A DNA stretch of 64,000 nucleotides from Lutimonas zeaxanthinifaciens (lineage in GTDB: Bacteria; Bacteroidota; Bacteroidia; Flavobacteriales; Flavobacteriaceae), in the NCBI RefSeq assembly GCF_030503675.1, contig NZ_CP129964.1, positions 372,001 through 436,000 on the forward strand. The letters are read 5' to 3'. A program made the position numbers and the translations under genes. The stretch's first letter is position 1. Each line of letters begins with the position of its first letter. Positions 1 to 64,000 of this stretch are shown here, one piece after another. A model generated the notes under the pieces. That model was not told where the DNA came from and ran no database searches. It was given only the letters and a program-made list of their open reading frames with translations.

Positions 1-327
1 TTAGGAGATTGTTTGTATGTCATACAAGAGGGTAGTGTAGAGGTTGTATTGGAAAACAACAATGAAGAAGTAAAAGTCGCAGAACTTGGAAAATCTGAAT
101 TTTTTGGTGAAATGGGCCTCTTTGAAAGTGATGTCAGGTCTTGTACTGTCCGAGCATTGGGTGAAGCAAAGATACTTACAATAGATAAAAAGAATTTTTA
201 CGAATCGATTCAGAATGATGCTTCTTTAGCTTATAGGTTGCTTGAAAAAATGTCACAGCGACTTAGAGAAGCGAATTTGAAACTATCGAATTATCATGAA
301 GACGGTTACTCTTATCAGAAAAGTTAA
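1..327 (+). CDS. Cyclic nucleotide-binding domain protein, 3' end only
   Basis: The reading frame is open from base 1, so the gene begins left of the window. The visible 108 residues start with the typical cNMP-binding-domain strand pattern (GDxLYVIxxGxVEV), followed by ELGxxxFFGEMGLFE, which is the phosphate-binding cassette region of the CAP_ED fold, and then an alpha-helical tail with no helix-turn-helix. It therefore looks like a stand-alone cNMP-binding protein (or the last domain of a larger one) and not a Crp/Fnr-type regulator. In the cassette the usual RxA arginine appears to be replaced (DVRSCTVRA), so ligand binding cannot be assumed. A predicted class III cyclase lies 6 kb downstream, but no direct link is shown. 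Confidence 0.8.
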   Translation, partial: LGDCLYVIQEGSVEVVLENNNEEVKVAELGKSEFFGEMGLFESDVRSCTVRALGEAKILTIDKKNFYESIQNDASLAYRLLEKMSQRLREANLKLSNYHEDGYSYQKS

Positions 328-637
328 CATGCTCAATTGGTAAGAGGATACAGATATAATTAGAAAAATAATGTTGTTTGAAAGATGAAATTCAAAGTAT
401 TTCAAGTTTACTTTTGAATGAATTAACTAAATCACCTAAAAGAATGATTTGGCAATACTCGTCAAATACCCGGAAACCCAAAACAGGTATTCGGACAGTC
501 AAAAGGACTGTTCGTCCTATACCGGTTTTATGAACCGTTTTATTTGATTAAAATTATATTCTCAAAATTTCTGGATTTCATAAATATTTTTCAACACAAA
601 ATTTTAGTTGCCTGAATGAATTTTAATCCCCTACAAA
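328..637. other. Intergenic region before the giant secreted protease
   Basis: A 310-bp gap with no convincing gene. It holds a short hairpin (ACAGTC at 495-500 pairing with GACTGT at 506-511) without a following T-run. It also has half-sites ATACTC and ATACCC near 464-482 that resemble the dyad found upstream of other surface-protein genes, but with the wrong spacing. No clear TTG/TAnnTTTG promoter pair could be placed. Confidence 0.5.
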
Positions 638-3600
638 ATGAACGATAATTACCCGATTACCAGAATAAATTTCGAATATTTTCGCCTACAGCAATGGATA
701 TTCTCTTTCCTGTTTGTTTTTTGTTTTTCTTCTGAGTTGTACTCCCAAAAACAGAAGGATATTCTGCCTTTGGTTTGTGTAAAAAAAATTGATAAAGGAT
801 TGTTTCAAGCCACTTTTTCCTATGAAAACCCTACTAAAAAAGAAGTGGTGGTTGATGAGAATGCCAGTATCATTAAATCCAACAACGGAAAGAAAGTCGC
901 AAAAGGCTTGAATAATTTTAAACCAGGCCTGAACAAGAAAGTATTTACCAAGGAATTTGGACCACATGATTTTATTGAATGGACCATAACAAGTAATGGA
1001 AATACTCATACTGTAGTGGCCAATGTGAATTCTGGATATTGTGAACCGGATGATGGTTTTATTTTTCCCGTTATAGGGAATGGGAAGTCCTCCGACTTAA
1101 TTGGGCAGGAACTCACTGCGATTTGCGATAATGTGGTCGGAGATAATCCTTCAGACTTAATATTTCAGGTTTTTGACGAGAAAGTTTTGGTTGAAATTAT
1201 CCCTGTTTCAGGTAAGCTTAACGATGTGATCGCTTTGTTGGAAACCTCAGTATTTAATATTGAAGATCAGGATTATTTGCTATACAGTAGTCAAAATCCA
1301 GACCCTTTTATTTTCTTGAATGGCTTATCTGCTATAGACGTATACATAAATACCAGCGTTTTGTGTGATTTGAATGATTATCCTGAAGTAATCAACTTTG
1401 CAAGACCCGTATATCCTTCCATAAAAAATGAGTTTAATGAGGAAAACAGAGGTTTAGTAGTTTCACAAGGAGATGCCACGCAAACAACGGATATTGTTAG
1501 AGAATCTTTTAAGCTAATTGATCAGGAAGGACGCGTCTCACCCGTCGATGGAACAGGTATTACCATTGGTGTTATGTCCAATAGTTATGATAAACAGCCA
1601 TTTACACCAGGAAATCCTTCCAAGGCAACCTTAGATGTTTGGGCCGGAGATTTACCGGGAACAGGCAATACTAACTTTTCTGAGCCCGTCAACGTGCTTA
1701 TGGATTATCCTTATGGAGAGGCCTCTGATGAAGGTAGGGCCATGATGCATATTATCCATGATGTTGCTCCAGGTGCCAGCCTGGCTTTTTATGCTGCATC
1801 TGTCTCACCAAGAGTATTTGAAACAGGATTCGGAGCACTATCTGAGATATCCGATATCATTGTTGATGATATCACCTTTATCACGGAACCTTTTTTTGGA
1901 GGAGGAAAAATATCAGTGGCTATTGATGAATTCGTCAATACCGGAGGTATTCATTTTACATCGGCCGGTAATTTTGGAGACTTCGGTTATCAAAGTGTAT
2001 TTAACTCTTCTTCAACCGTCCCAACGACTAATTTTATTGCTCCGGGCGAAACCAGAGCGCATGTGTTTGGTTTAAATGATGACGGTTCTGAAGATTATTT
2101 GCAAAAAATAAGTGTGGTTCCGGGGACCTATATGATTGCCCTTCAATGGAAGGAAGATGTCGCCTCACAATATAATGAAACAGGAGCGGTTAACGATCTT
2201 GATATTTACATCGTCGATGATGCGGGAAGACTGTTGGTGGGGAGTAACCGAGTAAATATTGCCGGGGACCCTACAGAGGTTATTGTGTTCAAATCAACAG
2301 GAACCGGAGAGGCTAATATTTTGATTACGAGTGCAAACGGTGCCACTACAGTACCATTTAGATATATAGCTTTTCAATCCAAAGGTCTGACTTTACTGGA
2401 GTATGATAGCGGATCCCCTACAATCAGCGGTCATGCCATGACTGAAAATTCTGTAGCGGTAGGCGCCATTCGATACAATAAAACAGAACCGGAAGTTTTT
2501 TCATCGTTTGGAGGAGTATTATCGGATGGGACTTCAGTAAATATTGATTTCGCTGCTCCAGACGGGGTAGACACCAACGTGGGCTCCATAGGGATAAGAT
2601 ATTTTTTAAACGGAGAGCCTACAGATGATACCCCGGAATATCCAAACTTTTTTGGAACCTCTGCATCGGCTCCATCTGCGGCCGCCGCAGTAGCGTTGTT
2701 GCAATCTGCATTGCCCACCTGGTACCCCCATGACACCGAACCTGGCAAATCATCGAAAAGTGTAAGCGAAGTTGTTGAATTGTTTAAAAATAATGTCAGG
2801 GACGGATCTTCACCGAATCCTCAGGCGGGTGCCGGGATGATCGATGCCAATAAAGTGTTTAATAGCCTTGCAGCACAAACTGCAAGAATTACTTCATTTG
2901 AATTTGTACCTGAAACAGATTCAGAAAATGCCGGTAGCTCAAACGTTACCATTAGGATTATAGGTGAATTTTTACCAGTTCCTGATTCTACTGAAGAACC
3001 TGTTGTTTATTTGGATGGAGAACCTGTGCCTTTTACCATTGAGGATGGGGTAATTTACGCTAAGATCCCGCCGTTTTCGGGAAATCCTGATTTGCAGATT
3101 TACACTCAACCCAAAGAAGGCTCAGAAGGTAATGGTGGTTTTTCAGAACCCTATAAATTTTTCCAGGACGGTAAGAATATTATCACTGTTACAGCAAGCC
3201 CTGTGACGGTTAAATTTGGAGAATCCTATAAGTCACAATTGGCTTATACATTGGAGGGCATAGAGCTTCCGGAGGGAGAAGCGTCATACGCATCTCTGTT
3301 GAGCGACTTAGGTTTTCCGGATATTACTTTGAAAACCACTGTTGATAATATTGATTATCCGGATGTAAAGAATTACCCGATAACACCATCTTTTGAAGGT
3401 GATTTTATTGACTCAGACGAGGATTCAGTGCCTGACGTCTATGATCAGTGCCCGGATACAGCAAATGGTGAATCCGTTGATGTCAATGGTTGTTCAGATG
3501 TGCAAAAAGAGGAAATTGATTTTACACCGGCTATAACCTATAAAGTGAATTTTATAACTGGAAATTTGGCCGTTGAAAAGAACAATTTAATTATCAAACC

Positions 3601-6600
3601 AAAAGAGATCACTTCATCGGTCTATGGAGATAAAATAGCTGTCGAATTGTTGTACAGTGGATACGGTACAACCAATGAGGCCGGAATTGAATCCTTTGAA
3701 TCGATTCACGATCCTGAGGCGTTTCTGGCCAAAATAAAAAGTGAACACCTTAAGGACTTTTATAAAGATGCTGCTTCGGGAATTATACCGATTGGATTAA
3801 TTAATAATTTCAAATCGGGGGAAACATTTGATGTAAATGGTGTAGACCGATATCAGGATATTCTTGATCTTTTAGAAAATGGAAGCTGGATATCTTCTGA
3901 GAATACGTTCTTAAACAGGCTTGAACAGTATCCTTACAGAGGAGGGTCGTATGAGGAAGATTCAGGGTATCCGGAACGCGTTTACGGGTCAGTGAACCTG
4001 GATCAGGAGAGTGCCTTTATTAATTTTAATACCCTGGACTTTACGGGATATCTTGATGAATTTGCACCGGATAAGTCAATCGAAAATGGTCAGGCCCTGG
4101 GAATCATCAATGGCCAGGCTTTGGGAATCATCAATGGACAGTCAATAGGGATTATCAACGGACAGGCTCTTGGAATCATAAATGGTCAGGCGATTGGAAT
4201 TATAAATGGCCAGGCCATCGGTATTGTTAATGGTCAGGCCATCGGTATTGTCAATGGCCAGTCCTTGGGTATCGTCAATGGCCAGGCTTTCGGAATTATT
4301 AATGGCCAGGCATTTGGCATCATTAACAATGATTCAGGATTAGGAAGTGGAACTGACACCAATGATTACAATAAAGTTTTTAGTGTCATTGATGCTACCG
4401 ATTACGCGGCAGAATGTTTAATTGAAGGAGATTGTTCCATTGCAAAATATCATGCATTGAATTTGATTACCGGTACGGTGGTCACTAACTCAATTCCACA
4501 TTATATATTTTCGGGTTCATTTATAAATCCGATGTCTGATAATTTTAATATCATCTATGAAAAATCGGAATTATCAATTACAAAGAAAGATTTAAAAGTA
4601 AGTACTGCGGAATTTTCAATTCCTTACGGAAGTGATATTAATGCTCAGATTACAACTGAGTTTGATTTTGCTTACAATGATAGTCCGGAAACAGTATTCC
4701 CTAATGGCATTCCTTATTATTTTAAAAGTACTGATGAGAGTGACACTAAGGAATATGTAATTGGTGATAAAATGGATGTTGGAACCTATACCATCAAAAT
4801 CAGGGATGTTGCGGATAATTATTCAATTGTTTATGGAGATGATCATGGCCAGTTAACCATTACGGAGGCGACATTGACAGTTATTGCCACTGAAACAGAA
4901 AACATTAGTTACGGTGGTACGCCAATTATTACTGCTGAAGTTGAAGGTTTTGCATTTAATGATGATGGTGATGACTCTAACGATGAAAGTATTTTGACTC
5001 TTTTCCCCGAAAACGAGGGTGGGATACCTTACTACTTTATGAAAATTGGAGAGACTCCCGATTGCGAAACTTGTGTAAAATATTACCTGCCTTATGAATC
5101 AGGCAATGATAAAATGGATGTTGGTGAGTACGATATTTTTATAGGTGAAGACGGAATTATCAATTATAAAATTGTTTATGCTTCTGATCGCGGATCCTTA
5201 ACCATAGAACCAGCAACCTTAACCATTACGACATCCCCACTGTCATTAGCATATGGTACTTCAGTAAGCGAAAATATTGAAACAACTATCAATGGATTTG
5301 CCTATGAGGATGAGAATGCATCAACGGTATATCCGGATGGTTCGGGAGGAGCTTTGTTACCCTATGTGTTTAAAGATGAAGAGGGTTCTGAATTTGGAAC
5401 AGAAGTTAAAAATCTGGGTACATATACAATTGAGGTTTCTGATCCTGTATCGGGTAATTATCTGGTTGAATATGGTCCTGATCATGGTGGTTTAACCATT
5501 GGAGAGGCAATATTAACCTTTACCACGGTCTCAAAAACAATAGGTTATGGTGAATCGGTGCTTATAGATCCGGGATTTGAAGGTTTTGCTGATGGGGAAT
5601 CGGAAGATGTTTTGCATGTTAATGGTAAAATCCCTTACTTTTTCATGAAACAAGGTGATACTCCTGAATGTGGAACCTGCATTAAATATGATCTTCCCTA
5701 TGTCTCGGGTGCACCTAAAATGGATGTGGGGCAGTACACGATCTTTATTGAAGATGATAAAACGGATAATTATAAATTCATCAACGTCAATATTGGTACT
5801 TTGACAATTGGAAAAGCTGTTCTTGAAGCTTCAATTTTACCCAATGAATTGATTGTAAACCAAGGAGAAGAACCGGTTTTTGAAACGAATATTTCGGGTT
5901 ACAAAAATGGTGATACTGAAAGTGAGGTTTTCCCTTCAGGCATACCTTATTATTTTGTGGATGAATCAGGATTTTCAACTGAGTTTACGGATAATACGGG
6001 TGTATATTCAGTACAGATTACTGATCCTCTGAACTACAATATGAATTACATCAATGACCCGAAACTACTTGTTAATCCATTTGGTGATGATATCAGGAAG
6101 GTACGTACCTATGCGGATTGTGTTCGATACAATGGGCCAAATGATTATACCGTGATCTATCGCTATGAAAATGCGAATGACGAAATTGTATACGTTCCGG
6201 CTGGCGAGTATAATAATCTCTCGGGAACTGTTTTGGGAGGGGAATTACCTACCTTCTTTATGCCGGGAAGTGCCACTTTTGAAATTCGATTTGATGGTAA
6301 TCAGTTAACCTGGAGTCTTACGACATATGGCAGCACAAATAAATCTTCTGTCTCCTCCTTAAATCAAAGTGGAACAGGTGAGTGTGATGCCAAAATTTCA
6401 GGAGCATCCTATTTGCTTTATCCTAATCCCGTAACCGAAGGTATATTAAATATTGAACAGTTTAATCCTGAGGTCAGTATCGTTTATATTTTAGATATTT
6501 ACGGAAGGATTTTACACACGGATAACAGATTTGATGGATTTACAGATAGAATTTCGATCAATATGTCTGACTCAAATGTTTATCCGGGAGGCTTGTATAT

Positions 6601-6655
6601 TGTAAAGATAGTGAGCCTTGATGAGGTAAAAACATATAATATCATCAAAGAATAG
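638..6655 (+). CDS. Giant T9SS-secreted subtilase-like protein with MBG domains
   Basis: A 2005-residue secreted protein. An N-terminal hydrophobic signal ends near residue 37 (SELYSQ). A subtilisin/sedolisin-like peptidase domain spans about residues 300-730: GITIGVMSNSYD near 306-317, DEGRAMMHIIHDVAPGA near 362-378, and the nucleophile motif GTSASAP with Ser675. A thrombospondin type 3-like calcium motif (DSDEDSVPD) lies near 926. Ten in-frame 8-residue repeats (NGQ-A/S-x-GI-I/V) occupy 1150-1229. Four to five MBG-type beta domains (YGS/YGG...IPYYF...GxY) fill about 1313-1815. The last ~80 residues are a T9SS type A sorting domain (YPNPV...GGLYIVKI...IIKE). The Asp position in the first peptidase motif is Asn, so activity is uncertain. 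The cyclase gene follows after 16 bp, probably in one operon. Likely an exported surface or extracellular protein; its substrate is unknown. Confidence 0.85.
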   Translation: MNDNYPITRINFEYFRLQQWIFSFLFVFCFSSELYSQKQKDILPLVCVKKIDKGLFQATFSYENPTKKEVVVDENASIIKSNNGKKVAKGLNNFKPGLNKKVFTKEFGPHDFIEWTITSNGNTHTVVANVNSGYCEPDDGFIFPVIGNGKSSDLIGQELTAICDNVVGDNPSDLIFQVFDEKVLVEIIPVSGKLNDVIALLETSVFNIEDQDYLLYSSQNPDPFIFLNGLSAIDVYINTSVLCDLNDYPEVINFARPVYPSIKNEFNEENRGLVVSQGDATQTTDIVRESFKLIDQEGRVSPVDGTGITIGVMSNSYDKQPFTPGNPSKATLDVWAGDLPGTGNTNFSEPVNVLMDYPYGEASDEGRAMMHIIHDVAPGASLAFYAASVSPRVFETGFGALSEISDIIVDDITFITEPFFGGGKISVAIDEFVNTGGIHFTSAGNFGDFGYQSVFNSSSTVPTTNFIAPGETRAHVFGLNDDGSEDYLQKISVVPGTYMIALQWKEDVASQYNETGAVNDLDIYIVDDAGRLLVGSNRVNIAGDPTEVIVFKSTGTGEANILITSANGATTVPFRYIAFQSKGLTLLEYDSGSPTISGHAMTENSVAVGAIRYNKTEPEVFSSFGGVLSDGTSVNIDFAAPDGVDTNVGSIGIRYFLNGEPTDDTPEYPNFFGTSASAPSAAAAVALLQSALPTWYPHDTEPGKSSKSVSEVVELFKNNVRDGSSPNPQAGAGMIDANKVFNSLAAQTARITSFEFVPETDSENAGSSNVTIRIIGEFLPVPDSTEEPVVYLDGEPVPFTIEDGVIYAKIPPFSGNPDLQIYTQPKEGSEGNGGFSEPYKFFQDGKNIITVTASPVTVKFGESYKSQLAYTLEGIELPEGEASYASLLSDLGFPDITLKTTVDNIDYPDVKNYPITPSFEGDFIDSDEDSVPDVYDQCPDTANGESVDVNGCSDVQKEEIDFTPAITYKVNFITGNLAVEKNNLIIKPKEITSSVYGDKIAVELLYSGYGTTNEAGIESFESIHDPEAFLAKIKSEHLKDFYKDAASGIIPIGLINNFKSGETFDVNGVDRYQDILDLLENGSWISSENTFLNRLEQYPYRGGSYEEDSGYPERVYGSVNLDQESAFINFNTLDFTGYLDEFAPDKSIENGQALGIINGQALGIINGQSIGIINGQALGIINGQAIGIINGQAIGIVNGQAIGIVNGQSLGIVNGQAFGIINGQAFGIINNDSGLGSGTDTNDYNKVFSVIDATDYAAECLIEGDCSIAKYHALNLITGTVVTNSIPHYIFSGSFINPMSDNFNIIYEKSELSITKKDLKVSTAEFSIPYGSDINAQITTEFDFAYNDSPETVFPNGIPYYFKSTDESDTKEYVIGDKMDVGTYTIKIRDVADNYSIVYGDDHGQLTITEATLTVIATETENISYGGTPIITAEVEGFAFNDDGDDSNDESILTLFPENEGGIPYYFMKIGETPDCETCVKYYLPYESGNDKMDVGEYDIFIGEDGIINYKIVYASDRGSLTIEPATLTITTSPLSLAYGTSVSENIETTINGFAYEDENASTVYPDGSGGALLPYVFKDEEGSEFGTEVKNLGTYTIEVSDPVSGNYLVEYGPDHGGLTIGEAILTFTTVSKTIGYGESVLIDPGFEGFADGESEDVLHVNGKIPYFFMKQGDTPECGTCIKYDLPYVSGAPKMDVGQYTIFIEDDKTDNYKFINVNIGTLTIGKAVLEASILPNELIVNQGEEPVFETNISGYKNGDTESEVFPSGIPYYFVDESGFSTEFTDNTGVYSVQITDPLNYNMNYINDPKLLVNPFGDDIRKVRTYADCVRYNGPNDYTVIYRYENANDEIVYVPAGEYNNLSGTVLGGELPTFFMPGSATFEIRFDGNQLTWSLTTYGSTNKSSVSSLNQSGTGECDAKISGASYLLYPNPVTEGILNIEQFNPEVSIVYILDIYGRILHTDNRFDGFTDRISINMSDSNVYPGGLYIVKIVSLDEVKTYNIIKE
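4085..4324 (+). repeat. Ten tandem 24-bp units encoding NGQ(A/S)xGI(I/V)
   Basis: Ten consecutive in-frame 24-nt units inside the protease gene, each coding for an 8-residue repeat. Codons vary between units (ATC/ATT/ATA, GGC/GGA/GGT) while residues stay almost fixed, so selection on protein sequence is more likely than very recent slippage. The array sits between the TSP3-containing stretch and the MBG domains. Confidence 0.95.
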
Positions 6656-6671
6656 ACGAATTTAGTTCAGT

Positions 6672-8627
6672 ATGATCAAAAACTATAACGTATTTTTTCT
6701 CTTGGGGTTTGCATTTTTGTTGACTTCCGTTCCGGTTTTATCTCAAGACAGAAAAGTTGACAGTTTAAAGGAAATTGTTGAAACAGGAGTTAAGGATACT
6801 GCCATGGTATCCACCCTGAACCATCTGGGTATGGAATTATTGTATCAGGGGGAGATTGACGAATCCATGGAATACAGCAAAAAGGCCCGAGACCTTGCCA
6901 CTGAATTGAATTATATTAATGGGAAAGCACTTTCTTTAAAACAGATTGGGAATGCCAATTATTATAAAGGGAACTATTTAGAAGTCCTGGATTACTGGAC
7001 ACAGTCGCTGGAAAATTATGAAATTATTCGGGATTCCATAGGGATTTCAAATATTTTGAGTAATCTGGGTATCCTTTATTTCAGTCAAGGAAGCAATGCC
7101 CGGGCAATTGATTATCTATTACGATCCTTAAGAATTGCTGAACAATCCGAGCATCCATTGCGCATTTCGACTGCCATGTTGAATATAGCCATGGTTTATG
7201 GAGATAACCCCCAGGATTGGGATAAGGCCCTAAATTATTACGAGCAGGCCCTACCATATTTAAAGATTATAAATGATCCGGCGAATTCCAAAGCATACTA
7301 TTTTGGAGTTGGTGAAATAGAATACGCCAAAGGGAATTATCAGACTGCACTGGATTATTTTGAAGAAGGACTGAACATAACGGAAAATACGATTTACTAT
7401 TCTCAAAACTTATTGTTGCTGGGTAAGACAAAGTTCAAGTTGGGAGAATTGGAAGAGTCCCTGTCTCTTCTGCAAGAATCCTATTCAAATGCTGACAAAG
7501 ACGATAATTTACTGGTCAAAGTAAAATGTTTGATAGAATTGGGGATCGTATATCAAAACAATGATTTTGAAAAGGCAATAAATGTCTACAGGGAGGCTGA
7601 AGAACTTGCAATCAGTCAAAAACTTAACTATGAACTTGCCCAGATTTATGAAGGTATTTCTCAATCATTTGTTAATTCCGGTGATTTCAAAAACGGATAT
7701 CGCTATCAGGCAAAATATCTTTCTCAAAAAGATTCCATTTTTAATATTGAGACGGATGACAAGATGAGGGGCCTGCAATTTGATTTTGACCTGTTAAAGA
7801 AGGAAGACGAAATTGGATTGTTGGAAAAAGAGGCTCAAATACAGGATTTAAAGGATAGAAGACAAAGAAATGTGATATTCGGTTCTGGAATCGCTTTGGT
7901 ACTTATCGGATTATTGGCGTTAAGTCTTTACCGCCGTTATAAATTTTCAAAAGAAACGAATCTGATTATTGAGACTGAGAAGAACAGATCCGAATCCTTG
8001 CTTTTAAATATCCTGCCTGAGGAAACAGCTAAAGAACTCAAAGAAAATGGAAAAGTTAAAGCAAAAAGTTTTGAATCTGTGAGTGTAATCTTTACCGATT
8101 TTGTAGGATTTACCGCTTATGCCAAGAGTCTGAAACCTTCAGAACTGGTAAATAGTGTCGATTATTACTTTTCAAAGTTCGATGAGATCATGGAGAAACA
8201 CGGTATTGAAAAAATCAAGACCATAGGGGATGCGTATATGGCTGCAGGTGGAATACCGGATCCTGATCCGGAGCATGTTTTCAACATTGTGGAAGCAGCT
8301 TTCGAGATTATTGATTTTATCAACCAGCAGAAAAAATCTGATTTGAGGGAGCATCACGTATTTGAAATACGAATTGGTATCAACACAGGTCCTATAGTTG
8401 CTGGAATAGTTGGTACTAAAAAGTTTGCTTATGATATCTGGGGAGATACTGTCAATGTTGCGTCGCGAATGGAATCCTCATCTTTACCCGGTAGAATAAA
8501 TATTTCTGAAAGCACTTATGAGTTGATTAAAGATGACTATGATTGTGAATACAGAGGAGAAATTCACGTAAAAAATAAGGGAATGATGAAAATGTATTTT
8601 GTCAACTTTAAAAAAGATAAATCCTGA
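6672..8627 (+). CDS. TPR sensor class III adenylate cyclase (membrane)
   Basis: 651 residues. There is an N-terminal signal peptide (cut near VLSQ, residue 25), then tetratricopeptide-like helical repeats over about residues 30-370, a coiled segment, one transmembrane helix (about 397-417), and a cytoplasmic class III nucleotidyl cyclase domain (about 465-640). The catalytic set is complete in one chain: metal-binding Asp476 (FTDF) and Asp520 (IGDAYM), adenine-selecting Lys516 and Asp588 (YDIWGD), and transition-state Asn and Arg in TVNVASRME. By family knowledge this predicts a homodimeric ATP-to-cAMP cyclase driven by a periplasmic TPR region. It starts 16 bp after the secreted protease gene, suggesting co-transcription. 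A cNMP-binding protein ends near the left window edge. Confidence 0.88.
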   Translation: MIKNYNVFFLLGFAFLLTSVPVLSQDRKVDSLKEIVETGVKDTAMVSTLNHLGMELLYQGEIDESMEYSKKARDLATELNYINGKALSLKQIGNANYYKGNYLEVLDYWTQSLENYEIIRDSIGISNILSNLGILYFSQGSNARAIDYLLRSLRIAEQSEHPLRISTAMLNIAMVYGDNPQDWDKALNYYEQALPYLKIINDPANSKAYYFGVGEIEYAKGNYQTALDYFEEGLNITENTIYYSQNLLLLGKTKFKLGELEESLSLLQESYSNADKDDNLLVKVKCLIELGIVYQNNDFEKAINVYREAEELAISQKLNYELAQIYEGISQSFVNSGDFKNGYRYQAKYLSQKDSIFNIETDDKMRGLQFDFDLLKKEDEIGLLEKEAQIQDLKDRRQRNVIFGSGIALVLIGLLALSLYRRYKFSKETNLIIETEKNRSESLLLNILPEETAKELKENGKVKAKSFESVSVIFTDFVGFTAYAKSLKPSELVNSVDYYFSKFDEIMEKHGIEKIKTIGDAYMAAGGIPDPDPEHVFNIVEAAFEIIDFINQQKKSDLREHHVFEIRIGINTGPIVAGIVGTKKFAYDIWGDTVNVASRMESSSLPGRINISESTYELIKDDYDCEYRGEIHVKNKGMMKMYFVNFKKDKS

Positions 8628-8727
8628 TAAAAAGAATAAATTAAATTTAAAATTCGTTATAAATTAGAAACAGTATTAATTTATCATCCATAAGTTTTTG
8701 TTTAAGGGGCAAAGCAGGATCTGTAAA

Positions 8728-9339
8728 ATGATAAATATGAAAGGTTACATCAATATTAGGAAGGAATGCTGGAATTTATTGAATTCAGAACTCCCTGATA
8801 CGCTGCATTATCACAGCATTAGGCATACAAAAAGTGCTTTACAGAATTGCGAGGAATACCTAAGTTACTATAAGATAAATGGTATTAAGGCCAAACTACT
8901 TCGTTTAGGGGTTTTGATGCATGATATTGGTTTTACGGTTTCAACGCATAATCATGAGGACGAAGGAGTTAAAATAGCTAAAAGACTGATGTTGAAACAT
9001 AAGTTTTCTCAAAAGGAGATTGAGCTGGTCTCGGGTTTGATCATGGCAACAAAAATTCCTCAACGACCTAAAAATTTGTTACAAAAAATTATATGCGATG
9101 TTGATCTGGATTATCTTGGAAGAAAGGATTATTACGAAATAAGCGAATTGCTTTATATGGAGATTCGGGAAAATTCAGAAATTATTGACCGGTTTATGTG
9201 GAATAAAATTCAAATAGATTTTTTGATAAAACATTACTACCATACGGAGTACGCCATAGAAAAAAGACAGCCTTTTAAAGAACAACGCATAAATGAGCTT
9301 AAAGAGATGGTAAAATATAAGAAGAGGAAATTTGGATGA
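8728..9339 (+). CDS. HD-domain phosphohydrolase
   Basis: About 203 residues. The HD superfamily signature is visible: a first His in HYHSIRHT, the HD pair in LMHDIGF, additional His/Glu in THNHEDE, and a late Asp in DVDLDYLG. This is the metal-dependent phosphohydrolase pattern; the substrate cannot be read from the sequence. I chose the ATG at 8728; the ATG at 8737 (MKGYINIRK) is equally possible, and an upstream TTG at 8698 less so. Its stop codon overlaps the start of the MerR gene by 4 bases (ATGA), so the two are translationally coupled and probably act together. A role in nucleotide signalling or nucleotide hydrolysis is possible but unproven. Confidence 0.75.
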   Translation: MINMKGYINIRKECWNLLNSELPDTLHYHSIRHTKSALQNCEEYLSYYKINGIKAKLLRLGVLMHDIGFTVSTHNHEDEGVKIAKRLMLKHKFSQKEIELVSGLIMATKIPQRPKNLLQKIICDVDLDYLGRKDYYEISELLYMEIRENSEIIDRFMWNKIQIDFLIKHYYHTEYAIEKRQPFKEQRINELKEMVKYKKRKFG

Positions 9340-9791
9340 TCATGGATGAAAAACATACTGGTGCATTAACGGAACCGATTTATACTTTAGCTGTTGCTTC
9401 TAGGATGTCTGAAACCCCTGCTCATTCCATAAGACAGTATATTGACAAAGGATTGATCATACCGTTTAAGACGACCAAAAAAAGGCATCTTTTTTCAAAG
9501 GTTGATATTCAAAAATTAAAAAGCATTAAGAAATATTTGAAAGAACAGGGGCTTAATATTGCAGGGATCAATGCACTTTTTTCTGTAATTCCCTGTTGGG
9601 CCATTAAATCCTGTGATTTGGAACACAGGTATCACTGCGAAGCCTATCATTCGATTTTAAAACCTTGCTGGATGGCTTCCCAAAAAGGGCCCAATTGTCA
9701 AAATGAGGATTGCCGTGTTTGTGATGTTTATGTTTTTCCAGAGAAATTTACCAATCCCAAAGAATGCATAAAGAAAATGACAAGGAGTTGA
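9336..9791 (+). CDS. MerR-family regulator with cysteine-rich C-terminus
   Basis: 151 residues. The N-terminal winged helix (about 14-80: YTLAVASRM...SIRQYIDKGLI...RHLFSKVDIQKL...IKKYLKEQGLNIAGI) matches the MerR DNA-binding fold. Instead of the usual dimerising coiled coil, the last ~60 residues carry eight cysteines in a spaced pattern (CW-x3-SC, HC, CW, NC, DCRVC, EC), suggesting a metal or iron-sulfur site that could sense redox or a metal. The ATG lies inside the stop codon of the HD gene (4-base overlap). The stop is followed by a convergent AsmA gene. The effector is unknown. Confidence 0.75.
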   Translation: MIMDEKHTGALTEPIYTLAVASRMSETPAHSIRQYIDKGLIIPFKTTKKRHLFSKVDIQKLKSIKKYLKEQGLNIAGINALFSVIPCWAIKSCDLEHRYHCEAYHSILKPCWMASQKGPNCQNEDCRVCDVYVFPEKFTNPKECIKKMTRS

Positions 9792-9821
9792 TCTGTCATT
9801 ATTGAACTCTGCGATTCATGT

Positions 9822-12800
9822 TTAAAATGGAAGGCTTTGAATCACTTCATTCTTTCTTCTGATCAGCGTACTATCCGCTTTTTTTCGTTGTCTTTCTTTT
9901 GTTGAAAACAGATGCTTGTATTTGGCTTTGGTGATTTTGAAATCCATGTCTTCTTCAGTTCCCTTCAAGTCCAAGCCTGCTTTGAAGGGCATGGGAGATT
10001 TTAATATGGAAACGTGATAGTCATAGGTGAGATCCAGATTATGATGCCCCCCAATAGCTACCTTATACCTGTCGACAGTCACGACAGAAGGGAAAATTTC
10101 TATCTGTTTGTCCTTGAAGATCATGGCAAATTCCAGTTTATCAATGGTGTTTTTTTCCTTATTTTTAAAGAACAGCATTTTTGCCATTTTTTCGAAAGTC
10201 TTACCACTAAGTATCACTAGGTCCGTACCCGCCACATGGGCCATGGCGTCAATTGAAGCGGCATTCATATCAAGATTTTTATCGATTTTAGAATTACCTT
10301 TCATTCTGGCGTTCACTTTACCTTCAAAAGAATCTACCATGGGTAATAAGGTGTCCAGAACAGGAAGCAAATCGGTTAATTTTGACAGGTCGATGTCATA
10401 TATTTTAAAGTCAAAGTCTAAGCCGGCAACACCCTTGACCTTAGATTCATAGGCAGCAGAGGTTGTCATTTTAGCAGCCATCGTGGTCATTTGAAGGTTC
10501 GACAGATCAATTTTCTGGTCCTTAATCGTGATTACCCCGTACAGGTCATTGATGTTAAAGGTTTTATAATTAACTTCTTTAAAATTACTTTTAAGGCTAA
10601 GATCGAGTTTCTTTGGTACAACAAAGGATTTAGGTTGTTCTGCAGGGGTGTTTTTTTCAAGGCCAGTTAAAACAATTTCTTCAGGCTCCTTTTGTCTTGA
10701 TTTTTCACCCTCATTAATTGCCTGAACAATTTCATTGATATCGAGTAATTCTGAATGAACCTCAAGTTCTCCCTTTAATAGCTGATTGTTAAAAAATGCA
10801 TCTCCAAATTCATATAATTTCCCTGTGGCTTCGATATCTGAATTTCCAATTTCAAGTTTTGCATGATCGAGGCTGATTACTCCGGGTTTAAAGCTGAATT
10901 TTGTTTTTGGCATCTTGAGCAACAATGGAAACTCCGGGGTGTAACCGTAAAGTTCATCAAAAGATATGTTACCAGATATGGGCCATTTATTGCCTTGTTT
11001 TGTGGATTGTAACTGATATGCGCCTTTTGTTATGGCAAAAAACCTGCCTTTCGATTTTACACCTGTTGAATCAATTTCGAAATCTGAAGAGATGGATGGT
11101 GTCCTGGGGTTTTCTGAATCCGGCTTAAGATCAATATTTGCCTTAACATACTTCAGTTTTGCCATCAGGGTGTCACCAAGATTCAACTTGCCATTTTCTA
11201 TCAGGACCTTTGATTTCATTGTTGCAATCTGAGTGGAATCCATTAGAGGAGTTGTTGCAAATTTTATATCAAGATGATCAAGATTTCCAGAGGAGACCGA
11301 TCCGTCTTTAAATTCGAGATTTTTGATATTGATCTTTCCGGCTCTAACTTTGTTCTTTGCATCAGTAAGAAGCGTACTGTTCTGTTCCTGCCGTACATGA
11401 ACAGAGGCTTTTTCCATTTGAAACAGCAAACTGTCAGTTTCATTGTGAAAAGTAATTTGATCCATGTTCATTGAACCAAGAAGCTCCAACTTTCCGTAAT
11501 CCTGATTTTTCAGATCATTAAAATTAAAAGCGGCCTCCAGATCGATATCTCCTACACCTTCAAGATTTAAACTTTTCTTCAATGGAAGGCTTTTTTCTAA
11601 GGACTCGAGATCAATTTTACCCTTTGCTGATAATTCCAGATCTGCATTCTGGAACAGGTTTTCCCCGGTGCCGAGAAGGGTGATCTCAGTTCCCACTCCT
11701 TTTATTAGAAACTGATTAATTTTAAAATGAGAACCTGACTGGATCTGAGGAGAGATGTAAATTTCGGCATCAATCTCCAGCAGATCAATTTTATTCGGTT
11801 TATCTCTGTAGGCCAGAGATCCGTTATTGACTTTAAAATAAGTTGTGACAGCGGGGGTTTGGCCTTTTTTATAAATTCCCTTAATTTCTGCTCGGATTGT
11901 CACATCACCCTCTGCCGTATAATTTTTTGATTTTTCAAAAACAGATTCAGGAATAAGATCAATAATAGTTGATAAAGAAGGCACCTTAAGATCAAGATTC
12001 ATATCTACATCGATCTGTTTTTCCTGCCGGTTGGGGCCAAGAGATCCATTGGCAACAAATTCAATATCATTTATGCCCACAAGCGCATTTTTTACTTGAA
12101 TATGTCTCGTTTTTCGGTTCACATGGAAATCCGTATTAATGATCATTGATAACTGATCAGTATAGGTGTTTCCTTTTTTTCTCAAAATCACATTATCACT
12201 TTGAGTTTCTAAATTGAGAACTATCTCTTTATCGCTGTATTCCGCGGACAAGTTCATGTCGAAACCTTCTACTGTGGCATAATTTTCACTGTACTGGTCA
12301 TCAAATATGAGTTTCCCGTTAATAATAGAGATCTCCTCAATATCAATAGTTGCGTCAAATTTCTCATCAGGTTTTTCGGGTTGAGAGATACTGTCAATCG
12401 GTTTTGGATCCGAAGGATTGAGGATATCCCAGTTTACCTTCCCATCAGGAGAAACATAAGCGTTTATAGAAGGGTTTTCAAAAGAAAATTTATTGATTTT
12501 GATTTTATCATTTAAAAATGCAATCGGATTAACACTAATCACCCCGTAATCAAATTTGATAAGCGTATCATTTATTGCAGTATCTTCTTCATTGGATATA
12601 GGAGCGTGGGTTTGAATAAAACCATTTTCAAGCTCAAGCTTAAAACTTGGAAACGTTTTAAAAAAAGTAAGTTCGATCGCATCGATGCTTAGTTCAGCAT
12701 CGAGATTCTTATTAATTGCAGTAACTACTTTTGGGGTTATTTTTTCTGGAGTGAGAACAAATTGAAATACGATACCGATAGCTACAGCGATCAAAAAAAC

Positions 12801-12857
12801 AATCGAGACCAGGGTAATGCCGACGAATTTAGAAATTTTAAGAATCCTTTGTCTCAT
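9822..12857 (-). CDS. AsmA-family envelope protein
   Basis: 1011 residues. One N-terminal transmembrane helix (about 12-34), followed directly by the AsmA-type start (VLTPEKITPKVVTAINKNLDAELSIDAIELTFFKTFPSFKLELEN). The rest is a long periplasmic beta-rich region with repeated short amphipathic strands, ending in the AsmA C-terminal block (about 780-960). By family knowledge AsmA-like proteins form bridge-like grooves between inner and outer membrane and help with lipid transport or outer-membrane homeostasis. It is convergent with the MerR gene and divergent from the SDR gene at 13119. Start ATG at 12857. Confidence 0.85.
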   Translation of the reverse strand: MRQRILKISKFVGITLVSIVFLIAVAIGIVFQFVLTPEKITPKVVTAINKNLDAELSIDAIELTFFKTFPSFKLELENGFIQTHAPISNEEDTAINDTLIKFDYGVISVNPIAFLNDKIKINKFSFENPSINAYVSPDGKVNWDILNPSDPKPIDSISQPEKPDEKFDATIDIEEISIINGKLIFDDQYSENYATVEGFDMNLSAEYSDKEIVLNLETQSDNVILRKKGNTYTDQLSMIINTDFHVNRKTRHIQVKNALVGINDIEFVANGSLGPNRQEKQIDVDMNLDLKVPSLSTIIDLIPESVFEKSKNYTAEGDVTIRAEIKGIYKKGQTPAVTTYFKVNNGSLAYRDKPNKIDLLEIDAEIYISPQIQSGSHFKINQFLIKGVGTEITLLGTGENLFQNADLELSAKGKIDLESLEKSLPLKKSLNLEGVGDIDLEAAFNFNDLKNQDYGKLELLGSMNMDQITFHNETDSLLFQMEKASVHVRQEQNSTLLTDAKNKVRAGKINIKNLEFKDGSVSSGNLDHLDIKFATTPLMDSTQIATMKSKVLIENGKLNLGDTLMAKLKYVKANIDLKPDSENPRTPSISSDFEIDSTGVKSKGRFFAITKGAYQLQSTKQGNKWPISGNISFDELYGYTPEFPLLLKMPKTKFSFKPGVISLDHAKLEIGNSDIEATGKLYEFGDAFFNNQLLKGELEVHSELLDINEIVQAINEGEKSRQKEPEEIVLTGLEKNTPAEQPKSFVVPKKLDLSLKSNFKEVNYKTFNINDLYGVITIKDQKIDLSNLQMTTMAAKMTTSAAYESKVKGVAGLDFDFKIYDIDLSKLTDLLPVLDTLLPMVDSFEGKVNARMKGNSKIDKNLDMNAASIDAMAHVAGTDLVILSGKTFEKMAKMLFFKNKEKNTIDKLEFAMIFKDKQIEIFPSVVTVDRYKVAIGGHHNLDLTYDYHVSILKSPMPFKAGLDLKGTEEDMDFKITKAKYKHLFSTKERQRKKADSTLIRRKNEVIQSLPF

Positions 12858-13118
12858 TGGACTGTAAATTTAAAATCAGACCATTAGGGTTGTTTTTTGC
12901 CCCTCTAAAATACGAATAATTTAAGTCATATATGTGGTGGCTTATGTGATCAAAAATTTTGTCTCTTTCCTCAAGGAAAACTCTTCCCCGGTAACTAAAT
13001 GTAGTTTTTCGGAAAGTTTAACTTGAGTTTCGTCCTAATATCTGCAATATTTTGTCTTTACTTTTCTATTTTCACAATGAGTATCATAATTTAAAAATAA
13101 CTTTATTAAGACAGGGAT

Positions 13119-13988
13119 ATGAAGACAGTATTGATTACAGGAGCAAACAGGGGAATTGGACTGGAAACCTCTTTAGTTTTTGCAAAAGCGGGTGACAAAG
13201 TGTTTGCAACAATGAGGAATCCTGATAATGCCATTGAGTTAAAAGAAAGAATTTTAAAAGATAAACTTGAAATAGTTGTAATGAAAATGGACGTTGATTC
13301 CGATGATTCTGTAAATGAATGCATCAGCAAGATTTATCAAGACAGCGGATCGGTTGACGTACTTGTAAACAATGCAGGCATTGAGCGCCACGGTGCAATT
13401 GAAGAAATGGATATTTCGGTTTTTAAGGAAGTTATGGAAACCAATTATTTCGGAATTGTACGTTGCGTCAAAGCTGTCCTACCCAAAATGAGAGAATCAA
13501 AAAAAGGATGCATTATCAATATTGCATCAGTTGCAGGAAGAATTTCAAGTTCTCCACTTGCTCCTTATGCAGCGTCCAAATTTGCAGTGGAAGCCTTTAG
13601 TGAAGCCCTTGCTCAAGAAGTAAAATCGTTCAATATCAGAGTTGGAATTATCGAGCCCGGGATCATTAACACTGATATGGCCAGAGATATAAGACATGGA
13701 GAACCTAATTCTAACTATCCTCAGTCTTTCAGGTTTGGAGGTATGTTTGCTGCTTCACTTGAAAATCCAACTTCCCCGATAATGGTGGCTGATACCATCT
13801 TAAGTGTTGCAGAGAGTGAATCTTGGACGCTAAGACATCCCGTTGGTCCGGATGCTCAGCCATTTCTTGACTGGAGGAAGGGTATGACCGACGAGCAATG
13901 GGTAGACTGGAACGCTCAGAATGATGATGATTGGTATGATGCGGTGAAGGAAACTTTTGGGCTGGATGCGAGAATAAATGTGGATTAG
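13119..13988 (+). CDS. Short-chain dehydrogenase/reductase (SDR)
   Basis: 289 residues, a classical SDR. The nucleotide-binding motif TGANRGIG is at 7-14, the NNAG motif near 84-87, and the catalytic Ser (IASVAG, ~137), Tyr (YAASK, ~150) and Lys (~154) are all present. The fold binds NAD(P)H and oxidises or reduces an alcohol/carbonyl; the substrate cannot be told. The C-terminal extension beyond the SDR core (about 230-289) contains a WxDW-rich tail. It appears to be a single-gene unit, with AsmA divergent upstream and a membrane protein convergent downstream. Confidence 0.85.
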   Translation: MKTVLITGANRGIGLETSLVFAKAGDKVFATMRNPDNAIELKERILKDKLEIVVMKMDVDSDDSVNECISKIYQDSGSVDVLVNNAGIERHGAIEEMDISVFKEVMETNYFGIVRCVKAVLPKMRESKKGCIINIASVAGRISSSPLAPYAASKFAVEAFSEALAQEVKSFNIRVGIIEPGIINTDMARDIRHGEPNSNYPQSFRFGGMFAASLENPTSPIMVADTILSVAESESWTLRHPVGPDAQPFLDWRKGMTDEQWVDWNAQNDDDWYDAVKETFGLDARINVD

Positions 13989-14009
13989 GTGATTTCAATA
14001 AATCAGGGT

Positions 14010-14726
14010 CTAAAAATAATCTGCCTCTTCGAGTTCAGGCTTAACGGCCTGCTCTTTTTTCCATGAAATTAATTCAAAACTATCCTGGACCAGTTTGATC
14101 TGATTTAAGTTTTTATCGGATTTATTTCTCAAATTCTTTATTCGATAATCCACGATCATTGAGCCGATCAAATAACCGGTAAGAAAAAATAATCCGGTGA
14201 TCACCACAATGAGTAGCATATGACTCCAGAATTCTTCGAAATTCAGCACAGAGTCAGCCGGAGTTTCAACAAACCCTAATTCATCAATTACGACAAAAGG
14301 AAATTCAAAATATTCTTTTATGCCTTGCCCCAAGGTTTCAAATTTCAAATGAATAAAGCGGAGTGAGGACAAAACATATGCAATGAATGAAATTCCAAAT
14401 CCTACCATCAGTGAATATTCCTTTCTATATGAAGCCAGAAATTTATCATCTAATTTCCGGATGTCAAGATTACTTTTACGTGTAATCCATTTTTTCAGGC
14501 TGAAAATTCTACGATATTTATTGACGTAGATTTTGGAATAAACTATCCATAAATAAATGATGAATAGTGGTGTCAGAACTACGAGCAACGTCGTTATTGA
14601 CAATAGACCAATAGTTACCAATTCGGTGAGGGATTTAGATTTTAATGAGAGTGTTTCATTGTCGCTCCCGTAACCCAAAGTATTTTGAATTAGCAATTCA
14701 TTTATGATGATTATCCACTTTATCAT
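14010..14726 (-). CDS. Unknown multi-pass membrane protein
   Basis: I do not recognise the family. From the ATG at 14726 it is 238 residues; an in-frame TTG at 14747 would add seven. Hydrophobic segments occur near residues 37-62 (LVTIGLLSITTLLVVLTPLF), 103-122 (SLMVGFGISFIAYVLSS) and 165-190 (LLIVVITGLFFLTGYLIGSMIV), separated by basic loops, consistent with three or four transmembrane helices. A C-terminal cytoplasmic tail of about 45 residues is charged. It is convergent with the SDR gene, so not obviously part of an operon. Confidence 0.6.
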   Translation of the reverse strand: MIKWIIIINELLIQNTLGYGSDNETLSLKSKSLTELVTIGLLSITTLLVVLTPLFIIYLWIVYSKIYVNKYRRIFSLKKWITRKSNLDIRKLDDKFLASYRKEYSLMVGFGISFIAYVLSSLRFIHLKFETLGQGIKEYFEFPFVVIDELGFVETPADSVLNFEEFWSHMLLIVVITGLFFLTGYLIGSMIVDYRIKNLRNKSDKNLNQIKLVQDSFELISWKKEQAVKPELEEADYF

Positions 14727-14989
14727 ATCATGATTAATTATCTTCAAGATAGTATAGGTGATTCAGAATCACAAACCATAAAGGATGAATAACACATATT
14801 TCTTAACGGAGAGGCATAAATCCTTTTCAAAGAGATTTATAAAGACTTTCGATTTGCCTGAGTTGTAAATCTATTTTCTTGGATTTAAGAGATTTTTTGC
14901 CGGAATTCACCGATAAATTTAATCACTCGAATGATATAAATCACTAACTTTAAGAGTAGGATAATGTTAGATTTTAAACGGATATAATT

Positions 14990-15856
14990 ATGTGTAGATT
15001 CATCGCTTACCTCGGTAAACCAATTTTTGCAGATGAGTTGCTTCTTAAACCAAAAAATTCTTTGATGAAGCAAAGTTATCACGCTTTGGAGTCGGAAGTG
15101 ACCGTAAATGGAGATGGCTTTGGAATTGGATGGTACAACCATTATAGAAGGAAGGAGCCTGCGCTGTTCCGGTCGATTCGCCCGGCCTGGAATGATGAGA
15201 ATCTGTCTTATAATGCTTCAATGATAAAGACCAATTGTCTTTTGGCCCATATCAGAGCTGCCACACAGGGAAGTGTTTCTATTGAGAACAGCCATCCTTT
15301 TCAATACAAGGAATTTCTTATGATGCAAAATGGTGGAATACCCGAATTCCATAAAATAAAGAGAAAACTGATCAATCGTCTTGATGAAGAATCTTTCCAA
15401 TGGATTCAGGGACAAACAGACACACAATATATTTTTGCATTGTTTATGACAATTACCGGGGAATGGAGAGAGAATAAGGACGAATTATCTTTTGACGATT
15501 TATCAGCATGCCTTTCACAAACCTTTAGTGAAATTGAAGTCATGAAAAAAGAATCAGATATCCATGGCCCTTCATTATATAATTTAGTATTGACAAATGG
15601 CAAAGCAATGCTGGCCACTCGATACAGTACTGATCCTGAATTAGAGACCAGATCTCTTCATATAGCCAGTAATGCAGAATGCTATACCTGTGAGGAAGGA
15701 TTTCTAAAGTTTAAATCAATTGAGCCAAAGGAAAGGGCAATTTTGATCTCTTCAGAGGTTCTGACGGAAAAAAAAGAACACTGGACAGCGATTCCTGAGA
15801 ATCATTGCATCATGGTGGGAGAAGATTTGACCGTGGATATTAAACCTCTTAAATAG
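14990..15856 (+). CDS. Class II glutamine amidotransferase (YafJ-like)
   Basis: 288 residues starting MCRFIAYLG; removal of Met exposes Cys2, the N-terminal nucleophile of class II (Ntn) glutaminases. Further family motifs are visible: NGDGFGIGWYN, the LLAHIRAATQG loop, HPFQ, and a MQNGGI segment. It is the short, domain-alone form (glutamine hydrolysis to glutamate plus ammonia) without an attached synthase domain, so its acceptor is unknown. It is flanked by a divergent membrane-protein gene and a convergent DUF4382 lipoprotein gene. Confidence 0.85.
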   Translation: MCRFIAYLGKPIFADELLLKPKNSLMKQSYHALESEVTVNGDGFGIGWYNHYRRKEPALFRSIRPAWNDENLSYNASMIKTNCLLAHIRAATQGSVSIENSHPFQYKEFLMMQNGGIPEFHKIKRKLINRLDEESFQWIQGQTDTQYIFALFMTITGEWRENKDELSFDDLSACLSQTFSEIEVMKKESDIHGPSLYNLVLTNGKAMLATRYSTDPELETRSLHIASNAECYTCEEGFLKFKSIEPKERAILISSEVLTEKKEHWTAIPENHCIMVGEDLTVDIKPLK

Positions 15857-15890
15857 AAATCCTTGAGAGATATGGATGTATGTTTCTCGA

Positions 15891-16730
15891 TCAGGAAACT
15901 GGTACCGATAATTCTATTGTACCTGCGTCCGTGGTCTCTCCAGCAGTTACCTCAATGGTTTGAGATTCATAAATAATGTAGTTGAAATCCTCAATTTTGA
16001 TTTTATATTCTCCGGGGTCAAGACCTCTCACTATAAAATTGCCTTCTGAATTCGTAGCTGTTTCAGTTACTTCAACATTATCCATAGTGTAAACAGTCAC
16101 AGAGGCTCCTTCTAATGGTATCGCATCAGCAAGATTGTCACCTTCAATTGGTTTCCCTACTACCTTCCCTTTAATAGACCCTGAATTTACTTCAGTATTT
16201 ACTCTAATCACGGGTTTCAAATTGTACTTTCCGGAGTTTCCGGCTTTTACAACCGATTTTTGAACATCCCAATCCAAAATGAACGTATATGAATAACCCG
16301 GTTCCAATTCAGTATTTGTTTTAAGCTTTAATCCAGATTGTTGTCCGCTAGGCGTGTCCAGGTTTATGGGATTTGCCTCTCCTTCTACGAGGAGTGTGTT
16401 ATTATCACCAAGTACCAGTCGGATTTGTTGCAGCATCCCTGAAGGAATGATGACATCGGATAACAGGAGTTCATTCCCCGCAATGAGTTCAGTTAGATCT
16501 ACTATAATGGGAGAGAAATCTTCTTCTGTAATACTTTTCCATCCTTCATCGTCTTCTGTACTGTTGTAAAGCACATCAATGATTTCTACATTTACTTCCT
16601 GGTAATCCCCAGGGGCATCTATTAATTTTAACTGAACTCTCGAAGTATTTTCGGGATTATCATCACTACAACTGTGAAGGCCCAAAATCGCAAAAAGAAA
16701 TATTGCGACCAATAAAACATTTTTTTTCAT
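15891..16730 (-). CDS. DUF4382 lipoprotein with carboxypeptidase-regulatory-like domain
   Basis: 279 residues. A lipoprotein signal peptide ends LHS-Cys21, followed by SDDN, an acidic stretch of the kind that directs Bacteroidota lipoproteins to the cell surface. Residues about 30-185 match the DUF4382 pattern (VQLKLIDAPGDYQEVNVEI...), and about 187-275 form a carboxypeptidase-regulatory-like/CNA-B-type beta sandwich (SIKGKVVG...ASVTVYT...GNFIVRGLDPGEYKI). Function is unknown; the second domain is usually a stalk or binding module. Convergent with the amidotransferase gene. Confidence 0.8.
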   Translation of the reverse strand: MKKNVLLVAIFLFAILGLHSCSDDNPENTSRVQLKLIDAPGDYQEVNVEIIDVLYNSTEDDEGWKSITEEDFSPIIVDLTELIAGNELLLSDVIIPSGMLQQIRLVLGDNNTLLVEGEANPINLDTPSGQQSGLKLKTNTELEPGYSYTFILDWDVQKSVVKAGNSGKYNLKPVIRVNTEVNSGSIKGKVVGKPIEGDNLADAIPLEGASVTVYTMDNVEVTETATNSEGNFIVRGLDPGEYKIKIEDFNYIIYESQTIEVTAGETTDAGTIELSVPVS

Positions 16731-16942
16731 AGCATTTTTAATTTTAACGTAAACTTAGTACTGATTTCTGAAGAAATTCTTAAGAAGGTAAGATTTAATT
16801 TCTCATTCAGTAAATATGGCTTTTGAATTAGGATTGTGAAAAACGATAAATTCATTTAGATTTGTAAAAAGCATTGCGTCCGAATGACATATGTCTGTTT
16901 AGGGAGGCTTGATGACCAATTTAAAAAGGAGAAATTAGAATC

Positions 16943-17587
16943 ATGAAATCAAACTTTTCAAAAGCCCTTATGTATTTGATTCCGGGTATAATAGTATATA
17001 TTTTGGCCTTATACTACCTAAACTCGATCAATGGGTTTTCGGGTGATTCTGACGTCTTGAATTATGGGATCACTCTTCTAATCGCTCTCTTGATAACAGT
17101 TCTCTATAATTTTTCCAAATTAAGCTCTGTAGTAACGAATTACAAAAAGAGAAAGATAGAGTTGTTAATTAAGACTACCCTGTTCAGCCTTTATACATCC
17201 AAGGTAACCAATGAGCAGAAACAATATTTGTTTGCGGAGGAGAGGTTAATGAATATTTTCTTTGAATTGATCAATGAAAACGATGCATTAAGGGGTAAAG
17301 AGGTCAAGGGGAATATTAACGAGATCATCTGGACTTCCCTGGCAGATCTTGGAATTTTGAGTCTATTCTGCTCCATTGCTTTTTTTGTCAGTATTTTCTT
17401 TTTTCCTGAGATTGAAAGTGAACTTATCATCAAAGGCTTTGGAATAAGTTTATTATCGATTATAGCACTGGCAGCACACAATCTTTCCTTTATAAAATTG
17501 ATCGATCTGTCGAACAAAGTATTGGTCTATATCGAGAACAATCTCATCAATCAACTTGATCAAAAGATAAAAAACACCTTGAGTTAA
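16943..17587 (+). CDS. Unknown membrane protein
   Basis: 214 residues, no family recognised. Four hydrophobic segments (about 8-27, 40-60, 132-152 and 157-177) suggest two helical hairpins separated by a ~70-residue charged cytoplasmic region (KKRKIELLIKTTLFS...), with a charged C-terminal helix. It stands alone between the divergent DUF4382 gene and the first leader of the lipoprotein group. Confidence 0.55.
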   Translation: MKSNFSKALMYLIPGIIVYILALYYLNSINGFSGDSDVLNYGITLLIALLITVLYNFSKLSSVVTNYKKRKIELLIKTTLFSLYTSKVTNEQKQYLFAEERLMNIFFELINENDALRGKEVKGNINEIIWTSLADLGILSLFCSIAFFVSIFFFPEIESELIIKGFGISLLSIIALAAHNLSFIKLIDLSNKVLVYIENNLINQLDQKIKNTLS

Positions 17588-17690
17588 TTTCTAGTATTAT
17601 TTAGATTTCGGTATTTGCCGGTTCTTTGTTTTCCCTTTTTTTAGGATTCAATACCTTAAGAGAAGGCGCTGTGGAATTTTCTGAAACAAA

Positions 17691-17770
17691 AAAAGAAAAC
17701 TGTTTTATTAAGGCCATAGAGGTCGTATTCCAGAGCCGTTGGTAAATATATTTAGGTTTTTCTCACTCAC
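17691..17770 (-). repeat. Degenerate repeat element, copy 1
   Basis: First of three diverged copies (others near 18481-18565 and 26261-26330). On the minus strand the copies read as related peptides: here EYDLYGLNKTVFFFCF, in the others ENDPNDLSNSVLFF and GNDPNGLLKSVFFLGF. No start codon is apparent, so this looks like a decayed small gene or a mobile relic. It abuts the regulated promoter of the lipoprotein gene at 17865. Confidence 0.45.
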
Positions 17771-17780
17771 TTAACTTCTG

Positions 17781-17844
17781 AATTGAGTACCCAATATACC
17801 CTAGATTGAGTATTGATTACGGTTACAATGTTGAGTACATTCAA
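17781..17844 (+). promoter_or_regulatory. Shared operator and promoter A
   Basis: The 38-bp conserved element is at 17781-17818; its fixed blocks are AATTGAGTA, CAATATAC and GAGTATTGATT, with 2- and 8-bp variable gaps. It contains the dyad ATACCC-TAGATT-GAGTAT. The TTG at 17813-17815 serves as -33, and after exactly 20 bp TACATTCA (17836-17843) serves as -7. A further TTGAGTAC overlaps the -7 box. Drives the lipoprotein gene starting at 17865. Confidence 0.7.
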
Positions 17845-17864
17845 TTTTCTTTAAATCTCTCGTT

Positions 17865-18368
17865 ATGAAAAACTTTTTTTCAAAACTTGGTATCCTTGTA
17901 ATCTTATGTCTAAGTCTGACAATTATCTCTTGCAATGGAGATGATGATGGTGATATCAATAACCCTGAGCCAGTAAATCAAACTTTTTTCGAGAAATATG
18001 ATGGAGCGGTTTGGAGAGGCGAGACTTATCAGGGATGGGTTTATTTGAGGCTTAATTCTAATCCTAATATTATTCTTGAGAATTGGTTAGATGATCAAAA
18101 TGGGGATTGTTATTATTATTCTATTGGTTACGAATCTTGGTTTTCTCAAACTGTAAAAATTCTTGAAAATAGTTCCGATTTGTTAATCTTAGAAGTTACC
18201 CTTCTTGAAGATGTGGGTGGCGGAGCTCCAGAAGAATTTATTTATGTAATAAATTTTACTGTTTCAGGTAACAAACTTAAAACAGTTTCAGAAGGTTCTG
18301 ATGGAATTGAAATAATAGAATGGGATAAATCAAGTTTCGATGTTTCTAATTTAACAATCTGCGAATAA
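17865..18368 (+). CDS. Surface lipoprotein, short member of the mosaic group
   Basis: 167 residues. The signal peptide ends ISC (Cys23) followed by NGDDDGD, an acidic surface-export signal. Residues about 32-55 (EPVNQTFFEKYDGAVWRGETY) are closely related to the same region of the 21.85-kb lipoprotein (KPVDQTFLENYHGTVWKGETT). The remaining ~110 residues are beta-rich, with tryptophans and two late cysteines, and match no family I know. It shares its promoter element with the lipoprotein genes at 18659 and 21853, so all three are probably co-regulated. Confidence 0.7.
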   Translation: MKNFFSKLGILVILCLSLTIISCNGDDDGDINNPEPVNQTFFEKYDGAVWRGETYQGWVYLRLNSNPNIILENWLDDQNGDCYYYSIGYESWFSQTVKILENSSDLLILEVTLLEDVGGGAPEEFIYVINFTVSGNKLKTVSEGSDGIEIIEWDKSSFDVSNLTICE

Positions 18369-18480
18369 GCAATTTTTGTTTCAATTAAATCTTTACTAAT
18401 GGTTCCAAGGTCCTGATTAAAATGAAATTTAGTTCTATAGGATCCACGGAGTTATTCCAGCATCTCCGCAAAATTTTCAA

Positions 18481-18565
18481 AAAAATAAAACTGAATTCGA
18501 TAGGTCATTGGGATCGTTTTCCTGCATACAGATCCAAAACTTTTTTAGGTTTTTCTCATTAACTG
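18481..18565 (-). repeat. Degenerate repeat element, copy 2
   Basis: Second copy of the relic described at 17691-17770. Both copies run directly into the same TTTAGGTTTTTCTCA stretch upstream of the operator/promoter element, so relic plus promoter may have been duplicated as one block. Minus-strand reading gives ENDPNDLSNSVLFF followed by a stop. Confidence 0.45.
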
Positions 18566-18573
18566 CACTTCTG

Positions 18574-18636
18574 AATTGAGTATCCAATATACTCATTAGA
18601 GAGTATTGATTCAGATTGCTTTGATGAGTATCTTCA
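18574..18636 (+). promoter_or_regulatory. Shared operator and promoter B
   Basis: Second copy of the 38-bp element (18574-18611). Here the core dyad ATACTC-ATTAGA-GAGTAT is a perfect inverted repeat. The -33 TTG lies at 18606-18608 and TATCTTCA at 18629-18636 after exactly 20 bp. Drives the 909-residue lipoprotein at 18659. Confidence 0.72.
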
Positions 18637-18658
18637 TCTTTTTTCTAATCCTCTCGTT

Positions 18659-21388
18659 ATGAAAAAGTTATTATCCTACCTGATAGCCTTATTTCTAATT
18701 GTCTTAGCATGTTCTGATGACAATGATGAACCTCAAATCACATTAAAATACAACTTGACAACGGAAGTAACTCCTGATGGTGGAGGTACAATTTCCCCCG
18801 CATCGGGTTCCTATAATGAAGGTCAAAAAGTAACACTTACGGCTAAGCCATCTGATGGCTTCACATTTAAGAACTGGTCCGGAGCAGCAAATGGATCTGA
18901 GCTAACAACGACTGTTACAATGTCCAGTCATAAAAAAGTGATAGCCGTTTTTGAAAAAATTAGTGAAGAAGCAAACACATATGTAATGAGTAATGATGAC
19001 TGGATCAAATATTTTCAGAGTTACGATGACATTGAAAACGAGTTGTTTTTCGATAAAGCCATCTTGGATGAGTATGATCTTGTTGTTGGTGATTACATAG
19101 TGAATACTTTGGACGGTGGACTACTCGCTAAAATTAAAGAGGTAATAACTCCTAATAATTCTGATAACATTAGGATAGTATTGGCTTCAGATCCCTCTAT
19201 TACAGAAGCTTTTGAAGAGCTTCATGAAGAATTAAGCAGTGAAATAAGCATTGATTTAAATGATCCCGGTTTTTGGGTGGATGAAGGTATAACTGTAACT
19301 GAAAGTGCCTCGAAAGGTGAAGATTTAGAAAAGGTAATAACTGTTGGGATGGAATATATATTTTATGATTCTGATGGAAATAAAAGCACCGATGGAGATC
19401 AGATTAGATTTGACGGATCTTATACATTGAGCGCTGGAATGGATATTGATTTTGATATTTCCAAACATGAATTGGAAAAACTTGAAATTGGGATTCCAAT
19501 GAATCAATCGGTTAATTTCTTAGGTCAGATTGGAGCAGTAAGTACAATGGAATCCGAAAAACTATTAACAACTATACCATGTGCGGATATTGTTGTTGGT
19601 CCTGTTACAATTCAACCCGTAATCGAGATAAAGGGTGGTGTTAAGCTCGATTTATCCAGCTCTTTAAAGATGGAGTATAACTATAAAAAAAATAGTTACA
19701 CGGAAATGTTATATAATGGAAGCGATTGGACGACAACTAAATCATTGTTAGAGGAAAATGGTTTTAGTGATCCTGAGATTAGTGCGGGTATCAAAACAAA
19801 ACTTTATATCAAGCCCGAGATTAAATTTAAAATATACAGAACACTTTCCCCTTACGTTGACGTAGAACTGGCGGGTAAAGCAGACGTAAATATCAATCAG
19901 GACAACCTATATTGGAAATTATATGCAGGATTTGGATTAGGAGCAGGAGTGAAAATGGAGATATGGAAAAAATCCTTGTTTGACTTCTACTTCAAAGCAT
20001 ATGAAAAAGAAGTTCTTATTAAAGAAGGTCAATTTTTAAGTGAGCAAAAGACATATGTGCCAGATGATAATTTCGAAAAGGCATTGATAAACTTGGGCTT
20101 AGATGATATTTTGGATGACTATGTCTTGACTTCGAAAATAAATAATATAAAAATTTTAGAAATCCCAAACTTGAACATCAGTGATTTAACGGGTATAGAG
20201 GATTTTGTCAGTCTTGAAGATTTGTGGTGCTCTGACAATAATATAACCAGTGTAGATGTTAGCAATTTAAAGAATCTAAAACAATTAACAATTAGTAGGA
20301 ATAGATTAACATCTTTAGATGTATCCAAGAATGCAGAACTCCTTGGTCTCAGTGTCCACGTCAATGAATTGACTTCTATAAATGTTAATAACAATACTAA
20401 ACTTTGGGTTTTGGAATGTGATGGAAACCCAATAAGTTCATTGGATGTAACTAATAACCTTGAGCTTAGAACTTTATTCTGCGGTTCTCAAGCTTTACAA
20501 GGCGAATTGGATCTTAGTAACAACTCTAAAATCATCGAATTTGACTGTGCTGATTCAAATATAACCAGTCTTGACTTGAAAAATGGAAATAATAAAAATA
20601 TGGAATACTTTGGTAGTAAGAACAACCCTAATCTATTTTGTATCCAAGTTGATGATGCTGCGTGGTCGAATCAAAACTGGAGTACACTAAAAGATTCCCA
20701 AGCGAAATTCTCAGAAGACTGTTCAAATTCCAATGGAAATGGCACAACAGGATTAATAGCCTATTACCCTTTTAACGGTAATGCTCAAGATGAATCAGGT
20801 AATGGTAATCATGGAACAATAAATGGTGCTACTTTAACTGCGGATAGAAAGGGTAATTCAAATTCTGCGTTTCTATTTGAAGATTCTGGAAATCAACGTA
20901 TTTCATTGAATAATCAAATCGATATGGTGGCAAGGGAAAATTTTTCAGTCGCGGCATGGATTAGATTGGATGCTACATTAACTAATTCTGGGGATGGCGA
21001 ACATCAGTCAATTATTGGCCAAGGAAGAGGTACATCTTTTAGCTCAAATTATCCTTTTTGGCTTACTGTCAGTTCATCTGGAAGAATATCGTATAAACGG
21101 AATAGTCCCGGAGTTCAATCAGATGCATTTTTCTATCCTGATGATAAACAGTGGCATTTTGTAGTAATTACAACTGAAGGTAATCAAGGAAAGATTTATT
21201 TTGATGGCGAACTTCTTGCCTCTGGAAAAACTGGAAATGCAAGTAGTTCATCGTATCAAATTTCTATTGGTAATTTAGGTGAGACGACTGGAACTTATGG
21301 AAATACATTCAATGGCGCTATAGATGATGTAAGAATTTATGATCGGATTCTTAGTCCTGATGAAATTAATTCGTTGTTCTCAGAGTAA
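18659..21388 (+). CDS. Surface lipoprotein with InlB-type, LRR and LamG-like domains
   Basis: 909 residues. A lipoprotein signal with Cys18 is followed by SDDNDE. Domains in order: an InlB B-repeat-like module (about 30-100, GGGTISPASGSYNEGQ...FKNWSG); a large unassigned beta-rich region (100-460); the cap YVPDDNFEKALINLGLDD (from ~466); Bacteroidota-type leucine-rich repeats of about 21 residues (about 490-660, LxxLxCSxNxITSxDVSN); and a C-terminal LamG/concanavalin-like jellyroll (about 698-905, GLIAYYPFNGNAQDESGNGNHG ... IDDVRIYDRILSPDEINSLF). These are protein- or glycan-binding modules, so a surface adhesin or binding protein is likely. The C-terminal domain is closely related to that of the 21.85-kb lipoprotein. 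Confidence 0.82.
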   Translation: MKKLLSYLIALFLIVLACSDDNDEPQITLKYNLTTEVTPDGGGTISPASGSYNEGQKVTLTAKPSDGFTFKNWSGAANGSELTTTVTMSSHKKVIAVFEKISEEANTYVMSNDDWIKYFQSYDDIENELFFDKAILDEYDLVVGDYIVNTLDGGLLAKIKEVITPNNSDNIRIVLASDPSITEAFEELHEELSSEISIDLNDPGFWVDEGITVTESASKGEDLEKVITVGMEYIFYDSDGNKSTDGDQIRFDGSYTLSAGMDIDFDISKHELEKLEIGIPMNQSVNFLGQIGAVSTMESEKLLTTIPCADIVVGPVTIQPVIEIKGGVKLDLSSSLKMEYNYKKNSYTEMLYNGSDWTTTKSLLEENGFSDPEISAGIKTKLYIKPEIKFKIYRTLSPYVDVELAGKADVNINQDNLYWKLYAGFGLGAGVKMEIWKKSLFDFYFKAYEKEVLIKEGQFLSEQKTYVPDDNFEKALINLGLDDILDDYVLTSKINNIKILEIPNLNISDLTGIEDFVSLEDLWCSDNNITSVDVSNLKNLKQLTISRNRLTSLDVSKNAELLGLSVHVNELTSINVNNNTKLWVLECDGNPISSLDVTNNLELRTLFCGSQALQGELDLSNNSKIIEFDCADSNITSLDLKNGNNKNMEYFGSKNNPNLFCIQVDDAAWSNQNWSTLKDSQAKFSEDCSNSNGNGTTGLIAYYPFNGNAQDESGNGNHGTINGATLTADRKGNSNSAFLFEDSGNQRISLNNQIDMVARENFSVAAWIRLDATLTNSGDGEHQSIIGQGRGTSFSSNYPFWLTVSSSGRISYKRNSPGVQSDAFFYPDDKQWHFVVITTEGNQGKIYFDGELLASGKTGNASSSSYQISIGNLGETTGTYGNTFNGAIDDVRIYDRILSPDEINSLFSE

Positions 21389-21451
21389 TTTTTCGGAGCT
21401 GAAGACATAGAAATAATCTAACTCGGGTGATACTCCATTCGGGTTTATCAT

Positions 21452-21700
21452 TCACCCCTTACGCACCAGTAGGGGGTTTTTCTTTCCCATAAGCCAGACG
21501 GATATTTTCTCAGGCGTATTTCCTTTATATGACAAAGAGCAAGTATCAATCATTTGTTCGATTCGATAAATAATTGATTTCCCCAACTCCTCAATCATCT
21601 CATCTAACTCCATATTCCAATACTTCGATCGATTAGCATTTATCTTTTCTTGTTGTTCTAGGTGCGTATCGAAATAGTCTACAAGTTCTTGTAAGGTCAT
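21452..21700 (-). CDS. Small unknown protein
   Basis: 82 residues from the ATG at 21700 (an in-frame TTG lies at 21706). The sequence is hydrophilic, helical and charged (TLQELVDYFDTHLEQQ...YWNMELDEMIEELGKSIIYRIEQMID), with no signal or membrane segment and no recognised family. A perfect -7-like box TAGCTTTG lies on this strand at 21711-21704, only three bases from the ATG, which supports expression and suggests a very short or absent leader. It is convergent with the 18.66-kb lipoprotein and divergent from the 21.85-kb one. Confidence 0.45.
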   Translation of the reverse strand: MTLQELVDYFDTHLEQQEKINANRSKYWNMELDEMIEELGKSIIYRIEQMIDTCSLSYKGNTPEKISVWLMGKKNPLLVRKG

Positions 21701-21703
21701 TGT

Positions 21704-21711
21704 CAAAGCTA
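21704..21711 (-). promoter_or_regulatory. -7 box (TAGCTTTG) of the 82-residue gene
   Basis: Exact match to TAnnTTTG on the minus strand; the ATG follows three bases later. No TTG at the expected -33 position was found, so this is a partial promoter call. Confidence 0.4.
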
Positions 21712-21769
21712 AAAAGAAGTTAACTAATTGAGGTAAGGAAAAGCCTAACGATTAGTAGGGAAATATCAA

Positions 21770-21832
21770 AATTGAGTACTCAATATACCCTAGGATGAGT
21801 ATTGATTAAACAATTGATATTCAATAGCTTTA
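21770..21832 (+). promoter_or_regulatory. Shared operator and promoter C
   Basis: Third copy of the 38-bp element (21770-21807). It has TTGAGTACTCAA as a perfect 12-bp palindrome at 21772-21783 and the dyad ATACCC-TAGGAT-GAGTAT. The -33 TTG is at 21802-21804, and TAGCTTTA at 21825-21832 follows after exactly 20 bp. Because the TTG at 21802 belongs to this promoter, translation of the next gene should start at the ATG at 21853. Confidence 0.72.
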
Positions 21833-21852
21833 TTCTTTTAAATCCCCGTATT

Positions 21853-23895
21853 ATGAAAAAGTTATTATCCTACCTGAGACTCTTATTTCTAATTATATTA
21901 TCTCTTTCAATTTCAGGCTGTGGAGATGATGATGGTGATGTCATTGACCCCAAACCAGTTGATCAAACATTTTTGGAAAACTATCATGGGACAGTTTGGA
22001 AGGGAGAAACGACTATAGATTATGCTGATAAGGGGAAAGTTTATATTCAGAGTTATATAAGATTTAGAGATTCGCAGACTGTACCTGCTGAATTATGGGA
22101 CGAAGATCCAGATTTTGATAATACATGCTACGATTCAGATCGACTTGACTTAAAAGATTTGGGAGATGGAGGAATACTGGAAAATTTAAATAACAAGTTA
22201 AAAGTCTTTTATACTGAAACATCTGGAATTGGTTCTGAGGGAGAAACGTTATATTCTGCTACGATAACGTTTACTGTTCAAGGCGACAACCTATCTGTCA
22301 ATTTTGTCTGGGATGATCTTTCAAATGATGAATCCGGTACTGAAAATTACTATTTTAAAAGATCTTCCGTTAATCCGGAAGTTTTGCCAGTTTGCGATTA
22401 TAATGCAGGGCCAGCTGAATTGCCTGATATCAATATTGTTGATTTAAAAGATGACTCTAATTGGGATTACTGTGTTTTTGGTAAAGAGGATTATTTTTTT
22501 ATAAAAAGTAAAGGCTCTTTACCTGAATCTGTTTTGTACTATTCATCTGAAGCAGATAAAAATTACTCAATTTTTTTCTCTGATGATGGAAACATTGATA
22601 AAGTGATTGTAGATGACCACATATTTTTACTAAAAAATCCTAATGGCAATAAAATTGATTTGGGTGTAATTTATCCGGATGGAAATATTGAGGTGTTTCG
22701 TGACCTGGTGACAGCTTATGATTGGGACAACAATCAACTAAAGAATCAAAAAAAATCAATACAGGAATGGAGTGATGTAATAAGATGGACGGGAAGGATT
22801 GTTTCGGGAGTTCCTTGTTTCATATCTGCTTGGGCTGCTGTAGCTACAGCTGGAGTTGGAACACCACTTGCTTTATGGGCATGTGGAAATTATTTATTGG
22901 GGCTAACGGTAGATATACTTGAAAATGAATTTGAAATTCATAATGGTTTTACAGATGTTGTAGATGCCTATGGTACAAATGCAGCAATTGGGTCATGTAG
23001 CTCTGGAGTAGATGGCTTTGTGGAATGTGCCAGTGGTTTAACTTCAAAAGCTTTTTCTCAATGGGCGGATCATAGAGAAGAAATTGAAAATAGGAATAAT
23101 GAAGTTCAATACGCAGATGATAGGTTAGAAAATGTATCTGAAGAAGAACCTACTGAGAACTTAATGGCATACTATCCAATGAACGGAAACCCAAATGATA
23201 ATTCTAATAGTCGCAATCATGGAAATATATATGGGAATGCTTTACTAACTGAAGATCGATTTGGAAATGTTAATAATGCCTACAATTTCCAACAATCTAG
23301 TACGGAAATGCAGTATATAGAATCAAGCTTTGATTATAACTTCAATCCTGCCGGGGAATTTTCTTTTTCTATTTGGTTCAATTGGGACGGGAAGGATTTT
23401 TGGTATAAATCGACAGTAGACAAAAAAAATCAAACAACTGCGTACGCTGGGCTTTTGGGCATAGGTGTTAATGAATCAAGTGGTCACTGTTATAATAGTG
23501 GTCCAACGAGATTTTATTTAAATGTGTGGAACACCGGTCAACTTGCTATCCAATATTCTCCTGGAGGTTGCAATTCGCTAAACGGTCAAAGTCTCAAGAC
23601 CGATGAAAATCTTTTCTCGTCAAATAGCTGGAACCATGCTGTAGTGACTCATGATGGGAAGGGGAATTTGAAAATATATTTAAACAACAAATTAGTTGCC
23701 TCTAGAGATGATCATAGCTTGGATTTGAATAACTTTTCGTCCAAAATAAATATTGGGAATTTTCATAGCTATTTTTATTCTTCAACTTATCCTAGAGGAA
23801 ATACAAGGCAACTTTTTTCGGGGAAAATTGATGATGTAAGAATTTATGATAGAAAACTATCTCAAGACGAAATAAACTCTCTTTTTTATGAATAA
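21853..23895 (+). CDS. Surface lipoprotein, mosaic, with C-terminal LamG-like domain
   Basis: 680 residues from the ATG at 21853; an in-frame TTG at 21802 lies inside the promoter element and is rejected. The lipobox ends SGC (Cys23) followed by GDDDGD. The N-terminal part (about 24-50) matches the short lipoprotein at 17865, while the signal start (MKKLLSYL) and the C-terminal LamG-like domain (about 436-680, LMAYYPMNGNPNDNSNSRNHG ... IDDVRIYDRKLSQDEINSLF) match the one at 18659. Between them is an unassigned region with a hydrophobic stretch near 310-350 (VPCFISAWAAVATAGVGTPLALWACG). It looks like a recombinant of its two neighbours. Probably a surface binding protein. Confidence 0.78.
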   Translation: MKKLLSYLRLLFLIILSLSISGCGDDDGDVIDPKPVDQTFLENYHGTVWKGETTIDYADKGKVYIQSYIRFRDSQTVPAELWDEDPDFDNTCYDSDRLDLKDLGDGGILENLNNKLKVFYTETSGIGSEGETLYSATITFTVQGDNLSVNFVWDDLSNDESGTENYYFKRSSVNPEVLPVCDYNAGPAELPDINIVDLKDDSNWDYCVFGKEDYFFIKSKGSLPESVLYYSSEADKNYSIFFSDDGNIDKVIVDDHIFLLKNPNGNKIDLGVIYPDGNIEVFRDLVTAYDWDNNQLKNQKKSIQEWSDVIRWTGRIVSGVPCFISAWAAVATAGVGTPLALWACGNYLLGLTVDILENEFEIHNGFTDVVDAYGTNAAIGSCSSGVDGFVECASGLTSKAFSQWADHREEIENRNNEVQYADDRLENVSEEEPTENLMAYYPMNGNPNDNSNSRNHGNIYGNALLTEDRFGNVNNAYNFQQSSTEMQYIESSFDYNFNPAGEFSFSIWFNWDGKDFWYKSTVDKKNQTTAYAGLLGIGVNESSGHCYNSGPTRFYLNVWNTGQLAIQYSPGGCNSLNGQSLKTDENLFSSNSWNHAVVTHDGKGNLKIYLNNKLVASRDDHSLDLNNFSSKINIGNFHSYFYSSTYPRGNTRQLFSGKIDDVRIYDRKLSQDEINSLFYE

Positions 23896-24018
23896 ACATA
23901 TAAGAAGAATGAATTCTGTCAAGGATCCATTCTTAGTTACTAATCCATGAGTTTTTGTCTAAAAAAATCCTGCGAAATAATTTAAACTAATCAATTTGAC
24001 TTTGCAAAACCAAACATT

Positions 24019-26031
24019 ATGAAAAAAAACTACTTTTTAATCATCCTTATTCTTACTTTCTCTGTTAATTCATTTGGTCAAATTTCCCAAAAAAAACAGG
24101 AAAGAACTCACCATTTTTCAAATCATTCAATAAGGGGTAATTTTCAAAGAATAAATAATATTGAAAGAATTTCTCGTTTCAATGTTAACAATAAGTATAA
24201 AAGCTCCCTGAGATATAAAGGAGAAAAAAAGGAAAAACTGGATAGTGTTGTGCTAACAGATAATGGTTATGAGGCTAAATCTGAATTTTTTTACTATAGC
24301 AATGGTTACCTAAGCAAGGAAATCCGATCGGATAGAGAGAACTCCAATATTTGGGATGTTTATAGCATAGATGAATTCACCTACGATACCAATGGAAATA
24401 TAGCCTCAATAGTAGAACTTGATTGGAATACAACTACAAATCAATGGGATAATGAAATAAAAAGTGAATATAATTATGATTCCAATGGAGATCTAGTACA
24501 AATAATAGAATGGGACTGGGATACCGCCACTAATCTATGGGATATTGGTTATAAAACGGAATACAGTTATAATACGAATGGCACATTAGTACAAGAATTT
24601 GGTTACCGTTGGGAAAATAGCACCAATCAATGGGAATCAACTTCTAAACGTAAGTATCAACCTACCTATGATAATAATGGAAATTTAACCCAACTACTGG
24701 TAATCAGGTTAAACAATAGCACTAATGAATGGGAAAACAGTTTTAAAGAGGAATATTCTTATGATACTCAAGGATTTTTAATAAATTATTTTTTATACGA
24801 ATGGAAAAAACAAGATGATCAATGGTTAGTTTGGGATAAAGAAGAATATAATTATGATTCCAACGGAGATCTATTACAAATAACAGATTGGGACTGGGAT
24901 GATAGTACTAATCAATTTATTTTATATAATAAAGATGAATTTGCCTATGATATTTCTTTTTCTGTCTCAGAATTAGTAGTTCCTTATTACTATTATCTTT
25001 CTTCAGAATTTCAAGAGAAAATTTATTCTTTTAAGCACAAAGTAATCAAGAATAGCGATTACAATTGGGATAGTACTTCAAATGAATGGGTAGATGATGG
25101 TTTTTGGGATTTTTACTATTCAGATTATTCTGACCCAAATTCTGATAATATGGTTTTAACGACTGGTCTTGCTAATCCGAATACAAATATTCAAATAAAA
25201 CAAATAATTACTGATGCAGGTTTTACAATTCATAATGAAGATATTTCTAATATTAATGAATCATTGATGACAGGTAAAAAAGTATTGGCATTGTTTAATG
25301 GAGGACAAACCTGGAATGGAACTCAATTATTTTCAAATTCACAAGCCAACGAAATTGTTGATTTTGTTGAAAAAGGTGGTAGCCTGTACATTTCTTCAAG
25401 AAAAGGATATAATAATGTCTTGTCACAATTTGGGGTTACTGTATCTGGTAATGATGGAGGAAATTCTGGTTTTGATTGGCCTTTGATTCGATTAAATGCA
25501 ACAAAATTTGTTTCCCATCCCATTACAGAGAATCTATTTTCAATAGAAGGTGATGTTGGAGCTAATTTTTTAGTCGATGGAAACTGGTCTATTATTGGAG
25601 AAGAGGATGATGGATCAGATTTATTGGCGGTAAGAAATTTTGGTTCAGGAAAAATCGTTTTATGGTATGGACAAAGATCATTTAGAGACCCTGGATCCAC
25701 AAATAATGCCTATGAAACTGATATTTCTCAAGTAGATAACGCTATTTTCTTTTCAAATATTTTTAACTTCTTTTCATCATCAACATTGGGTGTAGATACT
25801 CAAGAAATTATAAGTTTTGATATTTATCCCAATCCTGTTTCCTCTATTTTAACAATTGATTCAAAATTAGCAATAACTAAGGTTGAGTTATACTCTGTTT
25901 TAGGGAAAAGGGTGAAACTGGTAAATTCAGATTTTAAATCAATTCAAACCGATAACTTATCAAAAGGCATTTATTTGGTTAACATTCATACAGAAAAGGG
26001 TATTGAATCTAGAAAATTGATTAAACAGTGA
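24019..26031 (+). CDS. T9SS-secreted protein with YD-like repeats and amidotransferase-like fold
   Basis: 670 residues. A signal peptide ends near residue 20 (VNSFGQ). Residues about 110-375 hold roughly six to seven tandem ~40-residue units with the pattern YxYDxNGxLxQxxxxxWxxxTNxWE, reminiscent of YD/Rhs-type repeats. Residues about 380-585 resemble a class I glutamine-amidotransferase-like (ThuA/DUF4350-type) fold (GKKVLALFNGGQ...IVDFVEKGGSLYISSRKGYN...GSGKIVLWYGQRSF), with no obvious catalytic Cys in the elbow. The C-terminal ~75 residues are a T9SS sorting domain (IYPNPVSS...GIYLVNIHTEKGIESRKLIKQ). Probably surface-bound or released; a binding role is more likely than catalysis. Confidence 0.78.
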   Translation: MKKNYFLIILILTFSVNSFGQISQKKQERTHHFSNHSIRGNFQRINNIERISRFNVNNKYKSSLRYKGEKKEKLDSVVLTDNGYEAKSEFFYYSNGYLSKEIRSDRENSNIWDVYSIDEFTYDTNGNIASIVELDWNTTTNQWDNEIKSEYNYDSNGDLVQIIEWDWDTATNLWDIGYKTEYSYNTNGTLVQEFGYRWENSTNQWESTSKRKYQPTYDNNGNLTQLLVIRLNNSTNEWENSFKEEYSYDTQGFLINYFLYEWKKQDDQWLVWDKEEYNYDSNGDLLQITDWDWDDSTNQFILYNKDEFAYDISFSVSELVVPYYYYLSSEFQEKIYSFKHKVIKNSDYNWDSTSNEWVDDGFWDFYYSDYSDPNSDNMVLTTGLANPNTNIQIKQIITDAGFTIHNEDISNINESLMTGKKVLALFNGGQTWNGTQLFSNSQANEIVDFVEKGGSLYISSRKGYNNVLSQFGVTVSGNDGGNSGFDWPLIRLNATKFVSHPITENLFSIEGDVGANFLVDGNWSIIGEEDDGSDLLAVRNFGSGKIVLWYGQRSFRDPGSTNNAYETDISQVDNAIFFSNIFNFFSSSTLGVDTQEIISFDIYPNPVSSILTIDSKLAITKVELYSVLGKRVKLVNSDFKSIQTDNLSKGIYLVNIHTEKGIESRKLIKQ

Positions 26032-26213
26032 AAAAAGTAACTCAAGATGAATTCATTAAATTTTTTGAGGAACATCATCCGGAAAAACTAAAATATAACC
26101 CGAAAATTATTGAAATTATAGGTAATATCGTGGTTTTTAAAATGAACCAGCATAAAGGGAGTTTCTGCACTAACATTATAAACATTCCTGAGGATAATAA
26201 AAATTTGATGTGA
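26028..26213 (+). CDS. Small unknown protein overlapping the T9SS gene
   Basis: 61 residues starting with GTG at 26028, overlapping the stop of the T9SS gene by four bases (GTGA). The sequence (KKVTQDEFIKFFEEHHPEKLKYNPKIIEIIGNIVVFKMNQHKG) looks like a compact alpha/beta protein but matches nothing I know. The overlap argues for translational coupling; the short length and GTG start keep the call tentative. Confidence 0.4.
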   Translation: MKKVTQDEFIKFFEEHHPEKLKYNPKIIEIIGNIVVFKMNQHKGSFCTNIINIPEDNKNLM

Positions 26214-26260
26214 TTAGACCCAAGTAACGATAGCTCCATAACCGGCAACAAATCCAAGAA

Positions 26261-26330
26261 AGAAAACTGATTTCAATAGACCATTTGGGTCGTTTCCCGG
26301 AGCCGGATTCTGAACTTTTTGCCTTTTTTG
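26261..26330 (-). repeat. Degenerate repeat element, copy 3
   Basis: Third copy of the relic. It has the longest minus-strand frame, reading KVQNPAPGNDPNGLLKSV and continuing FFLGFVAGYGAIVTWV to a stop at about 26218. No start codon is found before an upstream in-frame stop, so it is not called as a gene. Unlike the other copies it is not next to an operator element. Confidence 0.4.
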
Positions 26331-26450
26331 GCTAGTAGTAGTATGACTTGGACTTGACCTTTCTCTTGAAACGCCTTATTTTAAATACTTCCTTAATTTC
26401 TTGTTGATAAACAAATAACTCTTTTTTGTATCTTCACTTAAATTTCGAAA

Positions 26451-27224
26451 ATGATTTATAAATCTGTAGGTACACAACCAGGTACGATATTCTGCATACA
26501 TGGAAATTCTTCTTCCTCCAGAGTTTTCAAAGACTTTTTAGAATCAAATCTTATCCCGCAATCCAAAATTGTTGTGGATCTGCCAGGCCATGGAGATAAT
26601 AACAAGGGACACTTTGAACAAAATGATTTCACCTTTGATGCACTGAAAAAATATCTTGTCAAATTATTGGAAAATATTGATGATGACATTTTGCTTATTG
26701 GTAATTCTTTAGGCGGACATTTGGCAATTGAAATAGCTCCTGAAATTGAACATTTAAAAGGATTGGTAATCATGGGAACTCCTCCGGTAAAAAAGCCCTT
26801 GAATTTTGAGGAAGCTTTCATTTCTATTCCGGAATTGAATAGTTTCTTTAAAGAGGATTATACCGATGAGGAACTTGATGCATTTACAGGAATTGCCCTT
26901 GTTAACAGCAGTGCAAAAGATGTTCTCTCTGAAGATTTTAAGAAATGTAATCCTACGGTTCGAAGTACGCTGGCAAGTGACATCATGAATGGATCATTTG
27001 ATGATCAGTATAAGATTTATACCAATCTGCCGTTTCCAAAATACATAATTGCCGGTGACAAGGACCCCTCGGTCAAGAGAGAATACCTAAACCAAGTCAA
27101 TGAACTGTCTAAATATGGATCCAAGCTAATTGAAATAGATAATTGCGGCCATTATCCCAGTGTTGATTGCCCTGAAAAGTTCATCGAAACAATCCGTATA
27201 ATAAGTCAGAGAATATTCAAATAA
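26451..27224 (+). CDS. Alpha/beta hydrolase
   Basis: 257 residues with the complete alpha/beta-hydrolase signature: oxyanion region FCIHGNSSS, nucleophile elbow GNSLGG with Ser86, acid in AGDKDPSV (Asp203 or Asp205), and catalytic His234 (NCGHYPSVD). No signal peptide, so it is cytoplasmic. The substrate (ester, thioester or similar) cannot be read. It is followed 23 bp later by a PAS-LuxR regulator on the same strand and may be co-transcribed with it, which would make it a candidate for producing or removing the regulator's signal (inference only). Confidence 0.82.
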   Translation: MIYKSVGTQPGTIFCIHGNSSSSRVFKDFLESNLIPQSKIVVDLPGHGDNNKGHFEQNDFTFDALKKYLVKLLENIDDDILLIGNSLGGHLAIEIAPEIEHLKGLVIMGTPPVKKPLNFEEAFISIPELNSFFKEDYTDEELDAFTGIALVNSSAKDVLSEDFKKCNPTVRSTLASDIMNGSFDDQYKIYTNLPFPKYIIAGDKDPSVKREYLNQVNELSKYGSKLIEIDNCGHYPSVDCPEKFIETIRIISQRIFK

Positions 27225-27247
27225 TTAGTTATTGATATCAAAATCCT

Positions 27248-28003
27248 ATGGATGACAAATTAGATTTAAGAACTCATTTATTTAACTATTACTCGGGAAC
27301 CTTAAGGGAAATATCAGATCTTAAATCGGAATTAAGAAAAGATTTTAATGACATTAAGGATTTTCCTGTTATAAAAGGTAAACAGTGCCTTTATGTAATG
27401 AACTGGGGCATTTCTAAAATTACATTTGCTAAAGGTGTAGAGGAAATGACCGGATATTCTGTAGATGATTTTGAGAAAAGGGTAATGGGTGAATTTATCC
27501 ACCCGGATGACAAACCGATCGTGGAAAGGATTATCAAAGGAGGTATGGATCATATCATCGATAATATGATCGACACCAATACGGTGCATCACTTAATGAC
27601 CTACCGGATTCAAAAAAAGAATGGAGAATACCTGAAAGTACTGAGAAAAACCTGTGTTTACGAAAGAGACGATAAAAATGTCATGCTCAGTAATCTTTCG
27701 ATGCTGACAGATATTTCCTTTATGAATAATTCAAACAAGGTCGATTGGGATTTGAGCATCAAAGACCTGAATATTGAAGACTTAAGAGAAAAAATTAAAA
27801 AAAGATTTCTTGGATTTTTTAGTGATCGGGAGATGGAAATTATCATGCTGATAAGAGATGGTCTATCAAGCAAAGAAATTGCCAACAAAGTGCATATAAG
27901 CAACCATACTGTTTCAACCCATCGAAAGAATATTTTAAGGAAGAGCGGTTGCCATAATTCGGCAGAACTGATGTCTTTCTGTAGGCAAAATGGAATATTT
28001 TAG
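27248..28003 (+). CDS. PAS-LuxR transcriptional regulator 1
   Basis: 251 residues. A central PAS fold (about 45-160: YVMNWGISKITFAKGVEEMTGYSVDDF...IHPDDKPIVERII...YRIQKKNGEYLKVLRKTCV) is followed by a C-terminal LuxR/GerE helix-turn-helix (about 188-250: FSDREMEIIMLIRDGLSSKEIA...SNHTVSTHRKNILRKSGCHNSAELMSF). No receiver domain is present, so signalling is probably by ligand or protein contact to PAS. A paralogue lies convergently 15 bp away. Given the dyad operators before nearby surface-protein genes, this pair is the best local candidate for binding them. Confidence 0.85.
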   Translation: MDDKLDLRTHLFNYYSGTLREISDLKSELRKDFNDIKDFPVIKGKQCLYVMNWGISKITFAKGVEEMTGYSVDDFEKRVMGEFIHPDDKPIVERIIKGGMDHIIDNMIDTNTVHHLMTYRIQKKNGEYLKVLRKTCVYERDDKNVMLSNLSMLTDISFMNNSNKVDWDLSIKDLNIEDLREKIKKRFLGFFSDREMEIIMLIRDGLSSKEIANKVHISNHTVSTHRKNILRKSGCHNSAELMSFCRQNGIF

Positions 28004-28018
28004 CGAGTCATGTCTATT

Positions 28019-28786
28019 CTAAATAATTCCATCCCGAATACACTTGGTGACTAAATGAACCGTGTTTTTCACATCCGCTTTTCTCAGAATATTTTTTCGA
28101 TGCGTTTTTACGGTGTGTTCAGAAATATATAATTGCTCAGCTATTTCTTTGATGGATAATCCTTTTGATATTAAATCGATAATTTCAACTTCTCTTCCTG
28201 AAAACTCGTTTTTTTCCTTTAATCCAATTTTATTTGTTGATTGGGAATAATAAGATGGATATTTAAAGCTAATGAAAGAAACCTTATGGTCTATAGGAGC
28301 TTTTAAATAGGATATGTCAGTGTGTACTCCGATAACTTTCATAAGCCTGCCATCATCTGTAACAGATAATGCTTTGGCCTGATGAAGAATTGTTTTCGTT
28401 ACACCTGATTTAGTCATAATTCTGTTCAGATAAACAACTTTATAATCGATGATTTGTTCAGGAGATATTTTTCTGAAAAGAAAATCAGAGGCCAGCCTCT
28501 CTTTGTCATGCATTCTGTTCAGATCCTCGGGGTGGTAACATTCTAGCATTTTTTCAAGTGAAAAATTTTCAGGATCGATTTCTAAAACCGTTTTCACTGC
28601 TTCAGAGACGTATTCCATTTTTAAAGTTGCAAAATTGAAGACATAGTAATAAAAGGAACCTGATGCAAAAAATTGACTAACGGTATCAATTATATTGTGA
28701 TCACTGTTAATGATTTCATCTTTATCAATATAATTTTGATCTCTCCAATATTTTTTGAGTTGATAAATACTCCGTGAATGATTCAA
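28019..28786 (-). CDS. PAS-LuxR transcriptional regulator 2
   Basis: 255 residues, paralogous to the convergent gene at 27248. A PAS-like sensor (about 45-165: YYYVFNFATLKMEYVSEAVKTVLEI...CYHPEDLNRMH) and a LuxR helix-turn-helix (about 193-255: FSGREVEIIDLISKGLSIKEIA...SEHTVKTHRKNILRKADVKNTVHLV) are clear. The frame has no ATG between an upstream stop and the TTG at 28786-28784, so translation probably starts at that TTG. It is transcribed away from the promoter that serves the 29.1-kb secreted-protein genes, with operator D in the shared intergenic region. Confidence 0.85.
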   Translation of the reverse strand: MNHSRSIYQLKKYWRDQNYIDKDEIINSDHNIIDTVSQFFASGSFYYYVFNFATLKMEYVSEAVKTVLEIDPENFSLEKMLECYHPEDLNRMHDKERLASDFLFRKISPEQIIDYKVVYLNRIMTKSGVTKTILHQAKALSVTDDGRLMKVIGVHTDISYLKAPIDHKVSFISFKYPSYYSQSTNKIGLKEKNEFSGREVEIIDLISKGLSIKEIAEQLYISEHTVKTHRKNILRKADVKNTVHLVTKCIRDGII

Positions 28787-28932
28787 TGAAATTAAATTTT
28801 GGTTAGTTGATAGTTAAAAATAATGAAAAAGAATAACTAAACATATCATTGAGAACTCTCTTTGATAATTAATCTTGATATTTCATCCTGAATTTTGGTC
28901 TATTCGTCCTAAGTAACTCTCAATTTGGACCA

Positions 28933-28982
28933 AATACCCATTTAAGGGTATTGACATGAACTATCCCCGAAGTATATCTTGC
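28933..28982 (+). promoter_or_regulatory. Operator and promoter D (perfect dyad)
   Basis: A perfect inverted repeat AATACCC-ATTTAA-GGGTATT at 28933-28952 overlaps the -33 TTG (28951-28953). A -7-like TATCTTGC at 28975-28982 follows after 21 bp. The dyad ATACYC-N6-GRGTAT and its position over -33 match promoters A, B and C, though the sequence left of the dyad differs. The likely transcript covers the 29.08-kb and 29.5-kb genes after a leader of about 95 bases. Confidence 0.65.
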
Positions 28983-29081
28983 ATTTGAAACAATTAACCC
29001 CCAAGTTCACGAAAACTGATTCCTACATATCACTAACTGATTCATTCTCATTTGGGGGTGATATTAACCTTAAAACCCTCC

Positions 29082-29495
29082 ATGATGAAAAAAAAAGTAC
29101 TCTGCCTGGTTCTGACGCTTTTCCTGGTCAGTCTGGCCAGTTATAACCTTTCAGCCCAAAACTACGATCCCCTCAGTCCCGATATTGAATGGAAGCCCCT
29201 TCTGGAGCAGAAGCAGGTGACTATTCTATATGCCATTGGAAAATGTGATGCTACTGACAAACTGTTTCTGAAAGTGACAAACATGAATTCCGGTTTCGCG
29301 GTGACTCATTTTATGCTGACAACCAATCAAAGTACGATAAGCATTCCTGTTCTTTTATCAATTGAATCGCGTCAAGAACTGGACATCAATTGCGTGAATC
29401 AGTTTCAGATTCCCGAACTGCTCACTTTTGAAATAAGCAGTGCTTCGTCTTTTACATGCGCTGCCAGCGAAGTTAAAATTGATCTATACCCTTAA
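29082..29495 (+). CDS. Small secreted protein of unknown function
   Basis: About 137 residues starting at the ATG at 29082 (or 29085). A signal peptide ends near residue 27 (YNLSAQ). The mature part is a short beta-rich domain with three cysteines (KCDATDKLFLKVTNM...INCVNQF...SFTCAASEVKIDLYP), possibly an Ig-like strand-exchange fold. It lies 12 bp before the 2046-residue T9SS protein and is almost certainly in the same operon, so it may be a partner or accessory of that surface protein. Confidence 0.7.
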   Translation: MMKKKVLCLVLTLFLVSLASYNLSAQNYDPLSPDIEWKPLLEQKQVTILYAIGKCDATDKLFLKVTNMNSGFAVTHFMLTTNQSTISIPVLLSIESRQELDINCVNQFQIPELLTFEISSASSFTCAASEVKIDLYP

Positions 29496-29507
29496 ATCGC
29501 GGAAATC

Positions 29508-32500
29508 ATGAAAAACAAATATTCACAGAATGTATGGATAGGTCAATTCTCAACTTTCAATAAATTGTATCGCCTGATTTTAATGCTGGTTTTCCTTATC
29601 CCAATGAAAATGAGCGGGCAAGATGACATGTATGGAATGACACGGGCGGGGGGCTCAGACGACCTTGGAACAATTTTTAAAGTGGATGGTGAAGGTAACA
29701 ATCAAGCTCTAACTTCATTTAATACAAATTATCCCGGTGGTCTTCCCTTTGAAAACCTCACCCAGGCCGATAACGGGAAACTCTATGGAATGACATATGT
29801 GGGAGGAACCTCTGATCAAGGCGTGATCTTTGAATATGACCCCGTAACCGGAATGTATTCCAAAAAATTCGACTTTAATAACACCAACGGCGCCCGCCCC
29901 CAGGGAAGCCTTACCCGGGCCGATAACGGAATATTCTATGGAATGACATACCATGGAGGAGCCTTTAGTCGCGGCGTGCTCTTTGAATACGACCCAACAG
30001 CCGGAACCTATACCAAAAAAATCGATTTTAATGGTATAAACGGACAGAATCCATACGGAAGTCTCACACTAGCTGATAGCGGTAAACTCTATGGTATGAC
30101 TGTTAGTGGAGGAACATATGGCCAAGGTGTGCTCTTTGAATACGACCCAACAGCCGGAACCTATACCAAAAAAATCGATTTTAATGGTTCAAACGGCGCC
30201 AGGCCCCAGGGAAGCCTTACCCAGGCCCCTAACGGAAAACTCTATGGAATGACATATGTGGGAGGAACATATGGCCAAGGCGTGCTCTTTGAATATGACC
30301 CTTCAACAGGAAACTATACCAAAAAAATCGATTTTAATGGTACAAACGGCGCCAGGCCCCAGGGAAGCCTTACCCAGGCCGCTAATGGGAAACTCTATGG
30401 AATGACTGCTAATGGAGGAGTCTTTGATCGAGGCGTGCTCTTTGAATACGACCCAACAGCTGGAACCGATACTAAAAAAATCGACTTTGATTTAACCAAC
30501 GGCGCCAATCCCTATGGAAGTCTTACCCAGGCCGCTAATGGAAAACTATATGGAATGACTGTTAATGGAGGAGTCTTTGGTCGCGGCGTGCTGTTTGAAT
30601 ATGTCCCCACAACCGAAACCTATACCAAAAAATTCGACTTTGATTTAACCAACGGCGCCAATCCCTTTGGAAGCCTCACCCAGACCGTTAACGGCAAACT
30701 TTACGGAATGACTCGTAATGGGGGAGCAAGTTTCCGAGGCGTTCTCTTCGAATATGATCCCACTACCGGAAACTATACCAAAAAACTCGATTTTAATTAC
30801 GCCCCGAAAGGTGCTAACCCCAATGGAGGCCTCACCCATGCAGATAACGGCAATCTCTATGGAATGACTCTTAATGGAGGAGTCTTTGGTCGCGGCGTGC
30901 TCTTTGAATATGATCCCGTGACCGGAACCTATACCAAAAAACACGACTTTGATTTAACTAACGGCGCCAATCCCTATGGAAGTCTTATCCAGGCCTCTAA
31001 TGGAAAACTCTACGGAATGACTAGTAATGGTGGAACATATTTCCGAGGCGTGCTTTTTGAATATGACCCTTCAACCGGAAGCTATACCAAAAAAATCGAT
31101 TTTAATGGTACAAACGGACAGAATCCATACGGAAGTCTTATCCAGGCCGTGAATGGAAAACTCTACGGGATGACTTCTTCTGGAGGAGCATCGGTTCGCG
31201 GCGTGCTGTTTGAATACGACCCAACAGCTGGAACTTATACCAAAAAGCTCGATTTTAATGGTACAAACGGTCAGAATCCATATGGAAGCCCCACCCAGGC
31301 CGCTAACGGCAAACTCTATGGAATGACATTTTTGGGAGGAACATCTAATCGCGGCGTGCTGTTTGAATATGACCCCGCAACAGGAAGCTATATTAAAAAA
31401 ATCGATTTTAATGGCGCTTCCAACGGCGATATTCCTCGAGGAGGTCTGACCCCGGCCACTAACGGAAAACTCTACGGAATGACAGTTGGTGGAGGAAGCG
31501 CTGGGCGAGGAGTGTTGTTTGAATACGACCCAATAGCCGGAACCTATACCAAAAAGCTCGATTTTGATGGTATCAATGGTCAGAATCCATATGGAAGCCT
31601 CACCCAGGCCGCGAATGGAAAACTCTACGGAATGACTCTATCTGGAGGAACAACTTATGGCGGCGTGCTGTTCGAATATGACCTATCAACAGGAGGCTAT
31701 ATTAAAAAAATCGATTTTAATGGCGCTAACGGACAAAATCCATATGGAAGCCTTGTCCAAATAAATTCAGGATGCATTGCAGGGGCTCCAACCCCTGATA
31801 TATCCCAACTGAAAGATTTAGAAGATCAATGCTCTGTAGAAGAACCCGAAGCTCCAACGGCGACGAATAACTGTGGTGAAACACTTATCGGCACCACCGA
31901 GACTGTTTTCCCTATATCTGAACAAGGTGAAACCACCATCATTTGGACATTTGACGATGGAAATGGCAATGTGTCAACTCAATCACAAAAGGTTATAATT
32001 ACAGATACCGAAAAACCTAAGTTTGATGCGGCCTCTCTACCCACCGATCAGCTCGGTGTCGATATGGACGCCAAGGCCTGTGGAGCCACCATCACCTTTG
32101 CTGATCCAACAGCTACTGATAACTGTGACCCTACCGTTACCGTGGTCAGAACAGATAACACCAACTTAAACTCGGGTGACCTCTTCCCTGAAGGGGAAAC
32201 CATTATCAGTTATAAAGTAACAGATGCTGCCAGTAATGAAAGTACCTACAGTTTCAAAGTATCGGTCAATCCCGATGCTGAGAAACCTGAATTTGTCGTG
32301 GCCTCTCTACCCACCGATCAGCTCGGTGTCGATATGGACGCCAAGGCCTGTGGAGCCGCCATTACCTTTGCTGATCCAACAGCTACTGATAACTGTGACC
32401 CTACCGTTACCGTGGTCAGAACAGATAACACCAACTTGAACTCCGGTGACCTGTTTCCTGAAGGAGAAACCATTATCAGTTATAAAGTAACAGATGCTGC

Positions 32501-35500
32501 CAGTAATGAAAGTACCTACAGTTTCAAAGTATCGGTCAATCCCGATGCTGAGAAACCTGAATTTGTCGTGGCCTCTCTACCCACCGATCAGCTCGGTGTC
32601 GATATGGACGCCAAGGCCTGTGGAGCCACTATCACCTTTGCCGATCCAACAGCTACTGATAACTGTGACCCTTCCCTCACCGTGGTGCGTAGCGACAACA
32701 CAGGTCTGAACTCCGGAGACCTGTTCCCTGAAGGAGAAACCATTATCAGTTATAAAGTAACAGATACTGCCAGTAATGAAAGTACCTACAGTTTCAAAGT
32801 ATCGGTCAATCCCGATGCTGAGAAACCTGAATTTGTCGTGGCCTCTCTACCCACCGATCAGCTCGGTGTCGATATGGACGCCAAGGCCTGTGGAGCAACC
32901 ATTACCTTTGCTGATCCAACAGCTACGGATAACTGTGACCCTACCGTTACCGTGGTCAGAACAGATAACACCAACTTGAACTCCGGTGACCTGTTTCCTG
33001 AAGGAGAAACCATTATCAGTTATAAAGTAACAGATGCTGCCAGTAATGAAAGTACCTACAGTTTCAAAGTATCGGTCAATCCCGATGCTGAGAAACCTGA
33101 ATTTGTCGTGGCCTCTCTACCCACCGATCAGCTCGGTGTCGATATGGACGCCGGGGCCTGTGGAGCAACCATCACCTTTGCCGATCCAACAGCTACTGAT
33201 AACTGTGACCCTACCGTTACCGTGGTCAGAACAGATAACACCAACTTGAACTCGGGTGACCTGTTTCCTGAAGGAGAAACCATTATCAGTTATAAAGTAA
33301 CAGATGCTGCTAGTAATGAAAGTACCTACAGTTTCAAAGTATCGGTCAATCCCGATGCTGAGAAACCTGAATTTGTCGTGGCCTCTCTACCCACCGATCA
33401 GCTCGGTGTCGATATGGACGCCAAGGCCTGTGGAGCCGCCATTACCTTTGCTGATCCAACAGCTACGGATAACTGTGACCCTACCGTTACCGTGGTCAGA
33501 ACAGATAACACCAACTTGAACTCCGGTGACCTGTTTCCTGAAGGAGAAACCATTATCAGTTATAAAGTAACAGATGCTGCCAGTAATGAAAGTACCTACA
33601 GTTTCAAAGTATCGGTCAATCCCGATGCTGAGAAACCTGAATTTGTCGTGGCCTCTCTACCCACCGATCAGCTCGGTGTCGATATGGACGCCGGGGCCTG
33701 TGGAGCAACCATCACCTTTGCCGATCCAACAGCTACTGATAACTGTGACCCTACCGTTACCGTGGTCAGAACAGATAACACCAACTTGAACTCGGGTGAC
33801 CTGTTTCCTGAAGGAGAAACCATTATCAGTTATAAAGTAACAGATGCTGCCAGTAATGAAAGTACCTACAGTTTCAAAGTATCGGTCAATCCTGATAAAG
33901 AGAAACCAGTTATTAGTTGTGCCGGTGCCGTTACAGTAGCAACAGATAAAGGATTCTGTACCGCAAGTAACGTTAATCTGGGAACTCCTCAATTCAGCGA
34001 CAACTGCTCTGATGTAACAGTGAGCAATGATGCTCCCACTGTCTTCCCATATGGAATCACAGATGTAACATGGACGGCAACAGACCAAGCGGGTAACAAA
34101 TCGACCTGCATTCAAAAAGTAATCGTGAATAAAGTGATGACGATTACAAGTATTGATGTCAACATAACGTCCCAGCAATACAGTGACAAGGTTACTTTTA
34201 CTGCGAACATCAAGCAAGGTGAATGCAGTATAGCTGGACAAGCGGCCCAAACCGTTTCCTTTTTCGCGGGCACCCAAAATTTGGGCACGGTTAACCTGAC
34301 GAAAAGCGGTGAGAAGTTGATCGGAACCTTAACAGCTCCTTTGCTTGAGAGTCCCTCCCAACCCTCAAACGGTCAAATGGCTCCCGGAGTTCATGTCGTA
34401 GAGGCCCGATTTGGTGGTGTGAATTCTAATTTTACGGTTTCCAACCCTAAAACAAGTATCAATATCCTGCGAGAGGATGCCATTGTTGAATATACGGGCC
34501 AAACTCTTCAAGCCACAGAAAGTTCAAAATCAGGTTTGGCAACCATTCAACTAAGCGCAAATATTCAGGATATCACTGCAACCAACACTCTCATCGATCC
34601 AGATGCTGGTGATATCAGAAATGCAAAAGTGAAATTCGTTAATCGTGATACGAATTCTGACATTTCCGGTTGGATTCAGGTCCAGGACCTACTGAACAGT
34701 TCAGATTCAAAAACCGGTGCTATCTCCTTTAATTGGAATGTAGATATTGGTTCTCAGGAATCAGAATCTTTCACATTGGGAATATTGGTAGACTCCGGAT
34801 ATTACTATCGAAATAGTTCAGATGATAATGTATTGATTACCGTATACAAACCCGTCGGTGATTTTATTACGGGTGGAGGTTTTATTATACCTTTAAATGC
34901 TTCAGGAAGCTATGTTACAGGAATTGGACTCAAAACAAATTTTGGTTTCAACGTAAAGTACAATAAAAAAGGCACCAAGCTAAGAGGACATATGAACGTC
35001 ATTTTCAGAAGTCAGGAAAATGATGGTTTGCATACATATCAGATAAAAGGAAATGCCATTCAGTCTCTAGGTGTAAATATTGCAGACAACGAAATGAAAA
35101 CAGCAGAATTCATAACAAAATCCAATTTGAAGGATATCACTGATCCATTGAATCCAATCGACTTAGGTGGTAATCTTACTTTAAAAGTCGTTATGACCGA
35201 TAGAGGTGAACCAGGTATGGATGACTCGATTGCAATTGAACTTACTAACAAAAGGAATAAGCTGTTGTACTCCAGCTCTTGGACGGGTATCAATACGGCG
35301 CAAACAACTATTGGTGGAGGAAATGTTTTGGTTCATAGCGGTTTTAGTCTTGGATATGGAGAAACAGTTGTTAAAGCAACTGTAAACAAAGAAATTATAA
35401 AAGATATTTTCAAAGTTAATTCATGGCCAAATCCATCAGACAATTACTTTAATATTGAATTTAAAACTTCAAACTTTGAAGATATGATCAATATTTACGT

Positions 35501-35648
35501 ATTTGATCTAGCCGGTAGAATGATTCTTAAAAAGCAAAGTTTGCCTAATGCAAAGCTTGAGCTAGGAAGTTCATTTACTTCAGGAATTTATCTGGTCAAA
35601 GTAATTCAGGGTGATAAAAATGAGCAATTGAGATTGATTCGAAAATAG
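29508..35648 (+). CDS. Giant T9SS surface protein: GloVer repeats and seven HYR repeats
   Basis: 2046 residues. An N-terminal signal (RLILMLVFLIPMKMSGQ, ending ~residue 37) precedes 14 GloVer-type repeats of about 47-50 residues (LYGMTxxGGxxxxGVLFEYDPxTGxYTKKxDFNGxNG, about 40-755). A short HYR-like module follows. Then come seven consecutive 90-residue HYR repeats (about 842-1462: SLPTDQLGVDMDAKACGATI...DNCDPTVTVV...EGETIISYKVTD), another HYR (about 1463-1545), Ig-like domains, a beta domain beginning GDFITGGGFIIP (~1785), and a T9SS sorting tail (SWPNPSDNYF...GIYLVKVIQGDKNEQLRLIRK). GloVer repeats are expected to form a propeller-like structure and HYR repeats a rod. Likely a surface adhesin. 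Confidence 0.87.
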   Translation: MKNKYSQNVWIGQFSTFNKLYRLILMLVFLIPMKMSGQDDMYGMTRAGGSDDLGTIFKVDGEGNNQALTSFNTNYPGGLPFENLTQADNGKLYGMTYVGGTSDQGVIFEYDPVTGMYSKKFDFNNTNGARPQGSLTRADNGIFYGMTYHGGAFSRGVLFEYDPTAGTYTKKIDFNGINGQNPYGSLTLADSGKLYGMTVSGGTYGQGVLFEYDPTAGTYTKKIDFNGSNGARPQGSLTQAPNGKLYGMTYVGGTYGQGVLFEYDPSTGNYTKKIDFNGTNGARPQGSLTQAANGKLYGMTANGGVFDRGVLFEYDPTAGTDTKKIDFDLTNGANPYGSLTQAANGKLYGMTVNGGVFGRGVLFEYVPTTETYTKKFDFDLTNGANPFGSLTQTVNGKLYGMTRNGGASFRGVLFEYDPTTGNYTKKLDFNYAPKGANPNGGLTHADNGNLYGMTLNGGVFGRGVLFEYDPVTGTYTKKHDFDLTNGANPYGSLIQASNGKLYGMTSNGGTYFRGVLFEYDPSTGSYTKKIDFNGTNGQNPYGSLIQAVNGKLYGMTSSGGASVRGVLFEYDPTAGTYTKKLDFNGTNGQNPYGSPTQAANGKLYGMTFLGGTSNRGVLFEYDPATGSYIKKIDFNGASNGDIPRGGLTPATNGKLYGMTVGGGSAGRGVLFEYDPIAGTYTKKLDFDGINGQNPYGSLTQAANGKLYGMTLSGGTTYGGVLFEYDLSTGGYIKKIDFNGANGQNPYGSLVQINSGCIAGAPTPDISQLKDLEDQCSVEEPEAPTATNNCGETLIGTTETVFPISEQGETTIIWTFDDGNGNVSTQSQKVIITDTEKPKFDAASLPTDQLGVDMDAKACGATITFADPTATDNCDPTVTVVRTDNTNLNSGDLFPEGETIISYKVTDAASNESTYSFKVSVNPDAEKPEFVVASLPTDQLGVDMDAKACGAAITFADPTATDNCDPTVTVVRTDNTNLNSGDLFPEGETIISYKVTDAASNESTYSFKVSVNPDAEKPEFVVASLPTDQLGVDMDAKACGATITFADPTATDNCDPSLTVVRSDNTGLNSGDLFPEGETIISYKVTDTASNESTYSFKVSVNPDAEKPEFVVASLPTDQLGVDMDAKACGATITFADPTATDNCDPTVTVVRTDNTNLNSGDLFPEGETIISYKVTDAASNESTYSFKVSVNPDAEKPEFVVASLPTDQLGVDMDAGACGATITFADPTATDNCDPTVTVVRTDNTNLNSGDLFPEGETIISYKVTDAASNESTYSFKVSVNPDAEKPEFVVASLPTDQLGVDMDAKACGAAITFADPTATDNCDPTVTVVRTDNTNLNSGDLFPEGETIISYKVTDAASNESTYSFKVSVNPDAEKPEFVVASLPTDQLGVDMDAGACGATITFADPTATDNCDPTVTVVRTDNTNLNSGDLFPEGETIISYKVTDAASNESTYSFKVSVNPDKEKPVISCAGAVTVATDKGFCTASNVNLGTPQFSDNCSDVTVSNDAPTVFPYGITDVTWTATDQAGNKSTCIQKVIVNKVMTITSIDVNITSQQYSDKVTFTANIKQGECSIAGQAAQTVSFFAGTQNLGTVNLTKSGEKLIGTLTAPLLESPSQPSNGQMAPGVHVVEARFGGVNSNFTVSNPKTSINILREDAIVEYTGQTLQATESSKSGLATIQLSANIQDITATNTLIDPDAGDIRNAKVKFVNRDTNSDISGWIQVQDLLNSSDSKTGAISFNWNVDIGSQESESFTLGILVDSGYYYRNSSDDNVLITVYKPVGDFITGGGFIIPLNASGSYVTGIGLKTNFGFNVKYNKKGTKLRGHMNVIFRSQENDGLHTYQIKGNAIQSLGVNIADNEMKTAEFITKSNLKDITDPLNPIDLGGNLTLKVVMTDRGEPGMDDSIAIELTNKRNKLLYSSSWTGINTAQTTIGGGNVLVHSGFSLGYGETVVKATVNKEIIKDIFKVNSWPNPSDNYFNIEFKTSNFEDMINIYVFDLAGRMILKKQSLPNAKLELGSSFTSGIYLVKVIQGDKNEQLRLIRK
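29626..31760 (+). repeat. Fourteen GloVer-type repeats (about 141-150 bp each)
   Basis: Tandem in-frame repeats with the invariant core YGMT..GG....GVLFEYDP and a variable second half. Several units share long identical DNA stretches, indicating recent duplication or gene conversion between units, while the residue pair after GG (TY, VF, AS, TS) varies most and may form a variable surface. Confidence 0.9.
32030..33894 (+). repeat. Seven nearly identical 270-bp HYR-coding repeats
   Basis: The marker string CCACCGATCAGCTCGGTG recurs at 32041, 32311, 32581, 32851, 33121, 33391 and 33661, an exact 270-bp period. Units differ by only a few bases; unit 3 is the most diverged (PSLTVVRSDNTGL), and units 5 and 7 share the same DAGACGAT variant, suggesting duplication of a two-unit block. 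Such an array should change copy number easily by recombination. Confidence 0.95.
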
Positions 35649-36107
35649 ACTCGATCTATTTATCTTAGAAATTACAAGAGCCTTAAAATCATGCATGGTT
35701 TTTCTAACTCATAGTTAAAAAAGTAGATTATAATTTTTGGTTTTATTTTATATTTGATGGTTAATTTTGGAACAAACTACCCAGAACTCGATTATTCCGT
35801 TACAAAGAAAAAATTAGAAAGAATCTATTATGTTGGTATTCTTTTTATGTATTTCTGCTTGATATATTTGATTTATTTATTGGCTCACTCATACTTTTAG
35901 TTTGGCAAAAAGGAAGGATAATTAAATGAACCTCATATCTTACTGCTTAGAACAGTATCAAAGACTTAGGTTGAACTAAACATGACTTTTCGATTTAACA
36001 AATAGGCTTGTATTTATTCCCCTTCTTGATTAATTGTCGAAAGTTGGGGGCGATATTCCTAATAGTTCTGAACACCCTTAAAGTGTAAAATGTTTAGTAA
36101 TATAGAA
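35649..36107. other. Intergenic region after the giant adhesin
   Basis: About 460 bp of A+T-rich sequence with no supportable gene. The only feature noted is TTGGGGGCGATATT near 36048-36061, which nearly matches TTGGGGGTGATATT in the leader of the 29.08-kb gene. Confidence 0.5.
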
Positions 36108-36112
36108 AAAAG

Positions 36113-36151
36113 AAAACCTTAACTCGCTATAAAATAGTTTGTTAAGGTTTT
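36113..36151 (-). terminator. Terminator downstream of the tRNA genes
   Basis: An inverted repeat, AAAACCTTAAC (36113-36123) and GTTAAGGTTTT (36141-36151), with a T-run in the minus-strand transcript (A-rich on the plus strand upstream of 36113). Placed immediately 3' of tRNA-Leu. Confidence 0.75.
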
Positions 36152-36157
36152 TCTCTG

Positions 36158-36243
36158 TACTCGGAGCGGGACTTGAACCCGCACGGACATTACTGTCCAT
36201 TGGATTTTAAGTCCAACGTGTCTACCAATTCCACCATCCGAGC
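36158..36243 (-). tRNA. tRNA-Leu (TAA anticodon)
   Basis: An 86-base minus-strand gene. The acceptor stem GCTCGGA pairs with TCCGAGT, the anticodon loop has TAA in ACTTAAAAT, there is a long type II variable arm (GGACAGTAATGTCC), and the T-loop is GGTTCAAGTCC. CCA is not encoded. Transcribed together with tRNA-Gly 26 bp upstream. Confidence 0.95.
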
Positions 36244-36269
36244 CTGTGTTTTTGGTTTTAGTAATGCAG

Positions 36270-36341
36270 AGCGAAAGACGGGATTTGAACCCGCGACCCT
36301 CACCTTGGCAAGGTGATGCTCTACCCCTGAGCTACTTTCGC
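36270..36341 (-). tRNA. tRNA-Gly (GCC anticodon)
   Basis: A 72-base minus-strand gene. The acceptor stem GCGAAAG pairs with CTTTCGC, the D-loop has AGCTCAGGGGTAGAGC, the anticodon GCC lies in CTTGCCAAG, and the T-loop is GGTTCAAATCC. CCA is not encoded. Confidence 0.95.
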
Positions 36342-36509
36342 ATAAATTTTTATTCAATGAACAAATCGATGTCTATCATCTGAACCTAAGAACGAAAGAA
36401 TGACCTCTTTCTGCTTAGGAGGCGCAAATTTAAAACATTTTCATAAATCCCAAAGGATTTTCGATCATATTTTTCAGTTTTTTTTATATGGTTAATCTCA
36501 ATTAATGGA

Positions 36510-36517
36510 TATATTTG
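36510..36517 (+). promoter_or_regulatory. -7 box (TATATTTG) of the cyoE cluster
   Basis: Exact TAnnTTTG match, 28 bases before the cyoE start codon. No clear TTG at -33. Likely start of the oxidase-assembly transcript. Confidence 0.5.
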
Positions 36518-36544
36518 CAGCGATTTTAAGAACAGGCGATTAAC

Positions 36545-37432
36545 ATGGTGGAGACGGCAGTGATTCGACATAATTATTTTGATGATATCAAGCAATTAAC
36601 AAAATTTGGTTTATCGCTGAGTGTCGTTTTTTCATCAATTGCCGGTTATCTGCTGGCTGCTGAAGTTATTGATTATCAAATCGTTCTTTTGTTATCTGTT
36701 GGAGGCTATTGTATGGTTGGAGCTTCAAATGCTTTTAATCAGATCATTGAGAGGGGACCGGATGCGGTCATGAAAAGGACCATGGACCGTCCAATTCCAG
36801 CGGGAAGAATTTCTGTTAATGTAGCCATGATCATTGCTGTGTTACTGACCTTGTCTGGTTTGGTTATCCTCTACTCGATCAATGAGAAAACGGCTCTATT
36901 TGGTGCCATTTCTATTTTTTTATACACAAGTGCATATACTCCGTTAAAACCGGTAACACCTCTATCTGTATTTGTCGGAGCGATTCCGGGTGCCATCCCT
37001 TTTATGCTGGGTTGGGTTGCGGCCACCGATAAGTTTGGCATTGAGCCGGGAATTCTTTTTATGATTCAGTTTTTTTGGCAGTTTCCTCATTTCTGGGCCA
37101 TTGGCTGGCTACAGTTTGATGAGTACAAAAAAGCCGGGTTCAATTTGATGCCTACAGGTGAAAAGAACAAAAAAGCATCCAAACTCGTGATCATTTATAC
37201 ACTTTTTATGTTGATCGTTTCTATTTTTCCTGTTTTTCGCCTTACAGGTGAACTTTATTTACTCCCTTTTTCTGCCGTGATCATATTTCTTTTGGGGCTT
37301 GTCATGTTGTATTATGGGGTAAAACTTCACACGGATCAAACTGATAAAATGGCAAGGAAGTTGATGCTTTCTAGCGTGTTGTATATAACCTTGATACAGA
37401 TCATTTTTGTGATCGATAAATTTTTGCATTAA
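36545..37432 (+). CDS. cyoE: Protoheme IX farnesyltransferase (heme O synthase)
   Basis: 295 residues of the UbiA prenyltransferase family. The first Asp-rich motif region reads NAFNQIIERGPDAVMKRTMDRPIPAGR, characteristic of CyoE/CtaB, and about eight to nine hydrophobic helices follow, including the loop PHFWAIGWLQFDEYKKAGFNLMP typical of heme O synthases. It adds a farnesyl group to heme b to make heme o for heme-copper oxidases. First gene of a cluster with two oxidase subunit III genes, COX4, SCO and DUF420 genes; the next gene starts 3 bp after its stop. Confidence 0.93.
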   Translation: MVETAVIRHNYFDDIKQLTKFGLSLSVVFSSIAGYLLAAEVIDYQIVLLLSVGGYCMVGASNAFNQIIERGPDAVMKRTMDRPIPAGRISVNVAMIIAVLLTLSGLVILYSINEKTALFGAISIFLYTSAYTPLKPVTPLSVFVGAIPGAIPFMLGWVAATDKFGIEPGILFMIQFFWQFPHFWAIGWLQFDEYKKAGFNLMPTGEKNKKASKLVIIYTLFMLIVSIFPVFRLTGELYLLPFSAVIIFLLGLVMLYYGVKLHTDQTDKMARKLMLSSVLYITLIQIIFVIDKFLH

Positions 37433-37435
37433 ACC

Positions 37436-37996
37436 ATGGAACAAAAAACGAGAGAAAAGTCATTTAAGCAGATGCTGTGGATATCCATGATCAGTATGAC
37501 CATGATGTTTGCAGGATTGACAAGTGCTTATGTAGTTAGTAAAGGAAGAGAGGATTGGGTTAGTTTTGATTTACCAGGTTCCTTCTACATTAGTACCATC
37601 TTAATTGTTTTGAGTAGTATTTCCTTTGTTTTGGCCAAAAGCGCCTTGATGTCTGCTTCACAATCCAAAACAACACTTTTATTGGCCGTAACTCTTTTGC
37701 TCGGACTGGGATTCGTATTCTTTCAATTCAGTGGTTTTAATGAACTGATCGATGCTGGATTGTATACCACGGGGCCCCAAAGCAATGTTGCTTCTTCATT
37801 CCTTTATGTCATCACAGCAACCCACTTGCTGCATATTTTTGTTGGAATTCTGGTTTTGGCCTGGGTTCTTTTCAGAAACGCAAGGGGCAAATATACGCCG
37901 GAAAGCCATCTAGGTTTGTCTTTAAGTGCTATTTTTTGGCATTTTGTGGATGCCTTATGGATATATCTGTTCATCTTTTTCTATTTTATCCGATAG
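37436..37996 (+). CDS. Cytochrome c oxidase subunit III-family protein (short)
   Basis: 186 residues with five hydrophobic helices (about 15-33, 53-72, 81-101, 119-144, 160-183). Typical subunit III features are ATHLLHIFVGILVL and the terminal WHFVDALWIYLFIFFYF. It lies 3 bp after cyoE. It is one of two subunit III-type genes in the cluster; this shorter one lacks the soluble insertion of the next. Inner membrane; part of or assembled with the aa3/cbaA-type terminal oxidase whose catalytic subunits are outside this window. Confidence 0.88.
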   Translation: MEQKTREKSFKQMLWISMISMTMMFAGLTSAYVVSKGREDWVSFDLPGSFYISTILIVLSSISFVLAKSALMSASQSKTTLLLAVTLLLGLGFVFFQFSGFNELIDAGLYTTGPQSNVASSFLYVITATHLLHIFVGILVLAWVLFRNARGKYTPESHLGLSLSAIFWHFVDALWIYLFIFFYFIR

Positions 37997-38122
37997 CGCC
38001 AACATTTTTAGCTTATTAATTCTATTTATCAATTATTTTTATATTTTTGCTGCACCGGAGAAAACATGATAAATATCAGTTTTTTTCAGATTTAATAAGA
38101 TCAATTAAATTAAACTTTTTAT

Positions 38123-39100
38123 ATGGAGGCAACAGTTGCTGATACCTCAAAAGGAGGAGTTTGGAGCGGAGGAGGAAGTAGACCATTCGATGCGAGTTAT
38201 GGAAAAATGATGATGTGGTTCTTCATCATGTCCGATGCCCTGACATTTTCAGGATTTCTTGGTGCATACGGATTGATCCGCTATAAATATTTGGATTCTT
38301 GGCCGATTGCTGATGAAGTATTTACCCACATTCCTTTTATACACGGGGATTTTCCAATGTACTATGTGGCCTTCATGACCTTCATCCTGATCTTTTCATC
38401 GGTAACCATGGTTTTGGCTGTGGATGCCGGTAAGCACATGCAAAAGAACAAGGTGATCGTTTATATGGGTCTGACCATCATTGGAGGTTTGATCTTTCTT
38501 GGGTCACAAGCCTGGGAATGGAAAACCTTTATCAATGGAAGTTATGGTGCACTTCAGCTTGAAGATGGAAAAATAGTACAGTTTGTTGATGCATCCGGAC
38601 ATCAGGTGACGCTTCAAAGTTTTGCTTCTGATACTCCGACAGAAAGAGTACAGCACAAAAAAGAGAACGGACTTTGGTTTGAATATGAATCTGCACTTCC
38701 TCCGGTAACCCTTGAGCAGGTAAAGGAAGGATTTGCTGCGAACTCTGATATTTCAATGCGAACCGAACTTATAAACCTTGAGACAAAAGAAAAGACAATT
38801 GTTTCAAGAGAGGAGGCAAACAAATTTCTGGATAATGCCGTAAGAGTGGTTCAGGGAGCTAATCTTACAGAAAACGAATATGGCAAAACCTTGTTCGCTG
38901 ATTTCTTTTTCTTTATTACAGGATTTCATGGATTCCACGTTTTTTCAGGGATCGTTATCAATATTATCATCTTCTTTAATGTGATCATCGGTACATACGA
39001 AAGAAGAGGTCATTATGAAATGGTTGAAAAGGTTGGATTGTACTGGCACTTTGTAGACCTGGTATGGGTATTTGTATTCACATTCTTCTATCTGATCTAA
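38123..39100 (+). CDS. Cytochrome c oxidase subunit III-family protein (long)
   Basis: 325 residues. It has the same subunit III core (SDALTFSGFLGAYGLIRYK, FHGFHVFSGI, terminal YWHFVDLVWVFVFTFFYLI), but about 120 hydrophilic residues are inserted after the third helix (about 138-250, FINGSYGALQLEDGKIV...NAVRVVQGANLTENEYGKTLF), probably a soluble domain facing the periplasm. A 126-bp gap separates it from the shorter paralogue. Inner-membrane oxidase subunit. Confidence 0.88.
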   Translation: MEATVADTSKGGVWSGGGSRPFDASYGKMMMWFFIMSDALTFSGFLGAYGLIRYKYLDSWPIADEVFTHIPFIHGDFPMYYVAFMTFILIFSSVTMVLAVDAGKHMQKNKVIVYMGLTIIGGLIFLGSQAWEWKTFINGSYGALQLEDGKIVQFVDASGHQVTLQSFASDTPTERVQHKKENGLWFEYESALPPVTLEQVKEGFAANSDISMRTELINLETKEKTIVSREEANKFLDNAVRVVQGANLTENEYGKTLFADFFFFITGFHGFHVFSGIVINIIIFFNVIIGTYERRGHYEMVEKVGLYWHFVDLVWVFVFTFFYLI

Positions 39101-39114
39101 AAAAATAAACATAA

Positions 39115-39462
39115 ATGTCACACGCAAAATCACACACAGCATTAATTTGGAAGGTTTTTGGATTTCTTTCAGTTGTTACCATCGTAGAGGTTTGGCTGGG
39201 TATCGTAAAACCTGAATCATTGAACCTTACGCAGGTATTAGGGACAAGTATTTTGAATTGGATCTTCTTGATCCTTACGCTTGTTAAGGCCTATGGAATT
39301 GCCTGGTACTTTATGCATCTTAAAGATGAAAAAACCTGGTTTAGAAGAGCCATAGTCTGGCCGGTTGTTTTCTTGATCGGATATCTGGCTTTCTATCTTC
39401 TTTACGAGGGAGACGCTCTTGGGATTATTGACCAGAGCCTGACAAGATGGTCGTATAACTGA
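39115..39462 (+). CDS. Cytochrome c oxidase subunit IV (prokaryotic COX4)
   Basis: 115 residues with three hydrophobic helices (about 13-31, 42-62, 78-97) and the family hallmark KAYGIAWYFMHLKDE. It is a small integral subunit stabilising the oxidase. It starts 14 bp after the long subunit III gene, and a strong terminator follows, closing this transcription unit. Confidence 0.88.
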   Translation: MSHAKSHTALIWKVFGFLSVVTIVEVWLGIVKPESLNLTQVLGTSILNWIFLILTLVKAYGIAWYFMHLKDEKTWFRRAIVWPVVFLIGYLAFYLLYEGDALGIIDQSLTRWSYN

Positions 39463-39484
39463 TAATTGCTGAATCGATTATAAC

Positions 39485-39515
39485 AAGTGTTTTGAAATTT
39501 CAAAACACTTTTTTT
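39485..39515 (+). terminator. Strong terminator of the oxidase-subunit operon
   Basis: A perfect inverted repeat of 13 bp per arm (AAGTGTTTTGAAA at 39485-39497 and its complement at 39498-39510) followed by a T-run. It lies 22 bp after the COX4 stop codon. Confidence 0.9.
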
Positions 39516-39516
39516 A

Positions 39517-39524
39517 TACCTTTG
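39517..39524 (+). promoter_or_regulatory. -7 box TACCTTTG abutting the terminator
   Basis: Exact TAnnTTTG match directly after the T-run; a TTG at 39492-39494 (22-bp spacing) lies inside the terminator stem. The ATG at 39529 is only four bases away, so the transcript is probably leaderless or nearly so. Confidence 0.6.
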
Positions 39525-39528
39525 CACA

Positions 39529-40179
39529 ATGACAAAAACCGGTAAGAATACCTTAGTTTTATCGATACTATTTTTTGGTCCATTGTTGTTCTACCTTTTC
39601 CTGCTGACCGGAACTAATAATTTTGCCAAACTACCTGTGGTTACCTCAAATGTGGAGGACGTTTCAGATTTTTCTAATAAAGATTCGGTGACTTTGAAGA
39701 ACAATATCAGTATTTTGTGCTTTCTGGGTTCTGATCTCTTACAGCATAAGACAAACGCACTGAATTTGAATGAAAAGATTTATAAGCATTTTTACGGATT
39801 CAAAGGGTTTCAATTCGTGGTTGTTTTACCAAAGGGTTCAGAGAATGACGCAGCGCAGTTAAAGAAGGAGTTGGGTGCAACCTATAATGTGGATAAGTGG
39901 CATTTTTTATTTACAGATACATCCAGAGTTCAGGAAATGTTCGATAGTTTGTCCACATCTTATTCCCTTGATGAAAATTCCTATTCACCTTATGCGTTTA
40001 TCATTGACCGAGAATTGAATCTTAGAGGACGAAATGACGAGGAAGCCCTTGAGGATGGTCTGATGTACGGATATAATGCCGAATCTGTAGCAACGGTTCA
40101 CCAGGAAATGGTGGATGATGTAAAAGTGGTTATGGCAGAATACAGGCTGGCCTTAAAAAAGAACAAACGAGAGATCTAA
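39529..40179 (+). CDS. SCO-like thioredoxin-fold protein lacking the copper ligands
   Basis: 216 residues with an N-terminal membrane anchor (about 8-27). The rest parallels the adjacent SCO protein block by block: ISILCFLGSDLLQHK in place of VEFFFTSCPTICPQM, DKWHFLFTDTSRVQEMF in place of KNWHFLTGEKSKVYSF, and YSPYAFIIDRELNLRGR in place of EHSGLFALIDKNGFIRSR. The CxxxC cysteines and the copper-binding His of SCO are all replaced, so it should not bind copper in the same way. It could be a structural partner or a chaperone-like paralogue. The SCO gene follows within 20 bp. Confidence 0.7.
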   Translation: MTKTGKNTLVLSILFFGPLLFYLFLLTGTNNFAKLPVVTSNVEDVSDFSNKDSVTLKNNISILCFLGSDLLQHKTNALNLNEKIYKHFYGFKGFQFVVVLPKGSENDAAQLKKELGATYNVDKWHFLFTDTSRVQEMFDSLSTSYSLDENSYSPYAFIIDRELNLRGRNDEEALEDGLMYGYNAESVATVHQEMVDDVKVVMAEYRLALKKNKREI

Positions 40180-40199
40180 AATCAAATTTGAATAAAGTA

Positions 40200-40835
40200 A
40201 TGAAGAAGAATTCATACATCGCAATCGCATTTGTAATATTGATTTTCGGTATATGGGCCATTCCAAAGATCCTTAATAAGTTGGGCGGAAACGAGCTTTT
40301 GAAATTTGAACAGGTTCCCTCTTTTGAATTTACAAATCAGGATAAGAAAAAGATCACTAATGCTGATTTTGAGGGTAAGGTTTATGTCGTGGAATTCTTT
40401 TTTACATCCTGCCCCACGATATGCCCGCAAATGAATGAAAACATGGTGAAAATCCAGAACGAATTCTATGGAAATCCTGACTTTGGTATCGCCTCAGTTT
40501 CTATTGACCCGGAAAGAGATACACCTGAAGTTTTGAAAATCTATGCGAAAGAAAAAGGGGCAACCTTAAAAAACTGGCATTTTTTGACCGGCGAGAAATC
40601 AAAGGTATATTCCTTTTCCAATGATGGGTTTAAGTTATATGCAGGAGAAAATAAGGATGTGGAAGGTGGTTTTGAACATTCCGGGCTTTTTGCCCTTATC
40701 GACAAAAACGGATTCATCAGGTCAAGAACCGTGATCAATGGTGAAATGGAGAATCCCATCAAGTTTTACAATGGATTGGACGAAAAAGAAGTCCAGTGGA
40801 TTAAAGAGGATATTAAACTGTTATTAAAGGAATAA
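40200..40835 (+). CDS. SCO1/SenC copper chaperone for cytochrome oxidase
   Basis: About 211 residues from the ATG at 40200 (an in-frame TTG lies at 40188). N-terminal membrane anchor (about 6-22), then a thioredoxin fold with the copper site Cys71-x3-Cys75 (CPTIC) and His160 (FEHSGLF), all present. By family knowledge it delivers or reduces copper for the CuA centre of subunit II. Its stop codon is 3 bp before the DUF420 gene. Periplasm-facing inner-membrane protein. Confidence 0.92.
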   Translation: MKKNSYIAIAFVILIFGIWAIPKILNKLGGNELLKFEQVPSFEFTNQDKKKITNADFEGKVYVVEFFFTSCPTICPQMNENMVKIQNEFYGNPDFGIASVSIDPERDTPEVLKIYAKEKGATLKNWHFLTGEKSKVYSFSNDGFKLYAGENKDVEGGFEHSGLFALIDKNGFIRSRTVINGEMENPIKFYNGLDEKEVQWIKEDIKLLLKE

Positions 40836-40838
40836 GTC

Positions 40839-41351
40839 ATGGAGGAGTCAAAAAAATACAATCGATTGATCATCATTTTGTCCGTCGCGATTCCCCTGGT
40901 GGTAGCTGCTTTGTTCGGAGTAAAACTTGACATAGAACTACCCGTATTTTTACCACCCATATACGCCGGAACAAATGCTGTGACCACCGTTGTTTTGATC
41001 CTGGCGCTTTGGGCCATCAAAGTGAAAAATATTGAATTACATAAAAAATTGATGACCTTGGCCATAGCCTTTTCGGTCTTCTTTTTGGTGCTCTATGTTT
41101 TGCATCATATGACTTCTGATTCAACAGCCTATCAGGGTCAGGGTATTTTAAGGTATATTTATTTTATTATCTTAATCTCACACATATTACTTTCCATTGT
41201 GGTCATTCCGTTTGTCCTTATTACCTACGTTAAGGCATTAACTAAGGATTTTGAAAAGCACAAAAAAATTGCAAAGATCACATTTCCATTATGGCTCTAT
41301 GTGACCATAAGCGGAGTAGTGGTTTACTTTATGATTTCTCCATATTACTAG
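40839..41351 (+). CDS. DUF420 membrane protein
   Basis: 170 residues with five hydrophobic helices. Motifs typical of DUF420 are visible: VFLPPIYAGTNAVTTVVLI, HKKLMTLAIAFSVFFLVLYVLHH, LISHILLSIVVIPFVLITYVKAL, and KITFPLWLYVTISGVVVYFM. DUF420 proteins (CtaM-like) are regularly found with oxidase assembly genes and are thought to help assemble heme-copper oxidases. Last gene of the SCO transcript by spacing. Confidence 0.88.
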   Translation: MEESKKYNRLIIILSVAIPLVVAALFGVKLDIELPVFLPPIYAGTNAVTTVVLILALWAIKVKNIELHKKLMTLAIAFSVFFLVLYVLHHMTSDSTAYQGQGILRYIYFIILISHILLSIVVIPFVLITYVKALTKDFEKHKKIAKITFPLWLYVTISGVVVYFMISPYY

Positions 41352-41470
41352 AAGGGAAATAAAGTTTGTAGGAATTTTAATGTATTATTTGTATATTAAG
41401 CTGATAGACAGTGCTTAAATATATAAATCATCATAAAAAAAATTAATAAAAACCTACCAAACCTAATAGC

Positions 41471-43168
41471 ATGAAATCCAAAGTAAACCTGTTCATTTTT
41501 ATCTTTTCCAGTTTTATCATTCTCTTATTGTTTTTCAACATCCGTTTTTCTGATTCCAATTTACCGGTGGAAAAAATAGGAATGAATCCGATTAAATGTA
41601 CGCCGTCAACATTTCTTCTCGAAGGTGTGGATTCTACCAGGCAGATAGCACCTCTTTTTGAAAACCTGGGGAGTCATCAATTCAAGATCACAACCAAAAA
41701 CAATGCCTCTCAGACATTTTTTAATCAAGGGCTGAATCTTGCTTTTGCTTTTAATCATAGTGAGTCACACCGTTCTTTCCTGGAAGCAGCAAGGTTGGAT
41801 CCTGAAGCAGCCATGAATTATTGGGGCCAGGCCTATGTACTTGGACCAAATATAAATGATCAGATTCCGGATGCTGAGCGAAGGATGAGTGCTTACGAGG
41901 CCATTCAGGAAGCATTAAAGAAGAAACAAGGAACATCAAAAAAGGAAATGGCGCTCATTGAAGCCCTTTCGAACAGATATAGTAAGGATAGTCTGGCTGA
42001 TTTGAAGGAGCTCAATATCAATTATATGGAGGCAATGAAATCTGTTGCCGAGGAATTTCCTGCAGACGCTGATGTTCTAACTCTTTATGCGGCTTCTATT
42101 ATGAATACCGTACCCTGGGATTATTGGGATAAAAATGGAAACCCTTCACCAAATATTAAAGAGGCCAAACAAGCTTTGGAGCAAGCCATGGAAATAAACC
42201 CTTCTCACCCGGGAACACATCATTATTATATACACATGGTTGAATTGCCTAAACCCGATATGGCCGTTCCAAGTGCGGAAAAATTGGCCGGATTAATGCC
42301 TGGAGCAGGACATATGGTCCACATGCCGGGTCATATTTACATGAGAGTTGGCCGTTATAAGGAAGCTGTGGAAGCGAATGAGGCGGCTATACTTGTTGAC
42401 GAGGATTATATCTCTCAATGCTATGCCCAAGGTCAGTATCCGCTTGGCTATTACCCTCATAATATTCACTTTTTATGGTCGGCTGCAACGATGATGGGGA
42501 ATGAGGCAATTGCGATTGAGGCAGCTAAAAAGACTGCTGAAAAGGTTTCTGTATCCAATTTAGATGATGGCCAGTTCTTTCAGAATTTTGCGGCTACACC
42601 CATGCTCGCCTATATGAGATTCGGAAAGTGGAATGAAATTCTAACCATTCCGGATCCGGGAGATGATTATTCCTATCTCAAAATGATATGGACTTTTACA
42701 AGAGGGGTCGCTTTTACCAGAAAAGGAAACCTTAAAGAGGCAAAAGAAGAGCTTGAGGTGTTGGAAAACAGAAATAAAGATTTGGATCATGAAAATATTT
42801 CAAAGGTGGCATTCCATGTTCTTGCCGGAGAAATAGCTGCTTCATCCGGAGATATCCCACAAGGAATAGAGCAGTTAAAGCTGGCCGTAGGATATGAAGA
42901 TCAACTACCCTATGACGAGCCATCTGTATGGTATGTGCCAACGCGCCAGGTGCTTGGAAACCTGCTAATACTTAATGGGCAATATGAAGAGGCCGAAAAG
43001 GTCTATCTGGAAGATCTGGCCTATTACCGACAAAACGGATGGTCCTTGATGGGTCTGTACAAAAGCCTGAAAGCTCAGAAAAAGATTCAGGAAGCTGAGG
43101 AAGTTATGATTTCCTTCAAAAAGGCTTGGAAACACGCAGATATTGAAATTGAATCTTCTGTTTTATAA
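41471..43168 (+). CDS. Membrane-anchored TPR protein
   Basis: 565 residues. Hydrophobic N-terminal anchor or signal (about 5-23), then the conserved block FFNQGLNLAFAFNHSESHRSFLEAARLDPEAAMNYWGQAYVLGPNIND, which recurs in a widespread family of periplasmic TPR proteins, followed by further TPR-like helices through about residue 550. The segment HPGTHHYYIHMVELP...MPGHIYMRVGRY is rich in His and could bind a metal, but this is inference. 120 bp after the DUF420 gene; perhaps linked to oxidase assembly or metal handling. Function unknown. Confidence 0.7.
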   Translation: MKSKVNLFIFIFSSFIILLLFFNIRFSDSNLPVEKIGMNPIKCTPSTFLLEGVDSTRQIAPLFENLGSHQFKITTKNNASQTFFNQGLNLAFAFNHSESHRSFLEAARLDPEAAMNYWGQAYVLGPNINDQIPDAERRMSAYEAIQEALKKKQGTSKKEMALIEALSNRYSKDSLADLKELNINYMEAMKSVAEEFPADADVLTLYAASIMNTVPWDYWDKNGNPSPNIKEAKQALEQAMEINPSHPGTHHYYIHMVELPKPDMAVPSAEKLAGLMPGAGHMVHMPGHIYMRVGRYKEAVEANEAAILVDEDYISQCYAQGQYPLGYYPHNIHFLWSAATMMGNEAIAIEAAKKTAEKVSVSNLDDGQFFQNFAATPMLAYMRFGKWNEILTIPDPGDDYSYLKMIWTFTRGVAFTRKGNLKEAKEELEVLENRNKDLDHENISKVAFHVLAGEIAASSGDIPQGIEQLKLAVGYEDQLPYDEPSVWYVPTRQVLGNLLILNGQYEEAEKVYLEDLAYYRQNGWSLMGLYKSLKAQKKIQEAEEVMISFKKAWKHADIEIESSVL

Positions 43169-43199
43169 TAGAATTGATATCAATTGATCCTGAAAAAAG

Positions 43200-43230
43200 T
43201 TGTCATAAAGACATCATTGACTTATTTTTG
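43200..43230 (+). promoter_or_regulatory. Promoter of the small CxxC membrane protein
   Basis: TTG at 43200-43202, exactly 20 bp, then TATTTTTG at 43223-43230: a near-ideal Bacteroidota promoter. The start codon is 54 bases further on. Confidence 0.7.
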
Positions 43231-43283
43231 CAGCTAAATAATTTGATCGATACATTAGTGTCTGGTCATTTGCTCTATTATTG

Positions 43284-43499
43284 ATGATGAAGAAGTTTGT
43301 TTTTGCTGTAACCCTAATGATTTCCTTAGATTCAATTGCTCAATGCGCGATGTGCAGGGCAGTTGTAGAACAAGGTGGGGAGGAAGTTGCAGAAGGCATC
43401 AACTCAGGGATTGTATACCTTATGGCGTTCCCTTATCTACTCATTGTGGTAGCAGGGTTTTTGTTCTACAGAAACTGGAAGAAATCTTCGGTTGGATAA
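43284..43499 (+). CDS. Small membrane protein with CxxC after the signal
   Basis: 71 residues (ATG at 43284; the ATG at 43287 is also possible). A hydrophobic leader ends SIAQ, followed at once by CAMCRAVVEQGGEEVAEGIN, then a transmembrane helix (about 45-63, GIVYLMAFPYLLIVVAGFLFY) and a basic tail. The CxxC could be redox-active or bind a metal in the periplasm. It has its own good promoter and sits between oxidase-assembly genes and a TolC gene. Family not named. Confidence 0.65.
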   Translation: MMKKFVFAVTLMISLDSIAQCAMCRAVVEQGGEEVAEGINSGIVYLMAFPYLLIVVAGFLFYRNWKKSSVG

Positions 43500-43576
43500 T
43501 TTTGTAAATATTGTGTAACAAATTTTTTAAGACCTCGTCTTATATTCAAAATTAAAATATCGAAACTTCATCTAAT

Positions 43577-45025
43577 ATGAAAGCACCACTTAGCTTTATG
43601 TTCTTGTTGAGCTTTATTTTTTCAGCTTATGCACAAGAATCAAACCCGAATGTAAAAAAATGGACGCTGAGAGATTGTGTCAATTATGCCCTTGAAAATA
43701 ATATTACTGTTAAACAGTCTGAAAATAATATAGCCCTGGCGGAAGTCGATAAACGTGGAGCCATAGGAAATTTCATTCCAAATCTTAATATGAGTAGTTC
43801 CGCAGCCTGGAATTCAGGTCTGACTACTGATGTTACAACAGGAGTATTGATCAATCAAACGACACAAACCACTAATGGAGGAATCTCTTCAGGAGTCGCT
43901 ATTTATAGGGGATTGCGTAATCAAAATGAACTTAGAAGGGCAGAATTGAGCATTCTGGCCAGTCAATATCAGCTGGACAAAATAAAGGATGATGTTTCTT
44001 TATTCGTTATTAACGCTTATTTGGAAGCGCTTTTTAGTAAAGAAGCTGTAAACGTTGCTATTCCTCAGGTGGAGATTTCCAAAGAACAGTTAGCAAGAAC
44101 AAAACAGCTTGTTGAGGCTGGAACGCTGCCGCGTGGAGATTTACTGGATGTGGAAGCGACCCTGGCCAACGATGAGCAGAATCTTATTGTAACTCAGAAC
44201 AGAGTGCAGCTGGCTCTGATTGCTCTTGCACAGCTATTGCAATTAGAAGATTATGAAAACTTCGATATTGCCAATGAAGAAATTGAAACACTTCCTTTAA
44301 TAAATCTGGCAGATTACTCTGTAGACAAGATTTATGCCAAGGCCCTTGAGACGAGAAATGAGATCAAGGTTGCCAAAACCAATATAGAAATTGCCGAAAA
44401 AGATATAAAGCTGGCAAAAGGAGCTTTGCAACCAACTTTGTCAGGATTCTTTAACTGGAATTCAAGATATTCGAACAGAGATATAATCACGGGTTCAGAA
44501 ATTGATCCGGATAATCCAACAAGAGTAATCGGAGTCGTGGAGACAACCGGTGATAATGTGGTAGCTCCAAATTTCACCCCGGTAACAGGGCCTCCGCTTG
44601 ATTTCTTTGATCAGTTCGATCAAAATAAGGGTAGTTCTTTTGGATTGTCCTTGCAGATTCCGATTTTTAACGGTTTCAATGCCTCAAACAATGTGAGAAG
44701 AGCAGAAATAAATTACGATCAGCAAAAGTATCAACTTGAACAGGAAGAACTTGATCTTGAAAGAATTATACATCAGGTATATGCTGATGCCGTAGGTGCC
44801 CTGAAGTTGTATGAGGCAACCAAAAGATCCCTCGAGGCAAGAGAAATTTCATTTAACTATGCACAGGAAAGGTTTGATGTAGGTGTATTGAATTCGTTTG
44901 ATTACAGTCAGATCAAAAACAGACTGGTTACAGCCAATGCTGATTTTCTTACGGCAAAGTATGATTTTATCTTCAGAGTCAAACTCCTGGAATTTTATTA
45001 TGGAATTCCGGTCGAGAATTTATAA
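43577..45025 (+). CDS. TolC-family outer membrane efflux protein
   Basis: 482 residues with a signal peptide (ending AYAQ, ~residue 20). It has the two-repeat TolC/OEP architecture: WTLRDCVNYALENNITVKQSENNIALAEVDKRGAIGNFIPNLN in the first half and a second half with LSLQIPIFNGFNASNNVRRAEINYDQQKYQLEQEELDLERIIHQVY. It forms a trimeric outer-membrane channel for export with an inner-membrane pump; no pump or adaptor gene lies next to it here, so its partner is encoded elsewhere. tsaB follows after 19 bp. Confidence 0.9.
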   Translation: MKAPLSFMFLLSFIFSAYAQESNPNVKKWTLRDCVNYALENNITVKQSENNIALAEVDKRGAIGNFIPNLNMSSSAAWNSGLTTDVTTGVLINQTTQTTNGGISSGVAIYRGLRNQNELRRAELSILASQYQLDKIKDDVSLFVINAYLEALFSKEAVNVAIPQVEISKEQLARTKQLVEAGTLPRGDLLDVEATLANDEQNLIVTQNRVQLALIALAQLLQLEDYENFDIANEEIETLPLINLADYSVDKIYAKALETRNEIKVAKTNIEIAEKDIKLAKGALQPTLSGFFNWNSRYSNRDIITGSEIDPDNPTRVIGVVETTGDNVVAPNFTPVTGPPLDFFDQFDQNKGSSFGLSLQIPIFNGFNASNNVRRAEINYDQQKYQLEQEELDLERIIHQVYADAVGALKLYEATKRSLEAREISFNYAQERFDVGVLNSFDYSQIKNRLVTANADFLTAKYDFIFRVKLLEFYYGIPVENL

Positions 45026-45044
45026 TTAATTAGACGCAACTTTA

Positions 45045-45728
45045 TTGGCAACCATCCTCAACATAGAAACTGCAACAAAAAACTGTTCGGTTAGTTTATC
45101 GAAAGGAGAAAATATTCTTGCCATAAAGGAATTAAATGAAGGAAAGTTTTCTCATTCAGAGAAATTACATTCCTTCATTTTGGATGTTATGCGCTCAACG
45201 GATATCAGTTTGAAGGATCTGGATGCCATTGCTATAAGCAAAGGGCCTGGTTCTTACACGGGTTTAAGAATTGGAGTTTCTACGGCTAAAGGATTGTGTT
45301 ATGCCCTGGATATTCCTCTTATTTCAGTTCCAACCCTTGAAATTGTGGCCCGGCAGATCAGTCTGGACGCGGATGAACTTGTAGTACCCTTGCTGGATGC
45401 CAGGCGAATGGAGGTTTACAGCGGGGTTTTTGACCATAATTACGATCAGATACGTGGAACCGAGGCGGAGATCATTGAGGCTTCCTCATTTGGTGCTTTT
45501 TTGAAAAAAGGAAATGTATATTTTGCAGGGGATGGCGCTGAGAAGTGTAAAAACATTATAACACATGCCAACGCCCGATTTGTGGATAGCATTTACCCGT
45601 CAGCTAAAGAAATGCCTCTTGTTTCCAGCAAAAAATTCCGGTCCCGTGAGTTTGAGGATCTTGCCTATTTCGAGCCATTTTATCTCAAGGATTTTATCGC
45701 CGGAAAACCGAAGCAGTATTTTAAATAA
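45045..45728 (+). CDS. tsaB: tRNA threonylcarbamoyladenosine biosynthesis protein TsaB
   Basis: 227 residues starting at a TTG (45045), because no ATG occurs after the preceding in-frame stop and the protein start (ATILNIETATKNCSVSLSKG) fits the family exactly. Other family motifs are ISKGPGSYTGLRIGVSTAKGLCYAL and DARRMEVYSG. TsaB is the ASKHA-fold partner of TsaD in making t6A37 on ANN-decoding tRNAs. Its stop codon abuts the stop codon of the convergent yyaL-like gene. Confidence 0.92.
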   Translation: MATILNIETATKNCSVSLSKGENILAIKELNEGKFSHSEKLHSFILDVMRSTDISLKDLDAIAISKGPGSYTGLRIGVSTAKGLCYALDIPLISVPTLEIVARQISLDADELVVPLLDARRMEVYSGVFDHNYDQIRGTEAEIIEASSFGAFLKKGNVYFAGDGAEKCKNIITHANARFVDSIYPSAKEMPLVSSKKFRSREFEDLAYFEPFYLKDFIAGKPKQYFK

Positions 45729-47852
45729 TCAGAAGGATCTGTTTATCTGTTCCAGCGCCTTTTCGGTTTCTGAAACCGGAAGTTTACAGGCTCCGTTTAT
45801 ACATACGTAAATCGTTGTTTCGTTCTCATTGAATTTGTACTCTAAAAGAGGAAGATTACTTTCAACCTGGCTCCCAATGATCATTTTATTAGGAATATAT
45901 ACCTGATTCAAGGCTTTAAGCTTATCAAGAGCCTCGGGCCCAACAATTGCCACTTCATAATATTCTCCTATAAAATTGCTGTAAAGATTCAACCAGTTTG
46001 AGGCTCCGGCCCCATAGTTAATGGTCATTTCTTTTACATTGTTTAACATGGTCACGGCGTTCTCTGAATAATACTTATTGGCAAAATAGTGCCCAAGTTT
46101 GAACAGGTTATTGGCCATTATGGAGTTTGAAGAAGGAATAACATTATCATCCGTTTCCACTTTTCTGGTTATGAGCCCTGTTTCCATGTCAGACGTGAAA
46201 AAGAACATTTTGCTCTCCTCATTGTAAAAATGGTCAAAACTATAATCGGTTAGCTGCTTTGCATTTTGCAGCCATTTCTCATCGAGCGTCACTTCGTACA
46301 AACTTATATAAGCGTCAATAACAGTGGCGTAATCTTCCAGATATGCCTCAATATTGCTACGATCATTTTTAAAATTTCGGTAGAGGCCTCCGTCTTCCTT
46401 GATCATTTTTGTTTGAAGGAAACGTGCATTTTTAAGTGCAACCTCTAAAAATCGATCTTCCTGAAAAACACGGAAAGCATCGATATAGCCTTTTAACATT
46501 AGTGCATTCCATGAGGTAAGGGTTTTATCATCTAATCGGGGACGATCTCTTTTGTTTCTTTCCTCAGAAAGAATTTCCTGCCATTTCTTTAATTTCAACT
46601 GAATTTCAGCCTCGTCAACATCATTTTCCTCGCTAAACTGAGCATTTGAAATAGAACGGATCAAATGGTATTTATCATCTTCCCATTTTCCGTAACCATT
46701 GATGTTGTAGTATTTAGAAAAGAGCTCAAAATCATCTTGTAACACAGTTTGCAGCTCATTTTTGGTCCACACATAAAAGGCACCTTCTTCTAATTCTCCT
46801 TCCTCATTATAACTGTCTGCATCAAGTGATGAATAAAACGCTCCGATGTCTTTATATAATTCGGCCTCAACAAAATCAATAGTCCTGTAAACGACCTCTT
46901 TGTACAACGCGTCTTTTGTTACAAGATAAGCGTTTGAATAGAGAGAAACCATCTGAGCATTGTCATACAGCATTTTTTCAAAATGAGGCACATGCCAATG
47001 ATCATCTACAGAATATCGCGCAAATCCTCCTCCTACATGATCGAAAATACCACCATAGGCAATCTGAGTAAGTGAAGTATTCACATAATTCATCATTTCC
47101 TGGTCGTTGTTTTGAACAGCATAACGTAAAAGGAAAGACAGGTTTCCGGGCATGGGAAATTTAGGAGCGCCCTTTCGTCCTCCATTTTTCTGGTCCATGG
47201 TTGGAAGCCAGTTTTCTATAGCAAGATCTAATCCGGATTTATCAAAAACAGCTTCTTCCTCATTAAGTTCAATAAGTCCTGTTTGCTTCACTCCTTCGGT
47301 CAGCTTAGTGGCATAATCTTGCGCTTTTTCAGGCTCATTTTTATATAGGTCAGCAAGTTGGGTAAGCGCATTGATCCAGTTTTCTTTTGGAAAATAAGTA
47401 CCTCCCCAAATAGGTCTTCCATCAGGTAAAGCCACACAGTTTAAAGGCCAGCCCCCACTACCTGTAAGTAGTTGTACAGCATTCATATATATTTGATCCA
47501 CATCGGGTCTCTCCTCCCGATCCACCTTTACATTGATAAAATTTTCGTTCATCAAAGCGGCCACGGTAGAGTCTTCAAAACTTTCTCTCTCCATAACATG
47601 GCACCAGTGGCAAGCTGCATACCCCACAGAAATCAACAGTAATTTGTTCTCCTTTTTTGCCAGTTCCAGGGTTTCATCATTCCATGGGTACCAGTTAACC
47701 GGATTGTGGGCATGCTGCAACAAATAGGGACTTGTTTCATTGATCAGGGCATTGGTGAATTGATTATGGTTTTCCATGTCTGGTTCTTTCGTATTCTTGC
47801 AGCTGAATAACAGGGTTAATAATGGGACAAATAAAAACAGTCTCTTGTACAT
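45729..47852 (-). CDS. Thioredoxin-domain lipoprotein, YyaL/spermatogenesis-associated 20 family
   Basis: 707 residues. The N-terminal signal ends LFSC (Cys18), so here it is a lipoprotein; many relatives are cytoplasmic. The family start [24 protein letters not shown] is followed by the CxxC motif [15 protein letters not shown] (Cys81, Cys84), the thioredoxin-like domain (about 40-190), and an (alpha/alpha)6 glycosidase-like barrel ([14 protein letters not shown]...[27 protein letters not shown]...[12 protein letters not shown]). The activity is not established for the family. It has its own divergent promoter. Confidence 0.88.
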
Positions 47853-47866
47853 AAAGCAAATTTTGA

Positions 47867-47895
47867 CAAATATAACACCATTTAAAGTATATCAA
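47867..47895 (-). promoter_or_regulatory. Promoter of the YyaL-like gene
   Basis: On the minus strand: TTG (47895-47893), 18 bp, then TATATTTG (47874-47867), 14 bases before the ATG at 47852. Exact match to the -7 consensus with a slightly short spacer. Confidence 0.6.
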
Positions 47896-47977
47896 TTGTT
47901 AAAGTTATAGTGTTAGCGGTATGGATGAACCGATTTAGGGAAAATCTGGGCATTCAGGTGAACTAAAAGTTAATTAA

Positions 47978-48045
47978 ATGTTACTTATATTTTTAAAATG
48001 GTAACATTAAGGTAACATTGAAACCTCTTTTGTATTATAGCTTTG
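47978..48045 (+). promoter_or_regulatory. Pho-box-like direct repeats and promoter of the phosphate transporter
   Basis: GGTAACATTAA (48000-48010) and GGTAACATTGA (48011-48021) form a direct repeat with 11-bp period, the geometry of PhoB boxes; an inverted half-site ATGTTAC is at 47978-47984. A TTG at 48018-48020 and -7 box TAGCTTTG (48038-48045) follow. A role in phosphate control is inference from position and periodicity. Confidence 0.5.
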
Positions 48046-48069
48046 CAGAATAAATTTACGTTTTTCAGT

Positions 48070-50334
48070 ATGGAAAATATCTATGTTTTAATGTTGTTTG
48101 CTTTGGTTGCTCTTGCGGCCATTGACCTAGTTGTAGGGGTAAGTAATGATGCTGTTAATTTTCTTAATTCCGCCATCGGATCAAAAGTGGTTTCAATGAA
48201 GACCATTATGATTGTTGCCAGTATTGGTATAGCAGTTGGAGCTATTTTTTCGAGTGGGATGATGGAGGTGGCCCGGAAAGGAATTTTTAATCCCGGAGAA
48301 TTCTATTTTAATGAGATCATGATCATTTTTATGGCGGTCATGATCACGGATGTTCTTCTTCTTGATTTCTTTAATACCCTGGGAATGCCAACATCTACAA
48401 CAGTTTCTATTGTATTTGAACTTTTAGGTGCAGCTGTTGCGATGGCACTTATAAAAATTGCCATGGCGGATGATCAGACTATTGCCAATTTATCACAATA
48501 CATAAATACTGAAAAAGCAGTGCTTATCATTTCAGGAATATTTCTTTCTGTCATTGTCGCTTTTTCAATAGGAGCCATCGTTCAGTATTTGTCGAGATTG
48601 TTCCTAACCTTTAATTTCGAACAAAAGCCCAAGATCTATGGGGCGCTGTTTAGCGGGATCGCATTGACTTCGATTACGTATTTCATCTTTATGAAGGGTT
48701 TGAAAGGAACAGCATATTATAATGACATCAAAGGGCTCTTGGAAGGAAATGAAATGTATATCATTGGAGTTGCATTTATTCTTTGGACTTCATTATCCTA
48801 CGTTCTAACGAAATTTTTGAATGTCAATCTATATAAAATAATAATCACTGTAGGTACTTTTGCCCTTGCCTTGGCCTTTGCCGGGAATGACCTTGTAAAT
48901 TTTATTGGAGTCCCAATGGCGGCCTGGAATTCATATGAGGCCTGGTCAGTATCGGGGGTTGCAGCAACTGACTTTAGTATGGAAGTACTGGCCGGTAAGG
49001 TCCCAACTCCTGCGTTGTTCTTGTTTATAGCGGGAATGATCATGGTAGTAACTCTTTGGTTTTCTTCAAAAGCAAAAAAAGTAGCAGCAACGGAGGTAAA
49101 TCTTGCCAGACAAAGTGAGGGTCATGAGCGATTTCAGCCCAATAGCCTTTCCAGAATAATTGTGCGTTCCTCTTTGGGGGTGATCAGCGGATTAAGTTTT
49201 ATTTTACCGAAATCAGTCCAGCAAGGTGTAGAGAGTCGATTTGAAAAGCCTGTAGTGAATCTTCCAAAGAAAAAGATTTATGAATTACCAGCATTTGACG
49301 CTGTTCGTGCATCCACAAACCTTATGGTAGCCGGTATCCTGATCTCGATTGCTACTTCTTATAAATTACCTCTTTCAACTACATATGTCACCTTTATGGT
49401 TGCCATGGGTACCTCACTTGCTGACAGGGCCTGGGACAGAGAAAGTGCCGTGTATAGAGTAGCAGGAGTGTTAAATGTGATAGGAGGATGGTTTTTTACT
49501 GCATTTATTGCTTTTGTGACTGCTGCCATATTTACCTATTTAATAAACCTGGGCGGGATTACTGCTGTTAGCCTTTTGTTGTTACTTGTACTGATTATTT
49601 TGGTAAGAAACTTTTTGAGACACAAGAAGGAAGAGAAGGAAAAAGCCGAGAAAAGAGAAATTAAACGGGAAGAGCTGATCACAGCTAAGGAAGTAATTGA
49701 AGAAACTTCAGACCATATATCAGAAGTGGTGACAAGAGTAGATAAACTCTACACCAATGTTGTCAATAATCTTACGTTACAGGATCTGGGCAAGTTGAAA
49801 AAGACGGATAAACACGTATTAAAGCTAAACGGGGAAGTTGATGCCCTTAAAGATGAAGCTTTTTACTTTATAAAATCCCTTGATGATTCATCAGTTGAGG
49901 CCAGTAGATTTTATTTATTGGTTCTGGGTTATTTACAGGATATTTCTCAATCCATCAGTTACATTTCCAAGGCGAGTTATAAGCACGTGAATAATAACCA
50001 CAAGAAACTTAAAAAAGGTCAGATTAAAGACTTGAAAATTATTGATGAGCAATTATCAACCATGTTGAAGCAAATTGCAGTTGTTTTCCACGAAAGAAAG
50101 TTTGATGATATTTATGAGATCATTGAAGAAAAGCATGAGCTTTTCGATCATGTTTCAAAATCGATTGAAAAACAGATCAACAGGATTCGCTCTGAGGAGT
50201 CAAGTGCGAAAAATACTACCTTGTATTTCGGGAATTTGCTCGAAACGAAAGATCTCATCACTGCAATTATGAATTTGCTGGAACTCTATCAGGAATTTCA
50301 CCTGAGTATGAAAAAAGCAAAAATCAAAATGTAA
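48070..50334 (+). CDS. PiT-family inorganic phosphate transporter with PhoU-like tail
   Basis: 754 residues from the ATG at 48070; an in-frame TTG at 48043 overlaps the -7 box and is rejected. Two PHO4/PiT signature repeats: DLVVGVSNDAVNFLNSAIGSKV near the N-terminus and ALAFAGNDLVNFIGVPMAAW near residue 280. About ten to twelve hydrophobic helices, a cytoplasmic loop near 345-410, then a basic linker (KKEEKEKAEKREIKREE) and a C-terminal ~220-residue helical domain resembling PhoU/DUF47 proteins. Inner-membrane proton- or cation-coupled phosphate uptake. Terminator follows. Confidence 0.88.
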   Translation: MENIYVLMLFALVALAAIDLVVGVSNDAVNFLNSAIGSKVVSMKTIMIVASIGIAVGAIFSSGMMEVARKGIFNPGEFYFNEIMIIFMAVMITDVLLLDFFNTLGMPTSTTVSIVFELLGAAVAMALIKIAMADDQTIANLSQYINTEKAVLIISGIFLSVIVAFSIGAIVQYLSRLFLTFNFEQKPKIYGALFSGIALTSITYFIFMKGLKGTAYYNDIKGLLEGNEMYIIGVAFILWTSLSYVLTKFLNVNLYKIIITVGTFALALAFAGNDLVNFIGVPMAAWNSYEAWSVSGVAATDFSMEVLAGKVPTPALFLFIAGMIMVVTLWFSSKAKKVAATEVNLARQSEGHERFQPNSLSRIIVRSSLGVISGLSFILPKSVQQGVESRFEKPVVNLPKKKIYELPAFDAVRASTNLMVAGILISIATSYKLPLSTTYVTFMVAMGTSLADRAWDRESAVYRVAGVLNVIGGWFFTAFIAFVTAAIFTYLINLGGITAVSLLLLLVLIILVRNFLRHKKEEKEKAEKREIKREELITAKEVIEETSDHISEVVTRVDKLYTNVVNNLTLQDLGKLKKTDKHVLKLNGEVDALKDEAFYFIKSLDDSSVEASRFYLLVLGYLQDISQSISYISKASYKHVNNNHKKLKKGQIKDLKIIDEQLSTMLKQIAVVFHERKFDDIYEIIEEKHELFDHVSKSIEKQINRIRSEESSAKNTTLYFGNLLETKDLITAIMNLLELYQEFHLSMKKAKIKM

Positions 50335-50343
50335 GCTTTATCC

Positions 50344-50372
50344 AAAAACCCGATCAAACGATCGGGTTTTTT
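50344..50372 (+). terminator. Terminator after the phosphate transporter
   Basis: CCCGATC-AAAC-GATCGGG stem-loop followed by six T and preceded by a matching A-run, 10 bases after the stop codon; bidirectional in appearance. Confidence 0.9.
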
Positions 50373-50390
50373 GTTTTCTGTCTGTAACAT

Positions 50391-50425
50391 AAGTGACCGA
50401 CATTATGTCAAAATATCCGTCACTT
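50391..50425 (+). promoter_or_regulatory. Overlapping palindromes upstream of thioredoxin
   Basis: Outer arms AAGTGAC (50391-50397) and GTCACTT (50419-50425), with an inner perfect palindrome GACATTATGTC (50399-50409). TCACTTTG at 50420-50427 could be a one-mismatch -7 box. Likely a regulator site for the thioredoxin gene; the regulator is unknown. Confidence 0.45.
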
Positions 50426-50499
50426 TGTACACGTTTAAGAAGCGGTACAGATATTGCTATTAAATTGAAAAACAATATTTAACATATAAAATATGTATT

Positions 50500-50859
50500 A
50501 TGACTGAAATGTTGACCAAAGAAACATTTTTACAAAAAGTGTTCAATTTTGAAAATAGTAAAGAATGGAAATTTGAAGGTGATAAACCTTGTATTATAGA
50601 TTTTTATGCAGATTGGTGCGGGCCATGTAAAATGGTGGCTCCCATTTTGGAAGAACTATCAGAGGAGTATAAAGATAAAATTGATATTTATAAAGTAGAT
50701 ACTGAGGCTGAACAAGAACTTTCGGCTGCTTTTGGTATTCGAAGTATTCCTTCAATGCTGTTTTGTCCAGCAGATGAGCAGCCCCAAATGGCTCAGGGTG
50801 CTTTACCCAAGCACAATCTGGAACAAATTATTCAGGAAGTGTTGAAAGTTGAAAAATAA
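50500..50859 (+). CDS. Thioredoxin
   Basis: 119 residues, thioredoxin fold with the active site Trp39-Cys40-Gly-Pro-Cys43 (DWCGPC) and the cis-proline loop RSIPSML. No signal peptide, so it is cytoplasmic. It reduces protein disulfides using thioredoxin reductase. Slightly longer than the E. coli protein (N-terminal extension of ~12 residues). Bounded by a terminator on both sides, thus monocistronic, with a palindromic site upstream. Confidence 0.93.
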   Translation: MTEMLTKETFLQKVFNFENSKEWKFEGDKPCIIDFYADWCGPCKMVAPILEELSEEYKDKIDIYKVDTEAEQELSAAFGIRSIPSMLFCPADEQPQMAQGALPKHNLEQIIQEVLKVEK

Positions 50860-50876
50860 ATTTCCAGAAGAGATGT

Positions 50877-50911
50877 AAAAAAAGCTGTTTTCATTGAAAA
50901 CAGCTTTTTTT
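50877..50911. terminator. Bidirectional terminator between thioredoxin and asd
   Basis: An A-run plus AGCTGTTTTC, a short loop, then GAAAACAGCT plus a T-run. It is symmetrical and lies between the two convergent stop codons, so it serves both genes. Confidence 0.9.
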
Positions 50912-50931
50912 ATGAAATTAAACACAAATAA

Positions 50932-51921
50932 TTAAACAAGTTCTTCCTGAATAAGATATTCTGCGATCTGAATTGTATTTGTGGCCGCCCCTTTTCGGAG
51001 ATTGTCACTAACGACCCACATATTCAAAGAATTTGGTTGTGATTCATCTCTTCGGATTCTTCCTACAAAAACGTCGTCTTTGCCTTCAGCATAAATAGGC
51101 ATAGGGTAGGTGTTGGTATCCAGGTTATCTTTAACTACTACACCGTCTGTTTCATGCAATATCTGCCTTACTTCATTGACATCAAATTCTTTTTCAAACT
51201 CAATATTTATACTTTCTGAATGGCCTCCTGCCACCGGAATTCTTACCGCAGTTGCAGTTACAGCAATACTGTCATCACTAAGTATTTTTCTCGTTTCATT
51301 GACCAGTTTCATTTCTTCCTTCGTATATCCGTTTTCTTCGAAAACATCGCAATGAGGCAAGGCATTTCTGTGGATAGGATAAGGATAAGCCATTTCTCCC
51401 TTGATGCCCTGGTATTCATTTTCGAGTTGCTGAACTGCTTTTACTCCAGTTCCGGATATGGATTGATATGTAGAAATTACCAGTCTTTTGATTCCGTATT
51501 TTTTATGTAAAGGAGCCAGAGCCACTACCATTTGAATCGTAGAACAATTTGGGTTGGCAATGATTTTATCGTCTGCGGTCAGTTCACCCGCGTTAATTTC
51601 GGGAACAACCAGTTTTTTATCAGGGTCCATTCTCCAGGCCGATGAATTATCAACAACCGTTGTTCCAACAGCAGCAAACTTTGGTGCCCATTCCAGAGAT
51701 GTACCTCCCCCGGCCGAAAACAAAGCGATATCAGGTCTTTGAGCAACAGCATCTTCCAGTCCGATCACAGTCAATTCCTCTCCCTTGTAAGTCATCTTTT
51801 TACCAACTGATCTCTCAGAGGCCACTAACAATAATTCAGTTACCGGAAAATTTCTTTCTTCCAGAACTTCTAACATAACGTTTCCTACCATTCCGGTAGC
51901 TCCTACTAATGCAATTTTCAT
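50932..51921 (-). CDS. asd: Aspartate-semialdehyde dehydrogenase
   Basis: 329 residues. NADP-binding start KIALVGATGMVGNVMLEVLEER, active-site cysteine Cys126 in NPNCSTIQ, the SGTG loop (YQSISGTGVKAV), and a substrate-binding HSES segment (PVAGGHSESINIEFE). It reduces aspartyl phosphate to aspartate semialdehyde for lysine/diaminopimelate, threonine and methionine synthesis; cytoplasmic. Monocistronic by context: divergent U32 gene upstream, shared terminator downstream. Confidence 0.95.
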   Translation of the reverse strand: MKIALVGATGMVGNVMLEVLEERNFPVTELLLVASERSVGKKMTYKGEELTVIGLEDAVAQRPDIALFSAGGGTSLEWAPKFAAVGTTVVDNSSAWRMDPDKKLVVPEINAGELTADDKIIANPNCSTIQMVVALAPLHKKYGIKRLVISTYQSISGTGVKAVQQLENEYQGIKGEMAYPYPIHRNALPHCDVFEENGYTKEEMKLVNETRKILSDDSIAVTATAVRIPVAGGHSESINIEFEKEFDVNEVRQILHETDGVVVKDNLDTNTYPMPIYAEGKDDVFVGRIRRDESQPNSLNMWVVSDNLRKGAATNTIQIAEYLIQEELV

Positions 51922-52085
51922 TTTCTTAATGTATATATAATCAATTTTTAAAATGCAAAGATGCTAAATAATTGCCGATGATTACAGCTCATTATTCAGT
52001 TAAATAACAAATTGTTTAAATTCTATCAAATTTAGAGCCAGCTACTTAATTTTTAACAGATAATAATTCATTAAATAATAAATTG

Positions 52086-52093
52086 TAATTTTG
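52086..52093 (+). promoter_or_regulatory. -7 box (TAATTTTG) of the U32 peptidase gene
   Basis: Exact TAnnTTTG match, 27 bases before the ATG at 52121; no TTG at the expected -33 position. Confidence 0.45.
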
Positions 52094-52120
52094 CAGCGCT
52101 AAAAAACTAAGAAAATCGAT

Positions 52121-53389
52121 ATGGTATTGAACGGAAAGAATAAAATCGAATTGATGGCACCTGCAGGTAATTTTGAGTCTTTGCAAGCTGCCCTTGATAA
52201 TGGAGCGGATTCTGTTTATTTTGGTGTTGAGCAGCTGAATATGAGAGCCAGGGCCTCTATCAACTTTACATTGGATGATCTTGAAGAGATCTCAAAAAGA
52301 TGTAAGGAAAAGAATGTTAGAACCTACCTGACACTGAATACCATTATATATGATCATGATCTAAGTATCGTTAAAACACTTTTGAAAAAGGCAAAAGAGG
52401 CCGATATTTCGGCGGTTATTGCCATGGATCAGGCTGTTATCGCCATGGCCAGACAAGAGGGTATGGAAGTGCACATTTCTACCCAGATCAATATTACGAA
52501 TATTGAAACCGTAAAATTCTATGCCATGTTCGCTGATACCATTGTGCTGAGCAGGGAACTTAGTTTGCGTCAGGTCAAAAAAATTACAGAGCAGATTAAG
52601 AAGGAAGAGATCAAGGGACCTTCCGGGAGATTACTTGAAATTGAAATCTTTGGCCACGGAGCACTTTGTATGGCGGTATCCGGGAAATGTTATATGAGCC
52701 TGCATTCTCATAATTCTTCTGCAAATAGAGGGGCCTGCAAGCAAAATTGCAGGAAAAAATATACGGTGATCGATCAGGAAACAGGTTTCGAAATGGAACT
52801 GGATAACGAGTATATCATGTCTCCAAAAGATCTTTGTACCATTGACTTTTTAGATCAGGTTGCAGATGCCGGAATCAGTGTTTTAAAAATCGAAGGGAGA
52901 GGAAGAGCTCCAGAATATGTGGCAAAGGTTATCAAATCCTACAGACAGGCCATCGACTCCCTGACAGAGGGCACTTATGACAAGGAAAAAGTGATTGGCT
53001 GGATGCTGGAACTTGAAAAAGTATATAACAGAGGATTTTGGAACGGTTATTACCTGGGACAGAAGTTGGGAGAATGGAGCAAAGGATCAGGTTCTCATGC
53101 CACGCAAAAGAAAGTATATATTGGTAAGGGAGTACATTTCTTTCCGAAGGCAAACATTGGGGAATTCAAACTGGAAGCCTTTGATTTGAAAATTGGAGAC
53201 CAGATTTTAATTACTGGCCCTACAACCGGCGCCAAAGAACTGGTTATTAAGGAAATGTTTGTTAATGATGAGAAGGGTGATTTTGCAAAAAGAGGAGATA
53301 ACATCACCATTCCTCTCGAATTCCGTATCAGGCCAAGTGATAAGTTATACAAGATCGTTGCAGTTGAAAAACCCGTTGAGACTATTTAA
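52121..53389 (+). CDS. Peptidase U32-family protein (TrhP/RlhA-like)
   Basis: 422 residues. N-terminal barrel start IELMAPAGNFESLQAALDNGADSVYFG, U32 signature IEIFGHGALCMAVSGKCYMS (about 178-197), cysteine set GACKQNCRKKY, and a C-terminal U32 beta domain (about 340-415). The conserved cysteines probably hold an iron-sulfur cluster. Family members (YegQ/TrhP, YdcP/RlhA) use prephenate for hydroxylation of tRNA wobble uridine or of 23S rRNA; the length fits TrhP-type better, but I cannot decide. Cytoplasmic. Confidence 0.85.
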   Translation: MVLNGKNKIELMAPAGNFESLQAALDNGADSVYFGVEQLNMRARASINFTLDDLEEISKRCKEKNVRTYLTLNTIIYDHDLSIVKTLLKKAKEADISAVIAMDQAVIAMARQEGMEVHISTQINITNIETVKFYAMFADTIVLSRELSLRQVKKITEQIKKEEIKGPSGRLLEIEIFGHGALCMAVSGKCYMSLHSHNSSANRGACKQNCRKKYTVIDQETGFEMELDNEYIMSPKDLCTIDFLDQVADAGISVLKIEGRGRAPEYVAKVIKSYRQAIDSLTEGTYDKEKVIGWMLELEKVYNRGFWNGYYLGQKLGEWSKGSGSHATQKKVYIGKGVHFFPKANIGEFKLEAFDLKIGDQILITGPTTGAKELVIKEMFVNDEKGDFAKRGDNITIPLEFRIRPSDKLYKIVAVEKPVETI

Positions 53390-53406
53390 GAAAGGCAGAA
53401 CAATTA

Positions 53407-53592
53407 TTAGTGAAGCCAAAAGGTAAGGGTAGCAAAAAGGGCAATTACAGCTATAATTCCCAAGGCTACAAGCCAGACCTTATTGTAATAGATCTTATGG
53501 AGTTTAATATCTTTTCTGTAACTCCAGATCATTATCAGTATAAAGGAGACAGCAAAAAAGGCGGCAAAAATAAGTTGTCCTCTGCTAAACAT
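53407..53592 (-). CDS. Small two-helix membrane protein
   Basis: 61 residues from the ATG at 53592 (MFSRGQLIFAAFFAVSFI...). Two hydrophobic helices (about 6-24 and 41-59) flank a basic loop (WSYRKDIKLHKIYYNKVW). It resembles short conserved membrane proteins seen across Flavobacteriia, but no function is known to me. A perfect -7 box TAACTTTG lies on this strand at 53620-53613, 20 bases before the start, and supports the call and the shorter start. Divergent from the SDR gene and convergent with the U32 gene. Confidence 0.75.
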   Translation of the reverse strand: MFSRGQLIFAAFFAVSFILIMIWSYRKDIKLHKIYYNKVWLVALGIIAVIALFATLTFWLH

Positions 53593-53612
53593 TTTATTTA
53601 TATTTAAGGCTG

Positions 53613-53620
53613 CAAAGTTA
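53613..53620 (-). promoter_or_regulatory. -7 box (TAACTTTG) of the two-helix protein
   Basis: Exact TAnnTTTG on the minus strand, 20 bases upstream of the ATG at 53592, inside the gap between two divergent genes. Confidence 0.5.
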
Positions 53621-53627
53621 AGATAAT

Positions 53628-54350
53628 ATGAGCAGAAATGCGATCGTTTTTGGTGCCACGTCAGGCATAGGCAGAGCATTGACAAAAATACTTGTCAATG
53701 ACGGCTATTCTGTGATTATAACAGGAAGGCGAAAGGACCGGTTGGAATCCCTGAAAGAGGAATTTCCTGAATCTATCTATGTTAGGCAGCATGACATTAC
53801 ACATTTGGATGATACCGATAGGTTTTTTCATGAAATCTCTGCTGTTTTTGATCGTGTGGACCTGATCATACATAATTCAGGGATTGGAGAAAACAATTTT
53901 GACCTTGAGTGGGATAAAGATCATCCAACTCTGGAAACAAATGTTTTGGGAGCTGCCAAGGTTTACCAGCTTTCCTATAATTATTTTAAGAATCAGGGTA
54001 AAGGACATTTGGTTAGCATAACGTCCATAGCCTCACTTGTAGGAAACCGGTATGTTCCTGCTTACCATGCTTCAAAGGCATTCCAGTCAAACTATATGGA
54101 ATCCTTGTGGATGAAAGCAAGAAAGACAAAGAAGGCTAATATTACGGTGACCAATATATTGCCTGGATATGTGGATACAGATATCATTACGGGCCCTACT
54201 TTTTGGATGGCTCCTCTTGATAAAGCTTCCAAACAAATTTATTCAGCGATTAAAAGAAAAAAAAGAAAGGCTTATATAACCAGGAGATGGAGGCTGGTAG
54301 CCTTGATGATGAAATTTGTTCCTCCTCATATTCTAATTAAATTTTTTTAA
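53628..54350 (+). CDS. Short-chain dehydrogenase/reductase (SDR)
   Basis: 240 residues. Cofactor motif GATSGIG (residues 8-14), ITGRRKDRL (NADP-preferring Arg), HNSGIG instead of NNAG, and the catalytic triad Ser (SITSIAS), Tyr and Lys (YHASK). The C-terminus is basic and aromatic (KRKKRKAYITRRWRLVALMMKFVPPHILIKFF), as in membrane-associated SDRs. Substrate unknown. The MazG-like gene follows 6 bp later and may be co-transcribed. Confidence 0.85.
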   Translation: MSRNAIVFGATSGIGRALTKILVNDGYSVIITGRRKDRLESLKEEFPESIYVRQHDITHLDDTDRFFHEISAVFDRVDLIIHNSGIGENNFDLEWDKDHPTLETNVLGAAKVYQLSYNYFKNQGKGHLVSITSIASLVGNRYVPAYHASKAFQSNYMESLWMKARKTKKANITVTNILPGYVDTDIITGPTFWMAPLDKASKQIYSAIKRKKRKAYITRRWRLVALMMKFVPPHILIKFF

Positions 54351-54356
54351 ACAAAC

Positions 54357-54758
54357 ATGAAGAGAAAAATTAAAGCAGTTCAGGAGTTCCATGAATCATT
54401 TGGTTTGGGTGTTCAACACAGTCCCGTAGCCAGGTTGTCTGCTGAAAAGCTGAAGTTGCGATTTGACCTGATGGACGAAGAAAACAAAGAGTATCTCGAA
54501 GCGGCAGTAAATGGAGACCTGGTTGAGGTAGCGGATGCGCTGGGGGACATGCTTTATATTTTATGCGGAACCATTCTTGAACATGGAATGCAGTATAAAA
54601 TTGAGGAAGTCTTTGAAGAAATACAGCGAAGCAATATGAGTAAACTGGGTGAGGATGGCAAACCGATATATCGTGAAGATGGAAAAGTCCTTAAAGGGCC
54701 TAATTATTTTAAACCCAATATTGCCAATATTCTGGAAAAAGGGCCTCACGTGGAGTAA
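54357..54758 (+). CDS. MazG-like nucleotide pyrophosphohydrolase
   Basis: 133 residues. The all-alpha NTP-PPase metal motif is present: EENKEYLEAA (ExxxE) and VEVADALGDMLYIL (ExxD). The N-terminal segment KIKAVQEFHESFGLGVQHSP matches the short phosphoribosyl-ATP pyrophosphohydrolase-like/MazG-like house-cleaning subgroup. It should hydrolyse (d)NTPs to monophosphates, removing non-canonical nucleotides. It is 6 bp after the SDR gene and convergent with ilvE. Confidence 0.82.
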   Translation: MKRKIKAVQEFHESFGLGVQHSPVARLSAEKLKLRFDLMDEENKEYLEAAVNGDLVEVADALGDMLYILCGTILEHGMQYKIEEVFEEIQRSNMSKLGEDGKPIYREDGKVLKGPNYFKPNIANILEKGPHVE

Positions 54759-54772
54759 GGCCCCAAAGGAAT

Positions 54773-55843
54773 TTATTTTACAAGCTGTCTCCAGCCGAAT
54801 TTATCTTCAGACCTATTGTATTGAATATCGGTAATCTGCTTCTTTAGTTTTGTGGCATATGTTTCTTCAAGTTTCGGCAAAATATAATCTTTATCACCAA
54901 AACCAAAACCGTCGATTGGAGAAATGACTGCAGCCGTACCGGCACCGAACATTTCCTTAAGGCTGCCATTTTCTGAAGCCTCCACCAGTTCATTCACTGA
55001 AATTCTTCTTATTTCTACTGAAATTCCCTGATCTCTCGCAATATCAATTATACTTTTTCTTGTGATACCATCTAAAATCCTGTCACTTGTTGGAGCAGTT
55101 ACAAGCGTATCATTAATTCTGACGAAGATGTTCATGGCCCCTGCTTCTTCTATGAACTCATGGGAAGTATCATCGGTCCAGATTACCTGCTGATATCCTT
55201 TTTCAATCGCAAGGTTCGTAGGATAAAACTGTCCGGCATAGTTACCACCGGCTTTCGCATAACCTACACCACCGTTAGCAGACCTGGAGTATTTTTGCTC
55301 AATTAAAACTTTTAATTCACCACCAAAATAAGGCCCTGAAGGGGAGCAGGCAATGATAAAAGTGTATTTATCAGATGGAGAGGCATGGAAGCCATTCCCG
55401 GATGCAAACATAAAAGGCCTGATGTACAACGAACTGTTCGGAGTTGTAGGAATCCAGTCCTTGTCCAAAAGCAGAAGTGTCTCAAGTCCTTCCATAAAAT
55501 AAGACTCAGGAAGTTCAGGCATAGCCAGTCTCTTTGCCGAAATATTCATCCTCTTTTGATTTTCGATCGGCCTGAAAAGAAAAACATCATTATTTTCATC
55601 TTTATAAGCTTTCATACCTTCAAATACCGATTGTCCATAATGAAAAATTTTGGCAGAAGGATCAAGATGCAGATTCTGATAAGGAATAATTTTTGGGAGT
55701 TCCCATTTCCCGTTCTCAAATTCACAAATCAGCATATGATCGGTGTAAACCTGACCAAAAGGAAGATTATTAAAATCGACTTGATCAATTTTCGAATTCT
55801 TTGTTTTTTCAATCGTGATCTTTTGACTTACTTCTAAACTCAT
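54773..55843 (-). CDS. ilvE: Branched-chain amino acid aminotransferase
   Basis: 356 residues of the class IV PLP aminotransferases. PLP-binding Lys197 (VGYAKAGGNYAG), the FHYGQSVFEGMKAYK motif near residue 67, EEAGAMNIF, and the SPIDGFGFGD segment mark it as the IlvE/BCAT group (type II, eukaryote-like long form). It interconverts Leu/Ile/Val and their 2-oxo acids with glutamate. Convergent with the MazG-like gene; a perfect -7 box lies 18 bases upstream of the start. Confidence 0.95.
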   Translation of the reverse strand: MSLEVSQKITIEKTKNSKIDQVDFNNLPFGQVYTDHMLICEFENGKWELPKIIPYQNLHLDPSAKIFHYGQSVFEGMKAYKDENNDVFLFRPIENQKRMNISAKRLAMPELPESYFMEGLETLLLLDKDWIPTTPNSSLYIRPFMFASGNGFHASPSDKYTFIIACSPSGPYFGGELKVLIEQKYSRSANGGVGYAKAGGNYAGQFYPTNLAIEKGYQQVIWTDDTSHEFIEEAGAMNIFVRINDTLVTAPTSDRILDGITRKSIIDIARDQGISVEIRRISVNELVEASENGSLKEMFGAGTAAVISPIDGFGFGDKDYILPKLEETYATKLKKQITDIQYNRSEDKFGWRQLVK

Positions 55844-55860
55844 AGTTCTGATATTTTAAG

Positions 55861-55868
55861 CAAAAGTA
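55861..55868 (-). promoter_or_regulatory. -7 box (TACTTTTG) of ilvE
   Basis: Exact TAnnTTTG on the minus strand, 17-18 bases before the ilvE ATG. No TTG at a standard spacing. Confidence 0.5.
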
Positions 55869-55972
55869 ATTATTATCCCTTAAATAAAAGGAGTCAATGA
55901 GGTTTTTATCAGGTAGTATTATATGCTCATAGAAATAATTTTATCATAAATATGTAAAGCGTTTTAATTCTT

Positions 55973-55980
55973 TACCTTTG
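55973..55980 (+). promoter_or_regulatory. -7 box (TACCTTTG) of mnmD
   Basis: Exact TAnnTTTG; the in-frame TTG at 55978 is part of this box, so the ATG at 55996, 15 bases on, is the better translation start. Confidence 0.55.
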
Positions 55981-55995
55981 TCTCGATTTAGTCAT

Positions 55996-56667
55996 ATGGA
56001 AAGAAAGATCATTACAACTTCTGACGGTTCCTCCAGTGTTTACCTGCCTGAATGGGATGAAAATTATCATTCTAAGCATGGCGCTATTCAAGAGGCCTAT
56101 CATGTTTTTATCAGGCATGGATTGGACTTGTTTCCGGATGACAGCAAGTTAAGGATCCTTGAGATGGGCTTTGGTACGGGTTTAAATTGCATGATTACCT
56201 ATCTTGAAGCAAAAAAGAGAAATTTAACCGTGGATTATTCAGGACTGGAAGGTTTTCCGCTGGACCCTGAAATGATTTGGGAGTTGAATCATTTAAATCA
56301 ACTCAAGGCTGAAAATTATAGGGATGACTATGAAAAACTAATTACTTCATCCTGGGAAATTCCGTTTGCTGTCAACGATTCGTTCAAATTGATAAAAAAG
56401 GAGTTAATGTTTGAAGATTTTTCCGGAAAATCTGTATCTGACCTGATCTATTTTGATGCCTTTGGTGCAAGGGTCCAACCAGAGTTATGGACCGAGGTTA
56501 TTTTTAAAAAAATGTATGAAGCCCTGGTTGAAAATGGAGTTCTTGTGACCTATTCAGCAAAAGGAAGTGTGAGAAGGGCGATGCAGGCTGCGGGGTTTGA
56601 AGTAGAGCGATTGCCGGGTCCTCCGGGTAAAAGGGAAATGCTGCGAGGAATAAAACGCCTGAAATAG
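55996..56667 (+). CDS. mnmD: tRNA 5-aminomethyl-2-thiouridine methyltransferase MnmD
   Basis: 223 residues from the ATG at 55996. SAM-binding motif RILEMGFGTGLN (about 53-64), then GLEGFPLDPEM, YFDAFGARVQPELWT (substrate/catalytic loop) and the C-terminal GPPGKREMLRG. This is the methyltransferase half of the E. coli fused MnmC, here as a stand-alone protein without the FAD oxidase half, and catalyses the last step from nm5s2U34 to mnm5s2U34. PAP2 gene follows after 30 bp. Confidence 0.9.
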   Translation: MERKIITTSDGSSSVYLPEWDENYHSKHGAIQEAYHVFIRHGLDLFPDDSKLRILEMGFGTGLNCMITYLEAKKRNLTVDYSGLEGFPLDPEMIWELNHLNQLKAENYRDDYEKLITSSWEIPFAVNDSFKLIKKELMFEDFSGKSVSDLIYFDAFGARVQPELWTEVIFKKMYEALVENGVLVTYSAKGSVRRAMQAAGFEVERLPGPPGKREMLRGIKRLK

Positions 56668-56697
56668 AATGTTAATAACATATTATAAGAGTTAAAA

Positions 56698-57375
56698 TTG
56701 AAGTATTTAAAAAAATTAATAAAAGAAAAAAGTGTTTGGTTCTTATTGTTTCCATTTTTGACATGGATGCTTTTTATGATCGTTAAATACGGAAAGGGCC
56801 CTTCACATTTAATTGTAAATCAATGGCATTCTGAAGGGGCAGATCAGTTTTTTAAATATGTAACTCACCTGGGTGACGGGGCGGTTTTTGCTGTGATTAT
56901 CATAATTCTGGCTTTTTTTAGACTAAGATGGTCCCTTTATCTGCTTTTTGCTTCTCTGTTTACGCTTCTTTTTGTTTTTATCGCAAAGCAGCTAATTTTC
57001 AACGGAATGCCAAGACCTACGAAATATTTTGAGAATGAGGAGGTTTTGCATCTTGTGGCAGGAGTGAAAATGCATTCCTGGAATACCTTCCCCTCAGGGC
57101 ATACCATTACCGCCTTCGCCATTTTTATGATTCTGATGCTCATTACAAAAAAAGAGTATTTAAAATATATTTTTGTCCTTACCGCAATTTTGGCAGGGTA
57201 TTCAAGGGTGTATTTGTCACAGCACTTTTTGGGGGATGTTCTTTCGGGAGCAATGATCGGGACCTTTATTGCTGTGATTAGTTGTACACTTGTTGACAAT
57301 TGGTCTTTGTTTAAAAAAGGAAATTGGCTGGATAAAGACATAACTCAATTATTTGCACGGAGCAATGAGCAATAA
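56698..57375 (+). CDS. PAP2-family membrane phosphatase
   Basis: 225 residues starting at TTG (56698); the next ATG would cut off the first membrane helix. About five to six hydrophobic helices. Phosphatase motifs: K and RP in FIAKQLIFNGMPRP, PSGHT (histidine in SGHTITAF), and SRVYLSQHFLGD (SRx5Hx3D), so the active site is complete. It would dephosphorylate a lipid phosphate such as undecaprenyl pyrophosphate or phosphatidylglycerol phosphate. It overlaps the glycosyltransferase gene by 11 bases. Confidence 0.85.
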   Translation: MKYLKKLIKEKSVWFLLFPFLTWMLFMIVKYGKGPSHLIVNQWHSEGADQFFKYVTHLGDGAVFAVIIIILAFFRLRWSLYLLFASLFTLLFVFIAKQLIFNGMPRPTKYFENEEVLHLVAGVKMHSWNTFPSGHTITAFAIFMILMLITKKEYLKYIFVLTAILAGYSRVYLSQHFLGDVLSGAMIGTFIAVISCTLVDNWSLFKKGNWLDKDITQLFARSNEQ

Positions 57376-58906
57376 ACAGAAACTCTTTTTACTCATAGCC
57401 GTCTCTACCTTGATAAGGCTGCTCGCTGGTGGCCGCATACAATTGGGTAACGATGAGGTATATTACTGGACCTATGCCATGTATCCCGATTGGAGTCATT
57501 TTGATCATCCTCCGATGGTGGGATTTTTTCAACAGATTTTTTCTCTGAACCTTCTTTATGATTCGGAACTGGCATTGCGCCTGGGCTTTATTATTTCGGG
57601 TAGCTTAAGCACCTGGTTGTTATTCCTTATAGGGAAGGAGGTCAAAGATGAAAGAACCGGGCTTTTGGCTGCCATTCTATATAACACCAGTATTTATGGG
57701 TTCGTTATAGCCGGGCTTTTTATTATGCCGGATGGTCCGTTGGTTTTGTTTTGGATGATCTCTTTATTGTTTTTTATCAAATATCAGAAGGCAACCAATA
57801 AATCGCAAATAAACCTTTACCTGAGTCTCTCAATTTTAACGGCATCCTTGGGCCTGTATTCAAAGTATCAGGCCGTTTTTCTGTTGTCAGGTTATGGTTT
57901 ATATTGGCTGTTTTTCAAAAGAGATCAGCTGAAAAATCCGCTTTTATACTTAAACCTTGGCTTCACGGCTCTTGTAGTTTTCATTATTGTTTACTGGAAT
58001 TACCTCAACAGTTTCAGCGGGGTAAGTTATCATTCTGAGCGCGTCACGGTTTTTAGTCTTGACTTTAATCCGGATTCCTTCTTAAGAGAAACAGTTGGTC
58101 AAATCGCTTATAACAATCCTTATAATTATATCGTGATACTCCTGGCACTTATCTCATTCAAAAAAAAGAGATTTATAGCATCGGAATATTTTAAACTGAT
58201 ACTGTTGATCAGCCTCCCTTTAATTGGTACCACCTTATTTTTTTCATTGTTTAGAGATACGCTGCCTCACTGGTCAGGGGTATCTTTTTTGTCCCTGGCG
58301 ATTATTGCTGCGGCTCGATTGGCAGACCGGGAACACAATAAGGTTATGACAGGAACATTAATCGTAATTTTTGCTTTGATGCTCACAGGAATCGGGGTGG
58401 TAAACAGAGGCTGGGGGCTTGGATCAGATTCCGGGCAAAAGGAAAATACCAAGCTGGGCAAAAATGATCCGACACTGGATATGTATGGATGGGATCAGGT
58501 TTATGATCAGTATGCATTTCTTGAAGAAAAAAATAATGACTTAAGCGATCTTCCGATAGTTTCCAATAAATGGTATCCGGGGTCACACTTATTTTACTAT
58601 GTAGCGAATCCTTTGCGAAAATCAGTATATGTTCTTGGAGAGATGAAAGACATGCACAAGTACTATCTCATTAATCAATATATGCCGGACCTGATTTCAG
58701 GACAGAGTGCTCTTTATTTTACCCACAGCAGGAATTTTAAAGCCCCGGAAGTGACAATGCCTGACTTTTTTGATAAATACACCCTGTTGCTTGAATTTCC
58801 CATAAAACGAGGAGGGATAACCGCAGAGTTTGGCTATTTTTATTTGCTTGAGGGATACAAAATGACTAACTTAGAGGAACAAGTTAAAGACCTCAGCAAT
58901 GAGTGA
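57365..58906 (+). CDS. GT39-type membrane glycosyltransferase (ArnT/PMT-like)
   Basis: 513 residues from the ATG at 57365, overlapping the PAP2 stop. The first luminal loop has the catalytic Asp-Glu (LGNDEVYYWTYAMYPDWSHFDHPPMVGFF), followed by about ten hydrophobic helices and a C-terminal periplasmic domain (about 375-510). By family knowledge it transfers sugars from polyprenyl-phosphate donors to proteins or lipids on the periplasmic side. The overlapping PAP2 phosphatase could recycle the lipid carrier (inference). Confidence 0.85.
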   Translation: MSNKQKLFLLIAVSTLIRLLAGGRIQLGNDEVYYWTYAMYPDWSHFDHPPMVGFFQQIFSLNLLYDSELALRLGFIISGSLSTWLLFLIGKEVKDERTGLLAAILYNTSIYGFVIAGLFIMPDGPLVLFWMISLLFFIKYQKATNKSQINLYLSLSILTASLGLYSKYQAVFLLSGYGLYWLFFKRDQLKNPLLYLNLGFTALVVFIIVYWNYLNSFSGVSYHSERVTVFSLDFNPDSFLRETVGQIAYNNPYNYIVILLALISFKKKRFIASEYFKLILLISLPLIGTTLFFSLFRDTLPHWSGVSFLSLAIIAAARLADREHNKVMTGTLIVIFALMLTGIGVVNRGWGLGSDSGQKENTKLGKNDPTLDMYGWDQVYDQYAFLEEKNNDLSDLPIVSNKWYPGSHLFYYVANPLRKSVYVLGEMKDMHKYYLINQYMPDLISGQSALYFTHSRNFKAPEVTMPDFFDKYTLLLEFPIKRGGITAEFGYFYLLEGYKMTNLEEQVKDLSNE

Positions 58907-59039
58907 GACAAAGTTTATCAAACGGAAAAAGCCAAATTACAAAAGAGTCATTATCCTTCTTGTAATTTTGGTAATTGTTGCCTTTATTTTCTACAATATA
59001 GAGACCTTACTATCGGGATTGTTTGAGGTCAGGGACTAG
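58899..59039 (+). CDS. Small single-helix membrane protein
   Basis: 46 residues (ATG at 58899), overlapping the end of the GT39 gene by 8 bases. Basic N-terminus (SETKFIKRKKPNYKR), one hydrophobic helix (about 17-32, VIILLVILVIVAFIFY), short acidic tail. The overlap and clear membrane topology argue that it is real; possibly a small partner of the glycosyltransferase. Confidence 0.6.
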   Translation: MSETKFIKRKKPNYKRVIILLVILVIVAFIFYNIETLLSGLFEVRD

Positions 59040-59132
59040 AATAGTGCTTTCAAATGGAGAGCGTAATGATCTCTGATTTTTTATTACTGCCCGTATAAGG
59101 TACTTTAATTGAAGAATGAAGTGTTCAGGTCC

Positions 59133-60152
59133 TTATTTAATTTCCGGGCCCAGATGGGTATTTTCGTTTAGCATGGACCATAATTTATCTTTTAATTCAG
59201 TAATACCGGTTTGTTCAAGCGAAGAGATAAAAATGTGCGGAAGGTCTTTCGGAATTTCTTCTTCAAGTGCCGTTTTTAATTCCTCGTCCAGCATGTCTGA
59301 TTTTGAAATGGCAAGTAAACGATCTTTATCAAGCAATTCAGGGTTGTGTTTTCGAAGTTCGTTGAGCAGAATATCGTATTCCTTTTGAATATTATCGCTA
59401 TCGGCGGGTATGAGAAACAAAAGACTCGAATTTCGTTCAATATGCCTTAAAAACCTATGACCAAGCCCTTTTCCCTCAGCAGCACCTTCAATAATTCCCG
59501 GGATATCTGCCATTACAAAACTTTTAAAGTCTCTGTATTCCACGATACCAAGATTTGGTTTCAAGGTTGTAAATTCGTAATCTGCTATTTTAGGCTTAGC
59601 AGAAGTCATTACAGACAATAAAGTTGATTTTCCTGCATTTGGAAATCCTACCAATCCCACATCAGCCAAAAGTTTAAGTTCGAGCTGAAACCAGCCTTCT
59701 GTTCCTTCAAGGCCCGGTTGCGCGTATCTTGGGGTTTGATTTGTGGAGGATTTGAAGTGCCAGTTCCCACGACCGCCTTTTCCACCTTCGCAAAGAATGA
59801 TCTCCTCCCTGTCTTCAGTGATCTCAAAAAGAATTTCCTGAGTTTCACCATCTCTGACCACTGTACCCAAAGGAACATTTACGTAAATGTCGTCACCGTC
59901 TTTCCCAGTACTTCTGTTCTTACTTCCCGCACCTCCTTGTTCAGCCTTAAAATGTTTTTTGAACTTAAGGTGAAACAGGGTCCACATGTTTTTGTCACCT
60001 CTGAGGATAACATGGCCGCCTCGACCTCCGTCACCACCATCCGGCCCGCCTTTGGTAATGTATTTCTCTCTGTGTAAATGCACAGATCCCTTACCACCCT
60101 TTCCGGATGCCGCAAATATCTTGATATAATCTACAAAGTTTCCTTCTGTCAT
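59133..60152 (-). CDS. obgE: GTPase Obg
   Basis: 339 residues. Glycine-rich Obg fold at the N-terminus (about 1-160: [40 protein letters not shown]), G1 motif [11 protein letters not shown] (about 166-176), G3 [10 protein letters not shown]4 reading ISKSD instead of NKxD, and no C-terminal OCT domain, as expected for the short Bacteroidota form. Ribosome-associated GTPase involved in 50S assembly and stress control. Third gene of the hpt-adk-obg run on this strand. Confidence 0.95.
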
Positions 60153-60238
60153 TTTAGGTGGAATATGGGGATTAGTGTTTTATCTTCCTGAACGTTTAAG
60201 ACCTTCCTGGGTCTTTAAGGATTGAACCGTCCCCTCTT

Positions 60239-60811
60239 TTAGAGTGAATCGATTACCTCCTCCAGTTTTGAAGTAATTTCATCTATTGAACCCACTCCGT
60301 TGACTCCGTAGTATTTATCTTGTTTTTGGTAATAGTCCTTTAGGATGGCTGTTTTTGATTCGTATTCATTAAACCTGTTCCGGATCTTCGATTCATCCTG
60401 ATCATCAGATCTGCCACTGGTTTTCCCTCTGTTCAGTAATCGCTCAACCAAAAGGTTTTCGGGAACTTCCAGGGCCACCATTCCGTCAATGCCTGAGTTT
60501 TTTTCCTTAAGAAAAGCATCCAGAGATGCTGCCTGGGACTCCGTTCTTGGGAACCCGTCAAAAATAAAGCCTTTTGCATCCGGATTATTATTGACCTCTG
60601 CCTTCAACATATCAATGGTAACCTGATCGGGTACCAAATCGCCTTTATCCATATAGGACTTAGCCAGCATACCCAGTTCCGTTTGGTTTTTGATATTGAA
60701 CCTAAAAACATCACCGGTAGAAATGTGCACAAGATCGTATTTGTTTTTTAATAATTCAGCCTGAGTACCTTTACCTGCACCCGGAGGGCCGAACAATACT
60801 ATATTTTTCAT
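60239..60811 (-). CDS. adk: Adenylate kinase
   Basis: 190 residues. P-loop GPPGAGKGTQ (7-16), AMP-binding region STGDVFR, GFPRTESQA, and a short LID (NRGKTSGRSDDQDESKIRNRF) without the zinc cysteines, the short-LID type. Converts ATP + AMP to 2 ADP; essential, cytoplasmic. It lies 26 bp after hpt and 86 bp before obg, consistent with one operon. Confidence 0.95.
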   Translation of the reverse strand: MKNIVLFGPPGAGKGTQAELLKNKYDLVHISTGDVFRFNIKNQTELGMLAKSYMDKGDLVPDQVTIDMLKAEVNNNPDAKGFIFDGFPRTESQAASLDAFLKEKNSGIDGMVALEVPENLLVERLLNRGKTSGRSDDQDESKIRNRFNEYESKTAILKDYYQKQDKYYGVNGVGSIDEITSKLEEVIDSL

Positions 60812-60837
60812 ATCAATAATTTATTTCTGTTGTCTGA

Positions 60838-61377
60838 TTATACTTTCAACTGATAAATGTCCGGAAGATTTCTGCCCAGGCCATCATAATCGAGCCCGTA
60901 GCCCACGACAAACTTATCTTCGATAGACTTCCCAATATAGTCTATGGGCAATTCTTTTCTGAATACATCGGGTTTAAAGAACAAGGTCGCAATCTTAAGT
61001 TTCTTTACCTCTTTATCACGAAAAATTTCATAAATCTCAGCCAGGGTATTTCCGGTGTCAATGATATCTTCAAGAATGATTACCGTTTTACCTTTCAGGT
61101 CTTCATTGATTCCAACGAGATGTTTGATTTTGCCTGTTGAATTCACCCCTTCATAAGAGGCCATTTTAACAAATGTGATATGGCAATCCCCTTTAAATTT
61201 CTTCATAAAATCAGCTGCAAACATGAAGGAACCATTCAGGATTCCAATAAAAATGGGAACATCACCTTCTTCAAGGTCACTGGTTATCTGATCTGCAAGA
61301 AATTCAACGTATTTATCAATTCTTTCCCTGCTGATGAAGGGTACAAAATGTTTATCGTGAATTTGAATACTATCCAT
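60838..61377 (-). CDS. hpt: Hypoxanthine phosphoribosyltransferase
   Basis: 179 residues. PRPP-binding loop VIILEDIIDTGNTL (99-112), the flexible loop with KMASYEGVNSTG, and a conserved GYGLDYDGLGRNLPDIY near the C-terminus. Salvages hypoxanthine (and guanine) with PRPP to IMP/GMP. First gene of the hpt-adk-obg cluster; adk follows after 26 bp, so purine salvage and nucleotide balancing are co-transcribed here. Confidence 0.94.
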   Translation of the reverse strand: MDSIQIHDKHFVPFISRERIDKYVEFLADQITSDLEEGDVPIFIGILNGSFMFAADFMKKFKGDCHITFVKMASYEGVNSTGKIKHLVGINEDLKGKTVIILEDIIDTGNTLAEIYEIFRDKEVKKLKIATLFFKPDVFRKELPIDYIGKSIEDKFVVGYGLDYDGLGRNLPDIYQLKV

Positions 61378-61452
61378 TGTTAATGCGCTGATAATTATAG
61401 AATAAAAAAGTTCTTTAATTCCTTAAAAGAAAATGCAAAAATAGGTAAAAAG

Positions 61453-61490
61453 TAAAAACCTTTCAGGAAATATCTCCTAAAAGGTTTTTA
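61453..61490 (-). terminator. Terminator after secDF
   Basis: TAAAAACCTTT (61453-61463) pairs with AAAGGTTTTTA (61480-61490), with an inner AGGA/TCCT stem; the minus-strand product ends in a T-run. It follows secDF and precedes hpt. Confidence 0.85.
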
Positions 61491-61518
61491 AATTATTTTC
61501 TCAAAGATTTTTGAGTTC

Positions 61519-64000
61519 TTAACTCTTTTTTTTCTTGTTCAATTTTTCCGTTGTATCGTACATTATCGGTGATGCAATGAACAATGATGAGTAAGTACCA
61601 ACAATTACCCCAATGATAAGAGCAAACATAAATCCTTTGATCGAATCACCTCCAAAAATAAAGATGGCCAGTAGCACAATCAGCGTCGTCAAAGATGTAT
61701 TTACCGTACGTCCCAAAGTACTGCTCAAGGCTGTGTTTACTGTTCTTGAATATTTCCACATGGGATGTTTATTGTCAAATTCCCTGATACGGTCAAAAAT
61801 AACTACCGTATCATTCAGTGAGTAACCAACAACGGTCAGTATAGCTGCAATAAATGATTGTCCAATCTCCATGTCAAATGGAAGGATCTTGTAGAACAGA
61901 GAAAAGATCGAAAGGACGATTAAAACATCATGGAATACCGCAGCAACGGCACCAAGGCTAAACTGCCATTTTCTAAATCGGATCAGGATATAGATAAATA
62001 CCACGATCAAGGACCCTATGATTGCCCAGAACGCCGCCTGTTTGATATCATCTGCAATCGTCGGACCTACCATATAGAATTCCATGATCCCTAAATTAAC
62101 TTCTTTATCTCCCGGTTTGAACTGCTCATAACTCAGACTTTCTGGGAAATACGAACCTAATCCGTTATAAAGCAGCTGCTGAATTTCATCTTCAACTTCA
62201 ACTCCGTAATCATCAATTTTATACTTTGTAGTGATTTTCAACTGATTTGCTGAACCAAAAGTCTTAACTTCAGGTGAACTTTCAAAGGCATCTTTTAAGC
62301 TGTTGGCAATTTCAGGAGGGCTTACATTATCTTCAAATCGCACCGTATAAGTCCTACCTCCTTTGAAGTCAACTCCGTAGTTCAATCCGTTAGTAAATAA
62401 TGAACCGAGACCAATAACAAGGATGATACCCGAAATGATGAAAGACATCTTTCTTTTCTTAAGGAAGTCAACATCAATATCTTTAAACCAGTTTTTGGTA
62501 ATATTTGTATTAAAGGTCAGTTTTCTGTCTTTGTTCACATACCACTCAATAAGTAATCTTGTGATGAATATCGCAGAGAACAGGGAAGTTACAATACCGA
62601 TCATTAAAGTCGTAGCGAATCCTTTTACAGGACCTGTTCCGAATACATATAAGATGATACCCGTTAACAAGGTTGTAATATTCGCATCAAGAATCGATGA
62701 TAAAGCTCCTCCAAAACCATCATTGATTGATTCCTTAAGGCCTTTTCCTTTATTTAACTCTTCTTTGATTCTCTCGTAAATAAGTACATTGGCGTCAACT
62801 GACATACCAATTGTTAAGACGATACCTGCTATACCGGGTAAGGTCAAAACGGCACCAAATGAAGTTAGGACACCAAAGATAAATAGTATGTTAAGCGCAA
62901 GAGCGATATCAGAGAAGATACCTGCTTTACCATAATAGAAGATCATCCAGATCAATACAATGATCAAGGCGATGATAAATGAATAGGTACCGCTGTCAAT
63001 AGCTTCCTGACCAAGTGATGGCCCAACTACATCCGATTGAATGATTCTGGCTGCTGCAGGAAGTTTACCTGATTTCAAGGCGTTGGCAAGATCCTGCGCT
63101 TCGTCAATGGTAAACTGACCCATAATAGAAGTTCTACCCGTCGTAATCGCATCATTTACACGCGGTGCCGAATAAACATAATCATCAAGAACAACCGCAA
63201 CGAATTTCCCAACATTGGCCGTAGTCATTTTAGCCCATTGCTTTGTTCCTTTGCTGTTCATGGTCATGCTTACCTCAGGATTTGCGCCTAACTGGTCAAA
63301 AACCTGGCTCGCATCTGAAATAACATCTCCCTGAATTGGTGCTTCGTCATTTCTATTTGATTTTAAGGCATATAAACTAATAAAGTCATTATTGGCCTTA
63401 GCATCCCAGGCGAACTTGGCATATTTTTGCTCTGCAGGCAACAAAGCTCTAATCTCTTTCATTGCCAGATACTGATTGATCTCAGCCGTATCTTTTACAC
63501 TGGCTGTGGCTATAATAGAGCTTATGTCATTTTGAGACTGTGGAAATCGCGGGAAAAGTTTACTGAATAATGGATTAGCAGTTTCAAAATTCACCGAATC
63601 CTTAACTTCTCCAAGAAGGTCATCTATTTCATCCTCTTCACTTTGAGTTGTGTCCTGAGCATCTTCTACCTCATCTTCTACTTTCAGGATTTCAGCCAAT
63701 TTGGTATTGGCAGACAAGAAGAACTGAGAAAGTTCCTGATTGGTAAATACTTCCCAAAACTGTAATTCCGCCGTACTTTGTAAAAGCTTTCTAACACGAT
63801 CTATATCTTTTGCTCCGGGCAATTCAATTAAGATTCTTCCTGATTCACCAATTCTTTGAATATTTGGTTGTGTAACACCAAAACGGTCAATACGGCTTCT
63901 TAATACCTCAAAAGCAGTGTTGATGGATCCTTTTACTTCTTCCTGAAGTATAGGCTTCACTTCATCATCACTCATCTTAAAGTTGATCTTGTCTTTCAGG
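61519..64000 (-). CDS. secDF: Protein translocase SecDF (fused), N-terminus beyond window
   Basis: The frame stays open through base 64000, so the start lies right of the window; about 826 residues are visible. In order: the SecD periplasmic part (RSRIDRFGVTQPNIQRIGESGRILIELPG, with an unusually long acidic insert DEVEDAQDTTQSEEDEIDD), the SecD membrane block (LPGIAGIVLTIGMSVDANVLIYERIKEEL), and a complete SecF half (YGVDFKGGRTYTVRF ... VGYSLNDTVVIFDRIRE). The fused single-chain form is typical of Bacteroidota. It uses the proton-motive force to help SecYEG export proteins. Terminator follows. Confidence 0.95.
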   Translation of the reverse strand, partial: LKDKINFKMSDDEVKPILQEEVKGSINTAFEVLRSRIDRFGVTQPNIQRIGESGRILIELPGAKDIDRVRKLLQSTAELQFWEVFTNQELSQFFLSANTKLAEILKVEDEVEDAQDTTQSEEDEIDDLLGEVKDSVNFETANPLFSKLFPRFPQSQNDISSIIATASVKDTAEINQYLAMKEIRALLPAEQKYAKFAWDAKANNDFISLYALKSNRNDEAPIQGDVISDASQVFDQLGANPEVSMTMNSKGTKQWAKMTTANVGKFVAVVLDDYVYSAPRVNDAITTGRTSIMGQFTIDEAQDLANALKSGKLPAAARIIQSDVVGPSLGQEAIDSGTYSFIIALIIVLIWMIFYYGKAGIFSDIALALNILFIFGVLTSFGAVLTLPGIAGIVLTIGMSVDANVLIYERIKEELNKGKGLKESINDGFGGALSSILDANITTLLTGIILYVFGTGPVKGFATTLMIGIVTSLFSAIFITRLLIEWYVNKDRKLTFNTNITKNWFKDIDVDFLKKRKMSFIISGIILVIGLGSLFTNGLNYGVDFKGGRTYTVRFEDNVSPPEIANSLKDAFESSPEVKTFGSANQLKITTKYKIDDYGVEVEDEIQQLLYNGLGSYFPESLSYEQFKPGDKEVNLGIMEFYMVGPTIADDIKQAAFWAIIGSLIVVFIYILIRFRKWQFSLGAVAAVFHDVLIVLSIFSLFYKILPFDMEIGQSFIAAILTVVGYSLNDTVVIFDRIREFDNKHPMWKYSRTVNTALSSTLGRTVNTSLTTLIVLLAIFIFGGDSIKGFMFALIIGVIVGTYSSLFIASPIMYDTTEKLNKKKKS

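Follow-up and report, generated by a model that had tools for sequence, protein, structure and literature searches.

Why should three neighbouring genes for predicted surface lipoproteins of Lutimonas zeaxanthinifaciens be preceded by nearly the same 38 bp, and is the shared sequence confined to them? In order to answer this, we analysed a window of 64,000 nt (NZ_CP129964.1, positions 372,001–436,000; assembly GCF_030503675.1, termed the own genome below) and searched related genomes. A preliminary description had placed copies of the element at 17781–17818, 18574–18611 and 21770–21807 (all +). All three are present, with the same length and register, although 29 rather than 28 of the 38 positions proved invariant upon recounting. 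Their common layout is GAGTA-N7-TACYC-N6-GAGTA-TTG-N20-TAnnTT. In copy 1 the upstream half-site GAGTA lies at 17785–17789, the dyad TACCCTAGATTGAGTA at 17797–17812, TTG at 17813–17815 and, exactly 20 bp on as had been claimed, the −7-like box TACATT at 17836–17841 (+). The corresponding positions are 18578–18582, 18590–18605 (TACTCATTAGAGAGTA), 18606–18608 and 18629–18634 (TATCTT, +) for copy 2, and 21774–21778, 21786–21801 (TACCCTAGGATGAGTA), 21802–21804 and 21825–21830 (TAGCTT, +) for copy 3. The perfect dyad of copy 2 (ATACTC-N6-GAGTAT), the direct repeat of GAGTA 23 bp apart in every copy and, for copies 1 and 2, the third GAGTA overlapping the beginning of the −7 box were likewise borne out. 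The full TTTG of a TAnnTTTG box is found in none of the three, and TAnnTT in all.

The downstream genes are gene 1 (17865–18368, +; 167 aa), gene 2 (18659–21388, +; 909 aa, with InlB-type B-repeat, LRR and LamG domains) and gene 3 (21853–23895, +; 680 aa, with an N-terminal domain like gene 1 and a C-terminal LamG domain). All are predicted lipoproteins, with a lipobox cysteine in a signal-like N-terminus by a crude rule (IISC, then NGDDDGD, in gene 1). In Bacteroidota, the surface export signal of lipoproteins consists of acidic residues just after this cysteine; the sequences CNGDDDGD, CSDDNDEP and CGDDDGDV (genes 1–3) fit this signal, which makes the three putative surface lipoproteins. Pfam and NCBIfam searches returned no match for gene 1, and a search for related loci with it as query found none; it is like gene 3 in the latter's N-terminal part (39 % across residues 1–140 of the query). 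Divergent from copy 3 is an 82-aa ORF (MTLQELVDYFDTH...MELDEMIEELG; 21452–21700, −) without a match in Pfam. A similar ORF (L087:3524–3727) and repeated fragments occur in an array that also holds dyads in G025, another genome of the genus, where, at loci L087 and L090, small genes with repeated flanking sequence and intervening dyads form cassette-like arrays, conceivably of integron type.

The likeness of the elements is beyond chance: for one strand of 64 kb, a simple binomial with the window's base composition predicts ∼2 × 10−6 pairs with at least 34 of 38 identities. Copies 1 and 2 are alike in their flanks and not in the element alone (31/38 within it, 30/38 in the upstream and 24/38 in the downstream 38 bp), having ∼40 bp of upstream DNA and part of the leader in common, and thus stem from a duplication that included upstream DNA. 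Copies 2 and 3 (29/38, with 9/38 upstream and 15/38 downstream) are alike in the opening ∼25 bp of their coding regions. Such shared stretches would suit a mere trace of recent gene-family duplication, involving no special regulator; yet copies 1 and 3 agree at 35 of 38 positions within the element and at only 10/38 and 16/38 beside it, copy 3 having nothing beyond the element and the start of the coding region in common with the others. Moreover, the exact dyad was upstream of none of 11 inspected paralogue loci (from a listing of 18 places, 16 of them besides genes 1 and 3; a twelfth inspected locus, L176, is gene 1 itself, and L167 has a 1-mismatch site within an ORF), and the motif recurs in the same promoter phase at unrelated genes, as described below. 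A duplication trace is accordingly a very improbable explanation. From the same inspection, the element was rejected as a marker of the lipoprotein family.

A NarL-like inverted repeat and its recurrence

With TACYC-N6-GRGTA as its core, the element contains a 7-2-7 inverted repeat, TACYCNN-NN-NNGRGTA, in which heptamers with TACCC-like half-sites stand 2 bp apart. As described for NarL, a protein with a GerE helix–turn–helix, inverted heptamers 2 bp apart are the preferred site, an engineered version being TACCCCTAAAGGGGTA (PMC4549865). The earlier statement that no named system was known for the set was thus too strong, the layout being that of sites for NarL, the nitrate regulator of E. coli, and its kind; the element is very probably a GerE-type operator.

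In searches of the whole genome and of relatives, TACCCTNNNNAGGGTA matched 5 times in the own genome (reversed control 1), 12 times in G025 (control 0) and 5 times in G094, from another genus of the same family (control 0). Any match at all was found in 18 of 149 family genomes, the 15 besides these three holding only one or two, and the exact dyad with TTG was absent from 16 of 22 genus genomes, many of them incomplete. When one mismatch was allowed the own genome gave 13 matches vs 5 in the control; for the 20-base core at two mismatches the counts were 47 + 41 vs 27 + 27, for which reason weak matches are mostly background. Of the proposed three-gene set, the shared element stands and the limit to three genes does not, the class occurring in the genus and in at least one other genus. 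Within the window itself a fourth dyad, TACCCATTTAAGGGTA (exact core TACCCATTTAAGGGTATTG; 28935–28950, +), had been missed; it is followed by TTG at 28951–28953 and TATCTT at 28975–28980, has the letters TACCC/GGGTA with no third half-site upstream, and precedes a gene with a signal-peptide-like start (29082–29495). After that gene comes a secreted-looking protein of 2046 aa (29508–35648) with many near-identical repeats (GKLYGMT...; then ...DAKACGATITFADPTATDNCD...).

Fixed spacing to the −7 box

The geometry was assessed at every exact TACYC-N6-GRGTA that no called ORF covers, in the window plus 27 loci (28 sources); this gave 37 dyads and 74 oriented sites. TANNTT lay at offset 23 past the dyad at 18 of the 74 oriented sites (the three copies included), compared with a background of 1.1 % per oriented non-ORF position; offset 22 accounted for 4 and offset 24 for 1, and no other offset from 0 to 59 exceeded 4. 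With the three copies set aside, 20 of 34 dyads had TANNTT at 22–24 vs 6.6 % expected (one orientation), and 17 of 31 did so against the same expectation after removal of like pairs, a figure derived by subtracting three pairs picked by hand from the scripted count. By source, the proportion was 5/8 in the own genome, 5/6 in G094, 1/1 in Lutimonas saemankumensis and 5/6 in other genus members, whose dyads were drawn from a search requiring TTG and not the −7 box. The poor fit was G025, at 4 of 13 non-coding dyads, set against a chance background that is not G025-specific. Single exact dyads from the 15 other family genomes, with one locus inspected in each and the second dyads of G007 and G114 left out, had TANNTT at 22–24 in three of five cases outside ORFs and in one of ten within them. 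Across the 22 genus genomes, 9 of 12 dyad-plus-TTG matches (11 listed, plus copy 2) showed TANNTT at N19–21; the control figures were 64 of 2867 for window TTGs and 15 of 163 for those in a portion of the intergenic DNA. Sites with one mismatch before PAS-LuxR clusters (L094:1590 in the own genome and L086:4460 in G025) also read TTG-N20-TANNTT.

As the distance from dyad to −7-like box is fixed at many sites and before unrelated genes, a shared operator/promoter element is well supported, and the random placement relative to genes that would have refuted it was not seen; its sequence, geometry and phase, recurrence and proximity to regulator genes are directly seen. That the dyads are instead a short mobile or repeat element (a palindromic repeat or cassette junction) might be read from the several G025 dyads lying in small-gene arrays with repeated flanks, but neither the fixed distance nor the different flanking sequence around dyads in other genera agrees with this, and we hold it to be extremely improbable.

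The Flavobacterium sigma-A promoters described in two reports have a TANNTTTG −7 box at −12 to −5 (PMC6847099, PMC9723704). Because of this box position (PMC6847099), the dyad would be centred at ∼−43.5, a place in the −40s as reckoned from the predicted boxes. Repression from the same GerE-type operator, by a dimer over −51 to −36 that blocks RNA polymerase until its release induces the genes, would suit a dyad that abuts TTG, as well as the G025 dyads, most of which are without the −7 spacing; 7-2-7 sites can indeed repress, as NarL does at frdA from −4/+6 in the sites described (PMC4549865). The sharp 23-bp offset, however, puts the dyad where the same account has the sites of NarL-activated napF (−40 to −49) and yeaR (−38 to −47) (PMC4549865), and repressor sites need no such fixed phase. 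Repression is therefore the unlikely mode and, given a GerE-type operator, the bound protein is quite probably an activator.

Genes behind the sites and candidate regulators

Beyond the three copies, 14 of the 20 dyads with fitting geometry precede, in the right orientation, genes with signal-like starts or for GerE regulators; a signal-like start was found in 10 of 70 background ORFs by a crude signal-peptide rule, and genes near dyads were named from a greedy ORF caller (ATG, 100 aa) rather than curated annotation. These 14 comprise the secreted protein behind 28935 in the window, secreted-protein or lipoprotein genes at L093, L101, L103, L104 and L105, a curlin-repeat gene in each of G149 and G151, the 345-kb PAS-LuxR pair and its counterpart in L. 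saemankumensis, two PAS-LuxR genes of G025, a response regulator (3.36 Mb) and, in G094, a kinase-like gene with a GerE gene behind it. At L103, L108 and L114 the gene starts 350–400 bp from the dyad. In G149 and G151 (L108 and L114), ∼350 bp separate the curlin-repeat gene, called by a Pfam run on the G151 protein only, from an upstream dyad that is followed by TTG, N20 and a −7 box perfectly matching TACATTTG. The six without such a target are L099:6646, L100:5439, L087:7117 (wrong strand), L109, L111 and L110; one of the four geometry-fitting dyads of G025 points, by its strand, away from the secreted gene beside it. At L109 and L111 (G150 and G157) the dyad promoter is just 3′ of a PAS-LuxR gene, alike in both genomes, and points into ∼300–430 bp without an ORF of 60 aa, possibly a small RNA or peptide. 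Of the eight exact G025 dyads lacking the −7 geometry, six still precede secreted-protein or lipoprotein genes (two by eye), which suggests that these dyads act otherwise or use other boxes. By eye, the sites at 541511 in the own genome and C12:180610 in G025 precede lipoproteins of like N-terminal sequence.

GerE regulator genes carry the 7-2-7 site too, and the nearest variants of the element sit at such genes. Among the 74 oriented sites, GRGTA occurs 11–12 bp upstream of the dyad at six (∼0.3 expected): the three copies (spacing 12), the promoter of the PAS-LuxR pair (12) and both sides of the 3.36-Mb response regulator gene (11 instead of 12, with CAT or TGG in place of TTG). Because, among 37 dyads, only their loci share the three-half-site layout, the PAS-LuxR pair (345–346 kb) and/or this response regulator are likely regulators of the element; taken jointly, we consider it likely from the sequence that the cognate regulator is one of them. 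Half-site letters (GAGTA/TACTC) favour the response regulator, and spacing favours the PAS-LuxR pair. The only named relative found in a scan with a PAS-LuxR protein was L. saemankumensis (Flavobacteriaceae), whose PAS-LuxR pair has its own dyad, with a −7 box at 23 and, by eye, GAGCA at 12. Exact matches to the three-half-site pattern numbered three in the own genome, at two of the copies and at the PAS-LuxR promoter; with two mismatches the pattern was not above control (6 + 10 vs 14 + 28). A related pattern, TTGAGTAN{5,6}ATACYC, gave five own-genome matches on one strand (reversed control 0), namely two copies, the two sites flanking the response regulator and one within an ORF; this search is blind to copy 2, which was counted additionally.

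Both the response regulator and the PAS-LuxR protein have GerE domains, with NarL as a match among solved structures. The response regulator (L100:2640–5407, ∼3.36 Mb) combines a BtsR/LytR-like receiver with a GerE output beside a PF06580-type (LytS-type) kinase and, by its predicted domains, is an output-domain swap. The nearest homologue of this regulator, a G150 protein of 64 % identity, is preceded by TTGAGTA boxes and by the repeat CCCTCAA-AA-TTGAGGG, an array that differs from that in the own genome yet is supportive. Co-occurrence of the response regulator with TTGAGTA arrays was considered and rejected: of 13 matches in 22 genomes, nine were inspected, eight of which lay within ORFs and the ninth (L183, G153) outside ORFs of at least 80 aa, the remaining four being two window copies and the two sites flanking the response regulator.

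The window also contains two GerE-type regulator genes of its own, a PAS-LuxR gene (PAS_3 + GerE; 27248–28003, +), itself a candidate regulator, and a second (28019–28786, −) divergent from the fourth dyad. The three lipoprotein genes could answer to these neighbours rather than to distant regulators, given that they lie ∼3–11 kb away, that a dyad promoter stands between 28019–28786 and the next secreted gene, and that their recognition helices (HTVSTHRKN and HTVKTHRKN) are close to those of the other candidates. Their own dyad at 28935, however, has no third half-site and has the letters TACCC/GGGTA, and similar proteins in G150 and G157 (by eye) adjoin TACCCCC dyads; we find control by the neighbours unlikely.

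Proposed mechanism and relation to known systems

The best explanation, which we consider likely, is that each 38-bp element would form part of a Bacteroidota sigma-A promoter and serve a GerE-type regulator as an activator-binding array. A NarL-type dimer (GerE/LuxR helix–turn–helix) would bind TACYCNN-NN-NNGRGTA, centred at ∼−43.5 and adjoining the −33 TTG, and would contact RNA polymerase and recruit it to the TAnnTT −7 box that starts 23 bp past the dyad, while the extra half-site 12 bp upstream may hold a further subunit or tune affinity. The three surface lipoproteins would thereby be switched on together, and the same code would also operate at the genes of other secreted proteins and of the regulators themselves. 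Here binding, activation over repression, the identity of the regulator and its signal are what we infer from the sequence. The element probably belongs to a wider control network as one of its switches. More tentatively, and with rather less than even likelihood, there might be a family-wide 'NarL code' in Flavobacteriaceae, in which PAS-LuxR and kinase-coupled GerE regulators are cross-wired by one half-site vocabulary (GAGTA vs GGGTA, half-site number and spacing) and control surface remodelling. Its possible targets would be the lipoproteins, the curlin-repeat protein and other secreted proteins, and the cascade might be fed by the response regulator with BtsR/LytR-like receiver and NarL-type output.

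A literature search at summary level found no operator for Bacteroidota PAS-LuxR regulators and no earlier account of the Bacteroidota promoter context, the three-half-site array, the surface-protein targets or the PAS-LuxR link. For these regulators, a candidate operator sequence, a promoter geometry, a target-gene list and a regulator short list are now supplied, which makes the regulon directly testable.

Among known systems, CsgD belongs to the FixJ/LuxR family and regulates biofilm and curli in E. coli. The likeness lies in a GerE-type regulator with surface-structure genes, including the curlin-repeat genes of G149 and G151 behind dyad promoters; unlike CsgD, the window PAS-LuxR protein scores 29.2 bits vs a cut-off of 250, and no csgD orthologue is claimed. 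With the BtsSR/LytSR two-component systems the response regulator locus shares the PF06580 kinase domain and a BtsR/LytR-like receiver, but its output is GerE, no LytTR was found and scores are below curated cut-offs. The Flavobacterium sigma-A promoters described are alike in the −7 box, as predicted here, and its position (PMC6847099, PMC9723704), whereas here an operator dyad is phased to that box. The E. coli NarL 7-2-7 promoters (napF, yeaR and the engineered narG −89/−89 site) share, in the account available, inverted heptamers 2 bp apart, TACCC/GGGTA half-sites, a site in the −40s (the position predicted here) and a GerE-type output domain (PMC4549865). The present elements differ in their Bacteroidota promoter (TTG/TAnnTT), surface-lipoprotein targets, third half-site 11–12 bp upstream and GAGTA half-site variant, and in candidate regulators that are PAS-LuxR proteins or a receiver–GerE regulator beside a LytS-type kinase; against the NarL model itself (NF007935, cut-off 250) the response regulator reached 81.8 bits and the window PAS-LuxR protein 29.1. 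The working principle is thus already known from NarL-type sites and, if the proposed mechanism is true, the NarL way of promoter binding works with the divergent Bacteroidota sigma factor.
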